Shown one piece after another: positions 1 through 38,288 of a DNA stretch of 38,288 bases. Made by a program: the position numbers and the translations under genes. The stretch's first letter is position 1. Each line of letters starts with the position of its first letter. Source of the DNA: Saprospiraceae bacterium (GTDB taxonomy: Bacteria > Bacteroidota > Bacteroidia > Chitinophagales > Saprospiraceae). The notes beneath the pieces were generated by a model, which saw nothing but the letters and a program-made list of their open reading frames with translations, was not told the DNA's origin and made no database searches. The stretch spans positions 1-38,288 of the forward strand of contig JAHDFX010000030.1 in NCBI GenBank assembly GCA_020627965.1. The letters run 5' to 3'.

Positions 1-2
1 GT

Positions 3-980
3 GGAAAAGTGGAAGCTTTGGATAGGCAGATACAAGCATTAAACAATGAATTGGAATTAAAAAAACAGCAACTGGAAAATAAAATACAACAGGCTCAATT
101 CAAACAAAAAAGCCGGGAAGCAGCCGTTAATCAGGCTGCCCTAGATGCAGAGATTGCAACCTTTCAGTTTAAAAGAACGGATACGCTTTATCAAAAAGGT
201 ATAAAATCGTTAAATGATCTGGAGAACAAGCGATTGAAAATGCAGGAAACGAAAGCAAAGCTCATTACTGCGAGGAACAAACTTCAGGCAGGTCAAAACG
301 ATCTAAGCATTGCCGAGTTGGCACTACAGACTATTGAAGCAACTTATCGGAATAAGGTGGCGAAAGCCAACTCAGATCGATTTACCACACTTTCAACAAT
401 GTATGAGGCAGAGGCAGGGGTCAATAAGCTTCAAAATCAATATGAAAATTACCAGCGTCGAAATGAGATGTATTATGTTCTGGCACCGCAATCTGGTTAT
501 GTAACTAAAGCTATAAAATCCGGTATTGGCGAGATCATTAAGGAAGGCGAAAAAATAGTCACTATAGTACCCTATGAGCGTGAATTGGTAGCTGAGTTAT
601 ATGTGCGCCCTATGGATCTGCCATTGGTTACTTTAGGGCAGGAAGTCAGGCTTGTTTTTGATGGCTGGCAGGCTTTCATTATCTCTGGCTGGCAGAATTT
701 TTCGGTAGGTACTTACAGTGGAGAGGTCGTTGCTGTAGATAATGTTCCTAATGACAAAAGCTTATATCGAATTTTGGTTAGATCAAACCAGGAGGAACTG
801 CCTTTTCCTGATTTGCTCAGAGTTGGTGCAGGGGTTAGAGGTATTGCTATGTTGCAGGATGTGCCTGTTTGGTATGAAATATGGCGGCAGCTTAATGGCT
901 TTCCTGCTAATTTCTATCAGGATGACCTTGAAGAAAATAAATCGAAATTCAAACCACCAGTAAAATCAGTAGCCAAATGA
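3..980 (+). CDS. HlyD-family membrane fusion (periplasmic adaptor) protein, 5' partial
   Basis: The reading frame is already open at the window edge, so the N-terminus with its membrane anchor is missing; the GTG at 9 is probably an internal valine. The visible part opens with a long Gln/Lys/Glu-rich alpha-helical hairpin (about residues 1-155), typical of adaptors that dock onto TolC. A half lipoyl/barrel-sandwich motif follows (YYVLAPQSGYVTKAI, then GEKIVTIVP) and a beta-barrel domain around LGQEVRLVFDGW. This architecture is that of HlyD-type adaptors, which link an inner-membrane ABC exporter to an outer-membrane channel. The downstream TolC-like gene overlaps it by 4 bases, which supports translational coupling in one export operon. 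The ABC transporter is presumably upstream of the window. Family is clear; the exported substrate is unknown. Confidence 0.88.
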   Translation, partial: GKVEALDRQIQALNNELELKKQQLENKIQQAQFKQKSREAAVNQAALDAEIATFQFKRTDTLYQKGIKSLNDLENKRLKMQETKAKLITARNKLQAGQNDLSIAELALQTIEATYRNKVAKANSDRFTTLSTMYEAEAGVNKLQNQYENYQRRNEMYYVLAPQSGYVTKAIKSGIGEIIKEGEKIVTIVPYERELVAELYVRPMDLPLVTLGQEVRLVFDGWQAFIISGWQNFSVGTYSGEVVAVDNVPNDKSLYRILVRSNQEELPFPDLLRVGAGVRGIAMLQDVPVWYEIWRQLNGFPANFYQDDLEENKSKFKPPVKSVAK

Positions 981-2380
981 GAATAGCTTTATTCCTTTTA
1001 ATCAGTATTCCTGCTTTTGGACAACACTTAGATACCACGAAGGTATTTAGTCTGGATGAATATTTGAATTGGGTAAGAAAATTTCATCCGATTATGCAGC
1101 AGGCAGCTTTGTTGGAGAAGAGCGCCACAGCAGAGCTCATGGTGGCAAAAGGCAACTTCGACCCAGAAGGATTCGGGGAATATGAAGATAAATCTTTCGA
1201 TCAGAAAAACTACTTTCGTGTAGGAGAGGCTGGATTAAAAGTTCCAACCTGGTGGGGGGCTGATGTCAAACTAAGTTACTTGTGGTCAAACGGTACTTTC
1301 CTGAATAATTCAGCTATCCTGCCTGAAAACGGACAGGCAGTACTTGGGATAGAAGTTCCTTTACTGCAAGGTGTTGTAATTGACCAAAGGAGGGTACAGG
1401 TAAAACAAGCTGAATTATTGCAGACAGGCAATGAGGCCGAACGAAATAGTATCATAAATAACTTATTACTGGAATCAATTGAAGCTTACTGGGATTGGGC
1501 AAATAAGTATCAACTCGTTCAAATTTATAATACGTCTTTACAATTAGCGGAAGACAGATTCAGGATTATAAAGGAAAGTTTTTTGCAAGGTGACAAACCA
1601 GCTATTGATACGCTGGAATCCATGATACAATTACAAAACAGGCAACAGCAGTTGAGTCAGGCAAAGGTTGAATTACAAAACGCTACCTTACAATTATCCA
1701 ATTATTTATGGTACGAAAATACTACACCATTAGAAATTTCACCAAGCTTACGTCCTGAAGAATTAAGTCGTGATATTCAGGTCGATCTTCAAGATATTTC
1801 AATCACTGACGTCGGGCAAACACATCCTGACCTTCAAATACTAAGCATAAAACAAGAACAACTGGTGATTAAAGAAAAGCTCAAACGAGAAGCACTGAAA
1901 CCACAACTTCGCCTGAATTATAACTTTCTTGGTACTGGTTTCAATCTTGCTTCAGGGCAGGAAGGAAGCCCTGTAGTCCAAAACCTGTTTACAGAAAATT
2001 ATAAATGGGGTGTGAATTTTAGTTATCCCTTGTTTTTGCGAAAAGCGAGGGGCGGTTTGCAACTTGTTCGACTTGAACAATTGGAAAACAACTATAAAAT
2101 GGAAAATAAATCTTTGAATATTGTCAATAAAATAAATGGTATTTTACAATTACTGAGAACGACCTATGAACAGGTAAACAGACAGCAATCCATTGTCCGC
2201 AACTATAGTGCCTTGCTGGAAGCAGAAAATATAAAATTTGAGATAGGTGAGAGTTCTATTTTTTTACTCAATAATCGAGAACAAAAACTTATAGAATCTC
2301 AGATGAAATTACTCAAATTACAGGTTAGTCTTCAAAAGTTACAATGGAAGTTAAGGTGGGCACAAGGAATGTTGAAATAG
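977..2380 (+). CDS. TolC-family outer-membrane efflux protein
   Basis: A 467-residue protein with a short signal peptide (MRIALFLLISIPAFGQ) followed by a region rich in long amphipathic helices and alternating beta segments, the usual pattern of OEP/TolC subunits. Length fits the family (about 420-490). The helical stretches ELLQTGNEAERNS and LQNRQQQLSQAKVELQNAT resemble the paired coiled coils of the periplasmic tunnel. Its ATG overlaps the stop of the HlyD-type gene in an ATGA arrangement, so the two are co-translated. It probably forms the outer-membrane exit duct for the exporter whose adaptor is encoded upstream. It has no obvious lipobox cysteine. Substrate is unknown. Confidence 0.88.
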   Translation: MRIALFLLISIPAFGQHLDTTKVFSLDEYLNWVRKFHPIMQQAALLEKSATAELMVAKGNFDPEGFGEYEDKSFDQKNYFRVGEAGLKVPTWWGADVKLSYLWSNGTFLNNSAILPENGQAVLGIEVPLLQGVVIDQRRVQVKQAELLQTGNEAERNSIINNLLLESIEAYWDWANKYQLVQIYNTSLQLAEDRFRIIKESFLQGDKPAIDTLESMIQLQNRQQQLSQAKVELQNATLQLSNYLWYENTTPLEISPSLRPEELSRDIQVDLQDISITDVGQTHPDLQILSIKQEQLVIKEKLKREALKPQLRLNYNFLGTGFNLASGQEGSPVVQNLFTENYKWGVNFSYPLFLRKARGGLQLVRLEQLENNYKMENKSLNIVNKINGILQLLRTTYEQVNRQQSIVRNYSALLEAENIKFEIGESSIFLLNNREQKLIESQMKLLKLQVSLQKLQWKLRWAQGMLK

Positions 2381-2476
2381 TAAAGCTATTATAAAGCAAA
2401 CTAAAGCCTTTTGGAAAAGTATGATTACCAATTAAGGTGATTTCATTACATTTGCATAGAATAAAATCACTATTTC

Positions 2477-3154
2477 ATGTCAGTCGGTATAAAAATATCA
2501 TTAAATGAAGGGTTGTTCCACAGAGACCCACAAGATACCACTTTAGGAAGGAAAATTATCAAACATAGTATCATATTAATGGACGAAATTGGCTTTGAAT
2601 CTTTTAACTTTAAGAAGTTAGCCAAACGCATGGAGTCTACCGAAGCCTCTGTATATCGTTACTTTGAGAATAAACATATGCTACTTTTGTACTTAGTGTC
2701 TTGGTATTGGGAGTGGGTGAGTTTCCTGATTGATATGAATACAATGAATGTTACGGATCCTAAACGTCGGTTGAATATTATCATTCAAACTTTGGTGTCT
2801 GCTTCTAAAGACAATCCTTCTATTGAATATGTCAATGAAAGTATTCTCCACCGAATTATTACTTCCGAAGCTAGCAAAGCTTATCATATTAAAGATGTTG
2901 ATGAGGAGAATAAAGAAGGCTTTTTTTACAACTACAAAAAGCTCTCGGAGAAAGTAGCCAGGGTGATCATTGAAGTAAATCCGAAGTTTTCTTATCCTCG
3001 TGCGCTTGCCAGCAATCTGTTTGAAATGGCAAATAATCAGATATATTTTGCAAGACATCTTCCAAGACTTACCGACATTGAAGTGCAAAAAAATAATTTT
3101 GAAGAAGTTGAAAAGATGTTGAAATATTTTGTTCATCGCCTGCTGACTAAATAA
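2477..3154 (+). CDS. TetR/AcrR-family transcriptional regulator
   Basis: A 225-residue protein. Residues about 24-72 form a TetR-type helix-turn-helix: IIKHSIILMDEIGFESFNF, then LAKRMESTEASVYRYFENK, with the characteristic YRYF.NK recognition-helix end. The remaining C-terminal part is helical and would be the ligand-binding/dimerisation domain. A Bacteroidota -7-like element TACATTTG lies at 2447-2454, about 22 bases before the ATG, but I find no good TTTG at -33. The gene follows the HlyD/TolC export genes after about 100 bases in the same direction, so regulation of that exporter is a reasonable guess. The inducer and operator cannot be told from the sequence. Confidence 0.88.
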   Translation: MSVGIKISLNEGLFHRDPQDTTLGRKIIKHSIILMDEIGFESFNFKKLAKRMESTEASVYRYFENKHMLLLYLVSWYWEWVSFLIDMNTMNVTDPKRRLNIIIQTLVSASKDNPSIEYVNESILHRIITSEASKAYHIKDVDEENKEGFFYNYKKLSEKVARVIIEVNPKFSYPRALASNLFEMANNQIYFARHLPRLTDIEVQKNNFEEVEKMLKYFVHRLLTK

Positions 3155-3242
3155 TTGGAATCAAACTTGTAAAGACTACTGTGGAATCAGGTCAAAGTAA
3201 TGAACCATTTTAAAATTTTAACACATAACGACCACCTTACAA

Positions 3243-3273
3243 TTTGCAATTATCAAAAAAAAGTGATTATTTG
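3243..3273 (+). promoter_or_regulatory. Putative Bacteroidota housekeeping promoter of the LRR gene
   Basis: TTTG at 3243-3246 is followed after exactly 19 bases by ATTATTTG at 3266-3273, close to the Bacteroidota consensus TTTG-N19-TAnnTTTG (the TA of the -7 box is AT here). This would place the transcript start near 3280 and give a leader of about 57 bases before the ATG at 3338. Confidence 0.5.
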
Positions 3274-3337
3274 AGGATTCCTACCATTATGTGATGACAC
3301 GAAAACTGTACATTCTCTGAGATAAGAATTAGAAAAA

Positions 3338-4126
3338 ATGAAGAAAAATACATTCACCCACTTAGGGCTGTCATGCCTGTTGTTTGCTATTTTATTGAGT
3401 GTTACATCTGTTGAAGCACAATCTATCTCAGAGCGACATGCATTGGACAAATTAGCTAAAGACTTTCCCGAATTAGGTTGGTCAGGTACGGATTATTGTA
3501 GCTGGGAAGGCGTTACCTGCGGGCCAAGAAAGCATATTTTGGAACTGGATCTTAGTGAACGTAATTTTAAAGGCGGAATTCCTGATTATATCTGGTTTTT
3601 AGTGAATTTGCGTAAGCTAAAAATGACTTATAATTCCATTACTTCCATACCGCCAGAGCTAAAAAAACTGAAGCATCTGAGAGAACTCAATGTTTCTAAA
3701 AATTTATTACTAACCATACCTAAGGAGATCAGTGAGTTGAAACAGCTCGAAGTACTTTCCGTTGCACATAATTCACTTAAAAGTTTACCGGCAGAGATCG
3801 GCGAATTATCAAATTTAAAAATACTGGCTATACAGGCTAATCTACTTCGGTCTTTACCATCTGAATTAGGTAATCTGGCTCAGTTGGAGCAGCTATTTAT
3901 TTATGATAATGAGTTGAAAACAGTTCCGGCAGAACTGGGACAGCTGACCAATCTTCGTCGCTTTATGCTGAATGATAATAAACTTACTGAGTTACCAGAG
4001 GAACTGATGAATCTGGTTAGCCTGGATGTTTTGTTATTACAAAGAAATGCTTTGAAGGAAGAGGATATTGAGCCTTTTGTAGAAAGAGGTATTACGGTAC
4101 AATTTCAGCCTCAATTAGAGCGGTGA
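3338..4126 (+). CDS. Secreted leucine-rich-repeat protein with a plant-like LRR N-cap
   Basis: A 262-residue protein with an N-terminal signal peptide (hydrophobic stretch to SVEAQS). Residues about 30-65 read like the LRRNT_2 cap of plant receptor kinases, including CSWEGVTCG with its paired cysteines. About seven 23-residue leucine-rich repeats follow, each of the form LxxLxLxxNxLxxLPxEIGxLxN (for example LEVLSVAHNSLKSLPAEIG). No transmembrane segment, kinase or T9SS sorting domain follows, so it is probably periplasmic or secreted and acts by protein binding. The stop codon lies inside the first arm of a REP-like hairpin shared with the convergent hemD gene. A near-consensus promoter is upstream. 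The binding partner is unknown. Confidence 0.85.
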   Translation: MKKNTFTHLGLSCLLFAILLSVTSVEAQSISERHALDKLAKDFPELGWSGTDYCSWEGVTCGPRKHILELDLSERNFKGGIPDYIWFLVNLRKLKMTYNSITSIPPELKKLKHLRELNVSKNLLLTIPKEISELKQLEVLSVAHNSLKSLPAEIGELSNLKILAIQANLLRSLPSELGNLAQLEQLFIYDNELKTVPAELGQLTNLRRFMLNDNKLTELPEELMNLVSLDVLLLQRNALKEEDIEPFVERGITVQFQPQLER

Positions 4127-4201
4127 CTTCGGCTACGCTCAGTCACCTTGTCGATGATAAGTCATCTCTATGCCGGTGGTTGAGCGAAGCCGAAACCACG
4201 G
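4122..4201. repeat. Pair of REP-like hairpins in opposite orientation (REPIN/BIME-like)
   Basis: Hairpin 1 has stem GGTGACT (4122-4128) and AGTCACC (4141-4147) around the loop TCGGCTACGCTC. Hairpin 2 has stem GTGGTT (4176-4181) and AACCAC (4194-4199) around the loop GAGCGAAGCCGA. The loop of hairpin 1, read on the other strand, is GAGCGTAGCCGA, one base different from that of hairpin 2. The two units are therefore inverted copies of one palindromic repeat about 28 bases apart. They lie at the convergent ends of the LRR gene and hemD, covering the LRR stop codon and the last codons of hemD, and could act as a bidirectional transcription barrier. Confidence 0.75.
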
Positions 4202-4844
4202 TTGCCACCAATGCCTTTTCGGTAGGCTTAGAAGCGATCTTTACATCTTTGAATCCCAGATCATTCAATGCCTGGGCGGTGGTTTTGCCTATGGCAATGA
4301 CAGACTGATGTGTTTCCAATTGATGGAATTTAAAATAAACTTCTGCATTGGTCGGACTGGTAAATACCAAAATACTTTCACCCTGCCTGGCAGGATTTTC
4401 AACAGGCATGTTGTAATAAGCCACTACATCTGTAAAAGCTATTTTACCTTGTAATAAATTTCTGATAGAATGGCGGGAATGATGGGCACATATGAAAGCA
4501 ACATGCTCGTTTTCAGATACCTTTAAAAATTCCTGGGCAGTACTTTCTGGTTCTCCGGTTCCTGTGAAATCGGCTTCTATATTATAGCTTCTTAGCGCCT
4601 CGGCACTACTTTCTCCTATCACCGCAACACATACACCTATGGGTAATTCTTCTTTCTGAAAAAAGTATTGAATACCTTTTTTACTATAAAAAAATATCCA
4701 GTCTATCTTATTGGGTAATATAAATTTTTTGGGTGCGAAGTCTATGAATGAATTTCCACTGACCGACCAGCCCTCTTTGCTTAATGTTTTAAGAAAGATA
4801 CTTTCGGGAGTTAATTTGCGTGATATAAAAACAGTTTTAGTCAA
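4143..4844 (-). CDS. hemD: Uroporphyrinogen-III synthase
   Basis: A 233-residue protein matching the two-lobed HemD fold: the opening VFISRKL, the mid-section VAVIGESSAEALR, and the second-lobe signatures ILVFTSPTNAEVYF and VIAIGKTTAQALNDLG. HemD cyclises hydroxymethylbilane to uroporphyrinogen III in the cytosolic tetrapyrrole (heme) pathway. The family has low sequence conservation, but these motifs in the right order and the length make the call firm. The final dozen residues (NHRHRDDLSSTR) are encoded by an inserted REP-like hairpin, so the natural C-terminus was probably shorter or different. It stands alone, without other hem genes nearby. Confidence 0.85.
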   Translation of the reverse strand: MTKTVFISRKLTPESIFLKTLSKEGWSVSGNSFIDFAPKKFILPNKIDWIFFYSKKGIQYFFQKEELPIGVCVAVIGESSAEALRSYNIEADFTGTGEPESTAQEFLKVSENEHVAFICAHHSRHSIRNLLQGKIAFTDVVAYYNMPVENPARQGESILVFTSPTNAEVYFKFHQLETHQSVIAIGKTTAQALNDLGFKDVKIASKPTEKALVATVVSASLNHRHRDDLSSTR

Positions 4845-4907
4845 TTATAAGCTCTAAAAATTCAGTACAAATTTAAATAAAAAATTAATAGAGCCAACAG
4901 GTTTTTT

Positions 4908-5186
4908 TTAATACATCAATGAAACCAAAGAGAAACAAACAGATAAACCTAATGCGAGTAGCCAGAATGCTTTTTCTTTATAAAAATGTTCCTTTCGTTC
5001 CAGCAGTATGTACGAAAGATGCGTCAGAAACGCAGCTGATGAAAATCCTAATGCAATCATGAGTAGCCTTTTAAAATTATATGTAGATTTGAGGTATTTG
5101 AACAATGTTTTTTTTACTAACGCCTTATTGTACGGCTTAGTATTAAAAAAGATGCGAATACCCCTGTAAAAGTTGTTTATTAACAA
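4908..5186 (-). CDS. Small membrane protein of unknown function
   Basis: An open frame of 92 codons beginning with TTG; an internal ATG at 5058-5060 would give a 50-residue product starting MIALGFSSAAF. Both versions contain two hydrophobic helices (LLMIALGFSSAAFLTHLSYIL and AFWLLALGLSVCFSLVSL) separated by a short charged loop, so it would be an inner-membrane hairpin protein. I do not recognise the family. It is divergent from the interrupted RidA gene with about 18 bases between starts if TTG is used, which makes the shorter ATG version somewhat more plausible because it leaves room for promoters. Confidence 0.45.
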   Translation of the reverse strand: MLINNFYRGIRIFFNTKPYNKALVKKTLFKYLKSTYNFKRLLMIALGFSSAAFLTHLSYILLERKEHFYKEKAFWLLALGLSVCFSLVSLMY

Positions 5187-5204
5187 AACATTAAAGTATG
5201 AAAT

Positions 5205-5417
5205 ATGAAAAAAATCGTCAGTTCAGGAGAAAAATGGGAGGATATAGTAGGTTATTCTCGTGCAGTAAGAGTAGGTAATATCATTGAAGTAGCCGGAACT
5301 ACTGCTGTCAGGAATAGCGAGATCGTAGGCAAGGACGATATGTACGCCCAAACAAAATATATTTTTGAAATTATAGAAAAGGCTTATTCTACTGAACAAC
5401 AAAAAAAGATAATATGA
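5205..5417 (+). pseudogene. RidA/YjgF-family protein, truncated by an IS insertion
   Basis: About the first 60 codons encode the N-terminal half of a RidA-type enamine/imine deaminase: VGYSRAVRVGNIIEVAGTTA, then DDMYAQTKYIFEIIEKA. RidA proteins are normally about 115-155 residues, with the catalytic Arg and Glu in the C-terminal half, which is absent. Native sequence ends near 5384, where the terminal inverted repeat of the IS4-family element starts; the last residues before the stop are encoded by the IS. No C-terminal RidA fragment is found on the far side of the IS, so part of the gene has been deleted rather than simply interrupted. The product should be inactive. Confidence 0.85.
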
Positions 5418-5452
5418 TAAAAATGTTGAAATTTGGCTAAGAAGTCTTAAAA

Positions 5453-5491
5453 AGGCGAATACTTTTCTTTGACCGAGAATCATATTCGCCT
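5453..5491 (+). promoter_or_regulatory. Hairpin abutting the transposase start codon
   Basis: AGGCGAATA (5453-5461) and TATTCGCCT (5483-5491) form a perfect 9-base-pair stem with a 21-base loop, and the right arm touches the transposase ATG at 5492. In mRNA this would bury the ribosome docking region. Such hairpins in IS elements (known for IS10 and IS50) limit transposase made from read-through transcripts. The stem is seen; the control function is inferred. Confidence 0.55.
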
Positions 5492-6661
5492 ATGTTAGAA
5501 TTAAATAATTCTAAGGAGTTACAAAGGTACTTCCTTAATTTGAAAATGCAAAAGCTAGATATACTTTTGCTTGTGTGCAGTAGTATGCTGGCTGTTCAGA
5601 GTACGAACTTAAGCTTGTGTGCGAAACGTATGCCCAAAGTGTTAGGTGAACACATTAGCTATGAAGCGGCTTATAGTCGATTGAAACGATTTTTTCAGAC
5701 TGGTTTAACAGAACCAATACTTCGGGGCGTTTGTCTGTTAGTGATTCATACTTTTTGCCGTTCCCCAAATTGTTATCTGTTACTGGATAGAACCAACTGG
5801 AAGTATGGCAAACTGAATATCAATCTTCTGGTTGTGGGTGTACTGTATCGGGATGTTTTTATTCCTTTAGTCTGGAAGGATTTGGGCAGAGCAGGAAACA
5901 GCAACTCAAAACAACGTTTAGCACTGATAGATAAATTGTTGAAATGGTGGTCTTTATCGGCAGTTCCACTTCCTGAATTACACATTGCCGGAGACCGGGA
6001 GTTTATTGGTTTTGGCTGGCTGAAAGGTCTGGAAGTAAGAGGGATAAAATTCGTTATGCGCATACCAGTCAGCTTTAAAATTCAGGCATGGCTTAATGGG
6101 AAAATTAAAGACCGCCGTTTACGCCTCAGCGTTATACAGCGGTATTTGTCCTGGACAGGACTGGATAGTATAGAAGCTGTACTAGAATCAGAATATATCG
6201 TAAAACTCTGTGTGTTTAACAATGACAGTACGAGAGCCAAAGCAAAGCACATATATCTGATGACTAATATGGAGGACATTAGCGAAGCCTCTGTGTTTTA
6301 CAGGAAGCGATATAAAATTGAAGTGTGTTTTAAGCATCTCAAATCAAGTGGACTGAATCTAGAAGACACTTCGCTTGAGGGACAACACAAAATGGACTTA
6401 ATGTTTGCTGTACTCACAATTGTTTACCTGATGGCTATACAAAAAGGCATTGTCCATTTTGAAATAAACGGACAGCAGGAAATGAAAATGTTTCTTGACC
6501 CTAAACCATATATTGTGCCAGTTAAATCAGTTTTTATGAAGGGCTTTGAGTACATAATGGCGCAAATATTTACGCTGGAGGAGTTTGTAGAAGGGCTTTA
6601 TCAACTCGTAAAATGGAGAGCCAGACAGCAAAACCCTCTATATCAACACTTTTATACTTAA
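5492..6661 (+). CDS. IS4-family DDE transposase
   Basis: A full-length 389-residue transposase with an RNase H-like DDE core. The first Asp lies in LLLDRTNWKYG, the second in IAGDREFIG, and the catalytic Glu sits in the IS4 signature Y-(2)-R-(3)-E-(6)-K, seen here as YRKRYKIEVCFKHLK. No frameshift or stop interrupts it, so the element may still be mobile. The start used is the ATG directly after the hairpin at 5453-5491; a later Met (MQKLDILLL) is possible. It is the only gene of the element and would act on the 15-base terminal repeats by cut-and-paste transposition. Confidence 0.92.
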   Translation: MLELNNSKELQRYFLNLKMQKLDILLLVCSSMLAVQSTNLSLCAKRMPKVLGEHISYEAAYSRLKRFFQTGLTEPILRGVCLLVIHTFCRSPNCYLLLDRTNWKYGKLNINLLVVGVLYRDVFIPLVWKDLGRAGNSNSKQRLALIDKLLKWWSLSAVPLPELHIAGDREFIGFGWLKGLEVRGIKFVMRIPVSFKIQAWLNGKIKDRRLRLSVIQRYLSWTGLDSIEAVLESEYIVKLCVFNNDSTRAKAKHIYLMTNMEDISEASVFYRKRYKIEVCFKHLKSSGLNLEDTSLEGQHKMDLMFAVLTIVYLMAIQKGIVHFEINGQQEMKMFLDPKPYIVPVKSVFMKGFEYIMAQIFTLEEFVEGLYQLVKWRARQQNPLYQHFYT

Positions 6662-6748
6662 ACAAAAATCATTGTTCAGTAGAATACCCTTATTCTACAA
6701 CTTGATGATAATATATATAAGTATCAGCAAAGCATTAGGGGGTGGGAT

Positions 6749-7282
6749 ATGGCACCACAGGCAGGTTTATTATCACTTGGCAGTTTAATTTTTTTAATAA
6801 AAATAACAGAATTAAGCTTTTTACTCACCTTTCTTGGAATAAATTTATGCTCTCTACTTGTTTTAGCTTATGCCTTTTGGGTACCTCCCAGAGTCTTGGT
6901 TTTAGATCGTCTCAACGATAAAATTACATTTTTCAAGAGAAGTCGTACCAAATCTGTAGCCTTTAAATTTAGTGAAGGTGAAACTAGAGTTGGATATATG
7001 GAAGGTTTTAAAGAAGCATTATTCCTTAGAGAAAAGGGGAATCGTCGAAATAAAGGAATAATTTCCTTACACGCAGTAGAAGATTTCTGGACACTATACG
7101 TCTGGTTTATGGACAAAAACCGCCCCTTACCGCCCGGCACTGCCTTCGATCCATATCGTGAAAAAGACTTTCAGCGTCGGAAAGCAGAGGGTTTTCCGCC
7201 TCCTTTATATCCAAGTCTGGTGCCTACGCCTGAGGCTACGCCGGAGCAGCAGAAAGAACGGGAGAAGTATTGGAAAGGTTAG
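6749..7282 (+). CDS. Membrane-anchored protein of unknown function, probably 5'-truncated
   Basis: From the ATG at 6749 this gives 177 residues. There are two hydrophobic helices in the first 60 residues (LSLGSLIFLIKI and FLLTFLGINLCSLLVLAYAFW), then a soluble domain beginning VLVLDRLNDKITFFKRSR and ending in a Pro/Glu-rich tail (PTPEATPEQQ). The frame stays open upstream to 6683, inside the right end of the IS, reading LILQLDDNIYKYQQ before the Met. The true N-terminus was therefore probably lost with the RidA C-terminal half. The pattern of two helices followed by a beta-rich segment resembles membrane PH-like proteins, but I do not recognise the family. It converges on the next gene with only 7 bases between. 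Confidence 0.6.
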   Translation: MAPQAGLLSLGSLIFLIKITELSFLLTFLGINLCSLLVLAYAFWVPPRVLVLDRLNDKITFFKRSRTKSVAFKFSEGETRVGYMEGFKEALFLREKGNRRNKGIISLHAVEDFWTLYVWFMDKNRPLPPGTAFDPYREKDFQRRKAEGFPPPLYPSLVPTPEATPEQQKEREKYWKG

Positions 7283-7289
7283 AAAGCAA

Positions 7290-9620
7290 TCATTTAGGAA
7301 TCTTATAGGTATTGTACATCACTTGCTCTTCCATTTCACCATAATATACATCAGCCGCTAAAGGACGAACCATAAATTCATCGGCGACAATGCCAGTGGT
7401 TTTTAGGTCTTCTGATTCCAGATAGAGGTGTACCCGATTGCCGGGCGACTGGTAACGGAACACTATTTTTGCCATGACCCATTCTCCATCACCATATATT
7501 TCTGTTTCAAATTTTGGACTGATGACATCCAAGCCGACCTGCTCGCCTTTTTGATTGTACTGATAATGAAATAGCTTAGGAAAGCCGGGACGGTAATTAT
7601 CGCCGGGTGTCCATACACTGACCTGATATACGCCGGGTTCATTTAAAATGCCATCGTGTAGGGTGATGCGGATGCTGTCGCCACTATGGGCAGCGCCGTT
7701 TCCGGCAAATGGGCTGGCTTTTCCGTCGTCGAATCTTTTTAAAATGATGTTTGCCGGCGCTGTATTGGTCAGGAAATCTATGCCTTTTTGTAGGCTGTCC
7801 TGCTGAGTGAGGTAGTTCTTTTTTATTTTTTCAAAACGGGTTTCAAATGCCGATAAAGGCAGTTCGTACAGGGTAATTTTTTCATTTTTATAAAGCTGAT
7901 TGGCTTTGTTGATGAGTTGCTGTTCATCTGGTTTTTTATTGCTGTTATTGAAGACCAGTAAGAGGAATGGCTTATCGCCAATGTCTTTTAATAAGTTTTT
8001 CTCAATACAATCGCTGCTGAATAGCTGTGTCATGCGGGCTGCCTGAGAGATGGAGGAACGGGGAGAGTGTAGTGCAGCAATGGATAAGCCTGTTTCAAAG
8101 GCGCATTTGTAAGCTTGTGCTGCTGCCCGCCCATCACGATACAAATACCATTTTTCGGAACCATTATTAAAATAGGGAACTGGCAAAATTGCCTGAAAAT
8201 CTTCTACTTTTCGTCCGGCTGCTGTCAGGTATTGGATATAATCATCATTGTCCTTAAAGATGTAATTTTCATTTTTATGTCCATACATAATCTGGGCTGT
8301 TGTATGAATATTGATAATGCCTTCGAATAGCCAGAAACCGAGAATAATGACAGGGAGGGCGATGGAGGCTATTTTGCAAAAATTAATACCAGAGCCATTA
8401 TGCTGTTCAGCTTTTTGGCGACAAGCCTGAATAATCTGATAAAAATAATAAGCAACGAATACTGAATAGACATAGTAAAATGCCCAGGCAAATCGTCCGA
8501 GGGAGCGGAATTGCCGTAGTTGAGGAATCCAGTCGAGCAGGAAGCCAAACCAGATAAAAGGCAGGGCAAAAGACAGGATGAGCAGAAGAATAGCCCCCCA
8601 AAGAAAGGCATTTAATGTTTTTGCTTCGCTGAATTGTAAAGCTGTTTTAAACTGTCGATTTAGGAGTCGCCAGATGGTTCTTATACCAATGATGACCAAA
8701 ACCAATAAGCCCCAGAAACCGACGTAAGCCATGCCTTCCATTTCTACACCCGGCAATTTGGCGAAAGCCCACCAATGACGAATGGGGCCAAAACTGGGAA
8801 AAAAAACGGATTCAAACTGACTTTTATATACCCATAAGCCATAAGGGGCAATGTGCCGATCAGTCACCGGATCGGTCATGCCTGTGAATATGCCGAGTAG
8901 TATGATGGGCAATAAAGCCGTTGCGAAAAGCAGTATTAAGGTACGGCTATGTGATTTGAGTTGCTGTATATTTTGTAAGGCATATATTGCGGCGAAAGCC
9001 AGTACAAAAAAACTACCTAATGGCAGGTAATATGGATGCAGCAAACCAAAAAAACAGATGCCGACTATGATGAATAGAGACCATTTTAATTTAGAAGTAC
9101 TGAGGAATTTTAATAAGAAATACCAGAGCATTGGGACATACAGAGAGAATGCCAGGCTGTAGTGAAATTCCAGTCGCATGATCTGTGGGGAAAGGAAACA
9201 GATGCACAATGCAGCAGGAACGGCGTACCAGTTTGCCAGTTTGTAATGGCGAAGAATTTTGTAAAGAAGCCAGCTACAAAGCCCGAAAGAGAGCAGGACG
9301 GTCAGATTGATAATGCCAACAGAATAGGGGTGTAGTGTGATGATGTGATTGTCGATGAAGTTGAGTAGCCAGGCATAAGCTGCAAAGCTATCAGTGAATA
9401 AGAGATGCTCGCCATAGGGGTAACTCATGCCATCAAACCACCAGCCTTTACCGTGTTTGAGTTGGTAAGCAAAGGTGAAATAGTTTTTTATGCCATCTCC
9501 ACCGGGATTGAACAGGCGGCTGTTGGCTTCGAAGATAAAGCCACCTAGTGCTATGAACAGTATGCCATAGGTACATAGCTGAAGAATAATAACCGGTGCA
9601 TGCCGGCGAAGAAATTTCAT
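7290..9620 (-). CDS. Large polytopic membrane protein, GT-C glycosyltransferase-like or YfhO-like
   Basis: A 776-residue protein. The N-terminal 450 or so residues contain about a dozen hydrophobic helices; the first extracytoplasmic loop carries an acidic GGDGIKNYF motif where GT-C glycosyltransferases keep their catalytic Asp. The remaining 300 or so residues are soluble and would face the periplasm, with a beta-rich C-terminal section (GVYQVSVWTPGD, HLYLESEDL). This layout fits lipid-linked sugar transferases or the YfhO group. The acceptor and sugar cannot be predicted. Two terminator-like hairpins lie upstream, one of them only 62 bases before the start, so expression may involve leader attenuation. 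Confidence 0.6.
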   Translation of the reverse strand: MKFLRRHAPVIILQLCTYGILFIALGGFIFEANSRLFNPGGDGIKNYFTFAYQLKHGKGWWFDGMSYPYGEHLLFTDSFAAYAWLLNFIDNHIITLHPYSVGIINLTVLLSFGLCSWLLYKILRHYKLANWYAVPAALCICFLSPQIMRLEFHYSLAFSLYVPMLWYFLLKFLSTSKLKWSLFIIVGICFFGLLHPYYLPLGSFFVLAFAAIYALQNIQQLKSHSRTLILLFATALLPIILLGIFTGMTDPVTDRHIAPYGLWVYKSQFESVFFPSFGPIRHWWAFAKLPGVEMEGMAYVGFWGLLVLVIIGIRTIWRLLNRQFKTALQFSEAKTLNAFLWGAILLLILSFALPFIWFGFLLDWIPQLRQFRSLGRFAWAFYYVYSVFVAYYFYQIIQACRQKAEQHNGSGINFCKIASIALPVIILGFWLFEGIINIHTTAQIMYGHKNENYIFKDNDDYIQYLTAAGRKVEDFQAILPVPYFNNGSEKWYLYRDGRAAAQAYKCAFETGLSIAALHSPRSSISQAARMTQLFSSDCIEKNLLKDIGDKPFLLLVFNNSNKKPDEQQLINKANQLYKNEKITLYELPLSAFETRFEKIKKNYLTQQDSLQKGIDFLTNTAPANIILKRFDDGKASPFAGNGAAHSGDSIRITLHDGILNEPGVYQVSVWTPGDNYRPGFPKLFHYQYNQKGEQVGLDVISPKFETEIYGDGEWVMAKIVFRYQSPGNRVHLYLESEDLKTTGIVADEFMVRPLAADVYYGEMEEQVMYNTYKIPK

Positions 9621-9681
9621 GGGGTAAAGTTAAACAATACTCCGTATTGGTTTTTGCTTTTATCCGTAAAATGTTATAAAT

Positions 9682-9712
9682 AAAAAAAGGCTCACATCTT
9701 TCGATATGAACC
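9682..9712 (-). terminator. Orphan intrinsic terminator or attenuator upstream of the membrane protein gene
   Basis: Read on the minus strand, GGTTCATAT (9712-9704) pairs with ATGTGAGCC (9697-9689), allowing two G-U pairs, around a 6-base loop, and is followed by seven T (9688-9682). This is a good rho-independent terminator shape. It sits 62 bases before the start codon at 9620 rather than behind a gene, and the preceding oligopeptidase gene already has its own terminator at about 9873-9898. Confidence 0.55.
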
Positions 9713-9865
9713 TTACACTTTGGGTTAAGGACCTTGTTAATTTTGTTGAAACCTACGTGTTTTTGTGTTGGATTTGTTTATTTGTTGGTTGTAAGAAGCA
9801 ATAGAATTTAGTGCAAAGTTTGCTGCTTTTTTAAAAAACGTGACAGGGTAAAGTGTTTTTTTTAA

Positions 9866-9898
9866 TAAAAATGCCTGTAAAAGAATTGGTTTACAGGC
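9866..9898 (-). terminator. Intrinsic terminator of the S9 peptidase gene
   Basis: GCCTGTAAA (9873-9881) and TTTACAGGC (9890-9898) form a perfect 9-base-pair stem with an 8-base loop, followed on the minus strand by a T-rich run (complement of 9866-9872). It lies about 34 bases past the stop of the oligopeptidase gene. Confidence 0.75.
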
Positions 9899-9931
9899 TT
9901 TTATGGTATATATTTAAAGTGGTGGTTATGT

Positions 9932-12052
9932 TTAGTCTTTTACACTGTCACCAACATTATCAATTACGAAAGCGTATTCAAAAGCCAGTTCTTTAAGAGC
10001 TTCATAGCGACCAGAAGCGCCTCCATGTCCGGCTCCCATATTCGTTTTTAATAAAAGTATGTTATTATCTGTTTTTAAAGTTCTTAATTTGGCTGCCCAT
10101 TTAGCTGGTTCCCAATATTGTACACGCGGATCGTTTAATCCGGCTGTGATGAGAATATTCGGATAATCTTTTGCTTCCACATTATCGTAAGGGGAATAAG
10201 ATTTCATGTAATCGTAATACTCTTTATTGTTCGGATTTCCCCACTCTTCATACTCTACGACAGTCAGTGGAATACTTTCATCGAGCATTGTGTTAATGAC
10301 ATCTACAAAAGGCACTTCTGCGACAACGGTATTGATCAGATCCGGGCGCATATTCATAACAGCCCCCATTAATAAGCCACCTGCGCTTCCACCAGAAATA
10401 CAAAGACTTTCAGTAGATGTATATTTTTCAGCAATTAAATGTTCGGCGCAAGCAATGAAATCGGTGAAAGTGTTTTTCTTTTTTAAATATTTTCCGTCTT
10501 CATACCACTGTCGCCCCATTTCACTACCTCCCCGAATATGAGGAATGGCAAACACAAAGCCTCTGTCTAAAAGACTAATACGCACAGAAGAAAAATAAGG
10601 ATCGGAGCTGGCGCCATAAGAACCATATCCTCTCATATAACAAGGGTTTTTGCCGTTTTTCTTTAAGCCTTTTTTATAGGCAATAGAAATGGGTACTTTA
10701 GTGCCATCTTTGGCTGTGGCAAAAGTTCGTTCAGTGATATAGTCTTCTTTATTGTAGCCGCCCAATACTTCGTATTCTTTTTTGAGCATGAATTTCTTAA
10801 TGTCCATATCATAATCATAGACAGTACGAGGCGTAACCGGAGAAGAATAAGTAAAACGTACAAGATTGGTGTTGAAGTCAGGATTATCGGCTCCCCAATA
10901 GGTATAAACTGGTTCAGGGAATTCTACTTCATGGCTTTGCTGATTATCCAGATTAATGATCTGAATGTTCTTGAAACCGTTTTTGCGACCATAAATAACG
11001 AGGTGATCTTTGAAAGCTTCTATATTACTAAGTAATACTTTCTCATTATGCGGAAGTACTTCCTGCCAGTTGGAACGAGCTGTTTTGCCAACAGGGGTTT
11101 TCATTAATTTAAAATTGAGTGCATTGCTATTTGTCAATACATAAAAATGATCGCCATGATGCTCGATGCTGTATTCTTCATCCTGTTTTCTGGGAGCAAA
11201 TATTTCAAACTTGTCTTTAGGCTTGTCGGCATCCAGAATTCGATACTCAGTAGTAACCTTGCTGCCTAAGTACATGCAGATAAAATCTTCACTTTTTGTT
11301 TTGAAAGGGTACAAGAAATAAGCATCGTCTTTTTCTTCGTATATCAATTCGTCTTCAAGATTCCCCAGCTCATGGCGAAATAAACGATAAGGACGACGGG
11401 CTTCATCCAGGGTATTGTAAAAGAAGGTTTTATTATCGTTTGCCCATACAACTGCCCCGCCTGTTTTTTCGATCTTATCGGACAGTATTTCGCCTGTTTC
11501 CAGGTTTTTTACGTAAACATCGTATTGTTCAGAACCATTATAATCGACAGAATAAGCCAGTAAATTTTCATTTTCGCTGACTTCAAAACCGCCCAAACTG
11601 AAGTATTCTTTGCCTTCGGCTAGTTTGTTGCCATCCAGCATAATTTCTTCTTCTGCATCAAGACTGCCTTTTTTACGACAGTAAATACTATAGTTCTTAC
11701 CTTCTTCTGTACGGCTGTAATAGTAGTATGCCCCATCTTTTACCGGCACAGACAAGTCCGTTTCTTTGATACGCCCCACCATTTCATCATACAGTTTTTT
11801 CTGTAGGTCTTTGGTGTGTTTGGTCATTGTTTCTGTATAGGCGTTTTCTTCTTCCAGATAAGAAATGACTTCTGGTTTTTCTTTGCCACGTAACCAGTGA
11901 TAGTTGTCAATGCGTATATCACCGTGGGTTGTGTCCTTGTGCTCGATAATCTTGGCAACAGGAATTTTCATGTTATTTGTTTTATTATTGTTTTTAGAAA
12001 AGTTACATGCTATGAAAAGCAACAGCGTGCAGAGTGGGAGTAGTTTTTTCAT
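9932..12052 (-). CDS. S9-family oligopeptidase (oligopeptidase B/prolyl oligopeptidase type), lipoprotein
   Basis: I chose the ATG at 12052, giving 706 residues, because it starts a clear lipoprotein signal (MKKLLPLCTLLLFIAC with a lipobox Cys). The longer frame from 12130 adds only an unlikely 26-residue leader that overlaps a terminator hairpin. After the signal comes the oligopeptidase B-type opening DNYHWLRGKEKPEV, a seven-bladed propeller region, then the alpha/beta-hydrolase domain. The catalytic Ser is in SGGSAGGLL (about Ser556), the Asp in LNDPRV and the His in GAGHGG. Such enzymes cleave short peptides, often after basic residues or proline. It would be anchored facing the periplasm. 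It has a terminator directly downstream. Confidence 0.9.
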   Translation of the reverse strand: MKKLLPLCTLLLFIACNFSKNNNKTNNMKIPVAKIIEHKDTTHGDIRIDNYHWLRGKEKPEVISYLEEENAYTETMTKHTKDLQKKLYDEMVGRIKETDLSVPVKDGAYYYYSRTEEGKNYSIYCRKKGSLDAEEEIMLDGNKLAEGKEYFSLGGFEVSENENLLAYSVDYNGSEQYDVYVKNLETGEILSDKIEKTGGAVVWANDNKTFFYNTLDEARRPYRLFRHELGNLEDELIYEEKDDAYFLYPFKTKSEDFICMYLGSKVTTEYRILDADKPKDKFEIFAPRKQDEEYSIEHHGDHFYVLTNSNALNFKLMKTPVGKTARSNWQEVLPHNEKVLLSNIEAFKDHLVIYGRKNGFKNIQIINLDNQQSHEVEFPEPVYTYWGADNPDFNTNLVRFTYSSPVTPRTVYDYDMDIKKFMLKKEYEVLGGYNKEDYITERTFATAKDGTKVPISIAYKKGLKKNGKNPCYMRGYGSYGASSDPYFSSVRISLLDRGFVFAIPHIRGGSEMGRQWYEDGKYLKKKNTFTDFIACAEHLIAEKYTSTESLCISGGSAGGLLMGAVMNMRPDLINTVVAEVPFVDVINTMLDESIPLTVVEYEEWGNPNNKEYYDYMKSYSPYDNVEAKDYPNILITAGLNDPRVQYWEPAKWAAKLRTLKTDNNILLLKTNMGAGHGGASGRYEALKELAFEYAFVIDNVGDSVKD

Positions 12053-12084
12053 AATTGCTTTTTTGAAAATGTTTGTAAAAGTAG

Positions 12085-12177
12085 CAATAAAAACAGAAAA
12101 GAGGTCGATAGTTTTTCGTCCATAGTACATGCTTCTGTTTAATAAGCATCTGCTGTGGACTATCGTCTATCGACCTC
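12085..12177 (-). terminator. Long hairpin terminator behind htpG
   Basis: GAGGTCGATAG (12101-12111) and CTATCGACCTC (12167-12177) are perfect complements. Inside them ATGCTT (12129-12134) and AAGCAT (12144-12149) form a second stem. On the minus strand the hairpin is followed by a T-rich stretch (complement of about 12085-12100). It starts 16 bases after the htpG stop and ends before the peptidase start at 12052, so the two genes are probably separate transcripts. Confidence 0.6.
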
Positions 12178-12192
12178 CCTTGAATTAAAAAC

Positions 12193-14055
12193 TTACTTTG
12201 TCAAGTATTCAATACTCTTATTGATAAAGCTAGCCAGGTCCTGCCCCTTTAACATTCCCTGATTCAGTAGTGCCAAATTGTAAAGATGTTTGGCAAGATC
12301 ACCCTGCTTTTTCTTCGCTTTCAATAAGCGTTCAGCGATCAATGGGTGATTGGTATTGACCACTACATTGTAAGAGTCGGGCATAGCACTCATATCCATA
12401 CCGTTCATGGCCGACATTTCACGCATCCGACGCATAAATTCCGGCTTAGTGATAAGTACCGGCTGGTCTTCTGGCGATAAAGCCTCTAATTGAATACTCG
12501 CACCTGTGTCAGTAATCTGTTCAGTAAAAATAGTTTTTACTTTTTCTTCCTGCTTTTCATTCAGTACAGATTCACGGTTTTCGTCTTTATCAACGAGTTT
12601 ATCTACTGTATTGGAATCTACTCTTACGAAAGTCGTTTTCTCAAGTTTTTGCTCCAGCTTTTGCATGAAATGACTATCCAGGACCGTGTCCATTTTCAAT
12701 ACGTCGTATCCTGCATTCTTAGCGGCAATAGTATAGCTGTCAAATTCCGTAGTCGGGTTATTGGTATACAACATGACTACCTGCTCATGCTTATTCGTCT
12801 GATTTTCTTTAATTTTCTCTTTGTACTCCTCAAGTGTAAAGTATTTGTCATCCACGTTTTTCAATAAAGTAAACTTCTCAGCTCTATCAGAAAACTTATC
12901 TTCTGACAACATACCGTATTTCACAAATACACCCATGTTATCCCATTTCTCTTCAAAGTTCCCACGGTCTTTCTTGAACATCTCTTCCAACTTATCCGCT
13001 ACCTTCTTCGTGATGTAAGACGTGATTTTTTTCACATTTCTATCACTCTGTAAATAACTACGAGATACGTTCAAAGGAATGTCAGGAGAATCAATAACAC
13101 CATGCAATAATGTCAGAAATTCAGGAACGATTTCCGACACATTGTCCGTTACATAGACTTGGTTGCTGTATAGCTGGATTTTATTTTTCTGAACTTCCAC
13201 ATTATTATTCAGCTTAGGGAAGTATAGAATACCTGTCAGATTGAAAGGATAATCAATATTCAGATGAATCCAGAAAAGTGGAGGTGTACTGAAAGGATAA
13301 AGTTCGTTATAGAAGTTTTTATAATCCTCATCTGTGAGATCATTAGGTCTCTTTTTCCAGATCGGATGCGGATTGTTGATGATGTTATCCTTCTCTATAG
13401 TCTTCTCTTCTTTATCATCACCTTCTCCTTCGTAAACTGTTTCTGTAGTAGTACCGAATTTGATCTCTACAGGCAGGAATTTACAGTATTTATCCAGTAG
13501 CGACTGAATACGAGGTTTTTCCAAAAATTCTTTACTGTCTTCGCTGATATGTAGCACGATGTCAGTACCTCGTTCTGACTTTTTAGTATCCTGAATAGTG
13601 TACTCTGGATTACCTTCACACGTCCATAATACGGGCTTTTTGCGCTTATAGCTCTTTGTGAAAACCTCTACTTTATCGGCTACCATAAAGGCTGAATAGA
13701 AGCCTAGTCCGAAGTGTCCGATAATAGCGTTTTCATCTTTATATTTTTTCAAAAACTCCTCAGCACTAGAGAAAGCGACTTGATTCAGGTATTTCTCCAC
13801 TTCCTCTACACTCATTCCGATTCCTTTATCACGAATGGTCAGTGTCTTAGCTTCTTCATCAAGTATGACTTCAATAGTCAAGTCACCTAATTCACCTTTT
13901 ACATCACCTCTTGAAGCCAGTGTTTTGACTTTAGAAGTGGCATCAACAGCATTCGCAATTAATTCACGCAGAAATATTTCCTGATCTGAATACAAGAACT
14001 GTTTGATAATAGGAAATATGTTCTCGGTCTGTACTGAGATATTACCCTTTTGCAT
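12193..14055 (-). CDS. htpG: Molecular chaperone HtpG (Hsp90 family)
   Basis: A 620-residue protein with the full Hsp90 layout. The N-terminal GHKL ATPase motifs are ELIANAVDA (the Mg-binding Asn is in this helix), DKGIGM and GHFGLGFYSAFMVADKVEV. The middle domain contains NVSRSYLQSDRNVKKI, with its arginine finger segment, and the dimerisation domain ends in LLNQGMLKGQDLASFINKS. HtpG is an ATP-dependent cytosolic chaperone for folding and stress recovery. Length agrees with other Bacteroidota HtpG proteins. The start at 14055 gives the conserved MQKGNISVQTENIFP opening. An imperfect palindrome at 14239-14251 upstream is a candidate regulatory site. Confidence 0.97.
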   Translation of the reverse strand: MQKGNISVQTENIFPIIKQFLYSDQEIFLRELIANAVDATSKVKTLASRGDVKGELGDLTIEVILDEEAKTLTIRDKGIGMSVEEVEKYLNQVAFSSAEEFLKKYKDENAIIGHFGLGFYSAFMVADKVEVFTKSYKRKKPVLWTCEGNPEYTIQDTKKSERGTDIVLHISEDSKEFLEKPRIQSLLDKYCKFLPVEIKFGTTTETVYEGEGDDKEEKTIEKDNIINNPHPIWKKRPNDLTDEDYKNFYNELYPFSTPPLFWIHLNIDYPFNLTGILYFPKLNNNVEVQKNKIQLYSNQVYVTDNVSEIVPEFLTLLHGVIDSPDIPLNVSRSYLQSDRNVKKITSYITKKVADKLEEMFKKDRGNFEEKWDNMGVFVKYGMLSEDKFSDRAEKFTLLKNVDDKYFTLEEYKEKIKENQTNKHEQVVMLYTNNPTTEFDSYTIAAKNAGYDVLKMDTVLDSHFMQKLEQKLEKTTFVRVDSNTVDKLVDKDENRESVLNEKQEEKVKTIFTEQITDTGASIQLEALSPEDQPVLITKPEFMRRMREMSAMNGMDMSAMPDSYNVVVNTNHPLIAERLLKAKKKQGDLAKHLYNLALLNQGMLKGQDLASFINKSIEYLTK

Positions 14056-14084
14056 ATTTATTTTATATTTAAATAGTTAAGTGG

Positions 14085-14139
14085 TGAGTAGTTAGGTAGT
14101 GGATTAGTGAGTGGTAAGTGTTGAGTGGAATATGTTTTG
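14085..14139. repeat. Degenerate GTGAGT/GTGGAT tract upstream of htpG
   Basis: From about 14085 to 14139 the plus strand is an irregular run of short G/T/A units such as TGGTGAGTAG, TAGGTAGTGGA, TTAGTGAGTGG and TAAGTGTTGAG, almost free of C. It resembles a decayed short tandem repeat, has no coding frame and lies about 30-85 bases before the htpG start. The rest of the 675-base gap up to 14730 holds the orphan terminator and the promoter listed separately; I see nothing else firm in it. Confidence 0.45.
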
Positions 14140-14480
14140 CAAAGCAAAAAACCGACTCAGGAAATCAACTACTCTCTCCTCAACCAAAAGTGTTCTAACG
14201 ATCCTTATCATTCAAATGCCATACCAGTCAGTTATAGCTGCCAAAATGACATTTTTTAACATATTGTGAAACAAATAAAGTATCACGTCGTACAATAAAG
14301 CGATTCAAATAAGGAAATTACATTTCCCATTTTTGAGTTTTACAAGTTGGGTCTAAGTCGCGCGAAATACTCTTCCTAAGATATTTTCAGCACAAAATAC
14401 CTATGTCCCAATATTTCAATTTGAGATGTACAGAGAAAGTACTCATAATTTCCCCCTTTTTTCCATTATTGTAGACGCTT

Positions 14481-14507
14481 GCCACCAGTGAAGACTGGTG
14501 GCTTTTT
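14481..14507 (+). terminator. Orphan intrinsic terminator (possible sRNA end)
   Basis: GCCACCAGT (14481-14489) and ACTGGTGGC (14494-14502) form a perfect 9-base-pair stem with a GAAG tetraloop, followed by five T on the plus strand. No plus-strand gene precedes it: the nearest upstream gene, htpG, runs the other way. The minus-strand side has no T run, so it does not serve a minus transcript. Confidence 0.7.
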
Positions 14508-14642
14508 ACAATTAAATTTCCTGAATGAGTGTGTCTTGATTAACGCATTTATGCCAATATTTTTTAAAGTAAATCTTTAATCAAAAAAGAATTTTATTAA
14601 AGATTGTAATATAGCTATATATATAATATTCTTTATGTACTA

Positions 14643-14673
14643 TTTGAAATGAAATATTTTTTTTGTATGTTTG
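14643..14673 (+). promoter_or_regulatory. Consensus Bacteroidota promoter of the TIR/TPR cluster
   Basis: TTTG at 14643-14646, exactly 19 bases, then TATGTTTG at 14666-14673: a perfect match to TTTG-N19-TAnnTTTG, the known primary sigma-factor consensus of Bacteroidota. The predicted start near 14680 gives a leader of about 50 bases to the ATG at 14731. It could drive all three following genes, since no terminator is seen among them. Confidence 0.7.
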
Positions 14674-14730
14674 TATAAAATAAATAACTATACAACAGAA
14701 CTATAATCCTATTAACAAAGATTTAATCCT

Positions 14731-15003
14731 ATGACAGCTTCTGCTCAAATATTCCTAAATTATATCAGGGAAAATAGAGGGCCAGTTGATTATTTTTATA
14801 ATAAATGTACAAAGGATCTTATATTAAATATCTGTTTTGGTAAAGAATCAATTTTGCCAAAACAGAAGCTGTTATTAGAGGTTACTAAAACAATTAATTC
14901 AATTTTTTCTTCTCTTCTGTACTCATCAAATTCAACAAATAAAAACGGTTATGTTAATGTCGGAAGACTAACTCTTGAACAGGCTAAACGACGGCCTGAA
15001 TAA
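14731..15003 (+). pseudogene. Truncated, diverged TIR-domain ORF (third TIR copy)
   Basis: A 90-residue ORF that lines up along its length with the TIR domain of the next gene: FLNYIREN against FLSYARDD, KESILPKQKLLLEVTKTI against KKSILTGQNWSLEIAKAI, and SSNSTNKNGY against SHNSTTKRGY. It ends right after this last block, whereas TIR domains run about 125-140 residues, so the final strands and helices are missing. The Glu at the catalytic position is kept (LLEVTKTI), but the Gly and Trp of the loop before it are lost. It directly follows a perfect consensus promoter, so it is probably still transcribed. It could be a decayed duplicate or a mini-TIR that regulates the full protein by hetero-assembly. 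Confidence 0.6.
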
Positions 15004-15087
15004 GAGAAATCTATCGGGTAGTGTGATAGTGTGGCATTGATTTTGAAATTTATAAAAAAGAATTATAACGTTTTTATTAAGTAAAGA

Positions 15088-15900
15088 ATGGATACAGATA
15101 ATGGGAAAATTAAGGTTTTTTTGAGCTATGCAAGAGATGATATAAAGATTGCCGAGCGCCTATATAATGAACTTAGTAGTAGAAATGATATAAAAGTATG
15201 GTTCGATAAAAAATCAATATTAACTGGTCAGAATTGGTCTCTAGAGATTGCAAAGGCAATAAGAGATTGTAGTTTTTTTATTTTACTACTTTCTCATAAT
15301 TCTACAACTAAGAGAGGTTACATACAAAAGGAAATCAAGGAGGCACTTGAAGCTTATGAGTATGTTCCAGAGGGTACTATTTTTATTCTTCCTGCCAGAA
15401 TCGAGTCTGTAACTCCGCCAAGTTCATTAAAAAAACTTCAATATGTGGATTTATTTCCGAGTTCTAATTGGAGTTCGGGTGTTCAACAACTTATTAAATC
15501 AGTAACATATTCGTTTAATAAGAAAAAGAAAATATTTTTTAATTATCATGAAAACGATATCGAATTAGTAGAGAAATTACATAATTTTTTGGAAAAAAAT
15601 AAGATAAAATTTGAAGATAAAGATTCATTTACAAATGCCAGTAGTATGAGTAGTCATATGGAAGAACTCATCCAAAATACAGATACTTTTATTACTCTAC
15701 TGTCACCTAAATCAACAGATTTTGTAAACAAATCAGGTTATTTTACTGTAAAAAATCAGTATTGGATCAAGCACAGGAGTAGTGATCCGAAATATCAAGG
15801 AATATTAATTCAAGAAAATGCTTGTAGTATCCCTGATGACTTTAGTAATTTCAGGATTATGGATAAATATGAGTTTGTATTCGATTGGGTTACTAAATAA
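15088..15900 (+). CDS. Tandem TIR-domain protein (candidate NADase effector)
   Basis: A 270-residue protein made of two TIR-like domains and little else. TIR1 (about 8-135) has VFLSYARDD in box 1, VWFDKKSILTGQNW as the BB-loop region, Glu53 in SLEIAKAI at the position of the catalytic Glu of TIR NADases, then FILLLSHNST. TIR2 (about 152-270) repeats the pattern as IFFNYHEND, EDKDSF, MEELIQNTDTF and LSPKSTDF, but aligned on the conserved Ile the catalytic position is His, so it may be inactive. Bacterial TIR effectors consume NAD or make signal nucleotides in anti-phage defence. It lies 48 bases upstream of a TPR gene in the same direction, and the low G+C relative to htpG suggests an acquired island. 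Confidence 0.8.
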   Translation: MDTDNGKIKVFLSYARDDIKIAERLYNELSSRNDIKVWFDKKSILTGQNWSLEIAKAIRDCSFFILLLSHNSTTKRGYIQKEIKEALEAYEYVPEGTIFILPARIESVTPPSSLKKLQYVDLFPSSNWSSGVQQLIKSVTYSFNKKKKIFFNYHENDIELVEKLHNFLEKNKIKFEDKDSFTNASSMSSHMEELIQNTDTFITLLSPKSTDFVNKSGYFTVKNQYWIKHRSSDPKYQGILIQENACSIPDDFSNFRIMDKYEFVFDWVTK

Positions 15901-15948
15901 AATATTGGTAACCTGCTTAGTCGTTATTACAGGCTGAACAAAAAAACA

Positions 15949-17130
15949 ATGACAATGAATAGAAATGAAATCGAAATAGGATTATTTGAAGCAATTCTAT
16001 CCAGAGCCAATAACTCTCAGACCTTGGCAGATATTGCAATTGAACATCATAACAAAGACTATGAAGGACGTGGAACAGGTCTTGTTAAACAACTTATAGA
16101 ATACATAAACAAAAATAAAGCGAACCAAAGCACGTTAAGTGTTCCAGAAAGTGAAACCCCTCTTCCGCCAGAAGACTATTTTTTAAAAGGTTTAGATCAT
16201 TTTTTCAAAGGAGAATATAAAAAGGCATTACCCCCATTTGAATTAGCTCTTAGAAAAGACTCTCCTGTTGAGGATTCAATGATATTAAATAAGATTGGAG
16301 CTTGTCATATCAAATTGGGGAATTTTGATGAAGCAGATAAGATATTAACTCAATCTATTGAAGCAAATGAAAAATACCCCACAGGATATTACAATTTCGG
16401 AATTTTAGCCAAAAAACAAAGAGAAGAATTACTATCCAAAGGAAAATATAGAGAAGCCAATAAAAGATTAGGTTTTGCAATTAACCTTTTTGAATTGGCT
16501 ATAGAAAAAGTAGATAAAATTAATGAGGACAATAAGGATGATAAAAAAACAAATAATAAATACGAAGCGGTCTATTCTCATAATAATATAGCTACCTCAT
16601 ATAAAGATATATACCTGTATAATGGAGATGAAAAATCACTACTTAGGGCTATTGAAAGGTTGGAAAGTCTAATAAAACGTAATCCTAATGTGGAAGACCA
16701 CGGGCTTACCTATTATAATTTAGCTTGCTTTTATTCGTTAAAGAAGGACTATGAAAATGCTTTTAGATATTTAGAGTCTTCCTTTAAAGCTGATATTATA
16801 AATGTACCAGACTCTATGAATGATGTAGATCTATATAATATTAAAACAAGCAAATTTGAGCAATATAGAACTTTAATAAAAAAATATTTAGAAGAATATA
16901 TCGAAACCATTCATAAAAACGTTAACAACCTGCTGAAGCGTAGAGAAATAGAAAAAATCAAAACATTTGCAATTCCAGAGTTAGAAAATAATCTTGTAAA
17001 TAGGAATATTGTTAATGCAGAAACATATCATTTATTGGGCAATTGCTATGCCTTACTTGGAAATAGAAAAGAGAGAAATAAATACATGAGTTTATATGTA
17101 AAACACATGCATGAAAAACTCTATGATTGA
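15949..17130 (+). CDS. TPR protein with a possible effector-associated N-terminal domain
   Basis: A 393-residue soluble protein. Residues about 5-57 form a compact helical module (IGLFEAILSRA, TLADIAIEHH, GLVKQLIEYINK) that resembles in spacing the effector-associated/death-like adaptor domains of bacterial conflict systems; this resemblance is only by eye. A low-complexity linker follows, then tetratricopeptide-like repeats: DYFLKGLDHFFKGEYKKALP, ILNKIGACHIKLGNFDEADK, YYNFGILAKK, YYNLACFYSLKKDYENAFRY and, near the end, YHLLGNCYALLGNRKE. The start could be Met1 or Met3. It follows the tandem TIR gene closely and probably shares its promoter at 14643-14673, so it may be the sensor or scaffold that recruits the TIR effector. 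Function beyond protein binding is inference. Confidence 0.75.
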   Translation: MTMNRNEIEIGLFEAILSRANNSQTLADIAIEHHNKDYEGRGTGLVKQLIEYINKNKANQSTLSVPESETPLPPEDYFLKGLDHFFKGEYKKALPPFELALRKDSPVEDSMILNKIGACHIKLGNFDEADKILTQSIEANEKYPTGYYNFGILAKKQREELLSKGKYREANKRLGFAINLFELAIEKVDKINEDNKDDKKTNNKYEAVYSHNNIATSYKDIYLYNGDEKSLLRAIERLESLIKRNPNVEDHGLTYYNLACFYSLKKDYENAFRYLESSFKADIINVPDSMNDVDLYNIKTSKFEQYRTLIKKYLEEYIETIHKNVNNLLKRREIEKIKTFAIPELENNLVNRNIVNAETYHLLGNCYALLGNRKERNKYMSLYVKHMHEKLYD

Positions 17131-17290
17131 TTGTCGGTAAATTCCATTGTAATTATCTAACATAATCTATGTCACACAATTAATAATCAGTTATTCACTA
17201 TAAAGATTAAATTTTTTTTAACTTTATAAAAAACGTTATAGAACGTCTGCCTATTTATAGGAGGAAAATTTAAAATATGTTTGAAAAATA

Positions 17291-17321
17291 TTTGTATTTT
17301 TAATAAGTAGTTTTATATTTG
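17291..17321 (+). promoter_or_regulatory. Consensus Bacteroidota promoter in front of the SKDGDV micro-ORFs
   Basis: TTTG (17291-17294), 19 bases, then TATATTTG (17314-17321) matches TTTG-N19-TAnnTTTG exactly. The predicted transcript start is near 17328, leaving a leader of about 118 bases before the 59-codon ORF at 17446. This is independent evidence that the otherwise gene-poor region 17131-17979 is transcribed. Confidence 0.65.
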
Positions 17322-17445
17322 TGTATCTCACTACTGCTTAGTTAGTAAGAGGAAGTTTTAATCTTAAAAAAAGTGACTTCTATCTAAATAAGAAATTATT
17401 TATTTTTTTACTTAATATTTTTTAATCCTTTAAATTTTTTAACCC

Positions 17446-17625
17446 ATGGTACACATAATCGTATCAATTTTGTTGGGATGGTTTACATTAACCACGACCA
17501 CAGATTACAGCGTGTTTGACACAAACACAAATGGAACTCAGATCGAATCCACACAGGATATAAAAGGAAATGAGCCTTCCCAGCCCAATCGTAATTCAGA
17601 TTCAAAAGACGGCGACGTTCTCTAA
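17446..17625 (+). CDS. Small peptide, signal-like N-terminus, C-terminal SKDGDVL
   Basis: An ORF of 59 codons starting ATG. The first 15-19 residues are hydrophobic (MVHIIVSILLGWFTLT), like a short signal peptide or membrane anchor. The rest is hydrophilic and rich in Asn, Thr, Asp and Ser, and ends exactly in SKDGDVL. A second, shorter ORF 50 bases downstream ends in SKDGDVA. A perfect consensus promoter lies upstream. I know no family with this tail; it could be an exported signalling peptide, a peptide precursor or a toxin component. The coding call rests on the shared tail and the promoter. Confidence 0.5.
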   Translation: MVHIIVSILLGWFTLTTTTDYSVFDTNTNGTQIESTQDIKGNEPSQPNRNSDSKDGDVL

Positions 17626-17675
17626 CTTATTGTTTAACTAAAAGACTGGTCAAAGGATCAGGAAAAAATTAAATT

Positions 17676-17720
17676 ATGATAAACTTAAAAAACAGATCAA
17701 AAGACGGAGACGTTGCCTAA
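17676..17720 (+). CDS. Micro-ORF MINLKNRSKDGDVA
   Basis: A 14-codon ORF (MINLKNRSKDGDVA) whose last seven residues repeat the tail of the 59-residue ORF just upstream (SKDGDVL). At DNA level the shared part is TCAAAAGACGG(C/A)GACGTT, at 17602-17619 and 17697-17714, with one mismatch in 18. Both copies are in the same frame relative to their start and both are followed by one codon and a stop. It has no hydrophobic leader, so if translated it would be cytosolic. Too short for statistical gene finding; coding status is uncertain. Confidence 0.35.
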   Translation: MINLKNRSKDGDVA

Positions 17721-17738
17721 AAAATTAGTGCAGCAAAA

Positions 17739-17860
17739 ATGAAGATGTCTTTTGAACCAACAAAATATATAATACTCCATACAGAATAAACTAAAACCAA
17801 ATTCGAATACCCTTCGAATCCCAATAGTCTGTGGAGACACTCGGTGAAAGATGTCTTCAT
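17739..17860. repeat. Inverted-repeat element, possible structured RNA
   Basis: ATGAAGATGTCTTT (17739-17752) can pair with AAAGATGTCTTCAT (17847-17860) over 14 positions in RNA, with two G-U pairs. A-rich and GC-containing flanks just outside (about 17728-17738 and 17861-17872) extend the pairing imperfectly. The 94-base interior contains two TTCGAA sites (around 17812-17823). It lies directly after the micro-ORFs and before the convergent PorP/SprF gene. It may be a structured 3' region, a terminator-like barrier or a small mobile remnant. No coding frame here is convincing. Confidence 0.45.
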
Positions 17861-17979
17861 TTTGCGTGCATAATAGTTGCTGCAGCAAACATTGTCAAGA
17901 TATGCTTTATTGATCTAAATTTATAGGTCATTTATAATGAGAATAATAAATCACTACTTCTAGTTATTTGTCAAAAAAC

Positions 17980-18894
17980 TCACCAAACAGAAAACCGCTT
18001 AGAGTCAATCACATAACTCACCATCACCTCATGATTCCCGCCCAGAAAATTAGTCCAGCGGGAAAACTGAGCTCCAAAAACATAGCCCAGTCGAAGTCGT
18101 TCTGCGATCATAAAATTAAACTGTCCCTGTAAAGTATTATCCGTAGCATAGCCGATACCTGCACCGATTAGATTATCATAAGTAAACTCCAGATGCAGAT
18201 TAGCATGTAAAGGCGAGTGTGGCGCATACTTAATCCATAAAGAAGGCTCTATATCAATATGGTCATCAGCTCCAGTAATAAATTTGCCACCAGCCATCGC
18301 ATAGAAATGAGCGATACGGCGAATATTAGACACCCCATCATCGCCATTAAAACGAACATTCAAAGAGATAGCCTGCGGTATTGAGAGTCCAACATAAAAG
18401 CTTTCCGTGTAGTACACAGCTCCCGCACCCAGATCGGGTAGAATTTGAGAAACATTATTTGTAAAAATTGCCGGATCATCGGGTTCATCCAAAACCAATT
18501 CTGAACCTTTTAGGCGATATTGTGCCAAAGAAAAAGACAAACCTAAAGCCAGCCTGCGAGTATACCAATTGTCAAAATCAATATGATAAGAATACAAACC
18601 ATTCAGACTAATAAGTGAAGTCGGGCCAGTACGATCAGCCAGAATATAACCACCTGCACCTATATTATAATCATCCAGAAAAGTACGGAAGGCAACAGCG
18701 GCTGTCTCTGGTGCCTGAGGCATTTCCTGCCATTGCCGACGTAATGTCACACCTGCAACCATAGATTCATCCATACCCGTCATAGCCGGGTTCAGCACAA
18801 AATTATTCTGATGATACTGACTAAATAAAGGCAATTGCTGTCCAAAAGACTGGCCGGCAATCAGGATGAAAATTAATGTAAATAGGTGTTTCAC
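17980..18894 (-). CDS. PorP/SprF-family type IX secretion system membrane protein
   Basis: A 304-residue protein with a signal peptide (MKHLFTLIFILIAGQSFGQQ) followed directly by the PorP/SprF signature LPLFSQYHQNNFVLNPAMTG. The remainder is an alternating beta-strand pattern typical of an outer-membrane barrel (for example AGGYILADRTGPTSLISLNGLYSYH, shown here in part). Length matches the family (about 290-340). PorP/SprF proteins bind and hold proteins secreted by the type IX system that end in type-B C-terminal domains. Exactly such a protein is encoded 29 bases upstream in the same direction, so the two form an operon and probable client-anchor pair. Confidence 0.92.
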   Translation of the reverse strand: MKHLFTLIFILIAGQSFGQQLPLFSQYHQNNFVLNPAMTGMDESMVAGVTLRRQWQEMPQAPETAAVAFRTFLDDYNIGAGGYILADRTGPTSLISLNGLYSYHIDFDNWYTRRLALGLSFSLAQYRLKGSELVLDEPDDPAIFTNNVSQILPDLGAGAVYYTESFYVGLSIPQAISLNVRFNGDDGVSNIRRIAHFYAMAGGKFITGADDHIDIEPSLWIKYAPHSPLHANLHLEFTYDNLIGAGIGYATDNTLQGQFNFMIAERLRLGYVFGAQFSRWTNFLGGNHEVMVSYVIDSKRFSVW

Positions 18895-18923
18895 TAGCGT
18901 ATAGTTTAATTTTTACTACAAGG

Positions 18924-21900
18924 CTATCGAACTATAGTCAAAGGTCCTTTGAATATTCGGTCGGTGCCATTTACATCGACACGCAAGACAAAATAGTAGG
19001 TGCCTTTCGGCAAATTTTTACCATTAAAAGTCCCGTCAAAATCATTTAAATAAGGCTTTGCATAGAAAACCTCATCTCCCCAACGATTCAGAACAACTAC
19101 ATCATTATTGGTAAACTGATTCAGGAAACTAATATTCCAGACATCATTTTTACCATCGCCATTCGGCGTAAAAGCATTAGGAATAACAAACTCCGCTTCT
19201 GATGCCGGTGTCACAGTAACAGTCACTTCCGCTTCATCTGCACAAGCAAATTCACTTTCGCCTGTTACGGTGTAAGTCGTCGTCGTATTAGGCTGAGCAA
19301 GTGGCGCATCACAATCACTGCAAGATAAACTACCGGATGGCGTCCAGGAATAAGTCGAAGCACCGGTGACTGATAAAGGTGCTATCTCACCCTCAATAAT
19401 TGTCGTATCAGCGAAAGCCTGGATTTGAATGGCTGGATAAACCGTAACAATGATACCATCACTACCAAATTCACAGCCATTGATAATTCCGGTGACCATC
19501 ACTTCATCACCATCATTCAGTTCGCTTATAAAAATATTTGAAGGACTGCTTTGTACTAAGCTGCCATTGACATAAAAATCATATTGCGGAAAACCCGGTG
19601 TAGCTGTAAAAGTAAATCTGCCCCCTTCACAAATGGCTGCATTATCCACTTCCAGAACCATCATGCCGGTTTGTATATCGATTTGAATAGTATTGCTTTC
19701 ATAATCGCAATTACCATCATTGGCAATAACTGTAATCGCATCGCCATTTTCCAGATCGGTACTGACAAAGACATTCTGTGTGCCGCTTTGTACCAGATTA
19801 CCATTGACATAAAAGTCATAATTAATAAAACCTGTAGTGGCTGTGAATGTCAGTGTTTCACCATCACAGGCAGCCCCCATATCCACACTTAGCTCCACAG
19901 TATTTTGAAACCAACTCACTTCTACTTCATTGCTTTCATAATCACAATTGGCATCCGTAGCTATCACATTGACGATATCGCCATCATTGAGCATGGCAGA
20001 ATAGCTGTCATTGACTCCGCTTTGTACTAAATTGCTATTGACATAAAAATCATAATTCAAAAAGCCGGAAGTCGCTGTCAGCGTGATTATTTCGCCTTGG
20101 CAGGCGGGTTGGGGATTGGCTGTCAGCGTGACTTCATTGGTGTAAACTGTTACAGAGATCGTATCGCTCAGATACGTACAGCCTGTCGTATTGTTCGTCC
20201 CAGTTACATAAATGGCATCGCCGTCATTCAGCGTCGTTGACCAGGTATTTTGCGTGCCGGATTGTGCCGGATTGCCATTGACATAAAAATCATATACATC
20301 GAAGTCTGGAGTCGCTGTAAAGTTAAAAGTCTCGCCTTCACACAAAGCCAGGTTATCCACTGCAAGATCAATATCTTCAATGTAAACGGTCACAGCAATC
20401 GAATTACTTTCATAATCACAATTTGCATCCGTACCGATAAGCGTCACCACATCGCCAGTACTCAGCATATTAGAACCAAAAGTACTGGAAGCTGTGCTTT
20501 GTACTGATACGCCATTAAGCAGAAAATCATAATTCAAAAAGCCCGGTGTGCCGCTAAAAACAAAGCTTTCTCCAATACACAAAGTCGAATCATTAGTGCT
20601 TAGTTCAATGCTGTTTTCAAAAATAAATACCTGTGCTGTATCTGAATTATAAGAACAATTATCATCCGTTGCAATGACATAAACCTCGCTGCCAGTCATC
20701 AGAATTCCTGAAGTAAATATATTATCAGCCCCGCTTTGTTCCAGGTTATTATTTACATAAAAATCGTAATTATTAAAGCCAGAAGTCGCTGCAAAAGTCC
20801 CGTCTCCATCTTCACAAATGCCGAGTAAATTGGTGTCCAGCAAAACTGTATTCATAAAAATGCTGACCAGTACTGAATTGCTGAAATAGGTACAATTATC
20901 ATCTGTTATAATAGCATTGATCTTATCCCCGTCCTCCAAATCTGGTGAAGTGAAGGTATTCCCAGGACCACTTTGTACTAACACATCATTGACATAAAAA
21001 TCATAATTCACCAGTCCTGCCGGAGCTGTAACGGTCACAGCCTCACCGTCGCAAGAAGGAAAAGGATCGATAGTCAATGTGATCGTGTCCGCAATTTGCG
21101 CCATAGCAAAAGCCGGATAAGTCAGATCGGCAATATAATTCGTCGTTTGTAGAACATCCAGGTTTGTGATCGGGCTTAGTCCGCTAGTCACAGCGCCTGT
21201 CACCTCCCATTGAGGCAGGTTTTGCCAATGTACCAGACTGTCATACACCCCATCCGCAGCCGAATCATAATGATAGGTAATTTGCGTAGAATCAGTCCCT
21301 TGTTCTCTCCAGATACGATGATAGAAATCAGGATTGATCAGGCATATTTCTGCTTGTCGCAAATCGCGGTCAAAACCTTCTAAAGTTGCATCCGTATTGG
21401 CATGACGGACTTTAAAAGCATTAAAAGCCCCGGAACTCAAAGTCAGTTCTATAGGGCGATAACGGGTAATGCCTAATGAAGAACCGACAGGAAAGAAATA
21501 AGGCTGTGTGTTCTGCATATTGCGCAATAATCCGCCATCTTGCAGACTGCTTACAAAGCCACCATCAGTCGTTACTGCCCCCAGATCCGTATTAAAAACG
21601 CTAACTGTATTGACATCCAGGCTAAATTCCCGATCATTCAGTCGAAGAAAACCATCGACATAAACGTCCAGATCACCGTATTTGATGCCGGTATTTTCCA
21701 GTCGCAGGTCATAGAAGCGAGTAATGTCATTTCCCTGAATCCTTTGTTCATCTCCTTTCAATATCACAATACCTTCCCCTGTACTGCTAAAGGCTTCATT
21801 GCCAGCAGTATTGGTCCAATTCTCAAAAAGGTAAATAGTATCGCTATTATGAAATTCGCCGCCATTGCGATTATAGGCATCGCCATGTACGGACATCATA

Positions 21901-22025
21901 GCACCGTCTTTCAATGAGATCAATGCGCCGTTATTGGATAGAATGGCTTGTGTCCATGCGGATAGGCTTCCTGATAGTAGTAGGAATAGGGTGATTAGAT
22001 GTTTGGTATGTGGTGTTCTGGGCAT
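18924..22025 (-). CDS. Giant T9SS-secreted repeat protein with type-B gliding-motility C-terminal domain
   Basis: 1033 residues from the ATG at 22025; a GTG three codons earlier is also possible. There is an N-terminal signal peptide (HLITLFLLLSGSLSAWTQ), then a 300-residue beta-rich region, then seven tandem repeats of about 79 residues. Each repeat starts C.GE and contains FTATxGFxNYDFYVNG, VQSG and a later Cys in NCDYESN. An Ig-like segment follows, and the type-B CTD begins at VIPNAFTPNGDGKNDVW and ends FKGPLTIVR (gliding-motility-associated C-terminal domain). It should be exported by the type IX system and held at the surface by the PorP/SprF protein encoded next. The paired cysteines per repeat suggest one disulphide each. 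An adhesin role, as for SprB-like proteins, is inferred. Confidence 0.9.
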   Translation of the reverse strand: MPRTPHTKHLITLFLLLSGSLSAWTQAILSNNGALISLKDGAMMSVHGDAYNRNGGEFHNSDTIYLFENWTNTAGNEAFSSTGEGIVILKGDEQRIQGNDITRFYDLRLENTGIKYGDLDVYVDGFLRLNDREFSLDVNTVSVFNTDLGAVTTDGGFVSSLQDGGLLRNMQNTQPYFFPVGSSLGITRYRPIELTLSSGAFNAFKVRHANTDATLEGFDRDLRQAEICLINPDFYHRIWREQGTDSTQITYHYDSAADGVYDSLVHWQNLPQWEVTGAVTSGLSPITNLDVLQTTNYIADLTYPAFAMAQIADTITLTIDPFPSCDGEAVTVTAPAGLVNYDFYVNDVLVQSGPGNTFTSPDLEDGDKINAIITDDNCTYFSNSVLVSIFMNTVLLDTNLLGICEDGDGTFAATSGFNNYDFYVNNNLEQSGADNIFTSGILMTGSEVYVIATDDNCSYNSDTAQVFIFENSIELSTNDSTLCIGESFVFSGTPGFLNYDFLLNGVSVQSTASSTFGSNMLSTGDVVTLIGTDANCDYESNSIAVTVYIEDIDLAVDNLALCEGETFNFTATPDFDVYDFYVNGNPAQSGTQNTWSTTLNDGDAIYVTGTNNTTGCTYLSDTISVTVYTNEVTLTANPQPACQGEIITLTATSGFLNYDFYVNSNLVQSGVNDSYSAMLNDGDIVNVIATDANCDYESNEVEVSWFQNTVELSVDMGAACDGETLTFTATTGFINYDFYVNGNLVQSGTQNVFVSTDLENGDAITVIANDGNCDYESNTIQIDIQTGMMVLEVDNAAICEGGRFTFTATPGFPQYDFYVNGSLVQSSPSNIFISELNDGDEVMVTGIINGCEFGSDGIIVTVYPAIQIQAFADTTIIEGEIAPLSVTGASTYSWTPSGSLSCSDCDAPLAQPNTTTTYTVTGESEFACADEAEVTVTVTPASEAEFVIPNAFTPNGDGKNDVWNISFLNQFTNNDVVVLNRWGDEVFYAKPYLNDFDGTFNGKNLPKGTYYFVLRVDVNGTDRIFKGPLTIVR

Positions 22026-22075
22026 AGCTACCACAATTTAGTATGTTTTTTGGAATTATTTGGGGTATTTAGCTA

Positions 22076-22333
22076 TTAAGCTTGAAGCAGTGTCTTTTTA
22101 AGGTCTTCATGACTGATAAAGTTTCCTTTTTCTATATTACCGGAAATCTCTTTTATTTTTAATTCAAATTCATCTCTTGTCATTGGCTGACCATTAATAT
22201 CATAACCTGCAACCTGATTTTGCTGTACTTTTACCAGGTTTTGCAGAATTACATAATAAGCTTCCAATAAGGTACTATCTTCTGTATTTTCTAAAATCTG
22301 ATTAATGGAAAGCCGAATATCTCTTGCTGTCAT
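22076..22333 (-). CDS. Antitoxin-like small protein, partner toxin not found
   Basis: An 85-residue protein. The N-terminal half is a helical segment (LSINQILENTEDSTLLEAYYVILQ, shown in part) and the C-terminal half reads VAGYDINGQPMTRDEFELKI, then GNFISHEDLKK. That layout is common to small Bacteroidota antitoxins encoded before RelE/ParE-type toxins, in which the C-terminal tail wraps the toxin. No RelE-like ORF lies on either side: downstream is the giant T9SS gene after 41 bases and upstream is an ISAs1 remnant. It may be an orphan, or the toxin may have been displaced. The identification is by pattern only. Confidence 0.5.
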   Translation of the reverse strand: MTARDIRLSINQILENTEDSTLLEAYYVILQNLVKVQQNQVAGYDINGQPMTRDEFELKIKEISGNIEKGNFISHEDLKKTLLQA

Positions 22334-22403
22334 ATTTCTAATTTTAACCCAAGTTCAATTTACAAATATTTTGGCAAAAAGCATAATACTTTTAATGTCA
22401 TTG

Positions 22404-23070
22404 AAGGGTTTTCCGATAAAATTATTTGAAACAAAAAGAAGCAAGTAAGGATTCGTATATTAGTTGTGAAGAAACAAAAAACGAACACGTACTTGCTATG
22501 AGTAAAATTAAAACATTTTTCGAGGCTTTACAAACTACTCCGGAAATAGATATGCGAGATAACCGTGGTAAGACTCATAACTTACCGCTAATTTTGTTAG
22601 AGTTTGTATGTGCGCTATTGTGTAATCGAGACGGCAATCAATCGAGTATTCATCGTCATATGCAAGCCCATCACCAACGACTTTCCGAAGAGCTGGGTTT
22701 GATGGATACTGTCCCCAAAAAACAGTATGTCGCTCCTATTTTCCGATAATACTATCTCAAGTGAATGGTAAAGTTTTTTCTAAGTTGATTTTTCAGCACT
22801 ATGGTATTGAGCTATCTGCCAGGCAAACAACCTGGTTTGCAGGAGACGGAAAAGAACTCCGGGGTACAATACAAAAGGGACATACACGAGGTGAGTCCAT
22901 CGTGCAATTTGTTCGTCATGCGGACAGGTCGGTACTTTGTGAAGGCTTTTTTACGGGTCGCAAGGAAAGCGAAGTGAAAAACAAAAGAGCTTTGCTCGAT
23001 AATTTCGCTGATAATTTTGACCAATGCATCCAACGGCTCAAGGAAATTAATTTTTTATAAGAAAACCCTT
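22404..23070 (+). mobile_element. ISAs1-family element, internally deleted, with ends and target duplication
   Basis: Terminal inverted repeats AAGGGTTTTC (22404-22413) and GAAAACCCTT (23061-23070) bound a 667-base unit. TTAATGTCA occurs at 22392-22400 and again at 23069-23077, a likely 9-base target duplication, though its register with the repeats is off by a few bases. Intact ISAs1 elements are about 1.2-1.3 kb. Here the transposase gene is frameshifted and joined from its N-terminal part to its last 30 or so codons. It could not move unaided but might be mobilised by a complete copy elsewhere. Confidence 0.75.
22498..23060 (+). pseudogene. ISAs1-family transposase, frameshifted and internally deleted
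   Basis: The N-terminal part (from ATG 22498, MSKIKTFFEAL, then DNRGKTHNLPLILLEFV) is the DDE_Tnp_1-associated domain of ISAs1/H-repeat transposases. It runs to about 22746, where the frame breaks. Two extra bases around TTCCGATAATACTA move the continuation ILSQVNGKVFSKL to another frame. The second frame contains WFAGDGKELRGTI with the first catalytic Asp and then GRKESEV, after which the sequence jumps to what looks like the family's C-terminal end (FADNFDQCIQRLKEINFL). The section with the second Asp and the Glu is missing. The product is therefore inactive. Confidence 0.85.
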
Positions 23071-23096
23071 AATGTCAATATCTTTTGTATTTGACG

Positions 23097-24077
23097 TTAT
23101 TTTACTTTTAAGAATTTAAATAATGTATTACCAAAAGCTGCATTGGCTGGTTTATCTTCAAGTAATTTTAGTATATCACTTCTTTTCATTCCATAGGGGT
23201 CCCACGATAGTTCTTCTTTTTGAAGAAGAAAATTATTGTCATTTTCATGAAGCTCAATGAATTTATTGAAACCTATTCTCCCTTGACTTCTATTAATTCC
23301 ACAGGCACACAAAAGAAATCCACCGTCCTGGATTATCGCATTATAAGTATCTCGTATTTTTTCTATGAACTCATAATTTTCGATTACCGCTGTTACAAAA
23401 TGTTCTGTTACTATGTCATATTTTTCTCTAACAGAGAAGAAAATTTCATGATTTGTCAAATCTCCTTGTAACGTAGTTGTCTTTATTCCTTCGTAATTAA
23501 TTATTCCTTCCTTTTCAATTAAATCAATAAATACATCTTGGATGCTTAGTTCAAATCCTTGAATATCAATCTTTCTGTCTTTTTTTACTGTTTCCCAATT
23601 CTTCCTAATGATATCTATACACAACAGAGGGAATGAACACTTATCCGTTACTACAAGGTCAATATTCATCTTAAAAGGTAAGCTTTCCAATACCCTTTTT
23701 AAGATTATAGTATAAGTGTAGTGATGTATAAAACTTGCTACACCAGCCTCTAGAATAACTACAGAATCACCATCAGAAAACTTGTTAATAAAAATATCTC
23801 TTAGAGTATCTTGAAGCCATAGTCTCTGTTCTTTTACTAAAAACCAACCGCCAGCAGGAGGATTATTGTCTGGATGAAATTTTTCGGCTAATTCTCTAGA
23901 CTTAACAGAAGGTTCTATTTGCCCATTATTAAAATGAATTTTTTGAATAATATCCGCTGTAATTTCATATGGTGTATTAAATACTCTATCTTTATGATAA
24001 CCACAAGGAATTATTTTGTTATCCTCTAAATAACAATCTGATGTTTTTTTACTATTTAACTCTATCTGTAACAACAT
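23097..24077 (-). CDS. SAM-dependent methyltransferase-like protein
   Basis: A 326-residue protein with a Rossmann-type methyltransferase core. SVVILEAGVASFIHHYTY stands where motif I (usually D/ExGxGxG) is expected, IDLVVTDKCSFPLLCIDI resembles motif II with its acidic ribose-binding residue, EKYDIVTEHFVTAVI fits motif IV, and IQDGGFLLCACG is the strand-5 motif. Motif I lacks the usual second and third glycines, so substrate or cofactor use may be unusual. The N-terminal 90 residues are of unknown type. Its start is 6 bases from the divergent Roco gene, so the two are probably co-regulated or one start is wrong. No substrate can be assigned. Confidence 0.55.
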   Translation of the reverse strand: MLLQIELNSKKTSDCYLEDNKIIPCGYHKDRVFNTPYEITADIIQKIHFNNGQIEPSVKSRELAEKFHPDNNPPAGGWFLVKEQRLWLQDTLRDIFINKFSDGDSVVILEAGVASFIHHYTYTIILKRVLESLPFKMNIDLVVTDKCSFPLLCIDIIRKNWETVKKDRKIDIQGFELSIQDVFIDLIEKEGIINYEGIKTTTLQGDLTNHEIFFSVREKYDIVTEHFVTAVIENYEFIEKIRDTYNAIIQDGGFLLCACGINRSQGRIGFNKFIELHENDNNFLLQKEELSWDPYGMKRSDILKLLEDKPANAAFGNTLFKFLKVK

Positions 24078-24083
24078 CTGGCA

Positions 24084-26438
24084 ATGTATTTTAATGAATT
24101 ACTATCTGAATCTAGATACTCAAAGAAGCTAAATTTAGCAAACATATTAAAAGAACAAAAACTCTTCGATGATTTTTTGAAAGATAAATCACAAGCAGAA
24201 CGTTCCAAAATTATACAGGCTAAGTTACTTGAGGTAGATATGAAGGATATAAAACATGTTGATTTGACAGGAAATAGTTTAGATATCATTCCTGAGTTTA
24301 TATTCCATATACCGAATTTAGTTACTTTAATACTTAAAAGAAATAAAATTAGGATAATCTCAGAAAAAATTAAGTTACTAAAACGTCTTGAAACATTAGA
24401 TTTAAGTGAAAATTCTTTTGTAGACTTTCCTACTAGCATATTGTCAATTAGTAATTTAAAAAATCTGAACCTACAGTTGAATAACATCTCTTGTTTACCT
24501 GACAAAATTGACGAACTATTCAATCTTGAACATTTTAGTATTTATGCGAATAATTTAGAGGCGTTACCTAAGTCTCTTTTAAATATAGACAATCTGAAAG
24601 AATTTGAGTTTCATTCCAATGATATTAAAGTGATTTTCGATAAACCTATTGAAACAATTCCTGCAGAAATATATAATCAAGGAATACGAGGAATTAATGC
24701 TTATCTACTATCAATAGATGGTAAAAGTGTAGAAAAATCTTATGAGGCCAAACTTGTTATTATAGGGAATAGTGGTGTAGGAAAAACGACATTAATTGAA
24801 AATTTATTGAATGAATCTTATGGCACTCTTTCTCATTCAAGTACTCATGGGGTTGAGGTTAGGGAATGGATGATAGATGGAGAACATTTAGGTTTGGAGC
24901 GTGATGTCACTTTTAAGCTTAATGTTTGGGACTTTGGTGGGCAGGGAGTTTATAGAGAACTCCAACAATTTTTTTGTTCTCAGAACACATTTTACATTTA
25001 TGTTACTTGCTCTAATAAAGAGATATCCAGAGATAAATATACTACAGATAGTTACTGGTTGTCAAGCATCCGCTCTTTAAGCTATAACCCCATGACCAAC
25101 CACTACAGTCCTATCATCTGTGTCATTAATAAATGTGACCAAGAGAATGGGTTAAATAGAAGCATACAGGAAAACTTGCTTCATCAGTTCAAAGAAAGCA
25201 TAGTAGATATGCAAGAAGTCAGTTGTAAAAAAGGTAAGGGAATTAAAGAGCTAAGAGCGTCTATATTTAGAAATATCAACAGAATAAACATTGAAAATGC
25301 TCCACTTGCTGATACAATTAGCAATAATTGGTTTAATCTGAAAAATAATATTCTAAGATTGAAAAAAGGCAGAAAAGCTATACTTACGAAAAGAGAATAT
25401 GAGCAATTATACCGAGAGCATAAACTTGAAAAAAATGAAGCAGAGGCGTTGTTAAAGTTTATGCATAGTACAGGTATGCTTGTATATTTTGAAACTAATT
25501 CAGAATTAAGGTGGTTTATTTTATTAGAAGTAAAGGTGCTTCTTGAAGTAACTCATAAATTGTATTTTAATTTACCTTCCCAACAAAGAAACAACGGCAT
25601 TATCACTATTGATGATTTTGAAGAATTAGTACATGGTGTTAACATGGAATGGGATCGGTTACTTTATTTTTTGAAATGGTTCAATATTATTCATGAAGTT
25701 GAGGAAAAAAGTGGAAAGTATCTTATTCCTCCATTATTACCAACAAGAACTGCTAATATTCCTGAATACTTGGAAAAAAATGATAGAAGTGTTAATATAA
25801 CATATAATTTTAATCCCTTTATTCCTGCAAGTTTATTTTATAAAATTTTGACAAAGAATTATGAATTGATAGACAATGCAAAAATTTCTAGCAGTGTTAT
25901 TATTTTCTCCTACAAAGGAGATAAAGTTGTACTAGAAGAGAACTGGAAAGAAAACACTTTATTACTAAAAGGGATGTCTACTAGCTCATGTCTAGAATTT
26001 ATGCTTCAAATTCAATTTGATATTTTTGTTTGCTTTAATACAATCTGCAAGTCTAAAAATATGAAAAACTACAATATGGGGGGGCGGGAAAGTCTAAAGC
26101 AGTTAATTAGATTAAATCAAACAATACCTAAGGATGAAATAGATAAAATAAAATCCAGACTATTAGGAAAATCAAGACCTGATAATAAATTAAGTATGAA
26201 TGAAGCTAACATGTTAGAGGGAGATATATCTAAAGGCTTATTAAGTCAGGTAATCAATAAATTAGTTGAAAGATGGAAAGGATGCGGAATTATCGGTGAG
26301 CTTCGTCGTGAGTATGAACAACTATATAGTGGAAGAAATATATCATTAACTATTACACGAGATGTCTATGAGGCTAGAATGAATGCACTTGGGCAGGTGC
26401 TTGTCGAAATTATAAAGGAGTATACAGAAAAAGTTTAA
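24084..26438 (+). CDS. Roco-family protein (LRR-Roc GTPase-COR)
   Basis: A 784-residue protein. Residues about 50-185 hold six leucine-rich repeats (for example LVTLILKRNKIRIISEKIK, LEHFSIYANNLEALPKSL). The Roc GTPase spans about 220-395, with P-loop GNSGVGKT (228-235), G3 DFGGQ (283-287), G4 NKCD (349-352) and the G5-like SCKKGKG. The COR domain follows (about 405-670; motifs MEWDRLLYFLKWFNIIHEV, LIPPLLP). A 120-residue helical C-terminal extension has no recognised domain. Roco proteins are the bacterial relatives of LRRK2: GTP-cycle-controlled dimers with regulatory LRRs. All GTP-binding motifs are intact. It lies between mobile elements in an AT-rich stretch, suggesting horizontal transfer. 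Its partner may be the divergent methyltransferase. Confidence 0.9.
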   Translation: MYFNELLSESRYSKKLNLANILKEQKLFDDFLKDKSQAERSKIIQAKLLEVDMKDIKHVDLTGNSLDIIPEFIFHIPNLVTLILKRNKIRIISEKIKLLKRLETLDLSENSFVDFPTSILSISNLKNLNLQLNNISCLPDKIDELFNLEHFSIYANNLEALPKSLLNIDNLKEFEFHSNDIKVIFDKPIETIPAEIYNQGIRGINAYLLSIDGKSVEKSYEAKLVIIGNSGVGKTTLIENLLNESYGTLSHSSTHGVEVREWMIDGEHLGLERDVTFKLNVWDFGGQGVYRELQQFFCSQNTFYIYVTCSNKEISRDKYTTDSYWLSSIRSLSYNPMTNHYSPIICVINKCDQENGLNRSIQENLLHQFKESIVDMQEVSCKKGKGIKELRASIFRNINRINIENAPLADTISNNWFNLKNNILRLKKGRKAILTKREYEQLYREHKLEKNEAEALLKFMHSTGMLVYFETNSELRWFILLEVKVLLEVTHKLYFNLPSQQRNNGIITIDDFEELVHGVNMEWDRLLYFLKWFNIIHEVEEKSGKYLIPPLLPTRTANIPEYLEKNDRSVNITYNFNPFIPASLFYKILTKNYELIDNAKISSSVIIFSYKGDKVVLEENWKENTLLLKGMSTSSCLEFMLQIQFDIFVCFNTICKSKNMKNYNMGGRESLKQLIRLNQTIPKDEIDKIKSRLLGKSRPDNKLSMNEANMLEGDISKGLLSQVINKLVERWKGCGIIGELRREYEQLYSGRNISLTITRDVYEARMNALGQVLVEIIKEYTEKV

Positions 26439-26455
26439 AACATGGTTGTCAGGGA

Positions 26456-26554
26456 GTGTTCAGAAAAGTCTGTCATTTTTAATTTGAAATATGTTTAGAA
26501 AATGGTATTGTTCACTAAAGTGTGTCAAAATTAAAAAAATTGACAACTGAACGC
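26456..26554. repeat. Short degenerate inverted-repeat element (MITE-like or IS scar)
   Basis: GTGTTCAG at 26456-26463 and CTGAACGC at 26547-26554 face each other. Further in, the left side reads GTCATTTTTAATTTGA and the right side, on the other strand, GTCAATTTTTTTAATTTTGA. The whole 99-base stretch is thus a loose palindrome between the Roco gene and the next lipoprotein gene. It contains no ORF. The ends look like insertion-sequence ends, but no transposase is present. Confidence 0.35.
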
Positions 26555-26579
26555 TAGACTGTTAGAAGATTATCTTAAA

Positions 26580-27113
26580 ATGATGATGCATAAACCGGTT
26601 TTATTCTTTATCCTAATTCTGATAGGGTGTACTTCAAAAAAAAATACAATAAATCAATATACGTATCCAGAGGAAATTGTTAAGTACAATTTAGAGCCTA
26701 AATACGATAGTGCCAAAATGATACTTTATGAAGCTCAAATCTATCGAAGTAGATTTGGTTTTCTTAATGGAAGAGAAATAAATTATGATTCAACAAAAAG
26801 AAGACCTTTTGTTGAGTGTGAACTAAAATTTGGAGAATTGGACATCAATCAAAGTAGAGACACAATAGAAATTTCTTTGTTTATGAGGAAAGGTGGCTCA
26901 GTTTCCGCAGTAATGATTCGCCCAACTCCTTATTCCGTAATTTTTATTAATGGCATTCCGTCAAGAATAAGAATTAGTGGTGCAGGGCATTCCTCCATAG
27001 AATCTGAGATTAATGAATATAGTTTAGAGATTTTGAAAGAGGAACTGAAATTACATTATGACAATCTAAATCCTTGGTTAAAACAAGAAGCAAAGAAAAG
27101 AGGTTATCTCTAA
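26580..27113 (+). CDS. Hypothetical lipoprotein
   Basis: A 177-residue protein whose start has three tandem Met codons; any could be used. A short lipoprotein signal (KPVLFFILILIGC, lipobox LIGC) places it in the membrane facing the periplasm. The mature part begins with Lys/Asn-rich sequence, then contains predicted beta strands (FVECELKFGELDI, TIEISLFMRKGG, YSVIFINGIPSRIRI) and ends in a helical, charged tail. I recognise no family. It follows the Roco gene after a small inverted-repeat element in the same direction. No functional link is evident. Confidence 0.65.
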   Translation: MMMHKPVLFFILILIGCTSKKNTINQYTYPEEIVKYNLEPKYDSAKMILYEAQIYRSRFGFLNGREINYDSTKRRPFVECELKFGELDINQSRDTIEISLFMRKGGSVSAVMIRPTPYSVIFINGIPSRIRISGAGHSSIESEINEYSLEILKEELKLHYDNLNPWLKQEAKKRGYL

Positions 27114-27318
27114 AAGTGTTTATGTAAAGCTTTTAGGCTTAGTTGAGTACAAGGTCTATTTCAAGAACAATCTATTTAGGATGGCTCTTTTTCTTATATA
27201 AGTTCAACAGTTTCTATTCACTGCCTATGCAAAAGTTCGCCTATATACTGAACAAAATCTGCCGACTAATATTCTTTCATTTCTTCCCCCTATCGAACAT
27301 CTCTTATTTTTTGCCAAC

Positions 27319-27348
27319 AAAAAAAGCCTCCGCAACAAATGCGGAGGC
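27319..27348 (-). terminator. Intrinsic terminator of the metalloprotease transcript
   Basis: GCCTCCGC (27326-27333) and GCGGAGGC (27341-27348) form a perfect GC-rich 8-base-pair stem with a 7-base loop, followed on the minus strand by seven T (27319-27325). It lies about 70 bases beyond the metalloprotease stop. The rest of the 303-base gap between 27113 and 27417 shows no convincing gene. Confidence 0.85.
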
Positions 27349-27416
27349 GTCCATGAGTGTGTCCCTGTAAGACCACTTAGTTTACTTCAAGAGTGATGTT
27401 TTGTTTAGGCGCTGGA

Positions 27417-29360
27417 TTATCTATTGATCGCCAACTTCTGTGTACGAGTTTCACTACCTGCTTTCAGGATGCAGTAGTACATACCTGCTGGTAAATGGCT
27501 GGCATTGAAGTTGATCTGATGACTACCCTTTAGCCGTTCTACACGATCAAGTAATGGGGCAATCATTTGCCCATTTAAATTGAAGACATGAAGACTAACT
27601 TCTGTATCTTCAGGCAAATCAATTTCGATAGTTGTATTGGAGCTGAATGGATTAGGGAATACACGTAAATCAGTTGAATTTAAGATTGCTGTTTCCAGTA
27701 GATCATCCATGCCTTCTGTGATAATGATATTATTGTCGTGTCCTTCTGATACTCTTGCGCCGCCGCAGCCGTCAATAAAAGCATTAAAAATGCCATCCTG
27801 TACATGGAATCCGGCTGTTAAAGTGATCGAGCTTCCTGCATCATAATCAACTGTTCCGCCACCTTGTATGATATTGGATGCTGAGATCGTATTATCAGCT
27901 TCTATATCCACATTTGCATTCGTGCCGTAAGTCGTTGTGAGTATAAGATCATCGGGGCAGCCTGCCGAACAAGCTGTCAGACAATTTGCATTATAGTACT
28001 CTGTTCGTATCAAATTTCCGGGTTGTGGCCCAAATCCGAGTGTGAAATTGATCCCTACATTATTCAGGTGGCAGTAGCTCATGATCGTTCCTCCATTAGC
28101 GGGTACAATCTGACTAGCTGCATTATAGCAGGAAGCGGGAGAAGTGCCAGGGTCTCCGTCATTTGCCCACCAGATATTTCCACAATCGTCGATCTGCGTA
28201 TTGCCGCCTGCATTCCAAAGACAAGAGTGCGTATGTCCTGAACCTAAATTGTGTCCCATTTCATGCGTAAAGACCATAATAGACCAAGAATAAGTAGGCA
28301 CAGGAGTAACTGAAGTTGACATGCTGCCACTTACGGCATAAGGACTATCTCCGCATAGTTGATCGAGATATGCACGCCCGCCTCCGATGCTTCTTGTAGT
28401 GATGAAATGTGCCAGATCGCCGGCATGATTGGGGTTGTTATTGCGAAATGCCGGTAGTATGGCACCCGTAGTCGTCATAGCTGCATAAGGATCAGCAATT
28501 GTCCATACTCCATAAGTAGCAAGGGTCACGGTGATACCTTCATTAGCATAAATAGTAGCCACTTCATTCATCAAAGCTGTGATATAACTGCCTACATTAG
28601 CAAAGCTTGACCCCTGGGCAATGTACATAGCATTATCTGCTTCTACGTATACACTAATACAATCTCCCTGATCTCTTCCCTGTACCTCAACTTCATCGTG
28701 TGGGTGAGGTTTGGGGATGTCGGATTCTTCTACTTCACAAGAAAAATCAGGAGTAGTCGTCAGGTTTCGATCATTGTATAAGATGTAAGTTTCGGTCTCC
28801 TCAGATAATTTTGCTAATACATAATTGCCGTTTTTATCAGAGATCATTGCTCTTACATGGTCATTGTAGATACTTAGGGCTGCCAGTGAGTTCGGTTGTC
28901 CTTTGATAATACCCCTGTAGAATAAACCTGGAAAAGCGTCGTAATCTCGTGGTTCTCCACCATTAATTTTAATTTGAAAATCTTCGGCAGTTACCCGTAC
29001 ACGGGTCAATTCCAATTCAAAGCTTTGTCCGGTTGCTACCGGAATTTCTACACTGATATTTCGTGTGCGACTGTTGTACCAGTTTGTCAGGTTATTCTCA
29101 TTCAGCTCCAGATAAGCTGCATCTGTTACATGTTGGTTGTACGTTTCAGCCAGGTAGTTCTTTTCGGATACGGTGAAGGGCGATATATTGTCAAATGAAC
29201 CGCTGTTCTTCTCTGTTTCTATCATCTGTGCCAGGCGATTCGGTGCGTCTGCTGCACTGTATTCAAATCCGGCTTTTGTATCCATGATTAAATCCTGCGC
29301 GTTGACCTGTAGGCATAAGCTAAGCAGGATAAGACTGAGTATTTTGTTTATATATTTCAT
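27417..29360 (-). CDS. Secreted reprolysin-like zinc metalloprotease with T9SS type-A sorting domain
   Basis: I chose the ATG at 29360 (647 residues) because it begins a typical signal peptide (MKYINKILSLILLSLCLQV); the frame opens 16 codons earlier. A propeptide region of about 200 residues precedes the catalytic domain. The zinc motif HEMGHNLGSGH (about His366-His376, catalytic Glu367) is the adamalysin/reprolysin (metzincin) form. A Met-turn-like GTIMSYCH follows downstream. The C-terminal 80 residues, beginning VFPNPFSSNTTIEI and ending RTQKLAINR, are a type-A T9SS sorting domain, so the protein is exported by the type IX system and probably attached to surface lipopolysaccharide. It is 47 bases downstream of the S74 gene and probably in the same operon. 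Confidence 0.92.
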   Translation of the reverse strand: MKYINKILSLILLSLCLQVNAQDLIMDTKAGFEYSAADAPNRLAQMIETEKNSGSFDNISPFTVSEKNYLAETYNQHVTDAAYLELNENNLTNWYNSRTRNISVEIPVATGQSFELELTRVRVTAEDFQIKINGGEPRDYDAFPGLFYRGIIKGQPNSLAALSIYNDHVRAMISDKNGNYVLAKLSEETETYILYNDRNLTTTPDFSCEVEESDIPKPHPHDEVEVQGRDQGDCISVYVEADNAMYIAQGSSFANVGSYITALMNEVATIYANEGITVTLATYGVWTIADPYAAMTTTGAILPAFRNNNPNHAGDLAHFITTRSIGGGRAYLDQLCGDSPYAVSGSMSTSVTPVPTYSWSIMVFTHEMGHNLGSGHTHSCLWNAGGNTQIDDCGNIWWANDGDPGTSPASCYNAASQIVPANGGTIMSYCHLNNVGINFTLGFGPQPGNLIRTEYYNANCLTACSAGCPDDLILTTTYGTNANVDIEADNTISASNIIQGGGTVDYDAGSSITLTAGFHVQDGIFNAFIDGCGGARVSEGHDNNIIITEGMDDLLETAILNSTDLRVFPNPFSSNTTIEIDLPEDTEVSLHVFNLNGQMIAPLLDRVERLKGSHQINFNASHLPAGMYYCILKAGSETRTQKLAINR

Positions 29361-29407
29361 GGTAATGCTTTTAATAAGTGAAACAAATGTTATTTCATGC
29401 GAAAGCA

Positions 29408-30346
29408 TTACTTACGAATAGCTGCTTTTAGAGCTTCAATTTCTACTTGCTGTTGTTCAATTAGTTCTTGTTGCTCTTTTATTGCTTCTACAAGTATAGG
29501 AATCATGCCTATGTAGTTGACAGATTTGAAAGTTGTTTCGGCAGTTGTTTTTATTTCGTCTACCTCACCTTCTGCTATTTCTTCTTCAGTCAGTTCATCA
29601 TCGACAGGTGTACCTGGTGCCTTAACTTCTTCTACCAGTTCAGGAACGATCTGCTCCAATTCCTGGGCAATAAAACCGTATTGCTGACCAGTAGGAAGTC
29701 CTCGTTCTGCATCATTTTTGAAACGGTAAGTTTTACCTTCTATCTGATTCACTAAAGCAAGTGCATTGTCCAATTGTTTGACATCCTCCTTAGCGTGTCG
29801 GTCAGAAGTAGAGATTACCGTACCTGATACATAAACATTACCTATAAAATAACCCGCATAACCAGATGCCCCGGCTATACTAGAGTAAATACCATAACGA
29901 GTACCTGTTCCTGAATTTCTGATGTAGGAGTAAATACCATACTTAACACCTGTTGATGTAGAATTTGTGTACAAGTAATTGTAGATGCCATAGCCTCTTC
30001 CTGTTCCATAAGGATAAAGTCTGTTGTAGATACCATAAGAGTAGCTGCTAGAACTGCTGTTTTGATACGTATAGTTTCTGAATCCCTGTTTTGTACCTGT
30101 TCCGGCACTGCTGACATAGTTGTTGATACCATATTTTGTTCCTGATGTACTGTAGTAATTCTGCGCTCTTAAAGTGTAGATATTAGAGTTATTGTAAATT
30201 CTCAATTTAGAGCTATTGGAGTTTGTACTACCTATAGCTACATCATTTGAAGAATCAACATGAATTTGTGCATAAGCAGAGTTGGAGATAAGAATAAATG
30301 TTGCAAGAGCAACTAAGAGTAATAAAGTTTGAAAATAAGCTTTCAT
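29408..30346 (-). CDS. Surface protein with repeats and S74 intramolecular chaperone domain
   Basis: A 312-residue protein with an N-terminal signal peptide (to about SNSAYAQ). Residues about 65-165 carry five loosely repeated units with a YGIY(N/S) core at residues 72, 104, 119, 136 and 151, separated by Gly/Thr/Ser-rich spacers; this pattern suggests a trimeric beta-helix fibre. The C-terminal part is an endosialidase-type chaperone (Peptidase S74): TSDRHAKEDVKQLDNALALV with the Ser181/Lys186 cleavage pair, YGFIAQELEQIVPELV, and a final coiled coil (KEQQELIEQQQVEIEALK). S74 domains drive trimer folding of phage tail fibres and cut themselves off. Here there are no phage genes around; the signal peptide and the T9SS protease neighbour point to a cell-surface fibre. 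Confidence 0.88.
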   Translation of the reverse strand: MKAYFQTLLLLVALATFILISNSAYAQIHVDSSNDVAIGSTNSNSSKLRIYNNSNIYTLRAQNYYSTSGTKYGINNYVSSAGTGTKQGFRNYTYQNSSSSSYSYGIYNRLYPYGTGRGYGIYNYLYTNSTSTGVKYGIYSYIRNSGTGTRYGIYSSIAGASGYAGYFIGNVYVSGTVISTSDRHAKEDVKQLDNALALVNQIEGKTYRFKNDAERGLPTGQQYGFIAQELEQIVPELVEEVKAPGTPVDDELTEEEIAEGEVDEIKTTAETTFKSVNYIGMIPILVEAIKEQQELIEQQQVEIEALKAAIRK

Positions 30347-30370
30347 CGTTTTAATTATTTAATAAGTTTA

Positions 30371-30411
30371 TAAAAAAACATCGCTTCATAAGTGCGCACT
30401 GTATCGATGTT
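30371..30411 (-). promoter_or_regulatory. Terminator-shaped hairpin in the leader of the S74 gene
   Basis: AACATCG (30377-30383) and CGATGTT (30405-30411) are perfect complements and enclose the 10-base palindrome AGTGCGCACT (30391-30400). On the minus strand the hairpin runs straight into a T-rich run (complement of about 30372-30378). It lies only some 25 bases before the start of the S74 gene and behind no other minus-strand gene, so it may be an attenuator, a stabilising leader hairpin or a protein-binding site. Confidence 0.5.
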
Positions 30412-30482
30412 ACATCACTATATCTCCCTGCTTTCTGAAAAGTCACCTTGACAGATAAAAAATATTTTATTCAAACTTTTAT

Positions 30483-30490
30483 TAGCTTTG
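30483..30490 (+). promoter_or_regulatory. -7 promoter element of rlmD
   Basis: TAGCTTTG matches the Bacteroidota -7 consensus TAnnTTTG; no clear TTTG is present at -33. Transcription would begin near 30497, after the TTG at 30488, which argues that the real start codon is the GTG at 30515. Confidence 0.45.
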
Positions 30491-30514
30491 TGGAGTACTA
30501 ATAATAATTTACAC

Positions 30515-31918
30515 GTGGGAAGAAAACGATTAAGAATACTCGAAAACGTTGAAATAACGGGAATTGCAGACAAAGGCAAGGCTGTAGGTCGGCATGGAGG
30601 AAAAGTTGTATTTGTAGCCGGAGCAGTGCCCGGCGACCTGGCCGATGTAGTGGTGCTACGCAAGAAAAAAGGCGCACTACAAGGAGAGGTGGAAGAAATG
30701 CTCCGCCCCTCTAAAGATCGTGTAGAGCCTGTATGTGAGCATTTTGGAGTTTGTGGTGGCTGTAAATGGCAAAACCTGAAATATGAGGCACAGCTACATC
30801 ATAAAAGACTTCGTGTCGAGGATGTATTTACTCGTATTGCCAAAATACCATTCCCTGAAATTCCGCCTGTAATCGGTGCTGCTTCATCTGAATATTATCG
30901 GAATAAAATGGAGTTTTCCTTTTCCAACAAAAGATGGATCACTAACGAAGAGGTAGAAGCCAAGACTGTGTTTGAACACCGTAATGCATTGGGTTTCCAT
31001 CGCCCCCGGGCTTTTGATAAAATCGTGGATGTACAACATTGTCATTTACAGCCCGATCCCTCTAATGCTATCCGAAATACTGTCAGAGCCTTCGCATTAA
31101 ACAATGATTATACTTTTTTTGATATAAAGGAACAAAAAGGTCTTCTCCGGCAATTGTTTGTCCGTACAGCAAGTACTGGTGAAGTGATGGTCATTATTAG
31201 TTTCTTCTATGATGATGAGGAAAAACGTGTTGCTTTATTGGATTTTATCAAAGAGCGCTTCCCTCAGATCACATCATTGATGTATTTTATCAATGATAAA
31301 AAGAATGACTCTATATTCGATCTGACACCACATCATTATGCTGGAAACGATTTTATTTATGAAGAACTGGGACATGTTAAATTTAAGGTTGGTCCTAAAT
31401 CTTTTTTCCAGACCAATACAGCCCAGGCGATCAATCTGTACAATGTAATTGTTGATTTTGCTGACCTGAAAGGAACGGAAAATGTCTATGATCTTTATAC
31501 TGGTCTTGGAAGCATTGCCTGTTATATTGCTGATAAATGTAAAAAAGTAGTTGGCATAGAGGAAATTGAAGCAGCCGTCAAAGACGCTCATGAAAATGCC
31601 CTGTTGAATAAGCTCGACAATGTAACTTTCTATGCCGGAGATGTAAAAGATATGCTGGACATGAGCTTTGTAGCCAAGCACGACAAGCCAGACTTGATTA
31701 TAACCGACCCGCCCAGAGCTGGTATGCATCAGACAGTCATACAGACTTTGCTAGAACTCGCAGCTCCCAGAATTGTGTATGTTAGTTGTAATCCCGCCAC
31801 GCAGGCCAGAGACCTTCAATTGCTAGATGAAGACTATAAAATCGTTAAAATTCAGCCTGTTGACATGTTTCCGCATACACATCATATAGAAAATGTAGTT
31901 TTATTAGAAAAAAAATAA
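30515..31918 (+). CDS. rlmD: 23S rRNA (uracil-C5)-methyltransferase, RlmD type
   Basis: Started at the GTG at 30515 (MGRKRLRILENVEI, about 467 residues), because the longer TTG start overlaps a promoter -7 box. An N-terminal TRAM domain (VEITGIADKGKAVGRHGGKVVFV, in part) is followed by the [4Fe-4S] cysteines CEHFGVCGGC and a fourth Cys in QHCHLQP. A SAM-binding core comes next (LYTGLGSIACYIADK, GIEEIEAAV), then ITDPPRAGMH and the catalytic Cys in VYVSCNPATQARDL. Enzymes of this TrmA/RlmD group methylate uracil in 23S rRNA (U1939 in E. coli). The exact target uracil in Bacteroidota could differ. The gene is divergent from the S74 operon. Confidence 0.9.
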   Translation: MGRKRLRILENVEITGIADKGKAVGRHGGKVVFVAGAVPGDLADVVVLRKKKGALQGEVEEMLRPSKDRVEPVCEHFGVCGGCKWQNLKYEAQLHHKRLRVEDVFTRIAKIPFPEIPPVIGAASSEYYRNKMEFSFSNKRWITNEEVEAKTVFEHRNALGFHRPRAFDKIVDVQHCHLQPDPSNAIRNTVRAFALNNDYTFFDIKEQKGLLRQLFVRTASTGEVMVIISFFYDDEEKRVALLDFIKERFPQITSLMYFINDKKNDSIFDLTPHHYAGNDFIYEELGHVKFKVGPKSFFQTNTAQAINLYNVIVDFADLKGTENVYDLYTGLGSIACYIADKCKKVVGIEEIEAAVKDAHENALLNKLDNVTFYAGDVKDMLDMSFVAKHDKPDLIITDPPRAGMHQTVIQTLLELAAPRIVYVSCNPATQARDLQLLDEDYKIVKIQPVDMFPHTHHIENVVLLEKK

Positions 31919-32070
31919 TACTTTTGTTCTTAAGTAAAGCTGAAAATGTTTTTTTTAAAATATTTAATTTTTTTCTAAACATTTTATAGTCATATAACGT
32001 ATTATACAAGTAGTCAATTAAGCGAAGCCTGACAATATCTACAAATCCAACATCGATATTCATACCTAAA

Positions 32071-32424
32071 ATGTCACAAGAATCAATACTAATTAAGGCT
32101 TTGGAAGACGAAATAAAGCGCTTTAAAGGCATATTTAAAGAAGGCGCAAAAGTCACTATTGACAAGGAGGTTTCCAATTACCCTGTTTTTGTTGCACACC
32201 AAGATGAAATTCCTCTTGGTGTAGAATTTGTAAACAGGGAGAAATCTGGAACTTTTTGGTCATATAATGTGACTACATTAGAAGAGCTTGTGACAAAAAA
32301 AATTATTAACACTGATAGATTAGACAATTTTAAACGCATTTACAAAGACCCTTTGAAGTTCATTTGTGTATTTGTTGTGGAACAAAAAGGAGCATCTTTT
32401 GTCTTTTATCCTTATAACGACTAA
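32071..32424 (+). CDS. Hypothetical small cytosolic protein
   Basis: A 117-residue protein without signal peptide or transmembrane helix. It starts with a charged helix (ILIKALEDEIKRFKGIFKEG) and continues with mixed strands (YPVFVAHQDEIPLGVEFVN, WSYNVTTLEELVTKKII), ending in FICVFVVEQKGASFVFYPY. It has an ordinary composition and a plausible terminator directly behind it, so it is probably a real gene. I do not recognise the family. It stands alone between rlmD and the sensor kinase. Confidence 0.65.
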   Translation: MSQESILIKALEDEIKRFKGIFKEGAKVTIDKEVSNYPVFVAHQDEIPLGVEFVNREKSGTFWSYNVTTLEELVTKKIINTDRLDNFKRIYKDPLKFICVFVVEQKGASFVFYPYND

Positions 32425-32425
32425 A

Positions 32426-32468
32426 AAGTAACGGCACTTATGCCTGTCACTTTATCGTTATTTTTTTT
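32426..32468 (+). terminator. Probable intrinsic terminator of the small hypothetical gene
   Basis: AAGTAACG (32426-32433) pairs with CGTTATTT (32456-32463), including one G-U pair, and a smaller GGCA/TGCC stem can form inside. Eight T at 32461-32468 overlap the end of the right arm. It begins 2 bases after the stop codon. Confidence 0.5.
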
Positions 32469-32570
32469 CATTTAATATGTTGAAAAAGTCATTCTTTTAA
32501 TTTGTGACACAAAACATAGGGTAATTGCAATTATTATTAGTCTGTGCTTTTTGGTCATATTTTAAGATTT

Positions 32571-32586
32571 ATCTGATAAATCAGAT
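32571..32586. promoter_or_regulatory. Palindrome upstream of the hybrid kinase gene (possible operator)
   Basis: ATCTGAT (32571-32577), AA, ATCAGAT (32580-32586) is a perfect 7-base inverted repeat about 36 bases before the kinase start codon. Its size suits a dimeric DNA-binding protein, but no T run follows, so it is not a terminator. Function is inferred only from position. Confidence 0.35.
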
Positions 32587-32621
32587 AATGTCTTTATGCT
32601 AAACTACATAATGAAAACACC

Positions 32622-34610
32622 ATGTACGAGAAGGAAGCTAAGTCTAAATATAATATTCTACTGATAGAAGACAATCCAGGTGATGTTCGTCTGGTAGAAA
32701 TATTTTTGGGAGAATCAGATCTCAAAAATAGCGACATCCTTAATTGTCGTACACTGGAAGATGCACATAAAGCACTTTCCAGTGATCAGTTTGATGTCGT
32801 TTTGCTAGATTTCAATTTACCTGATAGTGCAGGTATAGAAACACTCACTAGTGTATTAAGTACTTATCCAAAATCCAATGTGATTGTATTCACCGGACTT
32901 GAAGATAAGAAAATGGGGATCAGAGCCCTACAGGCTGGTGCTCAGGATTATTTGGTGAAAGGAAATTTCTCTGCAGACTTTCTGGTAAAGACACTTCGTT
33001 TTGCTATTGAAAGAAATCGGAACCAGATCAGGCTTGAAAAGGCGCAAAAAGAAGCTAATGCTATTAATGAACGGTATACTCAGATTGTCAATCAATCTAA
33101 AGATGCTATATCTGTTACCAATTATGATGGACATTTTCTGACCTTCAATGATGCTACTGTTCAAATGTTTGGGTATTCAAGAGAAGAGCTTAAAGACAAT
33201 ATTTCATCTGCCGATCTGTATGCACAGGAAGAAGAACGAGAAAAACTAACAGAACTTCTTAAAGAGAAGGGCTTTGTACATGATTATGCTTTGCTGCTGA
33301 AAAGGAAAGATGGAAAGACTCGTCATTGTCTTTTAGCTTCAACTATGGTGACTACAGATAAAGGAGAAGTAGAATTTCATAGTACTATTCGTGACATCAC
33401 GGAACAGAAAGAAGCACAGGAATTACGCAAACAGCAAGAACTTAACGAGAAGGAAAATAAGATCAAAGAACAGTTATTGACTACAGTAAGTCATGAAATG
33501 CGTACACCGATGAATGCTGTCATGGGCATGGTTGGGCTTTTATTAAAAACAGAACTGACTTCAGAGCAGTACAGTTATCTGACTTCTGTAAAACAATCTT
33601 CTGAACACCTCCAAAAAATGATTAATGACATTCTGGAACATCAGAAGATACAATTCGACAAAATTAAACTGGAACATGCAGATTTTGACCTGCATGATAT
33701 GCTGACAAACCTAATCAATATACAGTACTCTACAGAGAAAGAGGTTTCTATAGAAACAAATATAGATAAAGATGTAGAGCGTTTTGTTTATGGAGATCAA
33801 AAACGACTTAATCAGGTATTGATTAATCTGGTCGGCAACTCAATCAAATTTACGGAAGAGGGTAAAGTCTCCATATCTGTAAAAACACTGGAAGGAAATG
33901 GGAAAGATATTCGACTGCAATTTGTAGTACAGGATACCGGAATAGGTATGCCTGTTGATAAATTACACACGATCTTTGAACCTTTCGTAAGGGTGCGTGA
34001 TAAGCAGAAAAAATTCTATGAAGGTATTGGGCTTGGTTTGTCTATAGTGAAAATGCTGATCGAGAAAATGGATGGCACTATTGCTGTGGATAGTGAATTG
34101 GGTGTGGGTTCTGTTTTCACATTTGATGTCCTTTTACAAAAAGGCAAAGAACTCAAACCTTCTATACCTAAGAATGGCGTAAAAGCGCCAGAACCAATGA
34201 TTATCAATGATGGAGAACAAAAAAATATTCTCTTAGTAGAAGACAATAAACTCAATCAGATCGTAGCAGTTAAACACATAGAAAAAGGAATAGCTAACGT
34301 CAAAGTAGATGTAGCTGAAAATGGTAAAATAGCTATTGAACAATTGCTTCTTAAAGAGTATGATCTGATCTTAATGGATATTCAAATGCCAGTTATGGAT
34401 GGCTTTGAAGCAACTACGCATATTCGAGAGAAATTGGATCCGCCGATTGCTAATTTACCTATATTAGCAATGACAGCGCATGCACATTTCCTCAATGAAA
34501 ATAAGTACAAAGAATATGGTATGCAGGATTGTATTGTAAAACCTTTTAATCCTTCTGACCTATTTGAAAAAATTAATCACTATTTACACCAAGTAAAGTC
34601 TAATAGATAA
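32622..34610 (+). CDS. Hybrid sensor histidine kinase (REC-PAS-HisKA-HATPase-REC)
   Basis: A 662-residue cytosolic protein with no transmembrane helix. The N-terminal receiver (about 10-130) has the acidic pair ED16-17 and phospho-acceptor Asp63 in VVLLDFNLPDSAG. A PAS domain follows (about 150-262: YDGHFLTFNDATVQMFGYS, ending HSTIRDITEQKEA). A HisKA domain has the phospho-His at 291 (VSHEMRTPMNAVMG). The ATPase has N box LVNLVGNSIKF-like sequence, G1 DTGIGMP and G2 GIGLGLSIVKMLI. The C-terminal receiver has Asp586 in LILMDIQMPVMDGFEA. An HPt protein and a single-domain regulator follow directly, so the three probably form a phosphorelay. The signal sensed is unknown. Confidence 0.95.
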   Translation: MYEKEAKSKYNILLIEDNPGDVRLVEIFLGESDLKNSDILNCRTLEDAHKALSSDQFDVVLLDFNLPDSAGIETLTSVLSTYPKSNVIVFTGLEDKKMGIRALQAGAQDYLVKGNFSADFLVKTLRFAIERNRNQIRLEKAQKEANAINERYTQIVNQSKDAISVTNYDGHFLTFNDATVQMFGYSREELKDNISSADLYAQEEEREKLTELLKEKGFVHDYALLLKRKDGKTRHCLLASTMVTTDKGEVEFHSTIRDITEQKEAQELRKQQELNEKENKIKEQLLTTVSHEMRTPMNAVMGMVGLLLKTELTSEQYSYLTSVKQSSEHLQKMINDILEHQKIQFDKIKLEHADFDLHDMLTNLINIQYSTEKEVSIETNIDKDVERFVYGDQKRLNQVLINLVGNSIKFTEEGKVSISVKTLEGNGKDIRLQFVVQDTGIGMPVDKLHTIFEPFVRVRDKQKKFYEGIGLGLSIVKMLIEKMDGTIAVDSELGVGSVFTFDVLLQKGKELKPSIPKNGVKAPEPMIINDGEQKNILLVEDNKLNQIVAVKHIEKGIANVKVDVAENGKIAIEQLLLKEYDLILMDIQMPVMDGFEATTHIREKLDPPIANLPILAMTAHAHFLNENKYKEYGMQDCIVKPFNPSDLFEKINHYLHQVKSNR

Positions 34611-34684
34611 CACTGACAGTAAAGTAATAAATTTAACCAAACAATAATCAATGCATTGTAAACTAATAAAATAAATTAAGCGCT

Positions 34685-35074
34685 ATGGAAAAAAACTACA
34701 GCTTCATTGATTTAGGATATCTAGAACTGATGTCTGATGGAGATGCCCAAATGAAAAGCATCTTACTAGAATTATTATTAAAAGAGCCTGAAGAGCAGCT
34801 CAAACAGATGCAAGAGTATCTGACTGCAAAAAACTGGGAAGCACTACAGTTTGCTGCACATAAGCTCAAAACCTCGTTTCCGTATACTGGTTATACAAGT
34901 TTGATTGACAGAAATGTAGCTTTGGACGCCATTCTCAAATCCAAACTAAATGGTCAGACACCGGATAATTTTGAAGAAGAGGTGACGACTATGTTGTCCG
35001 ATGTCAACAAATATTATGCAGAAGCATTACCCGAACTAAAAGATGCTTATGATAATACTGTAAACACCGTATAA
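34685..35074 (+). CDS. HPt-domain phosphotransfer protein
   Basis: A 129-residue all-helical protein of HPt layout: an opening helix FIDLGYLELMSDGDAQMKS, then LLELLLKEPEEQLKQM, then the phospho-His segment LQFAAHKLKTSFPYTG with His59. The family motif is HxLKG; here the Gly is replaced by Thr-Ser, as happens in some HPt proteins. It lies 74 bases behind the hybrid kinase and 61 bases before a response regulator, all in one direction. It would carry phosphate from the kinase's C-terminal receiver to the next regulator. Confidence 0.85.
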   Translation: MEKNYSFIDLGYLELMSDGDAQMKSILLELLLKEPEEQLKQMQEYLTAKNWEALQFAAHKLKTSFPYTGYTSLIDRNVALDAILKSKLNGQTPDNFEEEVTTMLSDVNKYYAEALPELKDAYDNTVNTV

Positions 35075-35135
35075 AAAGCCGATATTAATTTTATTCAAAA
35101 AATCATCAAACACACCCTCTCTAAATGCTAAACAA

Positions 35136-35519
35136 ATGAAAATACTTATATGTGAAGACGAAGAAATCATGTTAACTGCCCTGGAATTCAGATTACAAAA
35201 GCAAGGTTTCGATATCGTCCGGGCTGAAGATGGACAAATCGCAATAGATAAGATACGTACAGAAGATCCTGATTTGATCATAGCAGATATTATGATGCCA
35301 CATGTCACAGGATTAGAGTTAATCAAATTTGTACGGGAAGATTTGCAAAAAGATACACCCGTTATCGTTATCTCTGCTCTTGAACTAGATGAAGTGGTTT
35401 TAGAAGCCTCCAAATTAGGCGCCAATGATTTCATTGCAAAACCATTCCGCCCAATGGAACTTATACTGCGTATTCGACGAATATTTCAGGAATTAGAACC
35501 ATTGGAACCTACAAGCTAA
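35136..35519 (+). CDS. Single-domain response regulator
   Basis: A 127-residue receiver domain without an output domain. It shows the acidic pocket EDEE (residues 7-10), phospho-acceptor Asp51 in LIIADIMMPHVTGLEL, the switch Ser in VIVISALE and the conserved Lys in FIAKPFRP. Stand-alone receivers act by protein binding or as phosphate sinks. Its place after the hybrid kinase and HPt genes suggests that it is the terminal acceptor of that relay or a feedback branch. The gene converges on the next one across a long hairpin. Confidence 0.92.
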   Translation: MKILICEDEEIMLTALEFRLQKQGFDIVRAEDGQIAIDKIRTEDPDLIIADIMMPHVTGLELIKFVREDLQKDTPVIVISALELDEVVLEASKLGANDFIAKPFRPMELILRIRRIFQELEPLEPTS

Positions 35520-35541
35520 TTAATCTCAGTGAGAATAACAG

Positions 35542-35590
35542 TACCAATATCAATGGTAATAACAACTTATTTTTACCATTGATATTGGTA
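35542..35590. terminator. 18-base-pair hairpin between convergent genes
   Basis: TACCAATATCAATGGTAA (35542-35559) and TTACCATTGATATTGGTA (35573-35590) are perfect complements with a 13-base loop. The right arm ends directly before the stop codon of the minus-strand gene at 35591. Neither side has a long T run, so it is an atypical bidirectional terminator or an RNA-processing barrier. Confidence 0.6.
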
Positions 35591-36193
35591 TTAACTCACT
35601 CCATAAAGTGAACTATTCTTCCAATCAGTCTCCGTATCTATATCGGTCAGTGCCGGCAATATACAATAGGACAGGTTATTCTTGTCCAAATCATCTAAAG
35701 TAGATGCCAGTAAACCAGAAGTACTCCAGGCTTTGTTTTCAAAAACAGGTAAGAACAATTCACGCATACCCAAAAGATAATACCCGCCATCATTAGCCGG
35801 ACCAATAACAAAATCATGATCGTCCAGTTCCCTAAAAGCTTCTTCCACTAAATCACTGCTTATCTCTGCACAGTCACTACCAATAATAACTACCTTTTTG
35901 TAATGATAAGTTTTAAAAGCCACCTCGAAGGCTTGCTTCATTCGTTCGCCCAAATCAGCCCCTATTTGAACATGTTTGCTAAATACATTGTTACTCCATT
36001 CATCCTTTGCGTCGATCTGGTGACTATAAAACAACAATTTGTCTGATACAACCCTTTCACTGACCTTCTTCGTATAATCTAATAAACACAGATAGATTTT
36101 CAGTGCTTTATCATCTCCCAAAGTAGCTGCAAGCCGGGTTTTCACCTTACCCTTTCTGGGGTTTTTAATAAAAATAATTAATGCTTTATCCAT
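35591..36193 (-). CDS. DUF2064/TIGR04282-type glycosyltransferase-like protein
   Basis: A 200-residue protein of nucleotidyl/glycosyl-transferase A fold. It opens LIIFIKNPRKGKVKTRLA (the KTRL nucleotide-binding signature), continues GADLGERMKQAFEVA and VVIIGSDCAEIS with the GSD motif, and has FVIGPANDGGYYLLGM, TSGLLAST and DIDTETDW near the end. These are the marks of the TIGR04282 family, whose members often sit with arsenosugar or rSAM-linked glycosylation genes; none is nearby here. Length agrees with the family. The sugar and acceptor are unknown. It is convergent with the response-regulator gene and divergent from parE. Confidence 0.82.
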   Translation of the reverse strand: MDKALIIFIKNPRKGKVKTRLAATLGDDKALKIYLCLLDYTKKVSERVVSDKLLFYSHQIDAKDEWSNNVFSKHVQIGADLGERMKQAFEVAFKTYHYKKVVIIGSDCAEISSDLVEEAFRELDDHDFVIGPANDGGYYLLGMRELFLPVFENKAWSTSGLLASTLDDLDKNNLSYCILPALTDIDTETDWKNSSLYGVS

Positions 36194-36224
36194 ATTGTTA
36201 CAATAAAAACAAAATGTTTTAAAA

Positions 36225-36256
36225 TTTGGATTTTGTTCGCAAAAATACTACTTTTG
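36225..36256 (+). promoter_or_regulatory. Bacteroidota promoter of parE
   Basis: TTTG (36225-36228), 20 bases, then TACTTTTG (36249-36256) matches TTTG-N19/20-TAnnTTTG. The start would be near 36263, about 45 bases before the ATG at 36308. Confidence 0.6.
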
Positions 36257-36307
36257 CAAACAAATTATTTGTATTTTTAACGATACTTCAAATTGATATT
36301 TTAACGT

Positions 36308-38158
36308 ATGTCTCAACAAGTCACTTATACAGAAGACAATATTAGGTCATTAGATTGGAAAGAACACATCAGAATGCGGCCCGGCATGTATATTGGTAAG
36401 CTGGGCGACGGTTCTTCCCCTGATGATGGTATTTATATTCTGATAAAAGAGATCATTGATAACTCTATTGATGAATTTGTGATGGGACATGGTAAAACCA
36501 TTGAAATCAGTATTAATGATGGTGCGGTCTCTGTTCGAGATTATGGACGTGGTATTCCATTAGGAAAAGTAGTAGACTGTGTATCCAAGATTAACACAGG
36601 TGGAAAATATGATTCTAAAGCATTCAAGAAATCAGTTGGACTGAATGGTGTTGGTACAAAAGCAGTAAACGCCTTATCCGGTTACTTCAAAGTACAGGCA
36701 GTAAGAGACGGAAAAACCAAAATTGCCGAGTTTGAGCGTGGCGAATTAATCAAAGATGCAAAAGTCGCTAAAACCAAAGAAGAAAACGGCACCTTAATGG
36801 TTTTTAAACCAGATAACAGTATTTTCAAAAATTACCGTTTTATTCCAGATTTTTTGGAAAATCAACTCTGGAATTATGTCTACTTGAATGCTGGACTGAA
36901 AATTATTTTCAATGGTAAAAGTTATTACTCTAAAAACGGTCTCTTAGACTTACTGAGCCGGAAAACAAATAAGGAACAACTTCGCTACCCTATCGTACAT
37001 CTGCGAGGAGACGATATAGAAATTGCACTAACACACGGTAACCAATACGGCGAACAATACTACTCTTTTGTAAACGGACAATACACAACGCAGGGCGGTA
37101 CACACCTACAGGCTTTTCGTGAGTCTATTGTAAAGACAGTACGTGATTTTTATAATAAAAGTTATGATGCAACAGATGTCCGTGCATCCATCATCGCCTC
37201 TATTAGTGTGCGGGTAGAAGAACCTGTTTTCGAGTCACAGACTAAAACCAAGCTAGGTTCCCAAAATATGGGACCCGGCGGCCCGACTGTTCGTACATTC
37301 ATCAATGATTTTATCAAAACACAGTTAGATAACTTTCTGCATAAAAACCCCGAAACCGCTCAGGCTTTACAGAAGCGAATTATACAATCGGAAAGAGAGC
37401 GAAAAGAAATAGCAGGCGTTAAGAAATTGGCAAACCAGCGTGCTAAGAAAGCCAATTTACACAATAAAAAATTACGTGATTGCCGAGTACATTACAATCA
37501 AAAACGTAAAGACGAACATCACGAAACAACACTGTTCATTACTGAGGGCGACTCGGCAAGTGGCTCCATTACTAAGGCACGTAATGTACAAACTCAGGCA
37601 GTATTCAGCCTTAGAGGAAAACCACTCAACTGTTTTAATCTAACCAAGAAAGTAGTCTATGAAAATGAAGAATTTAATCTGCTTCAGCATGCCTTGAATA
37701 TAGAAGATGGCTTAGACGATCTGCGTTATAACCGTGTTGTGGTCGCCACCGATGCCGACGTGGATGGTATGCATATTCGTCTCCTGTTATTGACTTTCTT
37801 TCTCCAATTCTTTCCAGATCTGGTTCGTCAGGGGCATTTATATATTTTGGAAACGCCTTTATTCAGGGTCAGAAATAAAAAAGAAACCCATTACTGCTAC
37901 AGTATAGCCGAAAAACAAGCTGCTATAGAAAAATTATCTGGTAAAGCAGAAATTACCCGATTTAAAGGATTAGGTGAAATCTCCCCCGACGAGTTTGGTG
38001 GTTTTATTGGTGAAGACATTCGCCTAGAGCCTGTTATCGTACAGGAAGATGCCAATATTCAGGAAACATTATCTTATTATATGGGCAAAAACACTCCTCA
38101 ACGTCAGCAATTTATTATACAAAACCTGAAAGTAGAACTGGATGAGGTAGTGGAGTAA
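36308..38158 (+). CDS. parE: DNA topoisomerase IV subunit B (ParE/GyrB-type ATPase)
   Basis: A 616-residue type IIA topoisomerase B subunit. The GHKL ATPase has [18 protein letters not shown] (with the Mg-binding Asn), DYGRGIPLG and [15 protein letters not shown] transducer domain follows with the switch-lysine [12 protein letters not shown]. The TOPRIM domain has Glu413 in [10 protein letters not shown] and the DxDxD triad Asp482/484/486 in [10 protein letters not shown], and the protein ends with the FKGLGEI region. It pairs with ParC (not in the window) for chromosome decatenation. The 616-residue length and overall sequence fit Bacteroidota ParE rather than GyrB. It is a core gene with its own promoter. 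The last 130 bases of the window after it show no feature. Confidence 0.92.
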
Positions 38159-38288
38159 TAGCTTTTGATTACCTAAAAAACACTCAAGTGTCCTCAAATA
38201 TATTGACTTTGTGATTTTAATAATCTCTCAAAATACAATCAAACTTTGAAAATAGAGTTTCCCTATGAAATACAGGGAAGAGTTTTAA

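Follow-up and report, generated by a model that had tools for sequence, protein, structure and literature searches.

The locus described here encodes a Roco protein, a bacterial relative of LRRK2, which is known from Parkinson's disease. To our knowledge, the functions of bacterial Roco proteins are largely unknown. Two structurally characterized relatives serve for comparison: the Roco protein of Chlorobium tepidum (pdb codes 6hlu, 8r4b, 3dpu), with its LRR-Roc-COR layout, and Roco2 of Methanosarcina barkeri (4wnr). According to section 15 of PMC8195603, LRR-AP-GTPase-COR proteins, in which at least 24 different domains occur at the C-terminus, are predicted to form counter-invader systems; as far as this section goes, the combination of LRR-Roc-COR with a variable domain at the C-terminus has a published precedent in this role.

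The window, i.e. the whole stretch of 38,288 nucleotides analysed, contains such a gene next to an opposite-strand ORF. The features needed below are:

22076–22333, minus strand: small ORF of 85 aa within the junction segment, with a weak Avs1c-like resemblance
~22401–23068, plus strand: ISAs1-like derivative, internally deleted (Pfam 5' piece, arms, 9-bp repeats)
23097–24077, minus strand: intact ORF of 326 aa, class I methyltransferase-like in letters only
24078–24083, no strand: gap of 6 bp between the start codons, read from the sequence
24084–26438, plus strand: intact Roco gene, 784 aa, with domains assigned by Pfam, model and structural alignment
26004–26438, plus strand: Roco C-terminal stretch, the last 144 residues, with the end of COR-B and an orphan region predicted to be helical
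26452–26534, no strand: IS-end remnant with a terminal-repeat-like sequence of 31 nt in two direct copies
26580–27113, plus strand: AT-rich ORF of 177 aa, with a lipoprotein-like start by eye and no Pfam family

An earlier note had described a methyltransferase and a Roco GTPase in divergent orientation with 6 bases between their starts. The arrangement itself is correct: the ATG codons lie at 24077 (minus strand) and 24084 (plus strand), and the gap leaves no space for an intergenic promoter, as the note had pointed out. Its alternative, a later start of one protein, is available to the Roco gene, where TTG32, ATG53 and TTG61 are alternative starts within the first 110 codons, and not to the minus-strand ORF, where among codons 1–110 the TTG at codon 2 is the sole alternative ATG/GTG/TTG start. 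The promoter of each gene probably lies inside the 5' end of the opposite gene. Upstream of the minus-strand ORF, candidates including TTTG-N18-TAAATTTA and TTTG-N19-TATCTTTC deviate by one mismatch each from the Bacteroidetes-type promoter consensus. Among 1000 first-order Markov sequences, 23% equalled or bettered these candidates and 74% were as good as or better than those of the Roco gene; no promoter can be claimed. The pair does lie in AT-rich DNA, with a G+C content of 30% in both genes versus 37% for the window and 42–43% for the large genes on each side. GC3 is 0.21 in the minus-strand ORF and 0.25 in the Roco gene, and this common low value is also compatible with two partner genes that arrived together. 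The window has six divergent gaps, of 6, 92, 114, 141, 647 and 1032 bp, and that of the pair is the smallest. A divergent gap of 6 bp is also found at cas1 on a Haliscomenobacter plasmid; it belongs to one of 14 divergent pairs counted by hand, with an incomplete gene table, on two such plasmids (four stretches of 50 kb).

The plus-strand gene encodes a divergent Roco protein of LRR-Roc-COR type, whose C-terminus is an orphan and probably helical. The protein consists of an LRR region (residues ~55–182), Roc (223–352), COR-A (414–552), COR-B reaching to ~650 according to the model, and the orphan C-terminus (~683–784). The Roco assignment of the earlier note is supported: LRR, Roc and COR-A all exceed their Pfam cut-offs and the top structural alignments are those to Roco proteins. 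In Pfam, Roc (PF08477) reached an E-value of 1.2e-21 and 77.5 bits (cut-off 27), COR-A (PF16095), which directly follows Roc, 3.8e-15 and 56.5 bits (cut-off 35.3), and the N-terminal LRR_8 34.2 bits (cut-off 27); for residues 71–170 of the LRR model, block means of pLDDT were between 82 and 95. The top structural alignments include those to the RocCOR structure of M. barkeri Roco2, 4wnr (Z 30.2, 3.2 Å, 310 aligned residues), and to LRRK2, 8fo9 (Z 27.7, 4.4 Å, 419 aligned); the value for the C. tepidum protein, 6hlu, was lower (Z 19.2, 10.1 Å, 536 aligned). The Roc-COR fold of the model is shared with these bacterial and archaeal relatives, and the LRR-Roc-COR layout with the C. tepidum protein (phmmer E 1.1e-36 for 6hlu), at an identity of about 20–25% in the structural alignments. 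In contrast to both, the protein of the window has a divergent switch II and an additional orphan tail. The motifs GNSGVGKTT, T254, DFGGQ and NKCD are present and predict a GTPase; switch II reads GVYRELQQFF, versus EIYHSTHQFF-like sequences in the family. Pfam finds no COR-B, which 24 of 25 aligned Rocos (the window's own and 24 of 30 chromosomal relatives) possess, whereas the model, of moderate confidence in this region, aligns with RocCOR structures up to residues 652–660. Because of the divergent switch II and the COR-B unseen by Pfam, the GTPase cycle of this protein may differ from that of the family.

For the C-terminal stretch, a search of the order (342 genomes besides the own) gave only two fragment matches (E 0.002, with five stops; E 0.003, 25 residues). 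The tail matched no Pfam family and gave one NCBIfam match (E 0.068); the best sequence match in the PDB was a PPR protein (E 0.0036). Its helices are predicted at low pLDDT, and beyond residue ~680, where the model is poor, none of the chains listed matched as a separate domain. Weak PADLOC matches starting in the GTPase region were mads_8 (E 6e-5), mads_3 (E 4e-4) and VakA (E 0.03). Compared with the AP-GTPase proteins as described in section 15 of PMC8195603, this Roco shares the order LRR, AP-GTPase (Roc) and COR; its orphan tail occupies the place of the C-terminal domain that varies between members, and may be such an effector or adaptor domain. The multicopy state is shared as well: the source genome carries at least two copies (the second at G000:C292, 27% identity; two candidates were scored per genome). 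It differs from that description by a tail without a Pfam domain, by the COR-B unseen by Pfam and by the lack of an adjoining defence gene.

The methyltransferase label given to the minus-strand product did not hold up. No family was found in Pfam or NCBIfam (both E ≤ 10) or PADLOC (E ≤ 1), the sole match in PHROGs was a family of unknown function (E 0.32), and no solved methyltransferase matched. The likeness to class I SAM methyltransferases (PF13649, PF13489) consists of the letters ILEAGVAS, VVTDKC, YDIVTEHF and GGFLLCACG, which presumably resemble methyltransferase motifs, and of one weak RsmB/F-type alignment; the difference is that no profile or sequence match is significant. In hhalign comparisons with alignments of the two families, built from 28 of 30 (PF13649) and 26 of 30 (PF13489) fetched loci after a length filter, the ORF scored 21.1 and 15.4, within the range of shuffled sequences, of which 2 of 20 and 4 of 20, respectively, were higher. 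Other pieces of the window scored 11.5–17.8 over both profiles, some of them above 15.4. As a positive control, 25 of 26 proteins of the PF13489 set scored 62–189 against the PF13649 profile (probability 95–99.8%) and one scored 16.8; these are easy positives, and a remote methyltransferase could score lower. A single-sequence model had a pLDDT of 31.9 and was unusable for judging a Rossmann-like fold. Weak matches of the ORF (E ≤ 0.5) led to 29 new loci (L041–L069). Ten of these were left out (eight with stops, L066 with a 78-aa frame, L058 with an ORF on the wrong strand), and the remaining 19 ORFs were scanned in Pfam; methyltransferase families (N6_Mtase; RsmB/F) occurred in at least two of them, among the 25 of 51 families listed. 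One of these proteins, L064, which is taken to be of the RsmB/F type, aligns with residues 239–294 of the ORF (10.9 bits, E 0.1). The alignment sits about 105 residues past motif I of L064 (residue 250), near its LKxxGxLVxxxC segment, and this plausible place lends mild support to a methyltransferase-like protein; the match to L067 is not motif-like in appearance.

Convincing homologues of the minus-strand ORF, besides the gene itself, were found neither in 395 genomes of the phylum, 396 of the order and 395 of the class (overlapping samples, each containing the own genome) nor, at E 0.01, among 72,556 plasmid records. A comparison with 50,697 phage records gave one unconvincing match (E 0.4), and a search of IMG/VR and GTDB contigs with six 8-residue patterns and a stringent first filter gave none. 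Two resemblances were dismissed as chance: a match in genome G738 (E 9.5e-4), whose target is an FtsX/MacB permease, and a DnaJ J-domain-like stretch at residues 45–85 (E 0.57–1.5). The orphan state of the ORF and its position in a junction with IS debris would suit a decaying or non-functional remnant, in which case the Roco gene alone would matter. However, 326 stop-free codons at 30% G+C are very unlikely to arise by chance and the GC3 of 0.21 fits a coding gene, so that we consider a remnant improbable.

Of the 396 genomes of the order, 51, the own genome counted, encode Roco relatives with 22–33% identity (E ≤ 1e-20). The earlier note had proposed a link between Roco proteins and a methyltransferase partner, to be abandoned if homologues were never adjacent. 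Seen from the Roco side, this is what we observed as far as the loci reach: 51 other Roco loci (29 + 1 + 9 + 12, the twelve on plasmids) had nothing matching the minus-strand ORF in the flanks that were retrieved. A Roco-methyltransferase gene pair is also unmentioned in titles and abstract openings among the literature matches listed. A Pfam scan of 46 ORFs, part of those flanking 29 Roco loci (L004–L031, L033), gave homocysteine S-methyltransferase (PF02574) as the sole methyltransferase by name among the 25 of 69 families listed. Divergent upstream neighbours exist in 8 of 30 chromosomal relatives (a macro domain, B3_4/tRNA_bind twice, a weak PccH, NamZ, a transposase and twice no family) and, by annotation, in 3 of the 12 plasmid loci (ParA family, M23 metallopeptidase, hypothetical). 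At one locus, L022, an ORF of 116 aa abuts an N-containing 5' part. On one of the twelve plasmids, H11, the gene of a type I R-M DNA methyltransferase subunit lies downstream of the Roco gene on the same strand; according to sequence comparison, this protein is unrelated to the minus-strand ORF.

These findings bear on the idea of a two-gene conflict unit, in which a fast-evolving class I SAM methyltransferase would modify or restrain the Roco protein or its target, and overlapping divergent promoters would balance both. The motif-like letters, the RsmB/F-type alignment, the 6-bp spacing, the similar GC3 (0.21–0.25) and the IS remnants at distances of 28 bp and 13 bp from the pair are consistent with it. 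The orphan state of the ORF, hhalign scores far from the 62–189 of known methyltransferases and the 51 other Roco loci without a match to the ORF argue against it, and we regard such a unit as quite unlikely. Less likely still is a stronger version, according to which the minus-strand gene would found a new, very divergent methyltransferase family and form a compact divergent defence module with the Roco gene, their expression being coupled by the 6-bp spacing; the Roco protein would then be the sensor-switch and the methyltransferase the modifying or restraining enzyme.

The surroundings of the pair were compared with the congeneric genome G718, which is collinear with the window up to position 22054 and again from 27427. 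The segment 22055–27417 is missing at both matching places, and in G718 the two collinear blocks are not adjacent, which indicates that the site arose by rearrangement rather than by a clean insertion. Both genes lie in this accessory junction of 5.4 kb, at most a putative cassette. On its left, the ISAs1 derivative named in the earlier note is largely confirmed: the 5' piece matches DDE_Tnp_1_assoc in Pfam (E 3.1e-8, 34 bits, cut-off 32.3), with NCBIfam ISAs1 at E 0.096 (11.8 bits, cut-off 70) and no family for the 3' piece in either collection. Inverted arms of 18 nt (22404–22421/23053–23070, 89%) are bordered by an exact 9-bp direct repeat, TTAATGTCA, at 22392–22400 and 23069–23077; the ends are approximate, as the right arm and the right repeat share 2 nt. 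No further copy of this element was found in the source genome. The supposed mini inverted repeat on the right is mainly a direct repeat (26452–26482 and 26504–26534, 74%). The region of its first copy has matches at five further sites of the genome, all at most ~60 bases from a contig end, as expected for a multicopy IS end. The 85-aa ORF gave only weak values (PADLOC E 0.007; NCBIfam E 0.022, 14.9 bits, cut-off 70; a PHROG of unknown function, E 0.0013).

The acquired cassette of the earlier note is borne out in part, as accessory, AT-rich DNA with an IS remnant on either side, and its absence from both places in G718 agrees with a discrete mobile unit moved by the flanking elements. On the other hand, the ISAs1-like piece has a target-site-like repeat of its own, which is why it looks like an independent insertion and not like the end of a mobile unit. 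Moreover, the flanks are apart in G718, the sequences of the two IS ends differ and the AT-richness runs on into the 177-aa ORF past the right remnant. We consider such a cassette unlikely.

The reading we prefer, with a probability of roughly 0.6, is that of an accessory junction in a Bacteroidota chromosome, in which a rearrangement brought together a divergent Roco gene and an opposite-strand orphan gene without demonstrable partnership, the Roco protein being a probable conflict protein. By analogy, it would most likely follow the scheme of other AP-GTPase/Roco conflict proteins of bacteria: ligand sensing by the LRR region, a change of assembly state switched by the Roc GTPase and COR, and an effector or adaptor role for the variable C-terminal tail. 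The main effect of the result is to do away with a tempting, unsupported tie of methylation to the LRRK2-like proteins of bacteria; in addition, the published class of predicted immune switches gains one divergent Roco with an orphan tail. If both genes did act together, bacterial Rocos would have a testable partner.

Some features of the relatives speak for such a role. Two of the 25 aligned Rocos carry TIR and two EAD11. Annotations of conflict or defence genes occur within 4–5 kb in 5 of the 12 plasmid loci and not in the other 7, a count made without matched control; the five neighbourhoods contain DUF4433/macro with BREX, type I R-M, type I-F CRISPR with Tn7-like genes, CHAT-MoxR-NACHT, and EAD1. 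Against it, the next neighbours of the window's Roco gene encode T9SS-type secreted proteins instead of defence functions, and the distance to a TIR gene is about 8 kb.

Both genes are intact when read as open reading frames (ORFs):

23097-24077, minus strand, ORF of 326 residues
24084-26438, plus strand, ORF of 784 residues, the Roco protein

The observation in the earlier note is real and its coordinates are right: the two ORFs are divergent and 6 bp separate one ATG from the other. Within codons 1-110 of the minus ORF the only alternative ATG, GTG or TTG start is the TTG at codon 2, so the claimed spacing stands on this side; TTG32, ATG53 and TTG61 are possible later starts of the plus ORF. 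The gap is the smallest among the six divergent gaps of the window. Such spacing is not unique: in a hand count based on an incomplete gene table and covering two Haliscomenobacter plasmids (four stretches of 50 kb), one of the 14 divergent pairs also has a 6-bp gap. There, cas1 and a hypothetical gene (NC_015512.1, stretch L179, 17516-18488) have starts exactly 6 bp apart; a reverse transcriptase and CRISPR genes of type III-B lie close by.

The plus-strand gene is a well-identified member of a published kind. Its identification as a Roco is borne out by Pfam matches to LRR, Roc (residues 223-352, E 1.2e-21) and COR-A (residues 414-552, E 3.8e-15) and by the Roco-family structures, which rank first in VIA-align: M. 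barkeri Roco2 (4wnr; Z 30.2, 3.2 Å, 310 aligned) and LRRK2 (8fo9; Z 27.7, 4.4 Å, 419 aligned). C. tepidum Roco scores lower (6hlu; Z 19.2, 10.1 Å, 536 aligned). The underlying model, built from nine sequences, has a mean pLDDT of 66 and is good in LRR and COR-A, poor beyond residue about 656. The GTPase motifs are present; switch II reads GVYRELQQFF, whereas relatives have EIYHSTHQFF-like letters. Twenty-five Rocos were aligned, this protein and 24 of the 30 chromosomal relatives. Pfam saw COR-B in all but this one; two members of the set carry TIR and two EAD11. The tail (residues about 683-784) is predicted, at low confidence, to be helical and matched no Pfam family. Searched with the last 144 residues, 342 other genomes of the order yielded just two matches, both fragments: one at E 0.002 containing five stops, the other at E 0.003 spanning 25 residues.

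Prokaryotic LRR-AP-GTPase-COR proteins carry at least 24 different domains at the C-terminal position and are predicted to be counter-invader systems (PMC8195603, section 15); Haliscomenobacter hydrossis is named there with 11 copies. Roco matches at E ≤ 1e-20 occur in 51 of 396 genomes of the order (own genome included), with identities of 22-33%. Conflict or defence annotations lie within 4-5 kb of five of the twelve plasmid Roco loci viewed and are missing from seven, an uncontrolled proportion; in a thirteenth record, from Leptospira and outside these twelve, the match covered the LRR only. These data, together with the TIR and EAD11 domains in the aligned set, fit the published picture, and the protein would probably work as a counter-invader protein of this kind.

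On a Photobacterium toruni plasmid (NZ_CP101696.1; L146, 4743-7481), a COR-domain Roco gene is flanked on one side by TnsA/Mu-type transposase/TniB and HTH genes, and on the other by tniQ and csy genes of type I-F; it looks to sit inside a CRISPR-associated transposon operon. The Haliscomenobacter plasmid Rocos are found near type I restriction genes (pHALHY01, L144) and near BREX and DUF4433/macro genes, the latter presumably DarTG-like (pHALHY02, L145). Because nine IMG/VR contigs (L133-L141) encode relatives, phage or prophage DNA may be a further vehicle for Rocos.

The minus-strand protein had been called a methyltransferase, and its segments ILEAGVAS, VVTDKC, YDIVTEHF, and GGFLLCACG resemble what we take to be class I motifs. 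Pfam, NCBIfam and PADLOC gave no family for it, and the seven PDB chains that it matched at E ≤ 10 include no methyltransferase. Its hhalign scores against two methyltransferase family profiles (21.1 and 15.4) lie within the range of shuffled copies, of which 2/20 and 4/20, respectively, scored higher; against the first profile, 25 of 26 known family members reached 62-189. A model from the single sequence is too poor to use (pLDDT 31.9), and homologue searches returned only the protein itself. A weak match (E 0.1) to what is taken to be an RsmB/F-type methyltransferase covers residues 239-294, and the segment aligned to them lies at a plausible position in that fold. A remote methyltransferase is quite possible, at odds that we guess to be about even; the protein is not filed under that label and is an orphan.

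All ORFs of at least 50 codons around 51 other Roco loci (29 chromosomal, with about 1.5 kb on each side, some shortened at contig ends; one more; nine on viral contigs; twelve on plasmids) were compared with the orphan, which matched only itself. A divergent neighbour accompanies 8 of the 30 chromosomal relatives, and no methyltransferase family was matched by any of these neighbours; one plasmid Roco has a type I DNA methyltransferase gene downstream on the same strand. The survey shows that, across the Roco family as sampled, pairing with the orphan is not a family trait. With identities of 33% at most and no relative aligning to the tail, this statement is limited to the family level; a recent, local partnership may exist. 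No evidence emerged for the proposed link between Roco proteins and methylation.

The AT-rich setting was confirmed, G+C being 30% in both genes versus 42-43% in the large genes on either side. So, largely, was the ISAs1 derivative on the left. This ISAs1-like element has an internal deletion, its ends are inverted repeats, an exact 9-bp direct repeat accompanies it, and no second copy was found in the genome. The right-hand "mini inverted repeat" is mostly direct; relatives of its sequence lie at five contig ends in the same genome, and it is therefore an IS-end remnant. The left block (up to 22054) and the right block (27427 onward) are each collinear with a congeneric genome, G718, but lie on different contigs there. 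Both contigs continue beyond the breakpoint with other genes, for at least 8 kb and 17 kb of fetched sequence; thus, the blocks are not adjacent in that genome. The intervening 5.4 kb (both genes, an 85-aa ORF, the ISAs1-like piece, and a 177-aa ORF) are absent from both places. The locus is an accessory rearrangement junction: of the suggested acquired cassette, the accessory, AT-rich character with IS remnants holds, and a single mobile unit would be an unlikely reading. The 85-aa ORF (22076-22333) weakly resembles Avs1c (NCBIfam 14.9 bits, cut-off 70), and its surroundings showed no recognisable toxin-like partner.

A second AT-rich patch (14731-17130, GC3 about 0.22) contains a TIR-domain gene (15088-15900; PF13676, E 2e-35; Aga/ThsB-type TIR matches in PADLOC) followed by a TPR gene. 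This patch looks like a long-kept conflict locus, because G718 has homologues of the two (46% and 36%) flanked by the same neighbours.
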